Assembly: GCA_023266095.1 (NCBI GenBank)
Contig: JAHFRV010000011.1
Coordinates: 19,643-76,180, forward strand
From: Gammaproteobacteria bacterium
Lineage (GTDB): Bacteria > Pseudomonadota > Gammaproteobacteria > DRLM01
DNA: 56,538 nucleotides
Direction: 5' to 3'
Positions 1 to 56,538 of this stretch are shown here, in pieces. How positions within the stretch are numbered: the stretch's first letter is position 1; each line of letters opens with the position of its first letter. Under the pieces are notes generated by a model. It ran no database searches and was not told the origin of the DNA. It saw only the letters and a list, made by a program, of their open reading frames with translations. Position numbers and translations under genes: made by a program.

Positions 1-2
1 TT

Positions 3-2495
3 GGCGTGGTACTCACCGTGTCCGCCTTCATGGCCGGACTTGGCTTAGGCAGTCTGCTGGGCGCGCGGTTTGGCCACCTGTTGAGATCGCCACTGATGTG
101 GTGCGCGGCGCTGGAAGCGGCTGTGGCGGGTTTTGCCCTCTTAATGCCTTCCATTTTTCAGTGGCTGGAGCCGTGGTTGGACGAGTTTGCCGGCGGTGCC
201 AATCTAGCTCAATGGCACGGCCTCCAGGGCGGTGCCAGCTTTTTGATGCTGTTTTTGCCGGCCCTGGCCATGGGTGCCGGTTTTTCATTGATACTGCGCG
301 GCCTGGCGGGAACCCCGGTGAGTCTTGCCAAGCTGTATGGTTTGAATACCTTGGGTGGGGTGCTGGGCGCTCTATTACCCTTGTTGTTGTTGCCGACGCT
401 GGGGTGGACGCCGTCTTTGCAGTTGATCGTCGTGGTGGGAATGGCGGTGGCGGTGTTGATTGCTTGGGGCGCCCGCTCGTTACCCTCCATTAATGTATCT
501 GCGCAAACATCGCTCGACGCCGGCGTGCGTCCACCCATTACTTTGTTGCTGAGTTACGCCGGCGTGGGCGCCGCTGCCTTAATCCTGCAAGTGGGGTGGA
601 CTCGGCTCTACGGCATGATGCTGTTGCGCACCGAATACGTGCTGGCGGTGATTTTGGCGATATTCCTGCTGGGCATCGGTCTAGGCAGTCTGCTGGCCCG
701 CCGTTCCTTTTGTCAAAAATGGTTTGTTTGGCTGCCGCCGCTCGCGGGCGTGTTTGCTCTGACCAGTCTGTGGGGTTTGCCAGTGTTGGCGGCTTGGGCC
801 GATCGCCAGCAATTCGAGTCATTATCGGCGGCCTTGTTTTGGCAGGGCTTGGCACTGGCCGTGTTGACCTTTCCCACCACCTTGATACTGGGCGCTTGGT
901 TGCCCTTGTTGAGTGAACGCATCGCGGCGGGCAAGGCTATCACGGGCGCATGGCTGTATGGAGCCAACGCGGTCGGGGCGGCGGTGGGCGCGATGGTCGG
1001 CGGGTTGATATTGGTTCCCTGGATAGGTACGACCGCGCTCATCGGCTTGGCGGCATTGTTGCTGTTTGTCTGCGGGATGGGATGCATAAGCAGCCGGCGG
1101 CCGTGGTGGGTAGCGCCGATATTGCTCGCCGCGGCCGTGCCCGTGCTGCCCTTCCCGCCGGTCAGCAGCTTATTACCGGTGACCCAGTCCCGGGTGAAGG
1201 ATTTGGCGCTCTACGAGGATGCCTTATCCATCACCCATGTGGTGGAGCAGGAGGACGGCCAGCGCTTGTTGCTGGCCGACTTGCAGCGGATGGACGCTTC
1301 CTCGGACCCGGTTGCGGTAATGGGTCAACAAAATCAGGCCAGACTGCCGTTGTTGTTGCATCCGCACCCGCGTTCGGTGTTGTTTTTAGGTTTGGGCACA
1401 GGTATCTCCGCGGCGGGCGCCTTGCCGTTTCCGGAAATTTCGATAACCGCAGTGGAGTTGTCGGAGGGGGCGATCAGCGCCGCCCAGAAATGGTTCGCTC
1501 CCGTGAATGCGGACGTGATGCGGCGGGTGCGGGTGGTGCATGATGACGCCCGCCGTTTTCTGCGCACCGACACTGAAAACTACGACGTGATCGTCGGCGA
1601 TCTGTTTCATCCGGACTTGATCGGGCGGGGCAATCTGCTTTCCGTGCAGCAGTTCCAGCAGGCCCGTGCTCATCTGGCACCCGATGGGGTGTTCGTGCAA
1701 TGGCTGGCGCTCAACCAGTTTGACCCCGGGTCGCTGGCCATCGTGTTGCGCAGTTTCCGGCGGGTGTTTCCCGAGGCGCAATTGTTCGTCGAAGGTTTTC
1801 GTCTGGCGTTGGTAGGGCCGCGGAACCGCTGGCTGGGAGCGCCCGCCGTGCTGACTAATTTGGCGCGCTTGCCTGCCGCGGAGCAAGCCGCGGTGACCGG
1901 CGGCGAAGGGCCGTGGACTTGGCTGGGACGTTACTGGGGGCCGATCCCCGCTAGCTGCGGCCCGCTGCAGGACGAGTGGCGTCCCCAGATCGAGTTCAAG
2001 CTGCCTCAAGCGCGTTATGCCGGGACATTTGATCTGGGCAGCCTCCTTGATCTGCTGCTCCGGCAACGCCAGGATCTGGATGCTGCGAGCTTGGCATTGC
2101 GGATTGAAGCTCGCAATAGGGAAGCCTTTGAGCGGGCCTACGTTGGATCGGAGCTGGCGATGCGCAGCTGGTTGGCGTCTTTGCGCGGTGATCCCTATGA
2201 GGCGCCGCGTCTGTTGCGTGCGGCTTATGAAGCCAATCGCCAGGACCGCTGGATCGCCTTCAATTTGGTGGATCAGATGCTGGCGTCACTGCCGCAGGCG
2301 CTACGACAAGGGCGTGATGAACGTGACGCCTTGCAAACGCTGTTGGTGATACATCCCGAGCATGCCGGTGTTTTACGTGCGCTCTGGCATCTTGAACGGA
2401 GGACGGGAAATATTATTGAGGCGGAGGCTTATCGGCAGCGTTTGTTGAGGTTGAGCCCGCTCGACCGGGAGGCAAACTTGGTAACAGAGCCTTAA
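3..2495 (+). CDS. Membrane-anchored spermidine synthase-like protein (5' partial)
   Basis: The reading frame is open to the left edge, so the N-terminus is missing. About 830 residues are visible. The first ~400 form two blocks of hydrophobic helices rich in Gly/Leu, as in fused MFS/spermidine-synthase proteins. A Rossmann methyltransferase-like domain follows, with the glycine motif VLFLGLGTG near residue 458 and the acidic GDLFHPD near residue 531, where the polyamine synthase catalytic Asp lies. The C-terminal ~150 residues are helical and TPR-like. Family knowledge suggests aminopropyl transfer or another SAM-type reaction at the inner membrane, but the substrate of such fusions is mostly unproven. 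A strong palindromic terminator follows the stop codon. Confidence 0.8.
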   Translation, partial: GVVLTVSAFMAGLGLGSLLGARFGHLLRSPLMWCAALEAAVAGFALLMPSIFQWLEPWLDEFAGGANLAQWHGLQGGASFLMLFLPALAMGAGFSLILRGLAGTPVSLAKLYGLNTLGGVLGALLPLLLLPTLGWTPSLQLIVVVGMAVAVLIAWGARSLPSINVSAQTSLDAGVRPPITLLLSYAGVGAAALILQVGWTRLYGMMLLRTEYVLAVILAIFLLGIGLGSLLARRSFCQKWFVWLPPLAGVFALTSLWGLPVLAAWADRQQFESLSAALFWQGLALAVLTFPTTLILGAWLPLLSERIAAGKAITGAWLYGANAVGAAVGAMVGGLILVPWIGTTALIGLAALLLFVCGMGCISSRRPWWVAPILLAAAVPVLPFPPVSSLLPVTQSRVKDLALYEDALSITHVVEQEDGQRLLLADLQRMDASSDPVAVMGQQNQARLPLLLHPHPRSVLFLGLGTGISAAGALPFPEISITAVELSEGAISAAQKWFAPVNADVMRRVRVVHDDARRFLRTDTENYDVIVGDLFHPDLIGRGNLLSVQQFQQARAHLAPDGVFVQWLALNQFDPGSLAIVLRSFRRVFPEAQLFVEGFRLALVGPRNRWLGAPAVLTNLARLPAAEQAAVTGGEGPWTWLGRYWGPIPASCGPLQDEWRPQIEFKLPQARYAGTFDLGSLLDLLLRQRQDLDAASLALRIEARNREAFERAYVGSELAMRSWLASLRGDPYEAPRLLRAAYEANRQDRWIAFNLVDQMLASLPQALRQGRDERDALQTLLVIHPEHAGVLRALWHLERRTGNIIEAEAYRQRLLRLSPLDREANLVTEP

Positions 2496-2498
2496 ACG

Positions 2499-2525
2499 GA
2501 TAAGGGCCGCATAGCGGCCCTTATC
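2499..2525. terminator. Perfect 12-bp hairpin between convergent genes
   Basis: Arms 2499-2510 and 2514-2525 are perfectly complementary around a 3-nt loop. The hairpin lies 3 bases after the spermidine-synthase-like stop and before the 3' end of the small minus-strand gene at 2556-2693. It probably terminates transcription from both sides, although the T-tracts are weak. Confidence 0.7.
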
Positions 2526-2555
2526 GATAAAATAACTTGCACTGCAACGCGGGGA

Positions 2556-2693
2556 TTATTTAGCGCGTTCTTCTTCCTTGCGGCGGCGCAGCACGTCTGA
2601 AAAAGCGGCATCGCTGACCAAGTAGGCACCGACCATCACGATGCTGAAAACAAAGATAGGAATCAAAATCCGAATACCAATTTCTTCGACCAT
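2556..2693 (-). CDS. Small single-span membrane protein (45 aa)
   Basis: An ATG at 2693 preceded by a very strong GGAGGGGGG ribosome site gives a 45-residue protein. It has one hydrophobic segment (about residues 8-27, ILIPIFVFSIVMVGAYLV) and a charged tail, RRRKEEER. An in-frame upstream ATG at 2786 would add 31 residues without a comparable ribosome site. A sigma-70-like promoter lies at 2751-2779. No family is recognised. The position beside cbb3-oxidase-like genes suggests a small accessory subunit like those of other respiratory complexes, which is inference only. Confidence 0.6.
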   Translation of the reverse strand: MVEEIGIRILIPIFVFSIVMVGAYLVSDAAFSDVLRRRKEEERAK

Positions 2694-2750
2694 GTTACCC
2701 CCCTCCGTATGAAAGCCTTTCCCCAAAAGGGAGAACAGGCCAGTTGCACG

Positions 2751-2779
2751 ACTATAGCCAATCAAATCGTAATTTACAA
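2751..2779 (-). promoter_or_regulatory. Sigma-70-like promoter for the 45-aa gene
   Basis: Read on the minus strand, TTGTAA (2779-2774), a 17-bp spacer and TATAGT (2756-2751) lie about 60 bases upstream of the ATG at 2693. Each box is close to consensus. Confidence 0.45.
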
Positions 2780-3119
2780 CCTGCATCTTTGAAAATTGAG
2801 GCGGGAAATGGCGCTGCTACGCAGGCTGTGCCCTGGCCGCTGGGCTAAAGTTGCCGCTCGCGGCTGAAGTTTGGAAACCATCCGGCCGGTCTAAGGCGGT
2901 GTATCGCCGTTATGCTAAATGTCTCGGTGCGGGGACGCACGCAGCCACGTAAAAAGTCTTATCTGGCAGGCTATGCAGCCGGATAGGCGAGGCTGCGAGC
3001 CGGGCAGTTGCATCGTCAGTGTGGATTGGATAGAGTAGCTCCGCTGAACAGATAAGCGGGTCTTCCAAGAGGGGGGATACGCTAAAAGCGATTTGTTATT
3101 AATGGGGGAGTGGGTGATT
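2780..3119. other. Intergenic region between divergent small genes
   Basis: No credible coding frame was seen. The stretch must hold the promoter of the plus-strand respiratory genes starting at 3120. I found only a weak candidate (TTGCAT near 3008, 17-bp spacing to TAGAGT). No clear FNR palindrome was found. Short GC-rich hairpins occur but none is followed by a T-tract. Confidence 0.3.
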
Positions 3120-3200
3120 ATGAACAACGTCGGTTTTCTTGCGGTTCTGTTTACCATCGCGATCTTGATCTTTGTTGTTTTGCCCTCAATGACCATCTAA
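3120..3200 (+). CDS. 26-aa single-span membrane peptide
   Basis: An ATG at 3120 follows a GGGGGAG ribosome site with 9-nt spacing. The product is 26 residues and almost entirely hydrophobic (FLAVLFTIAILIFVVL), ending PSMTI. It lies 178 bases upstream of the mini subunit-I gene on the same strand and may be its leader gene or a small partner subunit, comparable in size to tiny oxidase subunits. No family is recognised. The main support is the ribosome site and the membrane-like composition. Confidence 0.5.
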   Translation: MNNVGFLAVLFTIAILIFVVLPSMTI

Positions 3201-3377
3201 ATTAATTGGCGGGGCGAACTCTAACTTTAAAGTCCAGCGTGAGTGGCTGGCGGGGCGAGTGAGCCCACATCCGTGTGCTCCCGCCCCTGTCCCGCCCCTA
3301 CCTATACGACGGGGCAAAAGCAGCCGGCGCCCGCAGCTTCTGTTGTTTCCCAAATATTCAATACGCGAGGGTTGATC

Positions 3378-3899
3378 TTGCATCCTACACAGCTTGCCGC
3401 GGAATATCGTCAGCTGCTTAAGTTTTTGCTTGGGGCGGCCACTTTTTTGTTTGTTGGCACTGTTCAGGGTGTTGTGCAAGTCCTTCCCCCTATCAGGGCT
3501 TGGCTGGACTCGGTGGGAAGCCCGATCAGTGGCCCCGGTCATATGATCGATCCGCTCGCCCACGCCCATATCAACGTGGTGGGGGGCTTGGTCATCATCG
3601 GAATGGCGGTCACCTATTATTTATTGCCGATATTGTCGGGGCGCCCGGTGTGGTCGAAGCGTTTGATCGAACATTCATTCTGGTGGACCGCGGTGGGAGT
3701 CAGCGGTTTTTATACGACCTTGTTGAGCTTCGGGATCATCGAAGGCAATTTGTTGTTGAATAATCCGCAAGCCGTGCCCGGCGTCCATCACTATTACGCC
3801 CCGGTCATCAGCGTGATTTCCACCGTGATGGGCGTGGGTTTCTGGGTGTTCTTCGTCAATGTCTTTTGTACTTTCAGAGCCATTTATAAGAAAGAATGA
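3378..3899 (+). CDS. Short stand-alone heme-copper oxidase subunit I-like membrane protein
   Basis: About 173 residues with four likely membrane helices. The segment around LAHAHINVVGG, then YYLLP, then IEHSFWWTAVG, resembles the C-terminal part of CcoN. There the HxH pair on one helix ligates the high-spin and low-spin hemes (GHVHSGALGW, YHLIP and HFWLATIG in canonical CcoN, from memory). The earlier CuB-ligand helices are absent, so this cannot be a complete oxidase subunit. Another His pair, VHHYY, occurs near residue 137. I chose TTG 3378, 7 nt after GCGAGG; the frame is open back to 3243, but that extension is Pro/Ser-rich and does not look membrane-like. The stop overlaps the next gene (ATGA). 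Confidence 0.65.
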   Translation: MHPTQLAAEYRQLLKFLLGAATFLFVGTVQGVVQVLPPIRAWLDSVGSPISGPGHMIDPLAHAHINVVGGLVIIGMAVTYYLLPILSGRPVWSKRLIEHSFWWTAVGVSGFYTTLLSFGIIEGNLLLNNPQAVPGVHHYYAPVISVISTVMGVGFWVFFVNVFCTFRAIYKKE

Positions 3900-4411
3900 G
3901 CATGTCCTGCGGCTGTCCCACGGAAATCCCGGATTGGGACGGTAAGGATCTCGACCTCGGTGGGCGCCATGCCCACACTCTGCCGATCCCGATGTTCATG
4001 CATATGCCCATCGCTTATGGAGTGTATCTGGATCGCCAACAGCAGCTTGTCGAAAAGTTGGAGCTCAAAGAGTGCTGGCCGGGCTTGGTGCTGACCCGTA
4101 CCGGATTTTTCAGAGGCAGTCTCACCCGCTTGCTGGAAAAAACCCACTCACCGTCGCGCCACATCCAGGTGTTGCCCAGCCCATTCCGGGTGCGCGCGGA
4201 GCTTCATCGTGGCAATGTCAGCACCAGCTATAAAGTGATACAGCGCATGCAGGCCGAGCTGGTCGATGCCGGCCGCGCGCCCAAAGAACTGTATATGTGT
4301 CATCTGACCTGTCCCCACTGCGAAGAGCACAAAGGCGGAGAGCAGATTTTATTGCTGCGCCGCTGGGAAGAAAGTGCATTTCTGAAAAAGCGGCAAGCGG
4401 GACGTGTTTGA
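3896..4411 (+). CDS. Cys/His/Met-rich hypothetical protein
   Basis: 171 residues, translationally coupled to the mini subunit-I gene by an ATGA overlap; a second ATG at 3902 is also possible. No membrane segment or signal peptide is seen. The sequence concentrates possible metal ligands: CGCP at residues 5-8, HAH near 25, MFMHMP near 33, and CHLTCPHCEEH near 136-146. I do not recognise the family. The ligand pattern and the coupling suggest metal or heme handling for the neighbouring membrane protein, which is inference. It is probably cytoplasmic. Confidence 0.6.
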   Translation: MSMSCGCPTEIPDWDGKDLDLGGRHAHTLPIPMFMHMPIAYGVYLDRQQQLVEKLELKECWPGLVLTRTGFFRGSLTRLLEKTHSPSRHIQVLPSPFRVRAELHRGNVSTSYKVIQRMQAELVDAGRAPKELYMCHLTCPHCEEHKGGEQILLLRRWEESAFLKKRQAGRV

Positions 4412-4642
4412 TCGGTGATTGAGGCGCTGATTTCCGCGCCGGATTTAACCGAAGATTAAAAAAAGATCGCCCCGGGTTTTTTAGCGCGCGGAACAATCAC
4501 TGCGTTTTTCAAAACTGAGTTCAGTATTTTAAAGTACGGTGTTGTTGGCGCTGGGTGCGGGTCGTTATACCGCGGCTTGCTGTCGGCACGGCGCCGTGTC
4601 GTACAGGGCGGAGTTGGGATTTCCGTTGTGTTGCCGACGTTT

Positions 4643-5065
4643 TCAGGGCGCGCTGGTTTTCACGCTGGCGATTTGTTCGCTGAGAGGGAACCGTAACAAG
4701 CCTTGGCGGTTGTCGCGGTCGACGCGTACATACAAGACATCGTTGGCGGGGTCCGCCACCGCGATGGCGCGCCGATAAACGCCCACATGACCATCTTGTA
4801 TGGCTTGATGCCAGCGACCATCCTCATTGATGCGTAATGACACGATGAGGTTGTGAACCGGTTTACTCTGTTCGCGAGAAGCGATCACCAGAAATTCGTT
4901 CATGCCTCTGGCGGCCAGGGGCGGCCGTGTTTCAACTTGGATGCGGATATCCTCCCAGGCTTGGGCCGGCATGGAAGGCGTCGGGCCGCTGTCGCAGGCG
5001 CTCAACGCTAAGCAGAATGCCGCGATTGTCCAGCGGAGGCATGAATAGGCTTTAAAGTGGCGCAT
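4643..5065 (-). CDS. YtkA/FixH-like lipoprotein
   Basis: 140 residues with a lipoprotein signal: a hydrophobic stretch and lipobox LSAC with Cys24. The mature part looks like a small beta-sandwich (conserved-looking DGHVGVYRRAI and VRVDRDNRQG), similar in plan to YtkA/FixH domains found near cbb3 oxidase genes. Its ATG overlaps the end of the upstream cytochrome gene by 14 bp, so the two are co-translated. A role as a periplasmic assembly or copper-handling accessory factor is inferred from context. The exact family is uncertain. Confidence 0.55.
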   Translation of the reverse strand: MRHFKAYSCLRWTIAAFCLALSACDSGPTPSMPAQAWEDIRIQVETRPPLAARGMNEFLVIASREQSKPVHNLIVSLRINEDGRWHQAIQDGHVGVYRRAIAVADPANDVLYVRVDRDNRQGLLRFPLSEQIASVKTSAP

Positions 5066-5345
5066 GAGTTTGGAAGTAATGGATGATTTTGCGCAGGTCT
5101 TCTTCCGCGATAGGCGCGAGGCCCTTGGTGATCCGGTGTTGTTGCATGCGCAGCACGATCGGCCGCCAATCGCCCCGCTGATGCGCGGAAGGGCGCGGAG
5201 GGACGTGGCATTCGCTACACCATTTTTGGATCAAGGGTTGCAGTTCATTAACCGCAGGTGTTTGAAAACCCATGGTCGCCTCTTGTTTGCCGCCGTCGCA
5301 AGCTGCGATGCCAGTGGCGAATATCAAGAAAAATGCTTTGAGCAT
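5052..5345 (-). CDS. Monoheme cytochrome c lipoprotein
   Basis: 97 residues. The N-terminus is a lipoprotein signal with lipobox IAAC (Cys16). One heme-binding motif, CSECH, lies at residues 43-47, and Met67 in VLRMQQHR is the likely sixth ligand. The small fold suggests a membrane-tethered periplasmic electron carrier. It overlaps the following YtkA/FixH-like gene by 14 bp and lies downstream of ccoG and the two-span protein. It could deliver electrons to the neighbouring membrane proteins, though no partner can be fixed from sequence alone. Confidence 0.8.
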   Translation of the reverse strand: MLKAFFLIFATGIAACDGGKQEATMGFQTPAVNELQPLIQKWCSECHVPPRPSAHQRGDWRPIVLRMQQHRITKGLAPIAEEDLRKIIHYFQTHAPL

Positions 5346-5485
5346 GGACGAGCTTATGCCGCGCGGGCATGCAGTGTAGAGTGTTGACGGGGTAATGGTG
5401 AACGTCTCCGTACGGCTTTTTCATCTGAATGTGGGGCCCGCCGACTGGTGTGGCCATCGAGGTTCTGCCAGCATAATAAATAATC

Positions 5486-5902
5486 TTACTTCGGGGATTT
5501 ACTGTTTTCCGCGGCTTGTTTGACCTTTTTGCGCGCGCGCTGGTGCCGTCCATCCACCATGTAATAAATGATGCCGGCCATGCTGATGACCCAGACAGCG
5601 CCGGCGACAATGCCCCAGTCGAACCAGGGCCGCTCGTAGCCGGGGCGCACGCCCCAGAAGGGGAAGGTGAGGCCGGTCGCAACCAGCAAGAGTACAAAAA
5701 AGAGCGCGATGAACCAATAAGGCACGCCGTGATCTGATGAGGAATCGGCCATTTTCTCCAGCATTTCCCAATCCTCGAGGCCGCGCTTGCTGATCCGGTC
5801 TTCGTCGTTGGCGTAACCCAGATGATCCTGACGCTTCTCGCCCCATTGCACTTCGTGGATGGGGCTTACCGGTTCCTGCTCATCGGTTTGCTTGGCAATC
5901 AT
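5486..5902 (-). CDS. Two-span membrane protein linked to ccoG
   Basis: 138 residues. A charged N-terminal half (about 55 residues) is followed by two hydrophobic helices: WFIALFFVLLLVATGLTF near residues 63-80 and IVAGAVWVISMAGIIYYM near 97-115. The tail is Lys/Arg-rich. It starts 6 bases after the ccoG stop on the same strand, so it is in the same operon. There is no CxxCH, which argues against a CcoP-type subunit. The helix pair suggests a small structural or assembly subunit; the function is unknown. Confidence 0.6.
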   Translation of the reverse strand: MIAKQTDEQEPVSPIHEVQWGEKRQDHLGYANDEDRISKRGLEDWEMLEKMADSSSDHGVPYWFIALFFVLLLVATGLTFPFWGVRPGYERPWFDWGIVAGAVWVISMAGIIYYMVDGRHQRARKKVKQAAENSKSPK

Positions 5903-5908
5903 GGTTTG

Positions 5909-7219
5909 TTAACCTCGTTCGACGTAGTGTTGTATCTGGAAGCTGTCCTTCCAGCCGTCCGCCGCTTGGGCGTGGACGGTGATGCTATAAATGCCGGTAG
6001 GCAAGCCGGGTTTGATATGGAGGTTGAGGTCCTTGCGGTCCGCCGTCGTGAAGTCGGCTTGGGTTTGATTCAAGCTGTACATCTCCGCGGGAATGCCTTC
6101 CACTTGCACGGCCACGCTAGCTGGGCGATAGGTTTTATTGGCGATATTGATCCGATAATCTTGAATTTGATCGCCGTGCAGTATCTCCGCGCGGTACACG
6201 GTGAGATGGTACGGGTTGTAGTCGACGATTCCCCAGGTCAGCAGGCCCACTCCCAGCGCGAAGACCGGCGCGACCCACTTGGTGCGGTTGAGCAAAGTGG
6301 TCAAATCCATTTTGTTGTTGGAGCGCTGTTTACCTTTGGGAGGGCCGAATTTCAGGCTCAACAGGCCGGCGACGCCCTGTTTTTTATGTAGGCTGTCGCA
6401 GGCGCTGACGCACTCGCCGCAGTTGATGCAGCTGTCGTAAGTCAGGGTGTTGCGCGGATCGATATTGACCGGGCATTTGGTTTCGCAGTAGTTGCAGCTG
6501 CCGCACTCCTGTCCGCGTGCGGCATCGTATTCGATGTGCAAGGTGTCGCGGGTCTTGAACAGGAATTGCCACATTCTGTAGATGCACATGTAGCGGCATA
6601 CGTAGTGGCGGATCAAGGCGATGTTGGTGGCGACGATGAACACGAATACCGCGTAGATCCAGTACAGCGAATTGCTCAAGGCCGGATGCGGTTGCAGGGT
6701 CACGAAGGCCCAGATCGCTTCGCGCGGGAGAAAATAGAGCATGGGGATGATGGAGATCAGCATCGCCGCGCCGAGGATTTTCACGACCAAGGTCGCCCAG
6801 TTTTTCCAGTGGTTCTTACCCGATGAAATCCGGGTACTGGCGGGTTCGTCACCCCAGTTGATGATGGCGCGTTTGCCCAGCAGGCGGGAGGTCAGGTTGT
6901 TCGCCCAGCTGGAAAAGGTGTTTTGCGGGCAGACCCAGCCGCAGAACACATTGCCCATGGTGGAATATAAAACGATGAACAGGCAGGCCGCCGCCAGCCA
7001 AAAGCCGAAGACGATAAAAAAGTCGGCGAACCAGATTTGCCGGTCGAGAATCACGAAGCCCGATGACACGTCTATTCTGAACAAGCCGAGCAGAGGAATC
7101 AGGATCAGCACAACTACCGCACCGATGCGGGTGAATTGGCGGATCCGGGCCATATTCCCCCCGCCACCTTTGGACTCGGTTACAATGGGAATGCGTTTAA
7201 ATGTCGCGTGCTGACTCAT
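5909..7219 (-). CDS. ccoG: Cytochrome c oxidase accessory protein CcoG/FixG
   Basis: 436 residues: several membrane helices in the first half with the family motif CGWVCPQ near residue 95, then two ferredoxin-type clusters (CGSCNYCETKCP near 240 and CINCGECVSACD near 262-273), and a C-terminal Ig-like domain. CcoG proteins are iron-sulfur proteins implicated in cbb3 oxidase biogenesis and copper reduction. The N-terminus is shorter than usual. A second start, Met23 at 7153, has a stronger GGCGGGGGG ribosome site and may be the real one. It heads an operon with the two-span protein. No complete ccoNOP is in the window. Confidence 0.9.
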   Translation of the reverse strand: MSQHATFKRIPIVTESKGGGGNMARIRQFTRIGAVVVLILIPLLGLFRIDVSSGFVILDRQIWFADFFIVFGFWLAAACLFIVLYSTMGNVFCGWVCPQNTFSSWANNLTSRLLGKRAIINWGDEPASTRISSGKNHWKNWATLVVKILGAAMLISIIPMLYFLPREAIWAFVTLQPHPALSNSLYWIYAVFVFIVATNIALIRHYVCRYMCIYRMWQFLFKTRDTLHIEYDAARGQECGSCNYCETKCPVNIDPRNTLTYDSCINCGECVSACDSLHKKQGVAGLLSLKFGPPKGKQRSNNKMDLTTLLNRTKWVAPVFALGVGLLTWGIVDYNPYHLTVYRAEILHGDQIQDYRINIANKTYRPASVAVQVEGIPAEMYSLNQTQADFTTADRKDLNLHIKPGLPTGIYSITVHAQAADGWKDSFQIQHYVERG

Positions 7220-7408
7220 GATCCAACGGTACCCACTTTGGTTAGGCTACGTAAGGCTCGGACGTCCGGCTGTGATTACAACGTTGGGGCCGGGGCCGAC
7301 CTCGCATTGGCTACAGGTAGACTTACGTTACCGAATTTAGACAGTCCTAGCAGCAGAGATTCCACCGTTGATACTATCACTCATCGAAGTAATTGGGGAA
7401 CACCAGTC

Positions 7409-7828
7409 ATGACTGCAGTAATAAAGCGCTTGCGTTCTTTGCTCGCCCTGTGTTTGTACGTGGTGTTTTTGCCTGGGTGTGAAACGGGCAGTCCCGTATC
7501 GGCGGCGGAGGCGGTGGCCGCCCAATACTATCAAACCTTGAAAAACCGGGATTTTGAAGCGGCGGCGGATTTTTTCATCGCCGGGCAGCAGAGCCGCGGC
7601 CAATGGTTGCAGCAGTTGAAGGAATATAATGGCAAGCTGGGTGATTTGAAGGAGACCAAACTCACCAATACCTTGGTGAACACGGTATTCAGCGGCCGCC
7701 GCTATATTCTCACGTATAGCGTCAAATACGCCAATTTTCCCGCCACTGAAACCCTGATTATGTTCGAACCGGTCTCCGGCGAGAGCATCCGGATAGAAGC
7801 CATTAATGTGATGTCGCGCGGGCTGTAG
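7409..7828 (+). CDS. Small putative lipoprotein
   Basis: 139 residues starting at ATG 7409, preceded by GGGGAA. The frame is open back to 7136 but the extension has no signal-like character. A hydrophobic N-terminus ends in LPGC (Cys24), an imperfect lipobox because of the Pro. The rest (AAQYYQTLKNRDFEAAADFF) resembles the NTF2-like/DUF4019 type of small periplasmic protein. It is transcribed divergently from ccoG and ends 20 bases from the convergent VWA gene. The role is unknown. Confidence 0.65.
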   Translation: MTAVIKRLRSLLALCLYVVFLPGCETGSPVSAAEAVAAQYYQTLKNRDFEAAADFFIAGQQSRGQWLQQLKEYNGKLGDLKETKLTNTLVNTVFSGRRYILTYSVKYANFPATETLIMFEPVSGESIRIEAINVMSRGL

Positions 7829-7848
7829 TTGGATTTGGATCGGGCCGC

Positions 7849-8631
7849 CTATTTGAAATCGAGGCGCAGCATCTTGCCGCCGGTTTTTTCCGCCAAGCCC
7901 AGGTATTCCCGTTCGGTATACGGATCGGAGCGCCCAAACGGTAGTGTGAACACCGGGCGGGGAATCTCACTGTAGTGGATGGTGTCGTCCGACGGTTCGT
8001 CGCCGATCAGCATATACGCGCCCGGTAACGGTGTGTCGCTTGCCGCGGTGCGGAAGGCCAGTCCGATATTTTCAATGTTGCCGGAAAAGGGGGCGCCGCT
8101 CATCAGGCTGTCGAACATGTCACCCATGGTGCCGGTATAAGTTTTGGCGGTCCGGTCCGAGAACCAGGTGATGGCCGAGAGTTGTTTGTCGGCGCGGGTC
8201 ACGATGAGCCGCAGGATGGGTATCAGAAAGGACGAAACACCATGCATGGACCCGGTGGCATCGACCACCAAATGCAGGTCTTTGCCTGGTATATCCTTTA
8301 GCCCTTGGACGAAAAGGTCAAAATCCTTGCGCCCGATGTTGGCGGATTCCAGGATGATGTCCACTTCGCCTTCGGGGTCGGCGATCAGAATTTTTTCCAA
8401 GTCTTTTTTGACGCGTTTTGTATCGGTTTCCGCAATGTTTAAGGCTTTTTTCAGGGCCGCCAATTCTTTTTTCAGTTTGGGTAATTCGTTCTGTTCGGAC
8501 ATGCGCGAGGTGATGAGGACCACCACCAGCAAAAAGATAAACGTGCCGAGCATCATTAACGCGATGTCGGAAAAAATCTGGTAAGCGTTGGAGGACGCTT
8601 CCTGGCGGCGTTGGCGCGGGCTGGGGGTCAT
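7849..8631 (-). CDS. TolR/MotB-like membrane anchor fused to a VWA domain
   Basis: 260 residues from ATG 8631, which overlaps the stop of the upstream channel gene (ATGA); a longer frame to 8682 exists. One helix (IALMMLGTFIFLLVVVLI) is preceded by Asp22 in FSDIALMML, the position of the proton-carrying Asp of MotB/TolR/ExbD. A Lys/Glu coiled coil follows (about 45-85), then a von Willebrand A domain with MIDAS motif DATGS and a later GDEPSDD. By analogy with TolR the VWA domain would lie in the periplasm. It replaces the peptidoglycan-binding domain seen in MotB. The function is unknown. Confidence 0.75.
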   Translation of the reverse strand: MTPSPRQRRQEASSNAYQIFSDIALMMLGTFIFLLVVVLITSRMSEQNELPKLKKELAALKKALNIAETDTKRVKKDLEKILIADPEGEVDIILESANIGRKDFDLFVQGLKDIPGKDLHLVVDATGSMHGVSSFLIPILRLIVTRADKQLSAITWFSDRTAKTYTGTMGDMFDSLMSGAPFSGNIENIGLAFRTAASDTPLPGAYMLIGDEPSDDTIHYSEIPRPVFTLPFGRSDPYTEREYLGLAEKTGGKMLRLDFK

Positions 8632-9674
8632 TCTTTGCGGGAACGCGCGCTGTCCATGCTGCGTCTCAGTCGAGCCCACCACGAGCGGTTGATCTTATTC
8701 ATGATGCGGATCTCCTCCTTCAACAAATCAGAATAATAATGTTGCAGGACGACCGAGTCGCGCAGGGTGGTTTTATCCTGGTCCTCGTCGCCGAGTCGGC
8801 TGAGTTGTTGGGCGACTTGACGGAATTCCAGCATGGACTTCATGGATTCGTGCATGGCGCTTTGCAGGGCGCGGACGTTTTCGCCCAGCAGAGTGATTTC
8901 TTTATTCAACAGTTGCACGTCGCGTTCCAGGGTGGGTTTTAAGTCGGCCGTGCAATAGACCGTGCAAATCCGTTTAACCACTTCCGACAGCCCTTCGATG
9001 CCGTGATCGGTAATCAGGGCGAAGATGCGCAGCAGTACGCCCCCCAATACCGAGCCGAGCAGGGTGGTGTAGAACGCGGTGCCCATCCCGCCCATGGCTT
9101 GGCGTAATCCGTTCAAGAGCCGTGCCTCGTCATGCCCCAAGGCGTCGAGCGAGGTGGTGAGGCCGGTCAAGGTGACGCTCAGCCCTACCACGGTACCGAT
9201 CAGACCGAGGGTAATCAACAGATTGCCGACCATCTCAACCGAATTGCTGGTGCGATAATAACTCGCGAATTCGATGTCGATCAGCGATTCGATATTGGGT
9301 TGATCGTTGTTTTTGATGACTTCTTGCAGTGAGTTAAAAAAACGGTCAACCGCGCGATTGGTCTTGTTGGGGTTCATGCCATGCAGGCCGCTGTTCCTGG
9401 CGATCAGCCCCAGCTGCGAGGCACGGACCGCTTCTTCGGTGATGGTGACGGCCAAACCAAAGCTGATGGCGATCCCCAGGATAAACAGCGCCATGATGAT
9501 CCAGGTGATTCTGGTCGTGTCATGTTTGATGAAGTCGATGAGATTGGTGTCGAAATAAAGGGCGAAGTTAATGGTGAGAGCCGTACTTGCCCAGATCACC
9601 CAAAGAATAATGGTGCGAAAGGCCTTTTCCTGCACCAAGTGCTTGTGCTCAGTCTTCCGCGTACCGCTGTTCAT
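8628..9674 (-). CDS. MotA/TolQ/ExbB-type proton channel protein
   Basis: 348 residues. Two helices occur in the first 80 residues and a second pair around 150-225. The second pair carries LITLGLIGTVVGLSVTL and GTAFYTTLLGSVLGGVLL, the TolQ/ExbB/MotA hallmark helices. The C-terminal ~110 residues are helical with coiled-coil character (LLNKEITLLGENVRALQ). It is coupled by ATGA overlap to the TolR-like VWA protein, so the pair should form one proton-motive-force-driven complex. It lacks the very long tail of ZorA, and no Zorya effector genes are nearby. Confidence 0.8.
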   Translation of the reverse strand: MNSGTRKTEHKHLVQEKAFRTIILWVIWASTALTINFALYFDTNLIDFIKHDTTRITWIIMALFILGIAISFGLAVTITEEAVRASQLGLIARNSGLHGMNPNKTNRAVDRFFNSLQEVIKNNDQPNIESLIDIEFASYYRTSNSVEMVGNLLITLGLIGTVVGLSVTLTGLTTSLDALGHDEARLLNGLRQAMGGMGTAFYTTLLGSVLGGVLLRIFALITDHGIEGLSEVVKRICTVYCTADLKPTLERDVQLLNKEITLLGENVRALQSAMHESMKSMLEFRQVAQQLSRLGDEDQDKTTLRDSVVLQHYYSDLLKEEIRIMNKINRSWWARLRRSMDSARSRKE

Positions 9675-10070
9675 GGCTGTCCTTGGGTTGGTCTGGGGGC
9701 GATGCCAGCGGTGGTGTGTGCTGGCCGCACATCGCCTTCTTCACGATACAGGGGAAGGGCTTTTATTTAATCAGCGATTGTTTATTACAAGAAGTCTAGC
9801 GTCAAGCAGGGCGTAAGGCGCCGCCAAAATATTCCACGCATTCTGATAGGTGAGCAGGGAGTGAAGTTTATGTGGCTCTGGGCTGCGCGGTGTCAAGGTT
9901 GGCCGAGCGCATTGGATGAAATCGGCGCCAAGGGTCGGGATGTAGCGGCAGTAGTGCTGAGCGTGGAGGCTAGGCTCAAGCCGGTGAATAATACGCAACC
10001 GGCGAAGGGCCGGTTGCGTATATAACGTGCTGTTAAAAAGTGGGTGTAGCTTTTTTCTTTAGTAATTTTA
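9675..10070. other. Intergenic region holding a 13-bp perfect hairpin
   Basis: No convincing gene is seen; a 75-residue minus frame (9771-9998) has no recognisable features. The part near 9675 should contain the promoter of the channel/VWA operon. Arms 9991-10003 and 10009-10021 form a perfect 13-bp hairpin with a 5-nt loop. It is downstream of the 36-aa gene at 10071-10181 and probably terminates it, though the T-tract is poor. Confidence 0.45.
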
Positions 10071-10181
10071 TTAAAGTGTTATTGATTTAGCCAAAAAGAA
10101 CAAGCCGGTAAAAATGGCGGCGAGCCCCAAGACAATGATGGGATCCTGTTTGCTGATATCTTGCCAGGTTTTATTGGACAT
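10071..10181 (-). CDS. 36-aa single-span membrane peptide
   Basis: ATG at 10181, with GGGGAG about 9 nt upstream. The product has a polar N-terminus (MSNKTWQDISKQDP) and one hydrophobic segment, IIVLGLAAIFTGLFFLA. It is an isolated transcription unit, with a perfect hairpin downstream at 9991-10021. No family is recognised. The clean start, membrane profile and downstream hairpin make it a credible small protein rather than a chance frame. Confidence 0.5.
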   Translation of the reverse strand: MSNKTWQDISKQDPIIVLGLAAIFTGLFFLAKSITL

Positions 10182-10337
10182 AACTCTCATCTCCCCTTAT
10201 GACTATATACCCGTATAAAGTCTAATTGAATAGACGACTAAAACGCTCTGTTTTTTTACACAGGGATGAGCGTGGCGTCAAGCCTTTATTGGAGGACAAA
10301 TTTAAGTTATAGACTGGACGGTGCTCCGCCCCGGTGG

Positions 10338-11709
<1,372 letters not shown>

Positions 11710-11713
<4 letters not shown>

Positions 11714-13068
11714 GGCGCCGCTTTGGCCGCGCCGCCGACGATCACGGTGACCATGCGCTGTGTATCGATGCGGCGCTGGAAGGCGTCGCGGATTTGGGCC
11801 GCCGTGACCGCCTCGACGCGCTTATTGAACGTGTCCAGATAATCCAACGGTAGTTGATAAAAGCCGATCATCGCCAGGTTCTCGACGATCTTGCTGTTAC
11901 TGTCCAGCCGCAGGGCGAAACCGCCGGTGATGTTTTTCTTAGCGGCGGTCAGCTCCGCTTCCTTCGGCCCTTTGGCGATGAATTCCTGCATGACGTCGCG
12001 CAACACCGTCAAGGCCTGATCGGCTTGATCGTTGCGGGTTTGCAGTCCGGCGGTGAAGGGTCCGGCGGCGCGCATGGGGATGAAGTAGCTGTACGAGCTG
12101 TACGACAGGCCGCGTTTTTCCCGCACCTCGTCGCTGATGCGCGAGACCAGGCCGCTGCCGCCGAGGATGTGATTGCCGACGTAGAGCGGAAAATAATCGG
12201 AGTCGTCGCGGGTGAGGCCGGGCTGGCCGAGCAGTATATGGGTTTGCCCAGAAGGGTAGTCGATGCGCGTGAGTTTGGCCTCGGCAGCGGGCGGGACGGC
12301 GGGCACCGCGGCGGGCGCCTTGCCTTCCGGGAGCTGGCCGACGACTTGTTCGGCGATCTTCTCCGCGCCGGCGCGGTCCAGCGCGCCGACGATGGCGACG
12401 GTGGCATTGCGGGCGACGTAATAACGCTGGTAGAAATTCACGAGGTCGTCGCGGGTCAGCGCCTTGACGCTTTCTTCGGTGCCAAGCGGCGGCGTGCCGT
12501 AGGGATGGTCGGGATACAGTGCGGCGAAAAAGGCCTTGCTGGCGATGTCCTCCGGCGATTCCTGCTCCGAACGCAAGGCCACCAGCGCGCGGGTGCGCTC
12601 GCGCTCGAAGGCATCGGCGGGGAAGGTGGGCTGGGTCAGCACCGTGGCCAAGGTGATGAGGGCCGGCGCCAGTAGACTGGGTTCGGTGAGGCTGCGCAGA
12701 CTGACGATGGCCATATCCCGTTGCGCGTCGCCGCCGAATTGCGCGCCCAGACCTTCGAAGCGTTCGGCGATTTGATCGGCGTTGAGTTCGCCCGCCCCTT
12801 CGCCGAGCAGGCCGTTGGTGAGCTGAGCCACGCCGTCCTTGCCGTCGTCTTTGGCGCTGCCGCCGTCGAATACCACGCGGACATCGACGATCGGCAGCTC
12901 CGGCGCCGGGACGAAATAGACCCGCGCGCCGTTGGCGGTGGTCCAGGTTTCGATCTTGGGCGAGGCGGCGGCGATGGTCGCGGTGAATACGAGGGCGAGG
13001 GCCGCGCCGATCAGCGCCAGGCGCCGGGTCGTTATTTTAGTTGTGGTCGTGCCTGTTTTAGCGTACAT
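11710..13068 (-). CDS. M16 family peptidase-like protein, non-catalytic partner
   Basis: 452 residues from ATG 13068, which has AGGGTGG upstream; a GTG at 13077 is also in frame. A signal peptide (LALIGAALALVFTATIAAA) sends it to the periplasm. The two M16 domains are present, but the HxxEH zinc motif is replaced by QLTNGLLGEG in the equivalent place, so it should not bind zinc. The second half keeps the substrate-binding type motif GLSYSSYSY. Paired M16B peptidases commonly consist of one zinc-bearing and one inactive subunit, and the upstream gene is the catalytic one. The genes overlap by 11 bp. Confidence 0.88.
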
Positions 13069-14446
13069 GGTTGCCACCCTCTTGCTGACCGTGTTGCATG
13101 CGTCGTGCGCGTTCTTCGTCGATGGGTTGCGGATCGAGCACCGCCACCGTCAGATGATCATCGACCAGATATTTGCGCGCCACCTCGCGCACCTGTTCGG
13201 CGGTCACCGCCTTGACGCGTTCGAGATAATTCTCCGCCACCCTCCAGCTGAGGCCCATGGCTTCCAGCGAACCGATCTTCATGGCTTGATAAAATACCGA
13301 GTCGAGCTGATACACATCGCCGGCCATCACCTGCGCCTTGACCCGTTTGAGTTCGTCCTCGCTCACCAGGTCGTCGCGCACGCGTTTGACTTGGTCGCGC
13401 AAGGCTTGCTCCAGTTCGGCGATGTCGTGGCCTTGACTCGGCGTGCCGTCGAGTATCAGCAGGCTTTGATCACGGGAATCCAAATCGTAACCGGCGCCAG
13501 CCTGGGCGGCGATTTGAGTGTCGCGCACCAAGTGTTTGGCGAAACGCGCGCTGCTTCCGCCGTCCAAAATGCCGGCGAGCACTTCGAGGGCATAGGGCTC
13601 CCACTCCTCGGGATTGGTGGTGCGCGGAGGGACTTTGTAGCCCATCATCAAATAAGGCAGTTCGGCGGGCGCTTTGACGGTGAGGCGGCGGGTGCCCACT
13701 TGAGCAATTTCCTGACGCTGTTTGAGCGGTTCGAGTTTGCTGGGTTTGAGCGGGCCGAAATGTTTTTTGGCGAGGGCCAGCACCTGTTGCGGATCGACAT
13801 CGCCTACTACCACCAGCACCGCGTTATTGGGGGCGTACCACAGACCGTACCAGCGTTTGAGATCGTCGGCATGCAAGTTCTCCAGATCCCCCATCCAGCC
13901 GATGACCGGAATACGGTAGGGGCTGTTCAAATAGGCTACGGCATTGAATTGCTCGTAGGTGAGGGCTTGCGGGTTGTCTTCGGTGCGCATGCGTCGCTCT
14001 TCCATTACCACCTTCACCTCTTTGGCGAATTCCTCGGGATCGAGCAGCAGGTGGCGCATGCGGTCGGCTTCCAGCTTGAAGCTGACTTCGAGGCGGCTCT
14101 TTTCCAGTTGCTGGAAATAGGCGGTGTAATCGCGGCTGGTGAAGGCATTTTCGCGGCCGCCGTTTTCGGCGATGATGCGCGAGAATTCATTGGGGCCGTG
14201 GTTTTTAGTGCCTTTGAACATCATGTGTTCGAGCACGTGGGAAATGCCGGTGATGCCGTCGTGCTCGTAGCTGCTGCCGACCTTGTACCACACTTGCGAG
14301 ACCAGCACCGGTGAGCGGTGATCTTCCTTGACGATCACCTTCATGCCGTTGTCGAGCCGGTATTCGTGGACCGCGCCGCCGGATTGGGCGAGGGTATTCA
14401 AGGGAATCAACAAGCACAGCAGTATCAACGTTTTTAAATTTCGCAT
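13058..14446 (-). CDS. M16 family zinc metallopeptidase, catalytic subunit
   Basis: 462 residues with a signal peptide (LILLCLLIPLNTLAQS). The inverted zinc motif HVLEH (near residue 70) and the downstream EVKVVMEERRMR supply the ligands and catalytic Glu of pitrilysin-type peptidases. It is secreted to the periplasm and probably degrades peptides together with the product of the next gene, which lacks the motif. First gene of the M16-M16-rsmD-coaD-yfhL operon, divergent from ftsY across 139 bases. Confidence 0.92.
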   Translation of the reverse strand: MRNLKTLILLCLLIPLNTLAQSGGAVHEYRLDNGMKVIVKEDHRSPVLVSQVWYKVGSSYEHDGITGISHVLEHMMFKGTKNHGPNEFSRIIAENGGRENAFTSRDYTAYFQQLEKSRLEVSFKLEADRMRHLLLDPEEFAKEVKVVMEERRMRTEDNPQALTYEQFNAVAYLNSPYRIPVIGWMGDLENLHADDLKRWYGLWYAPNNAVLVVVGDVDPQQVLALAKKHFGPLKPSKLEPLKQRQEIAQVGTRRLTVKAPAELPYLMMGYKVPPRTTNPEEWEPYALEVLAGILDGGSSARFAKHLVRDTQIAAQAGAGYDLDSRDQSLLILDGTPSQGHDIAELEQALRDQVKRVRDDLVSEDELKRVKAQVMAGDVYQLDSVFYQAMKIGSLEAMGLSWRVAENYLERVKAVTAEQVREVARKYLVDDHLTVAVLDPQPIDEERARRMQHGQQEGGNHVR

Positions 14447-14585
14447 ATTCGGTTCCCTGTATTGCCGACTTACCCGATGGACGGAGGGGTGATAGGATAG
14501 CCTATTGGTCCGGCGAGAGGGCCATGTTCTTTCCGCCGGCTCTTTATTCCCCGCGTTAACGCGTTAGCTACGACTACGGTTGCTT

Positions 14586-15578
14586 ATGTTTGGTTTCAAA
14601 AAAAATCGCGACACCCCCGCGGACCAGGCCCCGCGTCCCGGCCTGTTTCAACGCCTCAAACAACGCCTCGCCCGTACCCGCGGCAGCCTCACCGAAGGGC
14701 TGGCGCGCCTGGTGCTGGGTAAGAAAATCATCGACGAGGAGGTGCTCGAGGAGATCGAGACCCGCTTGTTGACGGCGGACGTCGGCGCCGATGCCACCGC
14801 GCGCATCATCGATGACCTGACCGCGCGGGTGCAGCGCAAACAGCTCGGCGACGCCGAGGCCCTGCTCACTGCATTGAAAGAAGATATGCAGGCCATCCTC
14901 GCGCCGTGCCATGTGCCACTGGTGATCCCGGCCGGCGTGCGGCCCTATGTGATCCTCATGGTCGGCGTGAACGGGGTGGGCAAGACCACCACCATCGGCA
15001 AGCTGGCCAAACGTTTTCAGGCCGACGGTTTGTCGGTGATGCTGGCCGCCGGCGACACCTTCCGCGCCGCCGCGGTGGAGCAGCTGGAGACCTGGGGCGA
15101 ACGCAACGGCGTGGCGGTGGTGGCGCAGGCCCGCAACGCCGATCCGGCCTCGGTGGTCTACGATGCACTGCAGGCGGCCAAGGCCCGGGGCATCGATGTG
15201 TTGATCGCCGACACCGCCGGCCGTCTGCATACCCAGGCCAATCTGATGGAAGAATTGAAGAAGATAAAACGGGTGCTGCGCAAGCTGGAGCCTAGCGCGC
15301 CCCACGAGACCCTGCTGGTGATCGACGCCGGCACCGGTCAAAACGCCTTGAATCAGGCCCGCCAGTTCCACGAGGCGGTGGGCTTGACCGGCATCACCCT
15401 CAGCAAGCTCGACGGTACCGCCAAGGGCGGCATCATCTTCGCCATCGCCGAGCAGATGAAATTGCCGATCCGCTTCATCGGGGTCGGCGAAGGTATCGAC
15501 GATTTGCGTCCCTTCGACGCCGAGGATTTCGTCGAGGCCCTGTTCGCCGGCGAGGCGGCGGAGGATCAGCGGAGTTAG
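14586..15578 (+). CDS. ftsY: Signal recognition particle receptor FtsY
   Basis: 330 residues from ATG 14586. The N-terminal acidic region is very short compared with E. coli. The helical N domain is followed by the SRP GTPase with GVNGVGKTTT (G1), DTFRAAAVEQL, DTAGR and SKLDGTAKGG motifs. It docks ribosome-SRP complexes at the membrane for co-translational insertion. Followed by ftsE after 29 bases, the classical ftsYEX cluster. Confidence 0.97.
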   Translation: MFGFKKNRDTPADQAPRPGLFQRLKQRLARTRGSLTEGLARLVLGKKIIDEEVLEEIETRLLTADVGADATARIIDDLTARVQRKQLGDAEALLTALKEDMQAILAPCHVPLVIPAGVRPYVILMVGVNGVGKTTTIGKLAKRFQADGLSVMLAAGDTFRAAAVEQLETWGERNGVAVVAQARNADPASVVYDALQAAKARGIDVLIADTAGRLHTQANLMEELKKIKRVLRKLEPSAPHETLLVIDAGTGQNALNQARQFHEAVGLTGITLSKLDGTAKGGIIFAIAEQMKLPIRFIGVGEGIDDLRPFDAEDFVEALFAGEAAEDQRS

Positions 15579-15607
15579 TCTTCGCTTCAAAGGCGTGCTT
15601 TCCAGTT

Positions 15608-16288
15608 ATGATTGAATTTCGCAAAGTGGGGAAACGGTATCCCAGCGGCCACGCGGCCCTCACTGAGGTAAGTTTTGTTTTGGCGCGCGGTGAAATGGCC
15701 TTTCTCACCGGCCATTCCGGCGCGGGCAAGAGCACCTTGTTGAAACTCATCGCCTTCATCGAACGCCCCAGCAGCGGCGAGGTGATCGTCAACGAGCGCA
15801 ACCTCAATCGTCTAGAGCGCGGCCACATTCCCTATCACCGTCGCAGCCTCGGCATGATTTTTCAGGACTACCGCCTGCTGCAGGATCGCACGGTGTTCGA
15901 CAATGTGGCGTTACCGCTGGTGATAGGCGGTGAATACGATCAACGTGAGACCGGCCGCCGGGTGCGCGCCGCGCTGGATAAAGTGGGTTTGCTGGGCAAG
16001 GAAAAATATTATCCCCTGGAACTTTCCGGTGGCGAACAGCAGCGGGTGGGCATCGCCCGCGCCGTGGTGCACAAGCCGGTGCTGCTGCTGGCCGATGAGC
16101 CTACCGGTAATCTCGATCCGGACTTGTCGCAGGAGATCATGGCCCTGTTCGAGGCCTTTCAACGGGTGGGCGTCACGGTGCTGATCGCCAGTCACGATCA
16201 CGACCTGATCGCCCGTATGAATCATCGCGTACTGACGCTGCAGCAGGGCAATCTGCGCAACGGCACCGCGGAGGCGCCGGCATCATGA
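15608..16288 (+). CDS. ftsE: Cell division ATP-binding protein FtsE
   Basis: 226 residues. Walker [10 protein letters not shown], signature LSGGEQQR, Walker [14 protein letters not shown] and the switch His are all present. With FtsX it forms an ABC-type complex at the septum that controls periplasmic peptidoglycan hydrolases during division. Its stop overlaps the ftsX start by 4 bp. Confidence 0.97.
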
Positions 16289-17283
16289 AGCGGCGCGGCG
16301 AGCACGGCCAGGATTCGAAGACGGCGCGCGCCGCCCCACGCAAAGCCGGTCCGCGCCAGCGGGGGCTGGAAAATTATGTCACCCACCATTTGCGCGCCCT
16401 CTTCGCCAGTCTTGGCCAACTGGCGCGGGCGCCGTTGGCCACCTTGATGACCGCGGCGGTGATCGGCATTGCCTTGGCATTGCCCGCCGGCTTTCACGCC
16501 CTACTCGCCAGCGTGCAGGCAGTGGCCGCGGGTTGGGAAGGGGATATGGCCCAGATCTCGCTTTTTTTGAAACCCTCGATTAAAGACGATCAGGCCGCCG
16601 GCCTGGCCAAGCGCTTGCGCGGCATGCGCGAGGTGGCGGATGTGCGTTTCATCTCACCGCAGCAGGCGCTGGCGGAATTCGAGCAATCTTCGGGTTTGCG
16701 TGACGCATTGGCCTATTTAAATGTGAATCCGCTGCCAGCGGTACTGGTGGTGCGTCCGGGAGAAAAATACAGCACGCCCGCCGCCGCCCGGACATTGTTG
16801 CGTCGCCTCGAATCCATGACGGAAGTGGATAGCGCCCAGTTGGACTTGGCCTGGCTGGAGCGCCTGCACGCCATAATCGGTCTCGCCGCTCGCGGGGTGT
16901 GGTTGCTGGCGATGGTGTTGGCGGTAGGGGTGTTGTTGGTGGTGGGCAACACCATCCGTCTCGGTATACAAAATCGTCGGGACGAGATCATCGTCACCAA
17001 ACTGCTCGGTGCCACCGACGGTTTCATCCGCCGGCCCTTCGTCTACGGCGGCATGTGGTATGGGCTGTTCGGCGGCTTGATCGCCCTGGTGGTAGTAAAC
17101 GGTTTGTTATTGGGACTGAGCGGTCCGACACAACAATTGGCGGCTCTTTATCACAGCGGGTTTCGCCTGGAACTGTTGGGTGGCTTGGCCAGTTTGATCG
17201 TACTGGGTGTCGGCGCCGCGCTGGGCTGGCTGGGTGCCTGGTTGGCGGTTAGCCGTCATTTACGGGACGTCGAGCCGGTTTAA
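16285..17283 (+). CDS. ftsX: Cell division permease-like protein FtsX
   Basis: 332 residues. The cytoplasmic N-terminus is basic. TM1 lies around residues 50-70, a periplasmic loop follows that includes LKPSIKDDQAAGLAKRL, and there are three C-terminal helices. The FtsX/MacB-type stretch NRRDEIIVTKLLGAT precedes the last helices. It transmits FtsE ATPase action across the membrane to hydrolase activators. It is translationally coupled to ftsE and followed by rpoH after a regulatory gap. Confidence 0.95.
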   Translation: MKRRGEHGQDSKTARAAPRKAGPRQRGLENYVTHHLRALFASLGQLARAPLATLMTAAVIGIALALPAGFHALLASVQAVAAGWEGDMAQISLFLKPSIKDDQAAGLAKRLRGMREVADVRFISPQQALAEFEQSSGLRDALAYLNVNPLPAVLVVRPGEKYSTPAAARTLLRRLESMTEVDSAQLDLAWLERLHAIIGLAARGVWLLAMVLAVGVLLVVGNTIRLGIQNRRDEIIVTKLLGATDGFIRRPFVYGGMWYGLFGGLIALVVVNGLLLGLSGPTQQLAALYHSGFRLELLGGLASLIVLGVGAALGWLGAWLAVSRHLRDVEPV

Positions 17284-17315
17284 GTGTCGGCCGGTTAAGG
17301 AACTTCTACGTGGCC

Positions 17316-17342
17316 TTAGCACTCATAGGATTCGAGTGCTAA
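17316..17342. promoter_or_regulatory. Perfect CIRCE operator (HrcA site) upstream of rpoH
   Basis: TTAGCACTC (17316-17324), a 9-bp spacer and GAGTGCTAA (17334-17342) match the CIRCE consensus in all 18 positions. CIRCE is the operator of the heat-shock repressor HrcA. It lies 120 bp before the rpoH ATG, next to a TATAAA-like sequence, so HrcA probably represses rpoH transcription. hrcA itself is not in the window. Confidence 0.93.
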
Positions 17343-17462
17343 ACTTATAAAAAATCACAGCGGTGCAGGAGTGAGGTGCCGCGTGGATCGTGATTTGCAT
17401 ATTCAGTACCTTAAACGGCGCGCGCCAATCGAGGCCGCTGGATTCAAGAGGGGTGAACTTAA

Positions 17463-18317
17463 ATGATTGAACAAAATAAAGGACTGGAATTGGCCGTGCC
17501 GATAGGCAGCTTGGAAGCGTACGGCCAAGTCATCAACCGCATTCCGGTGCTGACCGCCGAGGAAGAGCGCGCGCTGGCGCGTCGTTTGCGGGACGACAAT
17601 GACCTAGAGGCCGCCCGCCAACTTATTTTGTCGCATTTACGCTTCGTGGTCCGCATCGCCCGCGGTTACGCCGGTTATGGTCTGTCGCATGCGGATCTGA
17701 TTCAGGAAGGCAATGTCGGCCTGATGAAGGCGGTGAAGCGCTTCGACCCCGAGATGAACGTGCGGTTGGTCTCCTTCGCCGTGCATTGGATACGCGCCGA
17801 GATCCATGAATTCATTCTGCGCAATTGGCGCATCGTCAAGGTCGCCACCACCAAGGCGCAGCGCAAGCTGTTCTTCAATCTACGCAGTGCCAAGACCCGG
17901 CTCGGTTGGTTCACCCGCGACGAAGTGAATGCCGTGGCCAAGGACCTCGGTGTCAGCCCCGAGACCGTGGTGGAGATGGAGTCGCGCATGAGCGGCTACG
18001 ACGCCTCGCTCTACGGCGAGACCGACGACAACGGCGATGAACACCACGCCGCGCCCATTGCTTATCTGGCGGATCTGCGGGCCGACCCCGCCGAACAGCT
18101 GGAGCACGACAATTGGGACGATCACCACAGCGATAGATTGCACGAGGCGCTTGCGGGTCTCGATGATCGCAGTCGCGACATCCTTTCGCGCCGCTGGTTG
18201 GCGGATAGCAAGTCCACTTTGCACGAGCTGGCGGACCAGTATCAGGTTTCGGCGGAACGCATCCGCCAGCTGGAACAAAATGCGATAAAGAAACTCAAAA
18301 TGGCGTTGGAGGAGTAG
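17463..18317 (+). CDS. rpoH: Heat-shock sigma factor sigma-32
   Basis: 284 residues, the same length as E. coli RpoH. Region 2 ([39 protein letters not shown]) and region 4 ([15 protein letters not shown]) are intact. The RpoH box QRKLFFNLR near residue 132 separates it from RpoD/RpoS. The start has AGAGGGG upstream. A perfect CIRCE site lies upstream and a factor-independent terminator follows the stop. It directs RNA polymerase to heat-shock promoters. Confidence 0.97.
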
Positions 18318-18346
18318 ACGTCAGGTCGAGAGGGGAGCAGTAAAAG

Positions 18347-18384
18347 AACGGGGGGTGTCGATAGATAGGCACCGCCCGTTTTTT
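18347..18384 (+). terminator. Rho-independent terminator after rpoH
   Basis: A GC-rich imperfect hairpin (AACGGG-GGGTGTC paired with GGCACC-GCCCGTT) ends in a run of six Ts. It sits 30 bases after the rpoH stop and abuts the convergent bioD 3' end. Confidence 0.85.
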
Positions 18385-19066
18385 ATGGGCGGACGGCGAG
18401 GGCGGCGAGGTTGAATTCCGCCGCCAGCGCCGCGACGTCCGGGTGGGCGAGATGGGGGAAAGTGGCCAGCCGCGGCGCGGCGAGTCGTGTCTCCAGGGCC
18501 GCGATATTTTCCAGGATCCGTTCCATCGTCGGATCAATGATGTTCGCCACCCAGCCGGCCAAGCGCACGCCGGAGCGGGTGATGGCCTCGCCGCTCAATA
18601 GAGCGTGATTAAGGCAGCCGAGCCGTATCCCTACCACCAGGATTACCGGCAGCTTCAGCGCTACCGCCAAATCCGCGAAACTCTCTTGCTCGTTGAGCGG
18701 CACCCGCCAGCCGCCGGCACCTTCCACGATCACAGATTCCGCCCGCGCGGCGAGCTGCGCGTAATGCGCATAGAGCGCCGCTACACTCAATTTCACACCC
18801 GCTTCACGTGCTGCGAGGTGAGGGGCGATGGCAGCGGGAAGCGCAAAGGGATTTACTTCTTCATAACGCAACGGAATATTGCCCGCGGCGAGCAGTTGTA
18901 GCGCATCGTCGTTGCGCCAGCCTTCCGGGCTGCGCAGGCAACCCGCCGCCACCGGCTTCATACCCGCCACGCGTCGTCCCGTTTCCGCGAGGCGATGAAT
19001 CAGTGCCGCCGCGACCACCGTCTTGCCGACGCCGGTATCGGTGCCGGTGATGAAAAAACCGTTCAT
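18383..19066 (-). CDS. bioD: Dethiobiotin synthetase
   Basis: 227 residues from ATG 19066; the preceding GTG codon is an alternative. FFITGTDTGVGKT is the P-loop, with KPVAAGC and EGAGGWRVPL as further BioD signatures. It makes dethiobiotin from diaminopelargonate, CO2 and ATP. It is the last gene of bioB-F-H-C-D and overlaps bioC as TGATG. The C-terminus abuts the rpoH terminator. Confidence 0.95.
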   Translation of the reverse strand: MNGFFITGTDTGVGKTVVAAALIHRLAETGRRVAGMKPVAAGCLRSPEGWRNDDALQLLAAGNIPLRYEEVNPFALPAAIAPHLAAREAGVKLSVAALYAHYAQLAARAESVIVEGAGGWRVPLNEQESFADLAVALKLPVILVVGIRLGCLNHALLSGEAITRSGVRLAGWVANIIDPTMERILENIAALETRLAAPRLATFPHLAHPDVAALAAEFNLAALAVRP

Positions 19067-19962
19067 CACCGAGGTGACGCGCGCCGGCGCAGGCTGTCGA
19101 TCGCGACTTTCACCACGCCGTCTTCACGCAGATTCACCGCGCTGCTCGGCGCCCAGGCCAGGCCGTAAACCACTTCGAAGGTCGCCGGCAACACGCCGTC
19201 GCGCCGCTCGTGCTCATAGGCGTCCGCCATGACGCGCAAGCGGCCTTTGCCGGTGAGGTTGCGCGTCCGGCCGGCGGCGGCGTTACGGGCGCCGAGGCTT
19301 TTGAGTTCGCGCATCAATTGCTGAACGTCGCGATAAGTAAGAATGAGGCGCTCGGCGTCCATCACCGGGTCAGCGAACGCGGCGCGCTGCAAGGCGTCGC
19401 CGATGTCGTGCATGTCGATGAAGGCGCTGACGTGCTGCGCGTTATCGGCGTGAGCCCAGGCCGCGCGCAGTTCTTTTAATGTGTCGGGGCCGAAAGTGGA
19501 GAACAATAGCAGACCGCCCGGTTTCAGCACTCGGCGGAACTCCTTAAAAACGGCGTCGAGATTGTTGCACCACTGCAAGGTGACATTGGAAAACACCAGA
19601 TCGGCGCTGTGATTCGCCAGCGGCAAGCGTTCGGCATCACCGCAGATGAAGCATTGTTTACCGCGCAACCGCGCCAGCAGCCCGGCGCGGCGCCGCGCGG
19701 TGCGCAACATATTAACGGCGAGATCGAGGGCGATGATTTGTGCGGCTTTGTAACGTTTTGCCAGCGTCTTGCTGAGGTGGCCGGTGCCTGCACCGACGTC
19801 GATCACGGTGACAGGTTGCAGCCGGATGTAGTCGAGACGTTCCAGCAGGCGCGCGCCGATTTCGCGTTGCAACACGGCGACGCCGTCGTAGCTCGCCGCG
19901 GCGCGGTCGAAGCTGCCGCGCACGCGGTGTTTGTCGAGATGGTAGGCCTGATTATCCGTCAT
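19066..19962 (-). CDS. bioC: Malonyl-ACP O-methyltransferase
   Basis: 298 residues from ATG 19962, inside the bioH end (11-bp overlap). FDRAAASYDGVAVLQ is the BioC N-terminal signature, VIDVGAGTGHLS binds SAM, and NVTLQWCNNLD is typical. It methylates malonyl-ACP so that the fatty-acid machinery can build the pimeloyl chain. The neighbouring BioH removes the methyl ester. Confidence 0.94.
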   Translation of the reverse strand: MTDNQAYHLDKHRVRGSFDRAAASYDGVAVLQREIGARLLERLDYIRLQPVTVIDVGAGTGHLSKTLAKRYKAAQIIALDLAVNMLRTARRRAGLLARLRGKQCFICGDAERLPLANHSADLVFSNVTLQWCNNLDAVFKEFRRVLKPGGLLLFSTFGPDTLKELRAAWAHADNAQHVSAFIDMHDIGDALQRAAFADPVMDAERLILTYRDVQQLMRELKSLGARNAAAGRTRNLTGKGRLRVMADAYEHERRDGVLPATFEVVYGLAWAPSSAVNLREDGVVKVAIDSLRRRASPR

Positions 19963-20731
19963 GCGGGTGTTCCAGAAAGCCGGTGAGTGTCGCCAGAAAT
20001 TCTTGCGGATGAGAGAGAAAGGGCGCATGGCCGGCGGCATCCAGCACATCGACTTGTATCGCCGGCGCGTGCTGCCGCATCGCCGTGCCGACGCTCACCG
20101 GCACCAGCATATCGCGTCCGCCCAGTAACAATTGCGTGGGTCGTGACAGTGTAGCGAACTGAAGCCGCAAATCCGCGGTGCGCAGTATTTCCAGACCGGC
20201 GCGTAGCGCGGGCAGCGCCGGCGTATATTGCAGCAGTGCCGCGCGCAAGCTGCGCAGCGTCTCGCGGCTTTCCGCGGTGCCAGTGGTGACTTGCAGGCTA
20301 AGGAAGCGTTCCAGTGTTGCGCGATAATCCTGTTCCAGGGCGCGGGCGAAACCGGCGAGTACTGCCGGTTCCATGGCGTGCGGCCACTCCGGCGCGGTGA
20401 CGAAGCGCGGCGAACTCGCGACCAGAATCAGTTTGTCCACGCGCGCGGGCGCATGCAGCGCCATCCGCGTCGCGATCATTCCCCCCAGCGACCAACCCAG
20501 CCAGATCGCGCGCGGCGGCGCGGCGGCGGCCACGGCTTCGGTCACCGCCGCGAGATCGACGTTTTCTGTCAGCGGCGGTGAACGGCCGTGGCCGGGAAGA
20601 TCGATGAGACTGATGCGATAACGCGGTGCCAGTCGTTCCGCCAGCGCGGCGAACACGCCGCCGTGCAGGCCCCAGCCGTGCAGTAGGACGAGGTCGGGAC
20701 CGAACCCGAATTGCTCGACGTGCAGATTCAT
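19952..20731 (-). CDS. bioH: Pimeloyl-ACP methyl ester carboxylesterase
   Basis: 259-residue alpha/beta hydrolase. [12 protein letters not shown] forms the oxyanion region, GWSLGG carries the nucleophile Ser, GGRDMLVP the Asp and [11 protein letters not shown] the His. It cleaves pimeloyl-ACP methyl ester, ending the BioC/BioH pathway. The start overlaps the bioF stop by 4 bp and the end overlaps bioC. Confidence 0.95.
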
Positions 20732-21915
20732 AACACCGCCTCCAGCGCCGTGAGCAGCCGATCGACATCGGTTTCGCTGTGCGCCGCCGACAGCGCGATG
20801 CGCAAACGCGCCGTGCCGGCGGGCACGGTGGGCGGTCGGATAGCGGTGACGTAGATGCCGCGCGCGCGGAGCGCCGCGCTTATCGCCAGGGCGGTGGCCG
20901 AATCGCCGAGCAACAGCGGCTGGATCGGTGTGGCGGAGGGCAGCAAGTGCGCGCCCAATTGTGCGGCGCCGCAGCGGAAACGCGCGATCAGCTGCTGGAG
21001 GTGCTCGCGTCGCCAGCTTTCTTCTTGCACGAGACGCAGACTGGCCAGCGTGGCGTGGGCCACGGCGGGCGGCAGCGCCGTGGTATAGATGTAGGGCCGC
21101 GCGCGTTGAATGAGATATTCGATCAAGTCCTCGCTGCCGGCGACGAAGGCGCCGAAACTGCCGAGGGCTTTGCCGAGGGTGCCGATCAAGATCGGCACCG
21201 TTTCTTGATTCAAACCGTAATGTTCGACGATGCCGCGGCCGTGCGCGCCCAGGACGCCGAAGCCGTGAGCGTCGTCGACCATCAGCCAGGCGTCGTGTCG
21301 TCGCGCCACGTCGGCGAGTTGCGGCAGGGGCGCGAGGTCGCCGTCCATGCTGAACACGCCGTCGGTGACGATGAGCAGGCTGTCGCTGGCAAGATCATCG
21401 CCGGGTGTCGGAGCGTGCCGTGAATTTTTTTGGGCACTCAACCGCCGAGCCAAATCGCCGACGTCGTTGTGCGCGTAACGCCGCAGCCGCGCGCCGGAGA
21501 GGAGTCCCGCATCCAGTAATGAGGCGTGATTGAGTCGGTCTTCGAATACCGCATCGCCGCGCCCCGCCAGCGCCGCGACCACGCCCAGATTGGCCATATA
21601 ACCCGTAGAAAACAGCAGTGCGCATGGCCGTTGAGTGAACTCGGCCAGCGCCTCTTCCAATTCATGGTGCGGGCGCTGATGACCGGTGACGAGGTGTGAG
21701 GCACCGCTGCCCGCGCCGTAGCGGTCGGCGCCGGCTTTCAGCGCGGCGATCATCCGCGGGTGATTGGCGAGGCCGAGATAATCGTTGCTGCAAAAGGAGA
21801 GATAAGGCGTGCCGCCGATCACGATCTCCGTGCCCTGCGGACTCTCCACCACGGCGCGACTGCGATACTGGTGCTGCGCCCGCAGCGCCGCGAGTGCGGC
21901 GGCGAGGTCTTTCAT
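20728..21915 (-). CDS. bioF: 8-amino-7-oxononanoate synthase
   Basis: 395 residues. [35 protein letters not shown] and the PLP-lysine region [13 protein letters not shown] are all present. This PLP enzyme condenses pimeloyl-ACP with alanine. It lies 17 bases after bioB and overlaps bioH. Confidence 0.96.
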
Positions 21916-21932
21916 AGCAAATAAACCTTAGA

Positions 21933-22976
21933 TTACGCCGTCGCCGATATCACTATCGGTGTTTCCGCCGCGCGCCTCTGTTGAGTATCGCCGCGCGCGC
22001 GTACTTTGAGGTCGTCGAGCATTTTGAGGTCGTCGCTCACTTGGCGGCCCTTGGTGGTGAGGTAGTCGCCGATCATCACACCGGAGGCGCCGGCGAAGAA
22101 AATCATCGCTTGCAGGTCGCGCAGGAAGTGGCGGCCGCCGGCGATGCGGATCTCGGCGCGCGGCAGCATATAACGGAACACCGCGATCATGTGCAATATC
22201 TCGAGCGGTTGCATGGGCTGCTGGTCTGCCATGGGCGTGCCGTCGATGGGGTTGAGGAAATTGAGCGGCACCGATTCCACATTGAGATTGCGCAGCGTCT
22301 CCGCCAGTTCGATGCGCTGATCGAGCGATTCGCCCATGCCGAGGATGCCGCCGGCGCAGACCCGCAGACCCGCCGCCACGGCATGGCGGATGGTGTCGAT
22401 GTTTTCCTGATAGGTATGTGTGGTGCAGACGTTGTGGAAGAAACTCTCGGCGGTTTCGAGATTGTGGTGATAATTTTCCATGCCCATCGCCTTCAGCATG
22501 TCCGCGCTCTCTTGATCGAGCGCGCCGAGGCTGGCGCAGCGGCCGATGTCCGAGTGTTTTTTGAGTTCGCCGAAATAGTCGCGTAGCTGCTCGCGCTCTT
22601 TATCGCCGCGTACGCCCCAGCCCTTCGACACCACACCGAAGTCGCTGGCGCCCCATTCGCGCGCGCGGTGAGCCTGCTCGACCAATTGTTCCGCCGGAAT
22701 GTAGTTGTATTTGGGCGCGGCGGTTTTATGGTGGCCGCTCTGGCCGCAGAAAGAACAATTCTCCGAGCAGTTGCCGGAACGCACATTGGAAATGGCGCAG
22801 ATCTCGACTTCGTCGCCGCGGAAGGTTTTGCGCAAACGGTCGGCGCCGGCCATCAGCCAGGGGAGATAATCGTGGTCGAGCCGGATCAGCCAGCGGCCTT
22901 CGTCGGCGGTCATCTCGCCGCCCGCCAGGATGCGCTGGGTAATGCCGTCGATGCGTTGATATATAGTGTTATCCAT
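21933..22976 (-). CDS. bioB: Biotin synthase
   Basis: 347 residues from ATG 22976 (GGAAG upstream); the frame extends to 23027 without a better start. The radical-SAM cysteines are in CSENCSFCGQSG, and GMGES, NFLNPIDGTP and the conserved Arg in EIRIAGGR complete the BioB pattern. It inserts sulfur into dethiobiotin. First gene of the operon; a good sigma-70 promoter with a BirA-like box lies about 125 bp upstream. bioA is not in this operon. Confidence 0.96.
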   Translation of the reverse strand: MDNTIYQRIDGITQRILAGGEMTADEGRWLIRLDHDYLPWLMAGADRLRKTFRGDEVEICAISNVRSGNCSENCSFCGQSGHHKTAAPKYNYIPAEQLVEQAHRAREWGASDFGVVSKGWGVRGDKEREQLRDYFGELKKHSDIGRCASLGALDQESADMLKAMGMENYHHNLETAESFFHNVCTTHTYQENIDTIRHAVAAGLRVCAGGILGMGESLDQRIELAETLRNLNVESVPLNFLNPIDGTPMADQQPMQPLEILHMIAVFRYMLPRAEIRIAGGRHFLRDLQAMIFFAGASGVMIGDYLTTKGRQVSDDLKMLDDLKVRARGDTQQRRAAETPIVISATA

Positions 22977-23099
22977 GGCGTGTCTTCCACTTGATGTCGA
23001 GGTCGTTCCCTTGCCAGGGCAAGGCATTTATGATGGCCATGTTCGCACGAGGGGATGGGGGTCTGGCCCAGATTGGCGGCGATCATGCTAAACCCCATG

Positions 23100-23127
23100 A
23101 ATATAATCGCTTAATCCAGCCTGTCAA
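23100..23127 (-). promoter_or_regulatory. Sigma-70 promoter reading to bioB
   Basis: On the minus strand, TTGACA (23127-23122, perfect), a 16-bp spacer and TATATT (23105-23100, 5 of 6) point at bioB. They imply a leader of roughly 115 nt. The -35 box lies within one half of a BirA-like palindrome. Confidence 0.65.
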
Positions 23128-23154
23128 CCGAATGTTATTCGATATGGTTAACCG
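23121..23154. promoter_or_regulatory. Candidate BirA (biotin repressor) box
   Basis: CTGTCAACC and GGTTAACCG are separated by 16 bp. The proteobacterial BirA consensus, as I recall it, is TTGTAAACC-N16-GGTTTACAA; the halves match at 7 and 6 of 9 positions. One half overlaps the bioB -35 box, as expected for a repressor site, and the other runs into the comF coding start. Confidence 0.5.
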
Positions 23155-23848
23155 ATGGCTCCAAAACGCTCAGGATTGGCTGATGCCTGCCCAGTGCGAG
23201 TTGTGCGGCGGTCTTGGGCAGGAAGGCCGCAATGTTTGTGTGGCGTGCCGGAATGATATGCCCGCGCTGGGGCCGGCCTGCCGGCAATGCGCCGTACCCT
23301 TGCCGGCAGCGGGGCTGTGTGGCATTTGTCAGCGTCATCCCCGGCCGTTTGTGGCGGCTACCGCCGCTTTTCTTTATCAACCGCCGCTGGATAGCTTGAT
23401 ACAGCGTCTCAAATTTCCGGGCGATCTGCGTTTGGCGCGCTTGTTGGGCGAGTTGATGGCGGAAGGATTGTGTGCGCAGTTTGTTACTCCGCTGGACGTG
23501 GACGTCATGCTGCCGGTGCCGCTGCACGCGGCGCGTTTGCGCGAGCGGGGATTTAACCAGGCGCTGGAATTGGCCCGCCCCCTGGCGCGGTGTTTGAACT
23601 TGCCGTTGGATACGCGCTGCGCCGAGCGGGTACGCGCCACGGTGCCGCAGAGTGGTCTGCCCGCCAAACTGCGCCGGCGCAATATCAAAGGTGCGTTCCG
23701 GGTGACGGCGGCGGTGGCCGGGCGGCGGATTGCGGTAGTGGATGATGTGATGACCACCGGCCATACTGTGAGCGAATTCGCCGCGACCTTGCGCCGTGCC
23801 GGCGCGGTGTCGGTGACGGTATGGCTGTGCGCGCGGGTTCCGAGATAA
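23132..23848 (+). CDS. comF: ComF family phosphoribosyltransferase-like protein
   Basis: About 238 residues from ATG 23132 (ATG 23144 also possible; the frame opens at 22991). The N-terminal zinc-ribbon cysteines CELCGG, CVACR and CRQC...CGIC are present. The C-terminal PRTase domain has LRERGFNQALELA and the PRPP loop VVDDVMTTGHT. ComF/GntX homologues are linked to DNA uptake or DNA use as nutrient, and the window also encodes type IV pili. It is divergent from bioB, and a BirA-like box overlaps its start. Confidence 0.92.
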   Translation: MLFDMVNRWLQNAQDWLMPAQCELCGGLGQEGRNVCVACRNDMPALGPACRQCAVPLPAAGLCGICQRHPRPFVAATAAFLYQPPLDSLIQRLKFPGDLRLARLLGELMAEGLCAQFVTPLDVDVMLPVPLHAARLRERGFNQALELARPLARCLNLPLDTRCAERVRATVPQSGLPAKLRRRNIKGAFRVTAAVAGRRIAVVDDVMTTGHTVSEFAATLRRAGAVSVTVWLCARVPR

Positions 23849-23979
23849 TCAACCGGGTTTTTGCCTGACTACCCGCTATGGTAAGATGTGGTCCTTCATT
23901 TCGGGGGCGGCGGTGATCTGGCCGCGGTTCCCGTGTCTGACCCGCGTTAAACAACTTAAAATTCCCCAAGGAGTACTAC

Positions 23980-24543
23980 ATGTCATTACGACCGCTTATT
24001 GCCGTGTTTTTTTTGGCCGGGAGCGTCCCGGCGATGGCCCAGACTTTCGACATCAGCCTGAGTAACGACGCGGCGAAACTGATGTACACCGCGCCCATGG
24101 GCCAACAGGGTTTCGGCCGCGGCGAGTTCGATGGCACGCTGTTGTTCACCGATGATGACAGCATTATGGGCGCAGTGGGCTTTGGTGTCGTCGGCGAAGC
24201 GGGCAGCGGTTCCCCTGGCCTCAATGCCGGGGTGGGTATACGGCTTTATGGCCTGAATACGGACAACAACGATGTGGCTGCCCTGACATTGGGCGGACAA
24301 TTGCGGTTTTCACCGGCCGCGTTGCCCCGTCTGCGCTTGCTTGGCTCCATCAACTTCGCACCGAGCATCGTCACCTTCATGGACGGTGACCGTTTTATCG
24401 ACACTGGAGTCTCAGTGGGTTATGAAGTCCTCCAGGATGCCGTGGCCTACATAGGTTACCGGCGGATACGTGCAAACATTGAAAACGGTCCGGATCTGAC
24501 CGTGGATCAGGGTGCCCATATCGGTATCAATTTCCGCTTCTGA
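23980..24543 (+). CDS. YfaZ family outer-membrane protein
   Basis: 187 residues with a signal peptide (IAVFFLAGSVPAMAQ). Alternating hydrophobic strands end in the outer-membrane C-terminal Phe signature (IGINFRF). The strand pattern and the YIGYRRIR region match YfaZ-like small beta-barrel proteins. The ribosome site AAGGAG is well placed. It stands alone between comF and a hypothetical gene. The substrate is unknown. Confidence 0.8.
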   Translation: MSLRPLIAVFFLAGSVPAMAQTFDISLSNDAAKLMYTAPMGQQGFGRGEFDGTLLFTDDDSIMGAVGFGVVGEAGSGSPGLNAGVGIRLYGLNTDNNDVAALTLGGQLRFSPAALPRLRLLGSINFAPSIVTFMDGDRFIDTGVSVGYEVLQDAVAYIGYRRIRANIENGPDLTVDQGAHIGINFRF

Positions 24544-24622
24544 ACCTAACTTAAGCGGTGGCGGCCGATGGCCGTTATATTCGACTTAGAGAGAAGGAGC
24601 TCGCTAAGAGACGCTACGTTCC

Positions 24623-24988
24623 ATGCAGATCGCCAAGCTAGGTCAGGACTATTACGGCATGACCCGGTCTCCAGTCGCTTCCGCGCGCGGGGAGGCGGGA
24701 GACCGGACCCGCGCCGAGGAAGGCACGGCGCATGGTCGGTCCACCGCCTCGCCGCCCGTCGAGCGAGTGGTGGAAGGGGAGTGGCTCAAGGGCAGCGGGG
24801 CTCCGAACGATTTCTTCGAACGGATTTGGCGGCATCGAAGCAGCGAGGCCGGGAGTTCAAGTTCACATTCACACGAATCCGCTTCTCCTTATGAAACCCA
24901 GCGCGCCATCAACGCTTATCTTACCCAGGTAGCTCAGTTTGAACGGCGGCCGACGGCCGGTGTTGCCAGGGTAGATTATTACGCCTGA
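24623..24988 (+). CDS. Hypothetical protein with conserved-looking C-terminus
   Basis: 121 residues with no membrane helix. The middle is low-complexity and charged (RTRAEEGTAHGRS, EAGSSSSHSHES). The C-terminal ~30 residues (AINAYLTQVAQFERRPTAGV then VDYYA) look like a short conserved motif, a pattern I associate with small unannotated gammaproteobacterial proteins. The ribosome site is weak. It lies between yfaZ and the HugZ-like gene on the same strand. Function unknown. Confidence 0.5.
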   Translation: MQIAKLGQDYYGMTRSPVASARGEAGDRTRAEEGTAHGRSTASPPVERVVEGEWLKGSGAPNDFFERIWRHRSSEAGSSSSHSHESASPYETQRAINAYLTQVAQFERRPTAGVARVDYYA

Positions 24989-25046
24989 AGGGTGGTTTTC
25001 TGCTTGGTTATTTCCCGCCGCCTTCCGGCCTGCTACAGTTCTTCTC

Positions 25047-25532
25047 ATGGACAAACACGAAGCAGAGCGGTTGTGCCGCTTGATCGACGCCCAGCGTTGG
25101 GCTGCATTGGCGACCGTTCAAGACGATGACGTCCCCTACGTTTCCTTTGTGGCTTATGCGGTGGAACCCGGTATGGCGAGCGTGCTGTTGCATGTCAGTC
25201 GCCTTTCCGCCCACACCGGCTACGCGCTGGCGCGGCCGCAGGTCGCCTTAGGTATCAGCGCGCCGGACGATGCTCAAGGTGATCCTCAGACCTTGCCGCG
25301 AGTCACGCTGGAAGGGAGGGTGGAGCTTATCGGGCGAGATGGATCGGAGTATGGACCGGCGCGCGCTGCTTATCTCGCGAAAATTCCCACCGCGAAACAG
25401 TTGTTCGGCTTCGGCGATTTCGTCTTGTTGCGGTTAAAAGTGGAAACCCTGCGGTATGTCGGCGGTTTCGGTCGCGCGCATACCGTGAGCGCCGGGCGTT
25501 GGCGGCAATGGGCTGGGGAGTTGGGTTTATAA
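25047..25532 (+). CDS. HugZ-like pyridoxamine-5'-phosphate oxidase-fold protein
   Basis: 161 residues. A split-barrel flavin-reductase fold is indicated by WAALATVQDDDVPYVSFVAYA, LLHVSRLSAHTGYALARPQVAL and PRVTLEGRVELI. AYLAKIPTAKQLFGFGDFVLLRLKVE is the usual C-terminal motif of the HugZ/PNPOx-like family. Members bind heme or FMN and several aid heme use, but the C-terminal heme-binding loop of true HugZ is not evident. Probably a cytoplasmic FMN or heme protein. Single gene. Confidence 0.8.
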   Translation: MDKHEAERLCRLIDAQRWAALATVQDDDVPYVSFVAYAVEPGMASVLLHVSRLSAHTGYALARPQVALGISAPDDAQGDPQTLPRVTLEGRVELIGRDGSEYGPARAAYLAKIPTAKQLFGFGDFVLLRLKVETLRYVGGFGRAHTVSAGRWRQWAGELGL

Positions 25533-25597
25533 TGTGCGTTGGCGGCCGCCGGTTGTCAGCGCCTAGTCAATGCTAGGCGGCGTGCAGTCTGGACAAT

Positions 25598-25747
25598 TCA
25601 ATCAATTTGATCCGTGGCACAGGGTTGGATCACCAGGCCCAACAGTATTCCCAGAATGTAGTTTTTATAGATATATAACGAGCCCATGGATTCCGGGGTA
25701 TGAATGATCAACACCATAATCAGCACTAGCAAACCCATCCGAACCAT
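25598..25747 (-). CDS. Small hydrophobic protein (49 aa)
   Basis: From ATG 25747, preceded by GAGGAA at good spacing; the frame extends to 25789. Two short hydrophobic segments (MGLLVLIMVLIIH and YILGILLGLVIQP) flank a polar turn. No family is recognised. Support is limited to the ribosome site and composition. Confidence 0.35.
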   Translation of the reverse strand: MVRMGLLVLIMVLIIHTPESMGSLYIYKNYILGILLGLVIQPCATDQID

Positions 25748-25895
25748 AGCCACTTCCTCGTTCGGCACGTCTTGGGCGGTTCCCCACACGTTTAAGATTG
25801 ATAATGGCCGGCGGAGGGTCTGTTATACCGTTACCCGGTTAACAGGCGAGACGTGACTTAATAGACAGATCGGCCATAAAACGGAAAATTCAAGT

Positions 25896-26903
25896 ATGAA
25901 CCAGCCAACGGCGGAGGCTGTGGTGCATGTGGCGGCGGCAGTAATCGTGGATGATGCCGGCCGGGTGTTGCTGGCGCGTCGCGCGCCGCATCGCCATCAA
26001 GGCGGATTGTGGGAATTTCCAGGTGGTAAAGTTGAATCCCATGAAACCGCGCGGGTCGCTTTGGCGCGCGAGTTGTACGAAGAAGTGGGTATCATCGTCG
26101 AGTCCGCGCGACCGCTGATTCGCTTACGTCACGATTATCCCGGCAGGACCGTGTTGCTGGATGTGTGGCGCGTCCAGGCGTTTAACGGTGAACCCCATGG
26201 CCGCGAAGGTCAGCCGGTCGAATGGGTGGCGGTGGAGGAACTGACCACGCGGGAGTTTCCCGCCGCCAATCCGTCCATCGTCACCGCGGCGCGTTTGCCG
26301 CCGGTCTATCTCATCACGCCCGAGCCGTCGGATAGTGTAGAGTTTTGGTCTCGTTTGGAGGGCGCATTGGCGGCGGGGGTGCGCCTCGTGCAATTTCGCG
26401 CTAAGCAACTTGATACATCTACCCAGCGGTGTTTGGCGCGGCGGGCGATTGAATTATGCCGCGCGGCGGGTGCGCGTTTGTTATTGAACGCACCGCCGGC
26501 TTGGGCCGAAGAATTGGGCGCCGCTGGCGTGCATCTCACCAGCAGCCGTTTGCGTGGCCTGACCGAGCGACCCTTGGAGCGTGAGTTTTGGGTGGCGGCG
26601 TCCTGCCACACGCAAGCGGAATTGAGGCATGCTCAGGCTATCGGAGTCGACTTCGCGGTGGTCGGGCCGGTCCTGCCCACCGCCAGTCACCCCACTGCAC
26701 CGACGCTGGGCTGGCCCGGTTTGCGTGACTTGACCGAGGCGGCGGTCATGCCGGTGTACGCCTTGGGCGGTATGTCGCTGGACACCGCGCCGACCAGCTT
26801 TGTGTATGGTGCGCAGGGCATTGCCGCCATTTCCTCTTTATGGCAGGCGGCGGCGGATCCCGTTACGTTAGCGGCACGGCTGCGTCAGCTGGCGTCCGGG
26901 TAG
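25896..26903 (+). CDS. Nudix hydrolase (MutT-like) fused to a ThiE-like domain
   Basis: 335 residues. Residues 1-130 are a MutT-type Nudix domain with the box [20 protein letters not shown] then EVGI. Residues ~135-330 form a thiamine-phosphate-synthase-like TIM barrel ([38 protein letters not shown]). Such fusions are common next to gammaproteobacterial genes such as yacG. The Nudix half probably removes oxidised nucleotides; whether the ThiE half makes thiamine phosphate is uncertain, because its motifs are diverged. The last 19 bp overlap the end of the convergent yacG. Confidence 0.9.
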
Positions 26904-27076
26904 CCGGCGGGCAGGGTATCGTCCTCGGCTTGGGCGTCATCGCCCGGAATGCGGTGTTCTTCATTGGCCCACTGTCCCAAGTCGATTAGACGGCAGCGTT
27001 CGCTGCAAAACGGCCGCCAGCGCTGGCGTTCGTTCCATTGCACTTTTTTGCCGCAATGCGGGCAAGCCACTTCCAT
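26885..27076 (-). CDS. yacG: DNA gyrase inhibitor / zinc-binding protein YacG
   Basis: 63 residues from ATG 27076. The zinc ligands are CPHCGKK and [13 protein letters not shown], the exact YacG pattern. The acidic tail is typical. E. coli YacG binds GyrB and inhibits gyrase. It starts 2 bases after the zapD stop, and the order coaE-zapD-yacG is conserved in gammaproteobacteria. Confidence 0.93.
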
Positions 27077-27078
27077 GA

Positions 27079-27846
27079 TCAGATCAGGCAGCAGGTGAGT
27101 TCGAAGTTGACGTCTTGGATGGTTTGCACCGCGTGGCCATCGGGCAAAAATTCCATGAACCGCACGGTGAACCGATGACGGCCGCCGCTGACTTCGGCGT
27201 AATAAGGCGCGTCCGCCGCCACCGCGACCCGCACCAGTTGGCAGGGACAGGTGGCGTCGAGCATTTTTTGATAGAAACCGCCGTGGGCGACTTCCTGTGT
27301 GGGGTTGGCGCTGCCGCGCACCAGACGCAATATTAACGAAATGGATAAACGGATCGGTTCGAAAACCGTGATCCAATTGTGTAGATCGGCGATGCGCTTG
27401 GGCAAGGGCCGTTGCAGCCAGAAATGGTAGCCGGGCAGGTCGAAATCGCAGGTGCCGCCGGGGATGCTGACCCGTTGTTTGATGTTGTTGAGGAACTCGT
27501 TCTGCCGCAGTTCCTGGCCGACCTGGCCGTGCATGTCGTGCATCCGATCCACCAGCATGTCGAATTCGTCGAGCAACTCAATCAGCCGTGCGCGATCGAC
27601 ACCGGGGGCATTTTCCAGGGCGGCGAGGGCGCCCATCTGCCGTTCCAATTCCTTCATCACCTCGGTCTTGAGGTCGGCGCGGTTGAAAATGGTGAGGATG
27701 TCCAGCAGGCTGACCAGCGCGTTGCGGCTGTCCCACAACGAAGGGCCTTCCAGACGGGCGAAGAATTCCTTGAACAGATGTTCCAACCGCAGAAAGGTAC
27801 GGACTCGTTCGTTCAGCGGTTGTTCGTAGTTGACTTTTGCTTGCAC
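27079..27846 (-). CDS. zapD: Cell division protein ZapD
   Basis: 255 residues of the YacF/ZapD family: [16 protein letters not shown] at the N-terminus, and [20 protein letters not shown] and [16 protein letters not shown] further on. ZapD cross-links FtsZ filaments at the division ring. It is cytoplasmic, all-helical with a C-terminal beta domain. It lies between coaE and yacG. Confidence 0.94.
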
Positions 27847-27981
27847 GAGTCGCTTTGGGTATGGGGCACGGGTGGCTGGCGCCGTGCTGGCGGTTGAACG
27901 ACAGGCGGTGGTTCGGGCTCGCCGCCTGCTTCCTTTAATCGAGCGTCCTCGCGGCGCCCATGAAATGGCACATAGTGTACG

Positions 27982-28617
27982 TCAATGCCGCGGGTCGTGT
28001 AAGAGTGGTGCGGTCTTTTCCGCCGCCGCGGCGAGCCGGAGATAATGCTGATGCAAGGCCTCGGTTTGCTGCCGCAGTTCGGCGAGGCTGCCGTCGTTGT
28101 TGATGAGGTCGTCGGCGATCGCGAGCCGGCTTTGCCGCGCTGCCTGGCTGCGCATGATCGCGGCGATTTCCTCGGGCGACAGGCCATCGCGGGCCTGCAC
28201 CCGGCTGCGCTGGCTGGCCTCCGGTGAGTCCACGACCAGCACCCGGTCGACGAAGCCGGTTTGCCCGGTTTCCAGCAGCAGGGGAATGACTACCACGCAA
28301 TAAGCCGCGTCGAGGGCGGCGATGCGCCGGCGCAGGTCGGCGTAGATGCGGGGATGGACGATTTTCTCCAGCGCGCCGCGTTGTGCAGTATCGCGAAACA
28401 CCACGCCGCGCAAGCGGCCACGGTTGAGTGTGCCGTCGGGATTCAATATCTCGGCGCCGAAGTGCGCGGTGATTTCCCGGAGCGCGTCGCTGCCCGGCGT
28501 CACGACCTCGCGCGCCACCGCGTCGGCGTCGATGATCGGGACGCCGAGTTCGCCGAAATAATCGGCCACGGTGGATTTGCCGCTGCCGATACCGCCTGTG
28601 AGACCGATGATGAGCAT
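27982..28617 (-). CDS. coaE: Dephospho-CoA kinase
   Basis: 211 residues with P-loop GLTGGIGSGKST, DADAVAREVV and HPRI, all diagnostic of CoaE. It phosphorylates dephospho-CoA, the last step of coenzyme A synthesis. It lies between pilD and zapD, as in Pseudomonas-type pilBCD-coaE clusters. Confidence 0.96.
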   Translation of the reverse strand: MLIIGLTGGIGSGKSTVADYFGELGVPIIDADAVAREVVTPGSDALREITAHFGAEILNPDGTLNRGRLRGVVFRDTAQRGALEKIVHPRIYADLRRRIAALDAAYCVVVIPLLLETGQTGFVDRVLVVDSPEASQRSRVQARDGLSPEEIAAIMRSQAARQSRLAIADDLINNDGSLAELRQQTEALHQHYLRLAAAAEKTAPLLHDPRH

Positions 28618-28696
28618 GGGCTTAGGTTACGGCGCGGGTCAGCGGCCCGCAAGTCGAGATGGGCGGGAGGGTGCCGCAACGATCGTGGTGATGTTC

Positions 28697-29584
28697 TTAA
28701 GTGGGCAGCCCCATCATCGTCAAATAACGTGCGGTGATGGCATCGCCCCACAGCAGGGTGAGCCAGCCGGCGGTGGCGAGGTAGGGACCGAAAGGTATAG
28801 GAATGTTACGGTCGCGGCCGCGGGCGAGTATGAGCGTGATGCCCACCGCCGCGCCCACCACGCTGGATAAGAGGACAATGACCGGCAGTCCCTGCCAGCC
28901 TACCCAGGCGCCGAGCATGGCGAGCAGTTTGAAATCGCCGTAACCCATGCCTTCTTTGCCGGTGACCCATTTAAATAATACATAGATCGTCCACAGGCTG
29001 AGATACCCCGCCGCCGCGCCGATGATGCTGGTGGCGCTGTCGACGAACACGGCGGGCAGGCTTAGCAACAATCCGAGCCACAACAGCGGCAGGGTGAGGC
29101 TGTCAGGCAGCAGCTGATGATCGAAGTCGATGACGGTCAGCGCGAACAAACCCCAGGTGAGCACCAGGGCCGCCCCGGCGGCCCAGCCGAAACCGAAATG
29201 CCAGGCGACGATGGCGGATAAAATCGCGGTAACCGCCTCCACCACAGGGTAACGCCGGCTGATGTGCCCGCCGCAACCGGGACAATGGCCTTGGAGCCAC
29301 AGGTAACTCACCAGCGGAATATTTTCCAGGGCGGTGATGGGGCGCTGGCAATGGGGGCAGCGGGAGCGCGGCGTGACGAGATTGAAAGCGTCTGCTGGCG
29401 GTGACGCGGCGCTGTCGGCGGATTCACTCAAGAGGGCGTGACACTGTTCGCGCCATTCACGCTGCATCATGAGAGGCAGCCGATAAATCACCACATTGAG
29501 AAAGCTGCCCACCAGCAAGCCGAGGAACGCCGCGACGGCGGCGAAGACCAGGGTATTGTCAGCGAGGTAGGCCCAGATGCTCAC
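28697..29584 (-). CDS. pilD: Type IV prepilin peptidase/methyltransferase
   Basis: 295 residues. FLGLLVGSFLNVVIYRLP is the N-terminal signature. The cytoplasmic domain has two CxxC pairs (CPHCQRPI and CPGCGGHI). The catalytic aspartates lie in VIDFDHQLLPD and GYGDFKLLAMLGAW. About eight helices. It cleaves and N-methylates the prepilins encoded at 32834-33271 and 49746-52428. It follows pilC by 67 bases. Confidence 0.96.
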   Translation of the reverse strand: MSIWAYLADNTLVFAAVAAFLGLLVGSFLNVVIYRLPLMMQREWREQCHALLSESADSAASPPADAFNLVTPRSRCPHCQRPITALENIPLVSYLWLQGHCPGCGGHISRRYPVVEAVTAILSAIVAWHFGFGWAAGAALVLTWGLFALTVIDFDHQLLPDSLTLPLLWLGLLLSLPAVFVDSATSIIGAAAGYLSLWTIYVLFKWVTGKEGMGYGDFKLLAMLGAWVGWQGLPVIVLLSSVVGAAVGITLILARGRDRNIPIPFGPYLATAGWLTLLWGDAITARYLTMMGLPT

Positions 29585-29651
29585 GCTTATATCCCTGCGA
29601 GTTGAGTTGGCGGAAATGAACCGTTAATCGGACCAGTCGCGGGAGACTGGC

Positions 29652-30872
29652 TTATACAACCGAGCCCATTTTGAAGATGGGCAGGTACATGGCAATCACC
29701 AAGCCGCCGATAATGACGCCGAGAAAGGCCATGATCATGGGTTCGATCAAGCTGCTCAGGCCGTCGACGGCGTTGTCGACTTCTTCTTCGTAAAAGTCGG
29801 CCACTTTGGCCAGCATGGCGTCCAGCGAGCCCGATTCCTCACCGATGGCCACCATCTGCACCACCATATTGGGAAACAGGCCGGTCTGCCGCATGCCCAT
29901 TTGCAGGGAAATGCCGGTGGAGACCTCGTCGCGGATGCGCAGAATGGCGTTGCTGTAAACGATGTTGCCGGCGGCGCCGGCCACCGTGGTCATGGCTTCC
30001 ACCAGCGGCACACCGGCGGCGAACATAGTGGACAAAGTGCGGGCGTAACGGGCGATGGTGGCTTTGTTGACGATATCGCCGATGATGGGGAATTGCAGAG
30101 AAAGTCGGTCGAGAAAGTGATTGAATTTGGGGAAACGCTTTTTGCTTTCGATGAAGGCGAAGATAGCGCCGCCCACCGCGCCTATAATCGCCCACCAATA
30201 GCCCTGTACGAAGATAGACATATTGACCACCATTTGGGTCATCGCGGGCAGGTCGGCGCCGAAACCTTTGAATAGGGATTCGAACTGCGGCACAACGAAA
30301 TACAGCAAAATGACGGTGACGATAAAGGCTGCTACGATGACCGCCGTAGGATAAAACATGGCCTTTTTGATCTTGCCTTTGATCGCTTCGACTTTCTCCT
30401 TGTAAATGGCGATTTTGTGCAGCAGGGTTTCCAAAATACCGGCTTGTTCACCGGCGCGGACCAGGTTGCAATACAGTTCATCGAAATGACGGGGATGTTT
30501 GCCCAGCGCCTCCGAGAGCGAGCTGCCGCTCTCCACGTCGGCCTTGATGGACATGATGAGCTCTTGCATGCCGGCGTTGTCGTGGCCGCGGCCGATGATC
30601 TCGAAAGACTGCACTAAAGGCACACCGGAGCTCATCATAGTCGCCATCTGGCGGCTGAACACCGCGATGTCTTTGGCGGTGATCTTTTTATTGGCGCCAC
30701 TGAAGAGTGGTTTGGGCCTTTTTTTGACCTTGAGCGGATTGATGCCCTGGCGGCGTAATTCGGCCTTTACCAAGGCCACGCTCACGCCTTTGACCTCGCC
30801 TTTGGTGCGGGAACCTTTTTTATCGGTACCCTCCCAGACGAACATGGTTTGGTTTGCGGTTTTCTCTGCCAT
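29652..30872 (-). CDS. pilC: Type IV pilus inner-membrane platform protein PilC
   Basis: 406 residues with two T2SF domains (VFSRQMATMMSSGVPLVQ and YARTLSTMFAAGVPLVEA) and three main membrane helices. YCNLVRAGEQAGILE and VQMVAIGEESGSLD are the GspF-family repeats. It couples the PilB motor to pilin extraction from the membrane. It starts 2 bases after pilB. Confidence 0.96.
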   Translation of the reverse strand: MAEKTANQTMFVWEGTDKKGSRTKGEVKGVSVALVKAELRRQGINPLKVKKRPKPLFSGANKKITAKDIAVFSRQMATMMSSGVPLVQSFEIIGRGHDNAGMQELIMSIKADVESGSSLSEALGKHPRHFDELYCNLVRAGEQAGILETLLHKIAIYKEKVEAIKGKIKKAMFYPTAVIVAAFIVTVILLYFVVPQFESLFKGFGADLPAMTQMVVNMSIFVQGYWWAIIGAVGGAIFAFIESKKRFPKFNHFLDRLSLQFPIIGDIVNKATIARYARTLSTMFAAGVPLVEAMTTVAGAAGNIVYSNAILRIRDEVSTGISLQMGMRQTGLFPNMVVQMVAIGEESGSLDAMLAKVADFYEEEVDNAVDGLSSLIEPMIMAFLGVIIGGLVIAMYLPIFKMGSVV

Positions 30873-30874
30873 GA

Positions 30875-32596
30875 TTACACCGTGATAACGCGATTAAGTT
30901 CTTCCAGACTGGTCACTCCCGCCTTAACCTTGCGCAAACCGGAGGTGCGCAGGTCGGCGATGCCTTCCTTTTTGGCCATGTCAGCCAGCAGCATTGCATT
31001 ACAATTTTCCATAATGATCCGCGCCATATTTTCCGAGATGGGCATCACTTGGTAAATACCCACCCGGCCTTTATAGCCTTCGCTGCACTTGTCGCAACCC
31101 ATCGCTTTATAGATGATGATGTCATCGATTTCGTCTTCCGAAAAACCTTCGTTGATGAGCGTCTCCGGCGGTATGTAGGTCGGCTGTTTGCAATGCGGGC
31201 ATAAACGCCGGGCCAGACGTTGCGCTACGATCAGCGATACCGCGGAGGCGATATTGAACGGCGGAACCCCCATATTGGCAAGACGAGTCAGGGTCTGAGG
31301 CGCGTCGTTGGTATGCAGGGTGGAGAATACCATATGGCCGGTCTGCGCGGCTTTGATGGCAATCTCGGCGGTCTCGATGTCTCGGATTTCACCGACCATG
31401 ATCACGTCCGGATCCTGGCGGAGGAAGGCGCGCAGCGCCGAGGCGAAGGTCAGCCCGGCTTTGACATTCACGTTCACCTGGTTGATGCCCGCCATATTGA
31501 TTTCCGCCGGGTCTTCCGCGGCGGAAATGTTACGGTCCGGTTGGTTGAGAATGTTCAAACAGGTGTAGAGCGATACGGTTTTACCGCTGCCGGTGGGGCC
31601 GGTAACCAGAACCATGCCATAAGGTTGGAACACCGCTTTCATCAGGTGTTCTTTTTGTTCTGGCTCGAAGCCGAGGGCGTCGATGCCGAGCTGGGCGCTG
31701 GTGGGGTCGAGAATACGCATCACGATTTTTTCGCCGAACAGGGTCGGGCAGGTGCTGACCCGGAAGTCGATGGCGCGGTTTTTCGACAAGGTCATCTTCA
31801 TGCGGCCGTCTTGCGGCACCCGTTTCTCGGAGATGTCGAGCCGCGACATGACCTTGATGCGGGCCGACATCCGATTCGCCAGGGTCAGCGGCGGGTTGGC
31901 CACTTCTTTCAGCATGCCGTCCTGGCGGTAGCGCACCCGGTAGACTTTTTCATAGGGTTCGAAGTGAATATCGGATGCCCCTTTATTGATGGCGTCGAGC
32001 AGCACTTTGTTGATGAAGCGCACCACCGGGGTATCGTCGACATCGGAATCATTGGTGTCACCGTCGAAATCTTCCTCGCCACCCGTGATGTCGAGGTCAT
32101 CCAGATCGCTGTCGTTGAGGTCGACCATCGAGGTTTCTTGGGCAGACAGACATTTCTCGATCATCTTGACCAACCGGTCTTGTTCGACCAGGATGGCTTC
32201 CGCTGTCAAGCCGGTTTGAAATTTGATCTCATCGAGAGCCTGCAGATTGGTGGGATCCGCCACCGCGACATAAAGACGATTGCCGCGTTTGAACAACGGC
32301 AGGGCTTGGTGTTTGCGGATCAGCTTTTCTTCCACCGCTTTGACCGCCAGCGCTTCCATGTCGATGGCAGTGATGTCGAACAGCGGTACGCCGAATTCAT
32401 TGGCGCCCGTCTCGGCGATGGAATAGGCGTCAAGTGTCTTGCTTTCCACCAGCTGGGTGATAAAGGAGATATTCTTTTTAGCGGCCTCATCGTAGGCCTG
32501 GCGGGCTTGGTCGTCCGAGAGGAGGCCGTCCGCCACCAGTTTGCGGGCAAGGCCGCTGAAGCGTATGACTGGGTCCGTAGTCGTTGCTGTCGCCAT
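30875..32596 (-). CDS. pilB: Type IV pilus extension ATPase PilB
   Basis: 573 residues. The N-terminal MshE-N/GSPII_E domain is followed by an acidic linker and the motor domain: Walker A GPTGSGKT near residue 332, Asp box LRQDPDVIMVGEIRD, His box TGHMVFSTLHTND. The zinc site CPHCKQ...CDKCSEG lies near 463-503. The hexamer powers pilus assembly. Divided from pilA by a terminator at 32761-32794. Confidence 0.97.
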   Translation of the reverse strand: MATATTTDPVIRFSGLARKLVADGLLSDDQARQAYDEAAKKNISFITQLVESKTLDAYSIAETGANEFGVPLFDITAIDMEALAVKAVEEKLIRKHQALPLFKRGNRLYVAVADPTNLQALDEIKFQTGLTAEAILVEQDRLVKMIEKCLSAQETSMVDLNDSDLDDLDITGGEEDFDGDTNDSDVDDTPVVRFINKVLLDAINKGASDIHFEPYEKVYRVRYRQDGMLKEVANPPLTLANRMSARIKVMSRLDISEKRVPQDGRMKMTLSKNRAIDFRVSTCPTLFGEKIVMRILDPTSAQLGIDALGFEPEQKEHLMKAVFQPYGMVLVTGPTGSGKTVSLYTCLNILNQPDRNISAAEDPAEINMAGINQVNVNVKAGLTFASALRAFLRQDPDVIMVGEIRDIETAEIAIKAAQTGHMVFSTLHTNDAPQTLTRLANMGVPPFNIASAVSLIVAQRLARRLCPHCKQPTYIPPETLINEGFSEDEIDDIIIYKAMGCDKCSEGYKGRVGIYQVMPISENMARIIMENCNAMLLADMAKKEGIADLRTSGLRKVKAGVTSLEELNRVITV

Positions 32597-32760
32597 GCTA
32601 ATTTACCTATTAATTACCGAGTTGAGTCCACGCTGGGGGTATCGGCTTAGGTGAAAGATTTGTTTAGCACCAGTAACGCTCGCCACGCTCACCGATGGGG
32701 GAAGGCGGCATCGGGGAATTCGGAGTTATTGCCATTTCGTGCGTACAGCGCACGGTGTAT

Positions 32761-32794
32761 GCCCAAAAAAGAAAGCGCCCCCTTGCGGGGGCGC
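32761..32794 (-). terminator. Rho-independent terminator after pilA
   Basis: On the minus strand, an 8-bp GC stem (32794-32787 with 32782-32775) and TTGC-type loop are followed by TTTCTTTTTT. It ends the pilA transcript 40 bases after its stop and separates it from pilB. Confidence 0.9.
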
Positions 32795-32833
32795 CCATCG
32801 TTTTAATTCGTGCGCCTGAGCGCACTACGCTTG

Positions 32834-33271
32834 CTAGATGCCGGTGAGTGACTTGCTGCAACCTGTTCCTGAGGTGACGCCAGACCATGAGACTCGGGTT
32901 GGGTCAGCCACACTGGGTGTAAAAGTAACTACGCAGCCGCCCACCGCTGCTGATCCGGTCACCACGATAGCAGCCGTGGCCGTCGTGATCGTGACGGAGG
33001 CCAGATTGGTCGATGAGGCAGGTAGTGCTGCAAAGCCAGTAGTAGTGGTCAATTCGGCAAGCGAATCGCAGGCAGCTAACGAGGCCGAGTTGGTTTGCAG
33101 ACATTCGGCGATTGCCAATTTGGTCGATTCAATGGCGGTGATATTGCCCGACCATTTTGAGCGGGTAGTGTAATCCTGATACGCCGGAATCGCGATAGCG
33201 GCCAAGATGCCGATGATCGCGACCACGATCATCAGTTCGATAAGGGTAAAGCCCTGTTGAGTCTTTTTCAT
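32834..33271 (-). CDS. pilA: Major type IV pilin PilA
   Basis: 145 residues. The prepilin leader MKKTQQG precedes [18 protein letters not shown], with Glu5 intact. Cys pairs occur at [16 protein letters not shown] and in the C-terminal half (GGCVV, GTGCSKS), giving likely disulfides. The Thr/Ser/Ala-rich globular domain is small. It is transcribed alone: sigma-54 promoter upstream, terminator downstream, and pilR/pilS adjacent. Confidence 0.95.
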
Positions 33272-33765
33272 GTGTGTCTCCTAAAGTGACAGTTGTGTGT
33301 GCGTCGTAAACTAGGGCGCTGGGATTCCGCTGGGGCTCTGGCCAGTGCTGCCGGGGGGCGGCAGCATCGGCGCGTTTACCACGGGTTACACCTTTGCCGT
33401 GCTGAAGTGAAAGCAGTAAGCATGCCAGCGATCGGCGAGGAGAGGGATGCTCTTATTTCTTGATGCAATGATGGGATGGAGTTCACACTTTAATGTGTAT
33501 CTCTAAGGCCATGGGCATTCAAACGATAGGAAAAGCGATGGCGTAGGAGTCTATGCTCTCAGAGGCGATGTAGGGCGCAGCACTGAGGCGCTGACGGATT
33601 TTGTCACATTGTGACGCAGGTGGTCGGCAGCTGGTGTATGGAGTTCGGTCTATGCGATAGCAAGGTAAGGAGAATCAAGAGTAATGAGCTCGAACTTCAC
33701 GGCGTTCGCCGCGCGGGTAATCCGCGTGTTATGCGCCTGATCCGGATAGGGTCGGGATTAGGGAT
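33272..33765. other. Long pilA upstream regulatory region
   Basis: No gene is seen in this stretch. It contains the pilA ribosome site (AGGAGA just before 33271), the sigma-54 promoter at 33412-33427 and a perfect GTCAC-N3-GTGAC palindrome at 33603-33615, about 180 bp upstream of the promoter where an enhancer could lie. The part closest to pilR is a repeat copy (33766-33839). Confidence 0.5.
33412..33427 (-). promoter_or_regulatory. Sigma-54 promoter of pilA
   Basis: On the minus strand the site reads TGGCATGCTTACTGCT. The GG and GC are separated by exactly 10 bp, as required for RpoN. The predicted start gives a leader of ~130 nt before pilA. A PilR-type RpoN activator is encoded immediately upstream. 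Confidence 0.75.
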
Positions 33766-33839
33766 ACCGCCCGCCGCCATTGAAAAGGGCGGCACATCCG
33801 TGCGCCGCAGGAACCTCTCAATAATTCAGAGGTTCCTTA
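33766..33839. repeat. Dispersed hairpin repeat, copy beside pilR
   Basis: A GCCGCC / GGCGGC hairpin (33773-33778, 33788-33793) around ATTGAAAA is followed by GTGCGCCGCAGGAACCTCT. A second hairpin (33809-33818 with 33828-33837) closes the unit. The same order and near-identical words occur at 48434-48539 upstream of ispH. The right edge reaches the pilR stop codon, so it may also act as the pilR terminator. Confidence 0.7.
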
Positions 33840-35174
33840 ATCCAGCCCCAGTTTTTTCAGCCGGTAGCGCAGCGCGCGGAAGGAAATGCCGAGAAGTTTG
33901 GCGGCCGCGGTTTTATTGTAGCGGGTTTGTTCCAGTGCCTTGACGATGGTATCGCGTGCGATGGAATCCAGAAAGGGTTCGAGTTGCACCGGGCCGCCAG
34001 TGGCGGTAGGTAAAGCGCTGGCGGTGGTGGGCAGGCGCAAATCCGCGGCTTGAATGGTGTTGCCTTCGCAGAGGGTGATGGCGCGCTCGAGGATGTTTTC
34101 CAGTTCCCGCACATTGCCGGGAAACGGATATTGCAACAAGGTGTCTATGGCGGCTTCGCTGAGTAGCGGCGTTTCCTCGCCGTTTTGCGCGGTGATACGT
34201 TGCAGGATGTGTTGAGCGAGCAGGGGAATGTCGTCGCCGCGCTCGCGTAGCGGCGGCACATGCAGTTCGATCACATTGATGCGGTAGAAGAGATCTTGAC
34301 GGAATCCGCCGCTATCCACCAGCGCGGCCAGATCTTTATGGGTGGCGCTCAAGATGCGCACGTCGGTGGGCATTTCCTTTTGCGCGCCGATCGGCCGCAC
34401 CGATTTTTCCTGGATGACCCGCAGTAATTTCACTTGCATATGCAGCGGGAGGTCCGCCACTTCGTCGAGAAACAAGGTGCCGCCGGTGGCCGCTTGAAAG
34501 AGGCCGTCTTTATCCGCCACGGCGCCGGTGAAACTGCCCCTTTTATGGCCGAAGAATTCGCTCTCCACTAATTCGCCGGGTATTGCGCCGCAGTTGACAG
34601 GGATGAACGGTTTGTCGGCGCGCGGACCTTTGTCGTGGATCAGCCGCGCCACCAGTTCCTTGCCGACTCCCGATTCACCGCTGATGTAGACCGGCGCCTG
34701 GCTGCGCGCCAGCTTGGCGATAGTGGACTGAATCTTTCTCATCGCCGGCGAGTCACCGAGCAGGTTCAGGTTCGAGCTCCGTATTGTCTTGGCTTGAGTC
34801 TGCGAGAGTTTGAGCGCGGTGTTCACCAGGTTGCGCAGCACCTGCAAGTCCACCGGTTTGGAGACGAAGTCGAAGGCGCCGGCTTTGAGCGCGCTGACTG
34901 CCGATTCCATATTGCCGTGGGCGGTGATGACGGCGACCGGGGTGTCGGGATAGTTTTTTTGGATGTGTTCGACCAGTTCGATGCCGTTGCCGTCGGGCAG
35001 GCGCATGTCGGTGAGGCATAAATCAAACGACTGGTCGGCGAGCAGGGCGCGTGCGCTGCTCAGGTCTTCGGCGGCGGCGCTGGCGATATTCATACGGCCG
35101 AGGGTGATCTCGATCAGTTCGCGGATATCCGGTTCGTCGTCGACCACGAGGGCGATGGGTTGCTGTGTACTCAC
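33837..35174 (-). CDS. pilR: Type IV pilus response regulator PilR
   Basis: 445 residues: receiver domain (VVDDEPDIRELIEI, LTDMRLPDGNGIEL with the phospho-Asp), AAA+ sigma-54 interaction domain (GESGVGKELVAR, GSFTGA loop, GGTLFLDEVADLPL) and a Fis-type HTH (TAAAKLLGISFRALRYRLKK). It activates RpoN-dependent transcription, most likely of pilA. Overlaps pilS by 4 bp. Confidence 0.96.
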   Translation of the reverse strand: MSTQQPIALVVDDEPDIRELIEITLGRMNIASAAAEDLSSARALLADQSFDLCLTDMRLPDGNGIELVEHIQKNYPDTPVAVITAHGNMESAVSALKAGAFDFVSKPVDLQVLRNLVNTALKLSQTQAKTIRSSNLNLLGDSPAMRKIQSTIAKLARSQAPVYISGESGVGKELVARLIHDKGPRADKPFIPVNCGAIPGELVESEFFGHKRGSFTGAVADKDGLFQAATGGTLFLDEVADLPLHMQVKLLRVIQEKSVRPIGAQKEMPTDVRILSATHKDLAALVDSGGFRQDLFYRINVIELHVPPLRERGDDIPLLAQHILQRITAQNGEETPLLSEAAIDTLLQYPFPGNVRELENILERAITLCEGNTIQAADLRLPTTASALPTATGGPVQLEPFLDSIARDTIVKALEQTRYNKTAAAKLLGISFRALRYRLKKLGLD

Positions 35175-36811
35175 GTCAACTGTTTCCTTCTAGGGTCGGC
35201 GAAGGTGATGCGAAAACAACTGCCTCCGCCCGGCATCGCAATATAGTGGAGGCGGGCCTGATTAGATTCGCATAGCTCGCGGGAGAGGTATAGACCGAGG
35301 CCGGTGCCGGTGTTCTCGGTGGTGAAAAACGGTTCGAACAAATGGGTCTCCGCCTCGGGCGGTACGCCGTGGCCGAAGTCGATGACGTCCAGATAGGGGT
35401 TGAGTGAGTCCGCACCCATGCCGCCGCGCAATTCCAGGCGGGGTACGCCGAGCCGGGCTAGGCTGTAACGCAGGCCGTTATGGCAAAGATTCCAGACGAT
35501 CTGGTGGAGTTGGGAGGGGTCCATGCGCACGTGGGTATCGGCCGGGATCACCTCGGTGTAAATGTGAGTGGCGCTGATGTTGTGGGTGCGGCGGAAATCC
35601 ACGACGAATTCTTCCAGCCACGGTTTGAGCTCCAGTTCTTCGGGGCGCGCGCGCTGGCGCCGGCTGAGTTGCAATACATTCTCCACGATAGCGTTCATGC
35701 GCTGCGAATGGTTGCGGATGATCTCGGTGAGACGGAGATCGCTGGCGCTGAGCTGGGGCGATTCCGCCAGCAGTTGTCCGGCGTGGCTGATGGCGCCCAG
35801 TGGGTTGCGGATTTCATGGGCGATACTGGCGGTGAGCCGGCCGAGCGACGCGAGCTTCAATTGCTGTGCTTGTTGGGCCAGGGCGGTAGTGTCTTCGAGA
35901 AAGATCAAGGCGCCCGATTGCGAGGCCTGTCCGAGTTTGGCGAAGCGTGGCAAGAGATCGGGACTGGCTGGATTAGGGCGGAAGAGGGGGGTTTCGCTGT
36001 CAGGGTTTTTCTGCCATTGGGTGAGATGTCGGGCCAGCTCGGGTGCGAGATGGGTCAGGTTTTGCTGAGTGGGGTCGGCCGGTGTGCCGAGCAGATGCCA
36101 GGCGGATTCGTTGATTAAATGAACGCGCTGTTGGGCATCGACCACGATCACGCCGGTTTGCATGCGCTGAATCACGTATTCAGTGAGCTGCTGCATATTG
36201 GCGAGATCGACGCCGCGTTGCGCAGCCAGCTCCTCGCTCTCCCGCGCCCGTTTCGCCAGTAGCCAGGCCAGAATGGCAGTGAGGAAAAACGTACCGCCCA
36301 ATAGGCCGGCATGGGTGAAGCTCGGCCCCGGCGGGGCACCGCTGATCAACATATAAGACTCTTCGCCGAGGACCGCGAGGGTGCTGATGGCCGCGTAGAG
36401 TATGGCCATTTTCCCACTCATGAGCATGCCGCCGGCGGCCAGGGTGATGATCAGCAGGGTACCGAGGCCGCTGCGTATGCCGCCGCTGGCGTAGGCGAGG
36501 GCCATGATGCAGGCGATGTCGGCGAGGATTTGGATGTGGAGCTGCCAACGAAAACTCGGTTTGCGGGCGTGGATGCTGACTAAACAGAGCAAGGCGAACA
36601 GCGTATAGCTGAGGCTTACCATCATGAATAAATGGGGGTCGCGCTCACCCAATGGCCGCCATTCGATATCAGCCAGTGCGACCACGGTGAGCAGAATCGC
36701 CAAGGCCAGACGATAGCCGTTGAGCAGCCCCAGCGGTTTCCAGGTCTGCCGATAAACGATGTCGGCGTTGGCGCTGAGCGGTCGGAAGGGCGTATGCGGG
36801 TTATTGCTCAT
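35171..36811 (-). CDS. pilS: Sensor histidine kinase PilS
   Basis: 546 residues. About six N-terminal helices, a PAS-like domain (VIQRMQTGVIVVDAQQRVHL), then HisKA with phospho-acceptor IAHEIRNPLGAISH, and HATPase motifs (NLCHNGLRYSL, DFGHGVPPE, TENTGTGLGLYLSRELCE). It partners PilR by overlap. In Pseudomonas, PilS senses pilin levels in the inner membrane. Confidence 0.95.
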   Translation of the reverse strand: MSNNPHTPFRPLSANADIVYRQTWKPLGLLNGYRLALAILLTVVALADIEWRPLGERDPHLFMMVSLSYTLFALLCLVSIHARKPSFRWQLHIQILADIACIMALAYASGGIRSGLGTLLIITLAAGGMLMSGKMAILYAAISTLAVLGEESYMLISGAPPGPSFTHAGLLGGTFFLTAILAWLLAKRARESEELAAQRGVDLANMQQLTEYVIQRMQTGVIVVDAQQRVHLINESAWHLLGTPADPTQQNLTHLAPELARHLTQWQKNPDSETPLFRPNPASPDLLPRFAKLGQASQSGALIFLEDTTALAQQAQQLKLASLGRLTASIAHEIRNPLGAISHAGQLLAESPQLSASDLRLTEIIRNHSQRMNAIVENVLQLSRRQRARPEELELKPWLEEFVVDFRRTHNISATHIYTEVIPADTHVRMDPSQLHQIVWNLCHNGLRYSLARLGVPRLELRGGMGADSLNPYLDVIDFGHGVPPEAETHLFEPFFTTENTGTGLGLYLSRELCESNQARLHYIAMPGGGSCFRITFADPRRKQLT

Positions 36812-36920
36812 CCGGGTAGGCCGTCTGTTCTTTGCTGGCGGGTCGATGGGTGAACTTTACATCGGCGGCGAACCGTCCGCACTGAAGGATACGATTTCAG
36901 CGGGGGCTCCGCATCCGTTG

Positions 36921-37151
36921 TTACGGACGGTGTTGGTCGAGGTGTTGTTGACTGCAGTAATGAAGGCCGTCGCGGCTCAGCGCCTCGCTCTTCGGCACAT
37001 GCAGGCCGCACTGCGCACAGCGCACCATGTCGGCGTTATTCGGTGGTTGGGCATGGGAGCCGGTGCCGGGTCGCGGCGACAGCCAGCGTTTGACGGCGAT
37101 GACCAGCAACCACACGGCAAGAGCGATGATGAGCAGGCGTAACAGCGTCAT
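36921..37151 (-). CDS. PP0621 family membrane zinc-ribbon protein
   Basis: 76 residues: one N-terminal helix (LLRLLIIALAVWLLVIAV), a Pro-rich linker, then a Cys/His set (CAQCGLHVPKSEAL...YCSQQHLDQH). This matches the PP0621-type family commonly found upstream of pilS in gammaproteobacteria. Function unknown; probably a membrane-tethered cytoplasmic zinc-binding domain. Confidence 0.85.
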   Translation of the reverse strand: MTLLRLLIIALAVWLLVIAVKRWLSPRPGTGSHAQPPNNADMVRCAQCGLHVPKSEALSRDGLHYCSQQHLDQHRP

Positions 37152-37163
37152 AATTGAAAATCG

Positions 37164-37240
37164 TGGTCGGGGTGAGAGGATTTGAACCTCCGGCCCCTGC
37201 CTCCCGAAGGCAGTGCTCTACCAGTCTGAGCTACACCCCG
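37164..37240 (-). tRNA. tRNA-Pro (anticodon CGG)
   Basis: 77 nt including encoded CCA. The acceptor arm CGGGGTG pairs with CACCCCG. The anticodon arm CTGCC-TTCGGGA-GGCAG gives CGG, reading CCG. The T-arm GGAGG-TTCAAAT-CCTCT is normal. It starts 2 bases after the ispB stop on the same strand and may be cotranscribed with it. Confidence 0.98.
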
Positions 37241-37241
37241 A

Positions 37242-38210
37242 TTAGTGATTGCGTTTGATGGCAAATTCGGCAAGCGCATACATGGCGTCTCGGTGGGCTG
37301 ACGCGGGAACCCGATGTAAGGCAGTGAGTGCTTTTTCCGCCTCCAGCTGCGCCGAGCGCGCAGTGTACGCGATGGCGCCGGTGGATTCAATGGCTTCGGT
37401 AACCTGGCGAATGGCGTCGCGGCCGCCGTGTTCGATGGCGTGACGAATCAGCGCCGCCTGCTCGGCGCTACCATGCCGCATGGCATGAATCAGCGGTAGG
37501 GTCGGTTTGCCTTCCGCCAAGTCGTCGCCGATGTTTTTGCCGATTTCCTCCGGCGCGGCGCTGTAGTCCAGCACGTCGTCGATGAGCTGAAATGCGGTAC
37601 CGAGGTGCATGCCGTAGCGGCGCATCGCCTCGCGTTCCGCTACACCCTGGCTGCTCAGCACCGCGCCCAATTCGGCGGCGGCCTCGAAGAGCTTGGCGGT
37701 TTTGGAGCGGATCACCTCGAGATAGCGCTGCTCGGTGGTGTCCGGATCGTGGCAATTCAATAGTTGCAGCACCTCGCCCTCGGCGATGGTGTTGGTGGCG
37801 TGGGCGAGGATGTCCATAATCTCCATATTGCCTACTTCCACCATCATCTCGAAGGAGCGCGAGTAAAGGAAATCGCCGACCAGTACGCTGGCCTCGTTGC
37901 CCCAGATCGAGTTGGCGGTTTCCTGGCCGCGGCGCAGCTCCGAGGCATCCACCACGTCATCGTGGAGCAGGGTGGCGGTGTGGATGAATTCGACGACGGT
38001 CGAGAGGCTGATATGATGCGGTCCGCCATAGCCGTAGGCCCGGGCGCTCAATAGTACCAGGATCGGCCGCAAGCGCTTGCCGCCGCTATTGATGATGTAC
38101 TGGCCCATTTGATTGATGAGCGCCACCTCGGAACTGAGCCGCGACGCGATCAGCCGGTTCACGGCGTGCATGTCCTCGGCCACCAAGGCGTAAACTGCTT
38201 GAATATCCAT
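37242..38210 (-). CDS. ispB: Octaprenyl diphosphate synthase
   Basis: 322 residues from ATG 38210; the longer frame to 38273 lacks family-like residues. The first Asp-rich motif is LLHDDVVD and the second is QLIDDVLDY, with GGKRLRP at the isoprenyl binding site. It makes the long quinone side chain. It is divergent from rplU, as in E. coli and Pseudomonas. Confidence 0.95.
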   Translation of the reverse strand: MDIQAVYALVAEDMHAVNRLIASRLSSEVALINQMGQYIINSGGKRLRPILVLLSARAYGYGGPHHISLSTVVEFIHTATLLHDDVVDASELRRGQETANSIWGNEASVLVGDFLYSRSFEMMVEVGNMEIMDILAHATNTIAEGEVLQLLNCHDPDTTEQRYLEVIRSKTAKLFEAAAELGAVLSSQGVAEREAMRRYGMHLGTAFQLIDDVLDYSAAPEEIGKNIGDDLAEGKPTLPLIHAMRHGSAEQAALIRHAIEHGGRDAIRQVTEAIESTGAIAYTARSAQLEAEKALTALHRVPASAHRDAMYALAEFAIKRNH

Positions 38211-38329
38211 GGCAACTATTTCGTTCTCCCCCGCGGAACCGTGCATGCTAGCGGGGCGCGGCCGGCTTTGCAATTGGCGCGCTGGGGTTGCTTGCGCGCG
38301 CGGAGAGGTCGGCGGTCAGGCTGCGGCAT

Positions 38330-38358
38330 TTGACGCTAAGGAGCGTTACGGATAAAAT
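38330..38358 (+). promoter_or_regulatory. Sigma-70 promoter for rplU-rpmA
   Basis: TTGACG (38330-38335), a 17-bp spacer and TAAAAT (38353-38358), each 5 of 6 to consensus. It gives a leader of about 68 nt before rplU, and a GC-rich stretch follows the -10 box as in growth-rate-controlled promoters. Confidence 0.7.
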
Positions 38359-38432
38359 CCCCGCTCTTTGAATTACCGAGTTGACCTGTTTTGCCGGGCC
38401 GAGGTCGGGTAAAACTAACGGAGAACAGTCAC

Positions 38433-38747
38433 ATGTATGCAGTTATCGTCACGGGCGGCAAACAATACCGTGTGTCGGAGGGCGAAACCCTCAAGGTCGA
38501 GCTGATCGACGCCGAACAAGGCAGCACCGTGGAATTGGACCGTGTGCTGATGGTGGGCGAGGGTGAGAGCGTCAAGATCGGCGCCCCTTACGTGGCCGGC
38601 GGCAAGGTCACCGCGACCATCAAATCCCACGGCCGGGGCGAGAAGATCAAAATCGTCAAGTTCCGCCGCCGCAAGCATCACCAAAAGGTCACGGGACACC
38701 GTCAGCACTATACCGAATTGCAGATCACCGGTATTTCCGCGGATTAA
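38433..38747 (+). CDS. rplU: 50S ribosomal protein L21
   Basis: 104 residues from ATG 38433 (ACGGAGAA upstream). [18 protein letters not shown] and [19 protein letters not shown] are L21 signatures. It binds 23S rRNA in the large subunit. Followed by rpmA after 19 bases. Confidence 0.98.
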
Positions 38748-38766
38748 TTGAGTAGAGGTCAGTACC

Positions 38767-39024
38767 ATGGCACATAAGAAAGCAGGCGGCAGTAGCCGCA
38801 ACGGCCGCGATTCCCATTCCAAACGCTTGGGCGTCAAGCGCTTCGGCGACCAGCAGGTCGTGGCGGGTAATATTATCATCCGTCAGCGCGGCACGCGCTA
38901 CCACGCCGGGGTGAACGTCGGCATCGGCCGCGACCACACTTTGTTTGCCTTGACCGAAGGTAAAGTGAAATTCGAGACCAAAGGCGCGGACAGCCGTACC
39001 TTCGTCAGCGTCGTGTCGGCCTAA
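38767..39024 (+). CDS. rpmA: 50S ribosomal protein L27
   Basis: 85 residues. [20 protein letters not shown] at the N-terminus reaches toward the peptidyl-transferase centre in L27 proteins. There is no Firmicutes-type cleavage extension. A strong terminator lies 25 bases after the stop. Confidence 0.98.
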
Positions 39025-39048
39025 GCCCCCATCTCAAGCGCGCTCAGC

Positions 39049-39082
39049 AAGCCCCGCCGCCCCCGGCGGGGCTTTTGTTTTT
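39049..39082 (+). terminator. Rho-independent terminator after rpmA
   Basis: An 11-bp stem (AAGCCCCGCCG with CGGCGGGGCTT) and CCCC loop are followed by TTGTTTTT. It separates the ribosomal-protein genes from obg. Confidence 0.92.
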
Positions 39083-39163
39083 GAAAAAGTGGCAAGTGCC
39101 GAGTAGCAAGATTGCAAATGCTATTTTCTTCGTACTTGCTGCTTGTAACGTGTTACTTAATAA

Positions 39164-40213
<1,050 letters not shown>

Positions 40214-40265
40214 TGTGATAATCGCGCGGTGATTTTCCGGTGACATGAGGCGGGCGGTTACACAT

Positions 40266-41393
40266 ATGCAATCTCGGCAAGACATCTCCAAGGCGCGGCG
40301 CTGGGTGGTCAAAGTGGGCAGTTCCCTGCTCACCGCCAACGGCCGCGGTCTCGATCACGCGCTGATCGCCGCCTGGGCGGAACAGATCACCGCGTTGCGT
40401 CAACGCGGAGCCGAAGTGGTGCTGGTTTCTTCCGGCGCGGTGGCCGAAGGTATGCAGCGGCTGGGTTGGACCCAGCGTCCCCATGCCTTGTTCGAGCTGC
40501 AAGCGGCGGCGGCGGTGGGCCAAATGGGATTGGTGCAGGCCTACGAGTCTTGCTTCAAACAACATGGCGTGCACACTGCGCAAATCCTGCTGACCCACGA
40601 CGACCTCGCCAACCGTCAGCGTTACCTCAATGCCCGCAGCACCCTGCGCACCCTGCTCAAGTTGGGGGTGGTGCCGGTGGTCAATGAAAACGACACCGTG
40701 GCGGTGGACGAGATCCGCTTCGGCGACAACGACACCCTCGCCGCCCTGGTCGCCAATCTGGTGGAGGCGGAGGTGCTGGTGCTACTCACCGATCAGGCCG
40801 GCATGTTCGACCGCGATCCGCGCGCCCATCCCGACGCCCAATTCATCCACGAGGTCAATGCCGACGATCCCGCCTTAGAGGCGATGGCCGGCGCCGGCGG
40901 CGTCGGCAGTCTGGGGCGGGGTGGCATGCTCACCAAGGTGCGCGCCGCGGCGCGGGCGGCGCGGTCCGGGGCCGCCACCGTGGTGGCCTTGGGCCGCGAG
41001 CCCAATGTGCTGACCCGGCTCGCCGACGCCGAACAACTCGGCACGCTCTTTATTCCCGCCCGCGAATTGCTGGTCGCACGCAAGCGCTGGCTCGCGGGGC
41101 AGTTGCAGCCGCGCGGCAAATTGATGCTGGACGAGGGTGCGGTGCGGGTATTGCGCGAATCCGGCCGCAGCCTGCTGCCGGTGGGCGTGCGCCAAGTCGA
41201 GGGCGTGTTTTTGCGCGGCGAATTGGTGGTCTGTCTGGGACCGGACGGCCGCGAGGTGGCGAAGGGTTTGGTGAATTACAGCGCCGAGGAATCGCGCAAG
41301 ATCATGGGCCAGGCCTCGGACCGCATCGAAACCCTATTAGGGTATGTGGACGAGCCGGAGCTGATCCATCGCGACAATCTGGTGCTGGTTTAA
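40266..41393 (+). CDS. proB: Glutamate 5-kinase
   Basis: 375 residues from ATG 40266; ATG 40245 would add seven. The amino-acid kinase domain ([46 protein letters not shown]) is followed by a C-terminal PUA domain, so it is the long two-domain form. It makes glutamyl phosphate for proline synthesis. A bidirectional terminator follows. Confidence 0.97.
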
Positions 41394-41427
41394 TGGCGGA
41401 TCTTTGGGGGATGACTTGAGGTAACGC

Positions 41428-41456
41428 AAAAAGCCGGTCGATATGACCGGCTTTTT
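41428..41456. terminator. Bidirectional terminator between proB and rpsT
   Basis: Arms 41428-41439 and 41445-41456 form a perfect 12-bp hairpin with A-tract on the left and T-tract on the right. It therefore serves both the plus-strand proB and the minus-strand rpsT. Confidence 0.95.
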
Positions 41457-41500
41457 TATGCGACGCCTGATCCGCCCCGGAGGGACGGATATCGCTGATC

Positions 41501-41773
41501 TCAGGCCGTAGCCGAGAGCGCGCGCAGCCGTTGATTCAAACGGCTCTTGTGACGGGCAGCCTTATTTTTGTGAATAAGACCTTTGCGCGCCATGGCGTCG
41601 ATCACCGGCACGGCCGCGGTCAGCGCCGTTTGCGACTGGGCTTGGTCGCCGGTCGCCAGCGTGTTCACCACTTTCTTGATGGCGCTGCGCACGGTGGAAC
41701 GTTGTCCCACGTTACGTTGACGGCTTTTTTCTGCTTGCCGCACCCGTTTTTTTGCTTGAGCTGTATTAGCCAA
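41501..41773 (-). CDS. rpsT: 30S ribosomal protein S20 (TTG start)
   Basis: 90 residues. The family N-terminus ANTAQAKKRVRQAEKSR follows a TTG codon at 41773, preceded by AGGAG; no ATG fits. E. coli rpsT also starts with UUG, which is tied to its translational autoregulation, so the weak start is probably conserved on purpose. It is divergent from murJ. Confidence 0.96.
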   Translation of the reverse strand: MANTAQAKKRVRQAEKSRQRNVGQRSTVRSAIKKVVNTLATGDQAQSQTALTAAVPVIDAMARKGLIHKNKAARHKSRLNQRLRALSATA

Positions 41774-41937
41774 GGAGAAACTCCTGAATTCGCAGTAGTC
41801 CGGAAAGCCGCGTACTATGCGTATTTCCGCTTGGTTTGTCAATGCTCGCCACCTGCACCGCAGTCTCGCCGCCGACGCGGCGACAGGGTAAACTGCGGCC
41901 GTTTTGTCATAAAAAGCAACCAGGAATTCCCTCCACC

Positions 41938-43479
41938 ATGGCCAAAGGCCTGCTGAAATCCATCGCCAGCGTCAGCGCGATGACCCTCATTTCCCGGGTG
42001 CTGGGCTTCGTGCGCGACATGGTCATCGCCCGGGTGTTCGGCGCCAGCGCCGGGGCCGACGCGTTTTTCGTCGCCTTCAAAATCCCCAACTTTCTGCGTC
42101 GGCTGTTTGCCGAGGGGGCGTTTTCCCAGGCCTTCGTGCCGGTATTGGCGGAGTACAAGACTCAGCGCAGTCACGAGGAAGTTAAAGATTTAGTCGACCA
42201 TGTCAGCGGCGCTTTGGGGGCCGTGCTGTTTTTGGTGACACTGGTGGGCGTGATTGCCGCACCGGTGCTGATTTGGTTATTCGCACCGGGTTTCAGCGCC
42301 GACGCCGGCAAGTTCGAGCTGGCGGCGGACATGCTGCGCATCACCTTTCCCTATCTATTATTCATCTCGCTCACCGCCTTCGCTGGCGGCATACTCAACG
42401 CCTACGGCCGTTTCGCCGTACCCGCTTTCACCCCGGTGTTTCTCAATCTCAGCATGATCGCCGCCGCGTTATGGCTGGCGCCCCATCTGGCGGAGCCGGT
42501 GACGGCGCTGGCCTGGGGCGTGTTTATCGCCGGGGTGGTGCAACTGGTGTTTCAATGGCCTTATCTGCGCCAGCTGCGTCTGTTGCCGCGCTTCCGCTTC
42601 AAGCGGGTGCACGAAGGCGTGAGCCGGGTGTTGCGTTTGATGCTGCCGGTGATGTTCGGCTCGTCGGTGGCCCAGCTCAATCTGCTCATCGATACCGTGA
42701 TCGCCTCGTTTCTGGTGACCGGCAGCGTGTCGTGGCTGTATTACTCCGACCGGCTGGTGGAATTTCCGCTGGGGGTATTGGGCGTCGCCCTGGCGACCGT
42801 GATCTTGCCCAAGTTGTCGCAACAGCATGCCGAGGCCTCGCCACGGGCCTTTTCCCATACCGTGGATTGGGGATTGCGTTGGGTGATCGTGGTCGGTGTG
42901 CCCGCCACCCTCGGTCTGATGGCCTTGGCCGCGCCGATGCTGGCCACTTTATTTCAATACGGCGAATTCACGTTGATCGACGTGGTGAAGTCCTCCTACA
43001 GCCTGATGGCCTTCAGCCTGGGTCTGACGGGCTTCGTCATGGTGAAGATTCTCGCCTCGGGTTTTTATGCACGCCAGGATACCCGTACCCCGGTGCGTTT
43101 CGCGCTGATCGCCATGCTCGTCAATCTGATCCTGAATCTCGTCTTGGTGTGGCCTTTGGCGCATGCGGGCTTGGCCTTGGCCACTTCGCTGGCCGCGCTG
43201 CTCAATACCGCGCTGTTGTTACGCGCCTTGCGACGCAGCGGAGCCTATCAGCCCGAGCCGGGCTGGACCGCCTTATTGTGGCGGGTGGGTATCGCGGGCG
43301 CGGCGATGGCGGCGGTACTGGTGCTGGGCTCGGGCACGGCCGAGGAGTGGGCGCAATGGCGAGCCGGGGAGCGGGCCTGGCGTCTGCTGATGTGGGTGAC
43401 GGTGGGCGGCGCGGTATTCGGCGCAACGGCCTGGGTGACCGGTTTGCGGCCGCGCCACCTGCGCCTCCACGCAGACTGA
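41938..43479 (+). CDS. murJ: Lipid II flippase MurJ
   Basis: 513 residues from ATG 41938. About 14 helices. SRVLGFVRDMVIARVFGAS and FKIPNFLRRLFAEGAFSQAF are MurJ signatures, including the conserved Arg residues of the cavity. It flips lipid II across the inner membrane for peptidoglycan synthesis. The frame runs back to 41836 without family-like sequence. ribF follows after 58 bases. Confidence 0.97.
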   Translation: MAKGLLKSIASVSAMTLISRVLGFVRDMVIARVFGASAGADAFFVAFKIPNFLRRLFAEGAFSQAFVPVLAEYKTQRSHEEVKDLVDHVSGALGAVLFLVTLVGVIAAPVLIWLFAPGFSADAGKFELAADMLRITFPYLLFISLTAFAGGILNAYGRFAVPAFTPVFLNLSMIAAALWLAPHLAEPVTALAWGVFIAGVVQLVFQWPYLRQLRLLPRFRFKRVHEGVSRVLRLMLPVMFGSSVAQLNLLIDTVIASFLVTGSVSWLYYSDRLVEFPLGVLGVALATVILPKLSQQHAEASPRAFSHTVDWGLRWVIVVGVPATLGLMALAAPMLATLFQYGEFTLIDVVKSSYSLMAFSLGLTGFVMVKILASGFYARQDTRTPVRFALIAMLVNLILNLVLVWPLAHAGLALATSLAALLNTALLLRALRRSGAYQPEPGWTALLWRVGIAGAAMAAVLVLGSGTAEEWAQWRAGERAWRLLMWVTVGGAVFGATAWVTGLRPRHLRLHAD

Positions 43480-43537
43480 CGGTGACAAGCGCGTCCGGTC
43501 CTTTATAATCCTTATCCCTTTACCCGGCACTGCGACG

Positions 43538-44476
43538 ATGGAGATCATTCGAGGACTATACAATCTGCGGCGGCATCAGCGGGGCTGCGTGGCGACCATC
43601 GGTAATTTCGACGGCGTACACCTCGGCCATCAGGCGGTGCTGGGTCAGCTGGCGGACCGCGCGGCGGAATTAAATCTGCCCACGGCGGTGATCACTTTCG
43701 AGCCGCAGCCGCGGGAATTTTTCACTCACGGCGACACCCCGCCGCGGCTCACCCGTTTTCGCGAAAAGATGCAGGCGCTGCGGCGTTTCTCGGTGGATGG
43801 CGTGGTGTGTCTGCGTTTCGACCGCGCCTTGGCCGCCATGCCTGCCGCGGAATTCATCCAGCGTTTGCTGGTGGACGGTTTGGGCGTGCGTTATCTGGTG
43901 GTGGGGGATGATTTCCGTTTCGGCGCGGCGCGTGCCGGCGACTTCGCCATGCTGCGCGAGGCCGGCGCGCGCCACGGCTTTCAGGTGGCGGCCATGCACA
44001 GTTTCAGCATCGACGGCGAGCGGGTCAGCAGCACGCGGATCCGCGCCGCGCTGGCGCAGGACGATCTCGCCACCGCCGAGAAATTATTGGGCCGGCCTTA
44101 TCGCATGTGCGGCCGGGTTGCTCATGGCGACGAGCGCGGCCGGACCATAGGCTTTCCCACCGCGAATATTCATTTGCACCGCAAGAGTTCGCCGGTGAAC
44201 GGGGTGTACGCGGTGGAGATGTTCGGTTTGGAGAACGAGCCGCTGGCGGGAGTGGCCAACGTAGGTGCGCGGCCCACGGTGGGCGGCACGCACAGTCAGC
44301 TGGAAGTGCATTTACTGGATTTCAGCGGCGACATCTACGGCCGTTACGTGCACGTGGATTTTCTACACAAGCTGCGTCCCGAGCGGCGCTTCGAATCGCT
44401 GGACGCGCTGGTGACGCAGATTCGCGAAGACGCCGCGGCGGCGCGGGCCTTTCACGCCGCACGCAAGATAGAGTGA
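43538..44476 (+). CDS. ribF: Bifunctional riboflavin kinase/FAD synthetase
   Basis: 312 residues. The FAD synthetase domain (TIGNFDGVHLGHQAVL, VGDDFRFG, SSTRIRAAL) is followed by the kinase domain (GRTIGFPTANIHL, GVANVGARPTVGG). It converts riboflavin to FMN and FAD. Part of murJ-ribF-ileS-lspA-ispH, the conserved gammaproteobacterial order. A hairpin repeat follows. Confidence 0.97.
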   Translation: MEIIRGLYNLRRHQRGCVATIGNFDGVHLGHQAVLGQLADRAAELNLPTAVITFEPQPREFFTHGDTPPRLTRFREKMQALRRFSVDGVVCLRFDRALAAMPAAEFIQRLLVDGLGVRYLVVGDDFRFGAARAGDFAMLREAGARHGFQVAAMHSFSIDGERVSSTRIRAALAQDDLATAEKLLGRPYRMCGRVAHGDERGRTIGFPTANIHLHRKSSPVNGVYAVEMFGLENEPLAGVANVGARPTVGGTHSQLEVHLLDFSGDIYGRYVHVDFLHKLRPERRFESLDALVTQIREDAAAARAFHAARKIE

Positions 44477-44501
44477 TTGATGTGCCTTGCGCCACAGCTG
44501 C

Positions 44502-44606
44502 ACCACCCCGTCCCTGCGGGGCACCCCTCCTCAATGAGGAGGGGAAAAAACAGACACTCCCCTCCTTAATTCAAGGAGGGGTGGCTGCTTTAGCCGCCGG
44601 GGTGGT
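44502..44606. repeat. MITE/REP-like element with nested hairpins
   Basis: An outer 9-bp inverted repeat (44502-44510 with 44598-44606) encloses two GC-rich hairpins: 44524-44533 with 44535-44544, and 44559-44567 with 44573-44581. The inner hairpins share the word CCCCTCCT. This 105-bp palindromic element lies in the 362-base gap between ribF and ileS; the rest of the gap shows no gene. No transposase is present. Confidence 0.65.
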
Positions 44607-44838
44607 TAAGGCGTGGCCCAAGGTTGTGGAGAAATGACGGCCTTAGCGCCGGGTGATGCAACGACGATCTAAGTTTGTTTAGAGGTGATGAAGTCGCGCC
44701 ACCCTGGGAAAGACCTGGAAAGAAATTGGGCGATCAGCGCGGTACGGTAAACGCGCCGCAAAACCTTGTCACATTGGTTTTGTGCCGGGCGCCCGCCGGA
44801 CACATCGCGATTTTGTTTTGAACGGATAGAAGACACCT

Positions 44839-47673
44839 ATGACTGATTACAAACACACCTTGAACCTGCCGCATACCGATTTCCCGATGAAGGCGAATCT
44901 GGCGCAGCGCGAGCCGAAGATGCTCAAAGAATGGCAGGCGCTGGGTTTGTACCAAAAACTGCGTGCGGCCCGCGCCGGCGCGCCGAAGTTCGTGCTGCAC
45001 GACGGCCCGCCCTATGCCAACGGTGATATCCACATCGGTCATGCGGTGAACAAAGTGTTGAAGGACATCATCGTCAAATCCCGTTCGATGGCCGGCTTCG
45101 ATGCGCCTTACGTGCCCGGCTGGGACTGCCACGGTCTGCCCATCGAGCTGCAAGTGGAAAAGAAAGCGGGCAAGGTCGGCGTGAAGGTGGACGCCAAAAC
45201 TTTCCGCCAAGCCTGCCGTGACTACGCCGCCGCGCAGGTCGCCAAGCAGCGCGAGGATTTCGTGCGCCTCGGCGTGCTGGGCGATTGGGAGCAGCCGTAT
45301 CTCACCATGGATTTTCGTTTCGAGGCCGACACCATCCGCGCCCTCGGCCGGGTGATCGCCAACGGTCATTTGTACAAAGGCTCCAAGCCGGTGCATTGGT
45401 GCAGCGATTGTGGCTCGGCCCTCGCCGAAGCCGAGGTGGAGTACGAGGACAAAACCTCGCCGGCCATCGACGTGCGCTTCGCGATTTTGGATGAACAGGC
45501 CTTGTTCGCCCGCTGCAAATACCTGCCCGAACACCTCGGCCACGGCCCGTTGAATGTGGTGATCTGGACCACCACGCCGTGGACCCTGCCCGCCAATCAG
45601 GCGGTGGCGGTGCATCCGGAATTGGAATACGTGGTGGTGCAGGCCGGACATGAACGCTTGGTGTTGGCGGAGGCGCTGATGAAACAGGCGCTGGGCCGCT
45701 ACGGTGTTGAGGAATATCGGGTGATCGCCACCTGTCTCGGCGCCGACCTGGAAGGTTTGTTATTGCAGCATCCGTTCTACGCCCGCGAGGTGCCGGTGAT
45801 CGTCGGCGAGCACGTTACCACCGAATCCGGTACCGGCGCGGTGCACACGGCGCCGGGCCACGGTCAGGAAGACTATGTGGTGGGTGTGCGTTACGGGCTG
45901 CCCGTCGAAAATCCGGTGGGCGGCGACGGGGTGTTTCTGCCGGGCACCGAATTGTTCGCCGGCGAACATGTGTTCAAGGCCAATGATCACGTGATCGACG
46001 TGTTGAAGACCAAGGGCACGCTGCTGCATCACGCGGCCTGGCGCCACAGTTATCCCCATTGCTGGCGGCACAAGACGCCGATCATCTTCCGCGCCACGCC
46101 GCAGTGGTTCATCGGCATGGAGCAACAGGGTTTGCGTAAACAGGCGCTGGCCGCCATCGGCAAGGTGGAATGGCTGCCCGGTTGGGGGCAGGCGCGCATC
46201 GAGGGCATGGTGCGCAATCGCCCCGATTGGTGTATCTCGCGGCAGCGCACCTGGGGCGTGCCGATCGCCTTGTTCGTGCACAAAGAGACTGGCAAGTTAC
46301 ATCCGCGCAGCGCCGAGCTGATCGAACAGGTCGCGCAGCGGGTGGAGCGGGCCGGTATCGACGCCTGGTTTGATTTGAGCGCGGCCGAGTTACTGGGTGA
46401 CGAGGCGAGTAGCTACGACAAGGTGAGCGACACCCTCGACGTCTGGTTCGACTCCGGCGTCACTCACGCCTGCGTGCTGGAGTCGCGCGCGGAGTTGGGC
46501 GGCGTGCCCGCCGATTTATATTTGGAAGGTTCCGATCAGCATCGCGGCTGGTTTCAGTCGTCGTTGTTGACCGCGGTGGCCATGCGCGGCGCGGCGCCTT
46601 ATCGCAGCGTGCTCACCCACGGTTTCACCGTCGATGCGCAAGGCCGCAAGATGTCCAAGTCGGTGGGCAATGTGGTGGCGCCGCAAAAGGTAGTGAATAA
46701 TCTCGGCGCGGATATTCTGCGGCTGTGGGTGGCGGCGACGGATTATCGCGGCGAGATGACCGTCTCCGACGAAATCCTGAAACGTACCGCCGATGCCTAT
46801 CGGCGTTTGCGCAACACCGCGCGTTTTCTGCTCGCCAATCTCAACGGCTTCGATCCCGCCGCGCATGGCGTGGCGCCGGAGGCGATGCTGGAGCTGGACC
46901 GCTGGGCGGTGGAGCGCGCGCGGCGTTTGCAAGCGCAGGTCATCGCGGCTTATGGCGCTTACGAGTTCCATCAGATCTATCAGCGGGTGCACAACTTCTG
47001 CGTGGTGGAGATGGGCGGCTTTTACCTCGACATCATCAAGGACCGCCAGTACACCACCCAGGCGGACAGTGTCGCGCGCCGTTCGGCGCAGACGGCGCTG
47101 TATCACATCAGCGAAGCGATGGTGCGCTGGCTGGCGCCCATCATGAGTTTCACCGCCGAGGAATTGTGGCGTTATCTTCCCGGCGCGCGCGGCGCATCGG
47201 TGTTTCTCGAAACCTGGTATGACATGCCGGCGGTGTACGCCGATGTCGCGGCGGCCGACGCCAGTCTGAACGAGTGGGACCGGATCATCGCGGTGCGCGA
47301 GATCGTCGGTAAGGAATTGGAGCGCTTGCGGGTGGCGGGCGGGATCGGTTCCGGCTTGGATGCCGAAGTCGATCTCTATTGCGGCCGCGAACTGCTCGAT
47401 CAATTGACCCATCTCGCCGACGAGTTGCGTTTCGTATTGATCACCTCCGAGGCGCGGGTACACGACACCAACGTGGTGCCCCCGCAGGCCGTGCATTTCA
47501 GTTTGCTGTCCGGTGACGAATTCTGGGTGACGGTGGCGCCGTCGGCGCAGGCCAAGTGCGTGCGCTGCTGGCATCACCGCGCCGACGTCGGCCATCACGC
47601 CGACCACCCGGAATTGTGCGGGCGTTGCCTGGAAAACGTCGCCGGCGCCGGCGAACAGCGGCGGTACGCCTGA
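44839..47673 (+). CDS. ileS: Isoleucyl-tRNA synthetase
   Basis: 944 residues. The class I HIGH motif (HIGHAVNK) is near residue 65 and KMSKS near 604. The editing domain has [14 protein letters not shown] and [16 protein letters not shown]. The C-terminal zinc ribbon is CVRCWHHR...CGRC. It charges tRNA-Ile. The stop overlaps the lspA start (TGATG). Confidence 0.98.
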
Positions 47674-48194
47674 TGCGTGTTTGGTTGACGATAGCCGGGG
47701 TGGTCTTGCTGCTCGACCAGGTCACCAAACAACTCGCCGAGGCCATGCTCGCTTTCGGTGAGAGCGTGGCGGTGTTGCCGTTCTTCAATATCACCCTGGC
47801 CTACAATACCGGCGCGGCCTTTAGTTTTCTTGCACAGGCCGGCGGCTGGCAGCGCTGGTTTTTCGCGGCGCTCGCGCTGGCCGTGAGCACGTTCATCCTG
47901 CTGTGGCTGCGCCGTCTCAAGCCGCAGGAGAAATGGAGCGGGGTGGCCCTGGCCTTGATCCTGGGCGGCGCGCTGGGCAATGTTATCGATCGCATCCTGT
48001 TCGGCCATGTCATCGACTTCATTGATGTCTATTACACCGCCGAGCAATGTATGGCCTTGTTCTCGTTCGAGCCGCTGGCGGCCGGGATGCGCTGCCATTG
48101 GCCTGCCTTCAACATCGCCGATTCGGCGATTTCGGTAGGAGCGGTGATGATGGTGATCGACAGCTTACGCGGCGGGAAGCAGGCCGCGGCCTAG
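47673..48194 (+). CDS. lspA: Lipoprotein signal peptidase
   Basis: 173 residues from ATG 47673. Four helices; LDQVTKQL, NTGAAFSFL, and the catalytic aspartates in GNVIDRI and FNIADSAI. It cleaves prolipoproteins in the inner membrane and would process the lipoproteins encoded at 4643-5345 and 7409-7828. Coupled to ileS. Confidence 0.97.
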   Translation: MRVWLTIAGVVLLLDQVTKQLAEAMLAFGESVAVLPFFNITLAYNTGAAFSFLAQAGGWQRWFFAALALAVSTFILLWLRRLKPQEKWSGVALALILGGALGNVIDRILFGHVIDFIDVYYTAEQCMALFSFEPLAAGMRCHWPAFNIADSAISVGAVMMVIDSLRGGKQAAA

Positions 48195-48214
48195 CGTCGA
48201 AAAGTAGTATTAAC

Positions 48215-48348
48215 GAACCTCTGAAAAATCCAGCCATGGCTTTTTCAGAGACGAAAAACGAAAAATGTGATTTTTGTTTTTCGCCATTTCCCAATCACCT
48301 TCATGATTGGGAAATGGCGATGCATCCCTGCACCGCACCGAACCTTTA
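48215..48348. repeat. Structured repeat unit 1 (three hairpins)
   Basis: Begins GAACCTCTGAA. Hairpin A: 48219-48228 with 48241-48250. Hairpin B: 48252-48265 with 48271-48283, loop TGTGA. Hairpin C: 48282-48297 with 48304-48319, a perfect 16-bp stem. Unit 2 repeats the same A-B-C order with different stem sequences; the B hairpins share the core CGAAAAATGTGATTTT. No coding frame. Confidence 0.8.
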
Positions 48349-48539
48349 GGAAGCTCTGAATAATTCCATCCTGGAATTCTCAGAGCACGGAAAGCGAAAA
48401 ATGTGATTTTCGCTTTCCTTCATTTTCAATGGCCTGCCGCCATTGAAAATGGCGGCAAGACCCTTCGCTTCGCTCTTCCCTGTGCCGCAGGAACCTCTGA
48501 ATAAATCTGAGGTTCCTTTAATAAATCAGAGGTTCCTTA
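48349..48539. repeat. Structured repeat unit 2 plus terminal GAACCTCTGA hairpins
   Basis: Hairpin A: 48353-48359 with 48380-48386 plus an inner 7-bp stem. Hairpin B: 48389-48400 with 48407-48418, perfect, loop ATGTGA. Hairpin C: 48421-48433 with 48439-48451, perfect. Then comes GTGCCGCAGGAACCTCTGA and a hairpin 48489-48497 with 48509-48517, with a further AGAGGTTCCTTA at 48527-48538. The last part matches the copy beside pilR. The remaining ~120 bases to ispH should hold its promoter. Confidence 0.8.
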
Positions 48540-48661
48540 CCCACCAAGTCGCCAAGGAGAAAATCGCTTGAACGAATGGAAAATGGCTTTTCGTTCCTCG
48601 GATTTTTAAGCAGGCGCGAAACCCAGTACAATAGCCGTCCATTCTGTCGAGTAAGCCAGTC

Positions 48662-49600
48662 ATGCAGATCCAGCTTGCCAATCCCCGCGGTTTTTGCGCC
48701 GGCGTCGACCGGGCCATCAATATCGTCGAGCGCGCCCTCGAATTGTTCGGCGCACCGGTCTACGTGCGGCACGAGGTGGTGCACAACAAATTCGTAGTGG
48801 AGGGGCTGCGCGCCAAGGGTGTGGTGTTCGTCAATGAATTGGACGAGGTGCCCGACGATCAAATCGTGATCTTCAGCGCCCACGGTGTTTCCAAGGCGGT
48901 GCGCGACGAGGCGGCACGGCGCGGCTTGAAAGTGTTCGACGCCACCTGCCCGTTGGTGACCAAAGTCCATCTCGAAGTGGAGCGCCACCGCCGCGCCGGC
49001 CAGGAGTGCATCCTCATCGGTCATGCCGGTCATCCCGAGGTGGAGGGCACCATGGGCCAGTGGGGAAAAACCGCCGGCGGCGGTGAGATGTATTTGGTGC
49101 AGGACGTCGATGATGCCCGCATGCTGGAAGTCCGCGATCCCGAGAATATCGCCTTCGTCACCCAGACCACTCTCTCGGTGGACGACACCGCCGCGGTGAT
49201 CGAGGTGTTGCGTGCGCGGTTTCCCCGTATCATCGGTCCGCGCAAGGACGACATCTGCTACGCCACCCAAAACCGGCAGGACGCGGTGAAGGCGCTGGCC
49301 GATCAATGCGACGTGATGCTGGTGGTGGGTTCGCCCAGCAGCTCCAATTCCAATCGCCTGCGCGAGCTGGCGACCAAACGCGGAGTGGCGGCCTATCTCA
49401 TCGACGGCGCCGAGGAAATCCAGGCGGCCTGGCTGGAAGGGAAGCAGTCCATCGGCGTCACCGCCGGCGCCTCGGCGCCCGAGGTGCTGGTGCAGGAGGT
49501 GATCGCCAGACTGGAAAGTCTGGGCGCCGCCCCCGCCCGCGAGATGAGCGGCCGCGCCGAGACCATCGTGTTTTCACTGCCGAAAGAGCTGAGCGCCTGA
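48662..49600 (+). CDS. ispH: 4-hydroxy-3-methylbut-2-enyl diphosphate reductase
   Basis: 312 residues. The three cluster cysteines are in GFCAGV (Cys12), ATCPLV (Cys96) and DICYAT (near 199). It produces isopentenyl and dimethylallyl diphosphate in the MEP pathway, feeding IspB and quinone synthesis. Usually cotranscribed with lspA, but here separated from it by 467 bases of structured repeats. Confidence 0.97.
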
Positions 49601-49745
49601 GACGGTGTTTCAGCTTTTAAGAACCCATTCAAAATGGCGCTGAAGCGCGCACTGCGGCCTTAAACACCACGACGTAACTCGTAGCGTGCGCAGCGCGCAT
49701 GAACCCACGGTGGTTTCGCCCACCCAGCGTACGCGACTTCGGTTT

Positions 49746-50213
49746 TTACCAGCAGCCGCCGGCGCCGGCATCGCGCACATTGGTGGAGAAGATGCGGAAG
49801 GTACCGCAAGTAATGTCGGAGACTTGCACACCGACTGGGGCGGCGCTCACTTTGAAGCAGGGCACGGGGCCGCCGTCACAGCTGCTTTCTGTGCGCACTG
49901 AGTATATGGCGTTTGAGCAAGAAGCTAGCGGTGAGCCATCTTTGCCGAAACAGGGGGTAATGGTTGAGTAACCTAGTTCGGTCATATCATTAGCGTAACG
50001 ACGATTGCCGGCATAAAACCGTTCCTGCTGCGTGGCGGTGTCCAGCAGGACGCTTTTCGCTACGCTGCGATTAGCCTTGCTCAGGTAGCTGCTGTAGCTG
50101 GCATAAGACACGGTGGCCACGATGCCCAATATCGTCAGCACGATAATCAACTCGATCAAGGTGATGCCGGCGGCGCGGCGCGGCGCGGCGGCGCGGCTTG
50201 GAAAACGTTTCAT
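49746..50213 (-). CDS. pilE: Type IV minor pilin PilE
   Basis: 155 residues with a basic leader ending in AAG, then ITLIELIIVLTILGIVA (Ile instead of the usual Phe at +1, Glu5 present). Several cysteines near the C-terminus (SCDGGPVPC, GGCW) suggest a disulfide loop. It is processed by PilD and helps prime pilus assembly. The start overlaps pilX by 4 bp. Confidence 0.88.
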   Translation of the reverse strand: MKRFPSRAAAPRRAAGITLIELIIVLTILGIVATVSYASYSSYLSKANRSVAKSVLLDTATQQERFYAGNRRYANDMTELGYSTITPCFGKDGSPLASCSNAIYSVRTESSCDGGPVPCFKVSAAPVGVQVSDITCGTFRIFSTNVRDAGAGGCW

Positions 50214-50977
50214 GAATTGATCTCCACGTAGCCCACCCGGCGGAATTCCGTGTAGTTATCCGGGTTGCAGGGCTGACCCGCTCCCCCTAGGCAAGTGCCA
50301 GGGCGGAGCGGAGCGTCGCTGCCGAGATTCACCTGGATTTGCCCCCAATTTACCAGCATGACATAGGTGGATTGGACGATGCGCGCTGCACCTTGTCCAT
50401 CACTGCCATAGCCCCAAACCTCGTAGGTGAAGGTGGACATAACATCGGCAGCGGCGCCGGCATTGTTACAAGGTCCGCCCGGGCCAACCAAGGTACAGCC
50501 GCGATACACCACCGCATAACGGCCGCCCCCCGGTGCCGCGGCGCCGAAACCATTGGCCCAGGTATTTGCTGTCTGGGGATTAGCGCCCGCAGGTAAGGCG
50601 GAATTAGACGCAGGGTTGGTTGGGTCTGTATTATAAAATTGATCATTGGGTGCCCAAGTGAAGTTACCTGGCCGACAATTGTTACCATCGGGCAGTGCTC
50701 GTTGGCCCTGGGGGGTTGTGGGGGGTCCCGCCACAGCGTTACAGGTATTCTGAATGATCGCCTGTTCCCCCGCGATTAATGCCGCCTCCGCTTGCGTGTA
50801 GGCGCTGGTTTGAAGTGCGCTGTTGGCGGCCATCAGCCATTCCAGGCGGGAGCTGTTCATCACCGCGACGCCGATGAGGGTGATGGCCACCAGCATCATC
50901 ATGCTGACCACCAGCGCGACGCCGCGTTGGTGGCGCGGTGTCGGCGGCGGGGCCGGATGGGTCGAGTCGTTGTTCAT
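50210..50977 (-). CDS. pilX: Type IV pilus minor pilin PilX-like protein
   Basis: 255 residues. QRGVALVVSMMMLVAITLIG is the PilX-type N-terminus (no Glu5). The Asn/Gly/Pro-rich globular part contains cysteines. It lies between pilW and pilE. In Pseudomonas, PilX works with PilV, PilW, PilY1 and PilE at the pilus tip. Confidence 0.85.
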   Translation of the reverse strand: MNNDSTHPAPPPTPRHQRGVALVVSMMMLVAITLIGVAVMNSSRLEWLMAANSALQTSAYTQAEAALIAGEQAIIQNTCNAVAGPPTTPQGQRALPDGNNCRPGNFTWAPNDQFYNTDPTNPASNSALPAGANPQTANTWANGFGAAAPGGGRYAVVYRGCTLVGPGGPCNNAGAAADVMSTFTYEVWGYGSDGQGAARIVQSTYVMLVNWGQIQVNLGSDAPLRPGTCLGGAGQPCNPDNYTEFRRVGYVEINS

Positions 50978-50986
50978 GGCCAGGCC

Positions 50987-51949
50987 TTAATTGCGCAACG
51001 CCACGGTGGAGGTGAAGAGCTGGCGGCGATAGTTGTCATTCGGTTGGAAATTGGGGACATCGCCCATGACATAGGTGTTGTTGTTGACATAACCCGCTTC
51101 CGGACACTCATCCCGTACCAGTATCCAGAAACGCACTGAGACGACATTATTCCAGTTGCCCACAGCAACAGCAACAGCATTGGCATTGACATATTGGTTC
51201 ACTGAGCGATCGCCATTGATGTCAATGCCGAACTGAAATTGCAGCCGCTCCACGCCCAAAACCAAGCCTTGTCGAGCTGGCTGGCCGTTACCGTCCAAGG
51301 ATACCTGCACCAATTCCGGCACGCTGCCAGCGCAACTGATGCTGCCGGAGAAGTTACGTACATAATACGCATGGGCTATGACCGCATGGTCGCTAAAAAT
51401 GGCCGCCGCACCACCGGCGGGGTTGCCCTGAGCAAGATTAGTCTGTATCGGCGCCGGCGCGGTGCGGATATAAAGGCGTTGCGGGGCGGCGGCGATGGCA
51501 GCGGCAGTGGCAGTGGCGGGATTGGGGTCGGCGTAACGTACCGCGAGGATATCGCCACTGTTGGCTAATCGGTTGGTGATGCAAGCGTAGCCGTTGCCGT
51601 CATTGAATCCGAAGATGCCCTCCGTGACCATGCTGCCCCAGGTGGTGTCGCCGGTGGCGCAAGTGCCATTCGGCGCCACTGCGCCGTTGGGCGCCGCGGC
51701 ACGCATATTGGTCAGTCCCCAATACCCCGCGCGGCGGACATCCTGGGTGATGGCGTCCACCGCGTAACGCCCTGTGTCTTGCAGACGGGCCAGGCTGCTT
51801 TGAATATCGTAGCTGTGTTTGGCGGCGCTGTAGATTTGACCGATGCCGGCGATCACCAATAACCCCAGGGTGATGGTGACCAGCAATTCAACGAGGGTGA
51901 AACCGCGCTGGCGGGGATGAGATAGAATGGGGCGGCGAGCGGCGTGCAT
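50987..51949 (-). CDS. pilW: Type IV pilus minor pilin PilW-like protein
   Basis: 320 residues. The prepilin signal QRGFTLVELLVTITLGLLVI has Glu5. ALARLQDTGRYAVDAITQDV-like sequence follows, the usual PilW pattern. The long globular domain is Ala/Asn-rich. It is separated by 9 bases from pilX and 2 bases from pilV. Confidence 0.88.
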   Translation of the reverse strand: MHAARRPILSHPRQRGFTLVELLVTITLGLLVIAGIGQIYSAAKHSYDIQSSLARLQDTGRYAVDAITQDVRRAGYWGLTNMRAAAPNGAVAPNGTCATGDTTWGSMVTEGIFGFNDGNGYACITNRLANSGDILAVRYADPNPATATAAAIAAAPQRLYIRTAPAPIQTNLAQGNPAGGAAAIFSDHAVIAHAYYVRNFSGSISCAGSVPELVQVSLDGNGQPARQGLVLGVERLQFQFGIDINGDRSVNQYVNANAVAVAVGNWNNVVSVRFWILVRDECPEAGYVNNNTYVMGDVPNFQPNDNYRRQLFTSTVALRN

Positions 51950-51951
51950 GT

Positions 51952-52428
51952 TTAGTAGTTGAGGACGAGGGTCTGCGCCGGGCCACGTTCACCCCATATA
52001 ACGGTCACGCGATTGGTTCCGGCATTAGCGGTGATGTCGATGGAGGCATTGGGTAGGACTGGCGTCCCGGAGGCGTCAATCAGTTGCCATAATTGGAAAA
52101 GATCGAAGTTCACCATCTGTTGGGGACCGCAGCCCCCCGGCCCCGAGCAATTTGGATTGGTGGCCGAGCTGCCCGCAGTGATGTTCGCTCCAATATAAAA
52201 TCCCGCACCCGCCTGATTGGCCCGTATCCGCTCAACCACGTCTTGCGCCAAGTGGGAAGCGATGGTGTGATCCTGCGCCTGATTGCTGGCGCGCAGTCCC
52301 GCGAATTGCATTCCGGCCAGCCCCAGCAGGCCGATGCTCACGACCACGACCGTGATCAAGACCTCGAAGAGTGAAAAGCCTCGACAGTCTCGATGGGGCG
52401 GCGCGCTAGTGAATACGTGTTTGTTCAT
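51952..52428 (-). CDS. pilV: Type IV pilus minor pilin PilV
   Basis: 158 residues. The prepilin signal CRGFSLFEVLITVVVVSIGL has Glu5, and the text AGMQFAGLRASNQAQDHTIA is the family's conserved helix. It is the first visible gene of pilV-W-X-E. fimU/fimT-type and pilY1 genes, usually in such clusters, are not here. Confidence 0.9.
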   Translation of the reverse strand: MNKHVFTSAPPHRDCRGFSLFEVLITVVVVSIGLLGLAGMQFAGLRASNQAQDHTIASHLAQDVVERIRANQAGAGFYIGANITAGSSATNPNCSGPGGCGPQQMVNFDLFQLWQLIDASGTPVLPNASIDITANAGTNRVTVIWGERGPAQTLVLNY

Positions 52429-52771
52429 GTGTCGCGATTAGTCTTAAAGTGATTGGCGGCGAACGATGATCACGGTTCGCTCTGTTGTTACAACTAACCT
52501 ATAAAGCGCTGTGCAATACGGCGGCATTGAGCGCCATCCGCGGCGGCGGCATCACAGGTCCTGGGTGTTGAGAGGAGCCTCCATGCCGCTGCCCCAGGCT
52601 TGCTATAGATAGCATTTTTGCGCGACCATGTCACCTCGCCGGAAGCCCGGGTCAGCTTGGCCGGGCTGATCCTCGCCCTGATTCGCTACGCGGCCCATAC
52701 CCTCTGTTGCCATGTCTGCCGGGTGCCGGCCGGCTGTTTTGCAAGTTGCGGCGCCGCCGCTGGTTTTACAC
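52429..52771. other. Intergenic region between pilV and thiO
   Basis: 343 bases between divergent genes. It must hold the promoters of pilVWXE and thiO. I found no strong sigma-54 or sigma-70 match, no thiamine riboswitch and no credible gene. Confidence 0.3.
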
Positions 52772-53881
52772 ATGAGTGATTTTATTATTGTAGGCGGCGG
52801 CCTCATCGGTCTGCTGGTGGCCCGTGAGCTGTCCGAGGCCGGCGCGACGGTGGCCGTCGTCGAGCGCGGCGAGCCGGGAAAAGAAGCATCGTGGGCCGGC
52901 GGGGGAATCTTGTCGCCCCTTTATCCGTGGCGCTATCCCGACCCGGTCAACGCCTTGGCCCGCTGGAGCCAGGCCTATTTTCCAGAGCTGGCGGCCACGC
53001 TGGCCGCAGAGACCGGTATCGATCCCGAATGGACCCCCAGCGGTTTGTTGATGCTGGACAGCGGCGAACACGCCGCCGCCCAGGCGTGGGCGGAGCGCTG
53101 GGGCGCGCGGTTCGAGCAGGTGAGTAGTGACGCGCTGATCGAACTCGAACCCGCATTGACGCCACCCGCCGGCCCGGCGCTGTGGTGGCCGGAGCTGGCG
53201 CAGGTGCGTAACCCCCGCTTGTTGCAAGCGCTGGTCCACGGTTTGATGTTGAATAAACGCGTCACTCTCCATTCTGGCCTGGCCGTGACCAGTTTATTGG
53301 ACGAAGGTGACGTGGTACGCGGCGTGCGCACCGCGGAGCGGGTTATGCGGGCCGATGCGGTGGTGGTCGCGGCGGGGGCGTGGAGCGCGGTGCTATTGGG
53401 GCCGGTAGTCGGCGGTTGGGACGTCGCCCCGGTGCGCGGCCAAATGCTGTTATTCAAAACCCCACCCGCTTGGATCCGCCACATCGTGCTGGCGGACGGG
53501 CACTATCTGGTGCCGCGTCGCGACGGACGGGTGTTGGCGGGCAGTACCCTGGAATATGTCGGCTTCGATAAATCCACGACCCCGGCGGCCTATCGGGACT
53601 TGCACGCGGCGGCACTGCGAATGGTGCCGGAACTCGCGGCATGCCCGGTCGAGCGACATTGGGCGGGCCTGCGGCCCGGCAGCCCCGAAGGCGTGCCGAT
53701 GATCGGCGCCCATCCCGCGCGGCGCGGTTTATATGTGAATGCCGGCCATTTCCGCAACGGCGTGGTCACCGGCCCCGCCTCGGCGCGTTTGCTGGCCGAT
53801 CTGTTGTTAGGTCGTCCGGCGGTGGTTGACCCGGCGCCGTTCCGCCCCGGCAGGCTAGCTGAGAGTGGGGCGGGGTCATGA
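52772..53881 (+). CDS. thiO: Glycine oxidase ThiO (FAD-dependent)
   Basis: 369 residues from ATG 52772. FIIVGGGLIGLLVARELSEA is the FAD-binding motif, and ASWAGGGILSPLYPW, GRVLAGSTLEYVGFD and HFRNGVVTGPASA are ThiO/DAO-family signatures. It oxidises glycine to iminoglycine for the thiazole of thiamine. No thiS/thiG are adjacent. The frame extends to 52712 without family residues. Confidence 0.92.
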   Translation: MSDFIIVGGGLIGLLVARELSEAGATVAVVERGEPGKEASWAGGGILSPLYPWRYPDPVNALARWSQAYFPELAATLAAETGIDPEWTPSGLLMLDSGEHAAAQAWAERWGARFEQVSSDALIELEPALTPPAGPALWWPELAQVRNPRLLQALVHGLMLNKRVTLHSGLAVTSLLDEGDVVRGVRTAERVMRADAVVVAAGAWSAVLLGPVVGGWDVAPVRGQMLLFKTPPAWIRHIVLADGHYLVPRRDGRVLAGSTLEYVGFDKSTTPAAYRDLHAAALRMVPELAACPVERHWAGLRPGSPEGVPMIGAHPARRGLYVNAGHFRNGVVTGPASARLLADLLLGRPAVVDPAPFRPGRLAESGAGS

Positions 53882-53947
53882 TGGGGATCGAGGTTTGAAG
53901 GATACGCGCCGGCGCGGTAATCTATTTGTCGACTCACGTAGTAGGGC

Positions 53948-54385
53948 ATGATGCAAAATTTCCCATTAGATCTAGATCAAGTGCGCATGCTGATGCATCA
54001 GCATCACATCTCACCGACCCAGCAGCGAGTCGAGATCGCTCGCGTGCTGTTCGCTCGCCCGCAGCATCTTTCCGCCGAACAAGTGTTCAGCCTGGTCAAT
54101 GAGGAAGTGGCCCTGGTCTCCAAGGCCACGGTCTACAACACCCTGGGCCTGTTTGCCCGCAAGGGGTTGATCCGGGAAGTCATTGTTGATCCCACCAAGG
54201 TGTTCTACGACCCCACTATCGTGCCGCACCATCATTTTTATAACGTCGATACCGGCACACTCGTGGATATTCCCGCCGATGCCGTGGATATCGGTAAACT
54301 GCCTCGGCTTCCCGCCAATACCGTGGCCGCAGGCGTGGAGGTCATCATCCGCGTGCGCGAGACCGCCGCTGCCGAGAAGAAATAA
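53948..54385 (+). CDS. Fur-family regulator, Irr-like
   Basis: 145 residues. The winged helix (ISPTQQRVEIARVLF, HLSAEQVFSLVNEE, SKATVYNTLGLFARKGL) is clear. The dimer domain has PHHHFYNVDTGTLVDIP, very like the Irr proteins of alphaproteobacteria. There are no cysteines, so the structural CxxC zinc site of Fur, Zur and PerR is absent. It likely senses iron through heme or another mechanism; the target genes are not evident. Confidence 0.85.
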   Translation: MMQNFPLDLDQVRMLMHQHHISPTQQRVEIARVLFARPQHLSAEQVFSLVNEEVALVSKATVYNTLGLFARKGLIREVIVDPTKVFYDPTIVPHHHFYNVDTGTLVDIPADAVDIGKLPRLPANTVAAGVEVIIRVRETAAAEKK

Positions 54386-54411
54386 AGCCTAAGCTCACGG
54401 CGCTCTGCCGG

Positions 54412-54441
54412 TTGTGTAAGTCTTTGTGTTTTATTTATACT
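54412..54441 (+). promoter_or_regulatory. Promoter of tRNA-Thr
   Basis: TTGTGT (54412-54417), an 18-bp spacer and TATACT (54436-54441) are followed directly by GCCCCGCC, a GC-rich discriminator typical of stringently controlled stable-RNA promoters. Confidence 0.6.
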
Positions 54442-54519
54442 GCCCCGCCTGCTTAGGTCCTAGGGTGGGTGATTTATGCCTGCGCCATGGCGGAAGGCTA
54501 AAAGAAGTGCGCTGAACCC

Positions 54520-54595
<76 letters not shown>

Positions 54596-54989
54596 AATTT
54601 CAATAAGTTAAGTCGCAGAGCCTTTAAGCCATTTTATTGTGTAGACGCCATGTATACAGTCGGGCGCATGATATTTCAGCCCCTGAGTTTTTTATCCTCG
54701 GGGCTCTATACCAGCATGGACGGCTGTTTGTTTTTTGCCTAATATCAGGCCTCTACTAAGGGTGGGCTTGAGATTTTAGGAAAGTGCCAGATACTACTTA
54801 CAACAACATTCCTCACGCCTCTCCAAGGAAGCGCACCCCCAGGGCATACTTATTTTTACCCATGGCAAGAACTTTAGCCGGCCTTGTAAAAGCCGCTATA
54901 GACGATATAATTCATAGTAACAAAACCCGCCAAGCCTCTACCCTTCGGGGCACGCTCAAACCGGCGGGTTACTTTTTTCTGGGGTAGTG
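54596..54989. other. AT-richer gap after tRNA-Thr, with a terminator-like hairpin
   Basis: 394 bases without a convincing gene; a 67-residue frame at 54784-54987 has no recognisable features. GGGGCTGAAA-like inverted words flank 54680-54705 (CCCCTGAG...CTCGGGG), probably the tRNA terminator. AACCCGCC (54924-54931) pairs with GGCGGGTT (54963-54970) and is followed by ACTTTTTTCT, 20 bases before the Abi gene. Confidence 0.45.
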
Positions 54990-55877
54990 ATGCACTTCAC
55001 TAAACCCCCCAAGACCTTCCAGGAACAGCTTGGCCTTTTAGAATCGCGCGGCATGGTGATTGCCGACCGTGAAAGCGCCACTCATTACCTCAATCATCTT
55101 AACTATTACCGTCTGCGCGGTTATTGGCTGCCATTGGAGGCGAACCCACAAAGCCACCAGTTCAAGCCCGGCACTACCTTTGAAGATGTGCTGAATCTTT
55201 ACATCTTCGACCGGGAGTTACGCCTATTGTTGATTGATGCGATAGAGCGGATTGAAGTTTCACTGCGCACTCAATGGGCATATAACCTTGCCCATCAGCA
55301 TGGCGCACACGCCTACCTTGATTCCCACTTGAGTAAGAACCGCCATTGGCATGAGAGCAACCTTGCGTCTCTAAACAAAGAGCTGGAAAGATCGGATGAG
55401 GTATTCGTTGGCCACTACAACGACACCTACACCCACCCCAATACCCCACCCATTTGGGCAGTGTGCGAAGTGATGTCGCTAGGGCTGCTATCGCGCTGGT
55501 ACAAGAGCCTGAGACCGGCAGACACTCGGGCCGCCATTGCCAAAACCTACCAACTCTCCGACAAGGTGCTGGAAAGTTTCATCGAACACTTGGCTTACAT
55601 CCGCAACGTCTGCGCTCATCACAGCCGTTTGTGGAACCGGCGCATGACCAAGACCATGGAATTGCCGCGCACCAAGCCCCAGGGACTCCATCAAAACTTC
55701 AATCCAGAACAGGATAGAAAACTCTATAACACACTGGTGATGATTGCTTACTTCATGGACTTGATCAGCCCCAATCACCATTGGAAAACGCGCCTCAAAA
55801 CGTTGATCGGCAACCACGCCATCGACACAAAAGCCATGGGCTTCCCAATTGGCTGGCAAGCGCTGCCGGTCTGGTAA
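54990..55877 (+). CDS. Abi family protein (Abi_2, AbiD/AbiF-like)
   Basis: 295 residues from ATG 54990 (GTG directly before it also possible). [20 protein letters not shown] and [17 protein letters not shown] begin the Abi_2 domain; [20 protein letters not shown] and [18 protein letters not shown] are its core. RNVCAH is the Rx4H motif of HEPN-type nucleases, so it probably acts as an RNase in abortive phage infection. It precedes a type III methyltransferase gene by 30 bases; Abi_2 genes often accompany restriction systems. Confidence 0.9.
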
Positions 55878-55907
55878 CAATAAACAGAAAGTAGCTGAAA
55901 CAGACTT

Positions 55908-56480
55908 ATGCCCATACTTGATTGGTTGAACAAAGACGAAGCGGTCAAAACCGCCAGACGAGTTCCTTACCGCCTGCTGCAAGGAGTAAAGAGCCTGTCC
56001 TATGGCGACCCGAACAGCGAGAACATGCTGATACAGGGTGACAACCTGGAGGCGCTCAAGGCGCTGCTGCCGCTCTATGCGGGCAAGGTAAAGTGCATCT
56101 ACATCGACCCGCCTTACAACACCAAATCGGCCTTTGAACACTACGACGACAACCTGGAGCACAGCCAGTGGTTGTGCATGATGTACCCACGGCTGGAGCT
56201 GTTGCGGGAGCTGCTGGCAGAAGATGGCAGCATCTGGGTATCTATTGATGATTCAGAGGGAGCGTACTTACGTGTAATGATGGATGAAATATTTGGCAGA
56301 AATAATTTTATTGCCGCTAATGTCTGGCAAAAACGGTATTCAAGGGAAAATCGAGAAGCTATCGGTGACGTACATGAATACATTTACGTATATGCGCTCC
56401 AGCCTAACCTTTTTAAGAAAGGGTCTACGCGGATTAGTGTGGGTGCCAAAATGGGGTTTCATAGAAGTCCAGCCTTATAA
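55908..56480 (+). pseudogene. Type III restriction-modification methyltransferase (mod), interrupted
   Basis: 190 codons to a stop at 56478-56480. The Mod N-terminus is clear: NMLIQGDNLEALKALLPLYA, catalytic CIYIDPPYNT, DDNLEHSQWLCMMYPRLELL, SIWVSIDDSE, and NVWQKRYSRENREAIGDVHE. Type III Mod proteins usually exceed 500 residues. Similarity stops near residue 176, at base 56436, and the last ~14 codons look foreign. The gene is thus disrupted, or split by an intron, at that point. Without interruption it would methylate adenine within the type III recognition site. Confidence 0.8.
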
Positions 56481-56538
56481 TCCCAGTGTTTCCACGTTCT
56501 GGAGGAAGCAAGAAACGTGTTCTGTCTCAGGTGCAGGA
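56437..56538 (+). other. Possible group II intron 5' end (window-truncated)
   Basis: The sequence starting GTGTG matches the group II 5' consensus GUGYG, exactly where Mod similarity ends. Downstream, TGGGGTT pairs with AATCCCA (with one G-U pair), and CACGTT pairs with AACGTG. These are RNA-like stems. The element runs off the window; no reverse transcriptase is visible. It may be another insertion type. Confidence 0.4.

Follow-up and report, generated by a model that had tools for sequence, protein, structure and literature searches.

The window analyzed here, a stretch of 56,538 nt from a gammaproteobacterial genome (G000), carries between lspA (47673-48194; TIGR00077) and ispH (48662-49600; TIGR00216) two adjoining repeat units that are rich in hairpins and whose stems remain paired while their sequences differ. 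What kind of element are these units, how did two of them come to lie together, and what keeps their stems complementary? The explanation that best covers all three points, and to which we assign a probability of about four in five, is a family of five-hairpin elements mobilized by IS5-family transposases, in which the lineages that propagate are selected to keep their hairpins.

Anatomy of the element and its nested copies

Each intact copy consists of five consecutive hairpins (A-E), has a typical length of about 151 nt and contains no gene. In a typical 151-nt copy, hairpin A is GGAAGCTCTGAATAATTCCATCCTGGAATTCTCAGAGC, hairpin B is GGAAAGCGAAAAATGTGATTTTCGCTTTCC, hairpin C is CATTTTCAATGGCCTGCCGCCATTGAAAATG, hairpin D is GCGGCAC-loop-GTGCCGC and hairpin E is GGAACCTCTGAATAAATCAGAGGTTCC. 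The left end of the element is GGAAGCTCTGAATAA, and the right end is hairpin E itself, i.e. the terminal repeat together with its own reverse complement. The terminal inverted repeats are imperfect, with GGAAGCTCTGA on the left and the reverse complement of GGAACCTCTGA on the right. The predicted fold of an intact copy consists of exactly five consecutive hairpins, with an energy of -83.6 kcal/mol (z = -12.3); the opposite strand has z = -13.8, and the 324-nt stretch at the locus, folded as DNA, has z = -14.5. The hairpin structure is far beyond chance.

A covariance model was built from the copies and used for the counts in the genome, class and phylum; its E-values are rough. At the lspA-ispH locus, the left part of the outer unit (u1) occupies 48214-48348 on the forward strand, as placed by a model match of 90.3 bits, by alignment with L035 and other copies and by the repeats. 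It comprises hairpins A (48219-48250), B (48252-48283), C (48284-48317) and D (about 48316-48336) and the left arm of E, and is closed by a TTTA at 48345-48348. The complete inner unit (u2; 48349-48516, same strand) matches the model with 163.4 bits (nominal E-value 6.9e-49) and has hairpins A at 48353-48386, B at 48389-48418, C at 48421-48451, D at 48452-48488 with a long loop, and E at 48490-48516. On the forward strand, 48517-48536 holds, as the sequence itself shows, a second TTTA (48517-48520) and what is left of u1, including the right-hand arm of that unit's hairpin E. The arms of hairpin E in the module are GGAACCTCTGA..TCAGAGGTTCC. The TTAA to the left of u1 (48210-48213) is probably one half of its target duplication, the other being TTAC (48537-48540) with one mismatch.

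The preliminary description of this locus reported hairpins A, B and C in both units, a B core common to the two, and C stems that are perfect while diverging in sequence. All of this is present: the core, CGAAAAATGTGATTTT, occurs in both units together with hairpins A and C, and the C stems of u1 and u2 are perfect and differ in sequence. The hairpins are thus real, but the repeat unit had been taken to hold three of them, and the module has five. The units had also been called tandem. Instead, u2 lies between the two TTTA copies and within hairpin E of u1, and once u2 and one TTTA are removed, u1 aligns over its full length, end to end, with other copies. The 4-bp TTTA duplication around u2 makes the pair a nested insertion and not a tandem repeat: u2 is inserted into the last hairpin of u1 (48214-48536).

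BLAST searches with 48195-48545 against this genome and 36 relatives showed query positions 151-324 to be a dispersed repeat with many copies, and positions 12-151 to be a related repeat whose own best matches lie at other places, which makes u1 and u2 members of two subfamilies. Copies 96% identical to u2 are found on contigs C70 and C63 of the same genome, and all three share the usual five-hairpin plan but have a lengthened D loop. Two similar units could also come to lie together through a simple local duplication, in tandem, of one structured unit, and in another genome (G024) genuine tandem arrays of A-D units do occur, with a period of 124 bp. Such an origin is scarcely credible here, however, since u2 has TTTA on both sides and splits hairpin E of u1, and since the two units belong to different subfamilies with different closest relatives. 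We propose that u1 would have inserted first, 19 bp after lspA, and u2 later, into a TTTA within hairpin E of u1. The arrays of G024 (C1:2569119-2569522, L048/L056, and C1:13931-14519) repeat A-B-C-D with a period near 124 bp and have no hairpin E between units.

The array had further been held to split the usual lspA-ispH pair. It does lie between the two genes, but in G002, a genome of the same genus, no copy of the element occupies the site after lspA, which has one TTAG, and the lspA-ispH gap is still about 590 bp. The array is therefore not the sole cause of the gap. In G001, a different, independent copy lies 10 bp past the lspA stop codon, in the opposite orientation and with TTAA on both sides. 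The closing module of the element does recur next to pilR, as had been reported for 33766-33839: a truncated copy with the right part of C, then D and E, lies on the forward strand at 33766-33836 (44.4 bits), directly against the stop codon of a PilR-like gene (33837-35174, reverse strand; Pfam).

Elsewhere in the window, just past a tRNA-Thr gene, an abiF RNA (RF03085, 41.7 bits) lies directly upstream of an Abi-like ORF (54987-55877; PF07751), which is followed by a DNA methylase ORF (55908-56480; PF01555). The region 54926-56480 looks like a defense island.

Distribution, target sites and a probable mover

Further copies, which the preliminary description had proposed to look for in the genome and its relatives, are plentiful. 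The covariance model gives 89 matches in this genome. Once 20 of them are set aside as reverse readings of copies already counted, about 69 places remain, and some of these are short or decayed. Across the class, 74 of 369 genomes and 55 of 272 genera are carriers, and in a phylum-wide draw 46 of 398 genomes were positive, mostly from families of another class; the copies there have the same five hairpins, mostly a length of 146-154 nt, and CTAA-type duplications. Named carrier records are uncultured Gammaproteobacteria, Chromatiales and Methylococcaceae assemblies. With simple ORF calling, 4 of 120 copies fall within ORFs and the rest are intergenic, often close to gene 3' ends (median distance 28 nt). 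Carriage by plasmids or phages was considered and rejected, as blastn gave no match in 72,556 plasmid records or 50,697 phage records and an exact pattern search of viral contigs gave none either.

The family also includes variants of other lengths. Longer ones, of 196-218 nt, contain an additional GC-rich block, CGGCCGCTCCTGCGCATCCCTGCGCC, at hairpin B or within it, and this block is common to unrelated assemblies (L137:2710-2927, L163:3592-3808, L188:4946-5163, L219:5497-5692 and L186:6011-6212). Three copies in this genome (L009, L003 and L020, on C40, C20 and C68) are shortened to about 81-85 nt, having lost hairpins B and C at differing breakpoints and kept their ends.

An exact 4-bp target duplication of the YTAR type flanks 82 of 144 distinct copies drawn from many assemblies (TTAA 33, CTAA 15, TTAG 10, CTAG 9, and others). 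When the right flanks were shuffled in 1000 trials, the mean was 19.1 exact duplications and the maximum 30, and the next four flanking bases match in just one of the 144 copies. A 4-bp target of the YTAR type is typical of the IS5 group within the IS5 family.

Several carriers hold IS5-family elements whose ends match those of the repeat. G001 has an intact 1169-bp element that is bounded by the ends GGAGCCTCTGAACAATTC and GATCAGAGGTTCC and flanked on either side by TAAG; its transposase scores 341.7 bits against NF033581 (cut-off 140), with PF01609 and PF05598 also present. In G000, a close relative of this IS is split across the ends of contigs C1 and C91. The ends vary together in G265, where the IS and the element both have CGCTGA in place of CTCTGA, and where several of 13 transposase copies show CTAG, CTAA or TTAG duplications. 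G482, from another class, has an IS whose first 15 bases are those of the element, the two lying side by side around TTAG, and in G129 two IS copies adjoin an element with CTAA or TTAG between. Together with G307 and G476, this gives matching ends in G001, G265, G482 and two further genomes, besides the split copy in G000. At the junctions in G129 (L249, L260) and G482 (L286), only a single YTAR tetranucleotide separates the IS from the element, which would suit a reuse of insertion ends as targets.

As IS5-family elements in several carriers share both the ends and the target type, mobilization in trans by IS5 transposases is probably the best explanation for the spread of the element. An IS5-family transposase would act in trans on both element ends, and copies would be inserted at YTAR sites, nearly always between genes. 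A counterpoint to the IS5 link is that the left and right ends are only imperfect repeats of each other. A close relative of the transposase was not found in 21 of 30 carrier genomes in one search and 13 of 18 in another, and the mover there may be divergent or lost. Matching ends were not found at the transposases of C24 and C72 in this genome, and a search of solved structures with the transposase gave no match. The transposase on C104 was rejected as a partner: it is of another IS5 type (NF033580), and its gene merely adjoins a shortened copy (L063), directly at the CTAG end.

A RAYT gene had been put forward in the preliminary description as a possible mover, which would make the element a REP/BIME-type repeat moved by a Y1 transposase. 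The repeat is indeed palindromic, intergenic and multicopy, and Y1 transposases are present in most other carrier genomes checked, yet there is no Y1 (PF01797) match in this genome with its many copies. The clear 4-bp target duplications and the agreement of the element ends with IS5-family elements also speak against a RAYT origin, which we regard as very unlikely.

Pairing conservation and its possible causes

The covariation check that had been proposed along with a covariance model gave a strong signal. Among 33 copies taken from different genomes, pairing holds in 96.9% of cells, and for 41 of 57 pairs both partners change; such changes amount to 285 cells, compared with 73 +/- 7 after shuffling and 32-54 in slid controls. 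An alignment unfitted to the model still gives 23 pairs and 51 cells, against 12 +/- 3. Between genomes, stems differ by 0.257 and unpaired sites by 0.277; with the two equal, stem bases change freely provided they match.

Copies resident in one genome behave otherwise. Between genera, changed pairs are complementary in 280 cases and broken in 82 (77% complementary) for copies taken as the best score per genome, a choice that favors pairing, whereas among 30 copies of this genome the corresponding numbers are 19 and 175 (10%). Decayed copies such as L096 and L105 have ratios of 0:19 and 0:14. As a check on the bias, majority sequences of assemblies retrieved via hairpin A only and scored on B-E gave 51 complementary and 10 broken pairs. 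Since old resident copies decay without compensation, these data argue for selection on propagating copies and not for an automatic correction of one arm by the other. The propagating lineages have probably been selected for complementarity, and it is apparently the fold as such that selection acts on. The earlier suggestion of a mobile palindromic element under structural selection is upheld: the copies are many and dispersed, target sites are duplicated, both filled and empty sites occur, and compensatory change is massive.

Pairing could also be maintained without selection, through template switching or arm-to-arm correction at replication, as a mutational by-product in an ordinary IS5-driven MITE. 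This would agree with changes that are nearly all Watson-Crick, with few wobble intermediates, and with the blocks of adjacent compensated changes beside unchanged loops in L205, L199 and L203, although those blocks may stem from recombination between subfamilies as well as from template switching. Correction acting on all copies would, however, have prevented the excess of broken pairs in the resident copies, and we consider this account unlikely; correction may be confined to the time of transposition.

Rather doubtful, too, is a mobile structured RNA, in which selection preserves a transcript acting as a stabilizer, RNase III substrate or small RNA. The fold is very stable and covaries strongly, the copies are intergenic and often near gene 3' ends, and RNA effects have been reported for Correia and ERIC elements (PMC10969869). 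Against this, G-U pairs do not outnumber A-C on the modeled strand (87 vs 137, 40 vs 57 and 24 vs 40, in sets that partly overlap and whose copies are related), and insertions show no preferred orientation relative to genes (34 vs 31 for co-directional pairs; 49 vs 48 near 3' ends). A promoter-like site was looked for and none was found, and no Rfam family matched above its gathering score, the only hits being sub-threshold ones of the microRNA type that look like chance hairpin matches. Because G-U is not favored and gene orientation is random, an RNA made from one strand is unsupported; a role at the DNA level, or RNA from both strands, would fit these sequence patterns. Of the 'structured RNA family' in the preliminary description, the covarying structure stands, but an RNA role finds no support in strand preference, either of the wobble pairs or of the insertion orientation.

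Within the reading that we prefer, of IS5-mobilized elements selected to keep their hairpins, there are two possible reasons for keeping the hairpins: the folded DNA may be required for movement or persistence, or a transcript of either strand may have to fold if the insertion is to be harmless to neighboring genes. The data favor neither. Only tentatively do we suggest that this phylum-wide element depends on its own folded DNA for propagation, in which case the hairpins would be no by-product but would be needed in cis by an IS5-family DDE transposase or for the element to survive as ssDNA. If true, this would be surprising, since a DDE enzyme acting on double-stranded DNA would not be expected to make spread dependent on structure.

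Comparison with known mobile repeats

With a length of 151-168 nt (below 500 bp), no transposase gene and about 69 places in the genome, the element has the size and copy number of a MITE, and its terminal repeats, target duplication and parental IS ends place it among MITEs on each of the features examined in the sequences. In the part of the literature covered, including papers on IS5-linked, structured and class-wide MITEs, we found none that names the family or gives its end sequence, and an earlier listing in ISfinder is possible.

The prokaryotic MITEs Correia/NEMIS, ERIC and RUP are likewise small and gene-less, with terminal repeats, target duplications, many intergenic copies, a stable predicted fold and presumed mobilization in trans (PMC10969869, PMC2229807). 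In published accounts they form long stem-loops through pairing of their 5' and 3' ends, and their names come from one or a few genera, whereas the element strings together five separate hairpins, the right end being palindromic, and occurs in dozens of genera of two classes with strong compensatory change. Judged by separate arms, the CIR repeats of Caulobacter and Brucella would be the nearest relatives in kind: compared by description only, they too are intergenic, conserved between genera and built of separate hairpin arms, but they are about 110 bp long with two arms, belong to alphaproteobacteria and have a conserved GANTC motif and no described IS partner (PMC2229807). QMITE2 of Coxiella burnetii resembles the element as a gammaproteobacterial MITE of 150-190 bp that is intergenic and near 3' ends, and differs in its duplications of 7-11 nt and variable sequence, its GTAG REP core and its IS1111 target (PMC5896051). 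The MITEs of Thiomargarita also differ from the element (PMC4853749).

IS5-family elements (NCBIfam NF033581) share with the element, within one and the same genome, the ends GGAA..CTCTGA and 4-bp YTAR-type targets. They carry a transposase gene and lack the five hairpins, so that just the ends are common to both. The BOX elements of Streptococcus pneumoniae are modular structured repeats whose inner modules can multiply. In that respect, going by their description, they are like the A-D arrays of G024, though they belong to another phylum and have another sequence.

The interiors of MITEs are usually thought free to drift, as recognition needs the ends alone. In the present family, compensatory change preserves a single architecture throughout the interior across dozens of genera, and the loss of that architecture in dead copies of the same genome provides an internal control. 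The old question of why small bacterial repeats fold so strongly thereby becomes directly testable, and the covariance model could be used to annotate many intergenic repeats that are at present unexplained.
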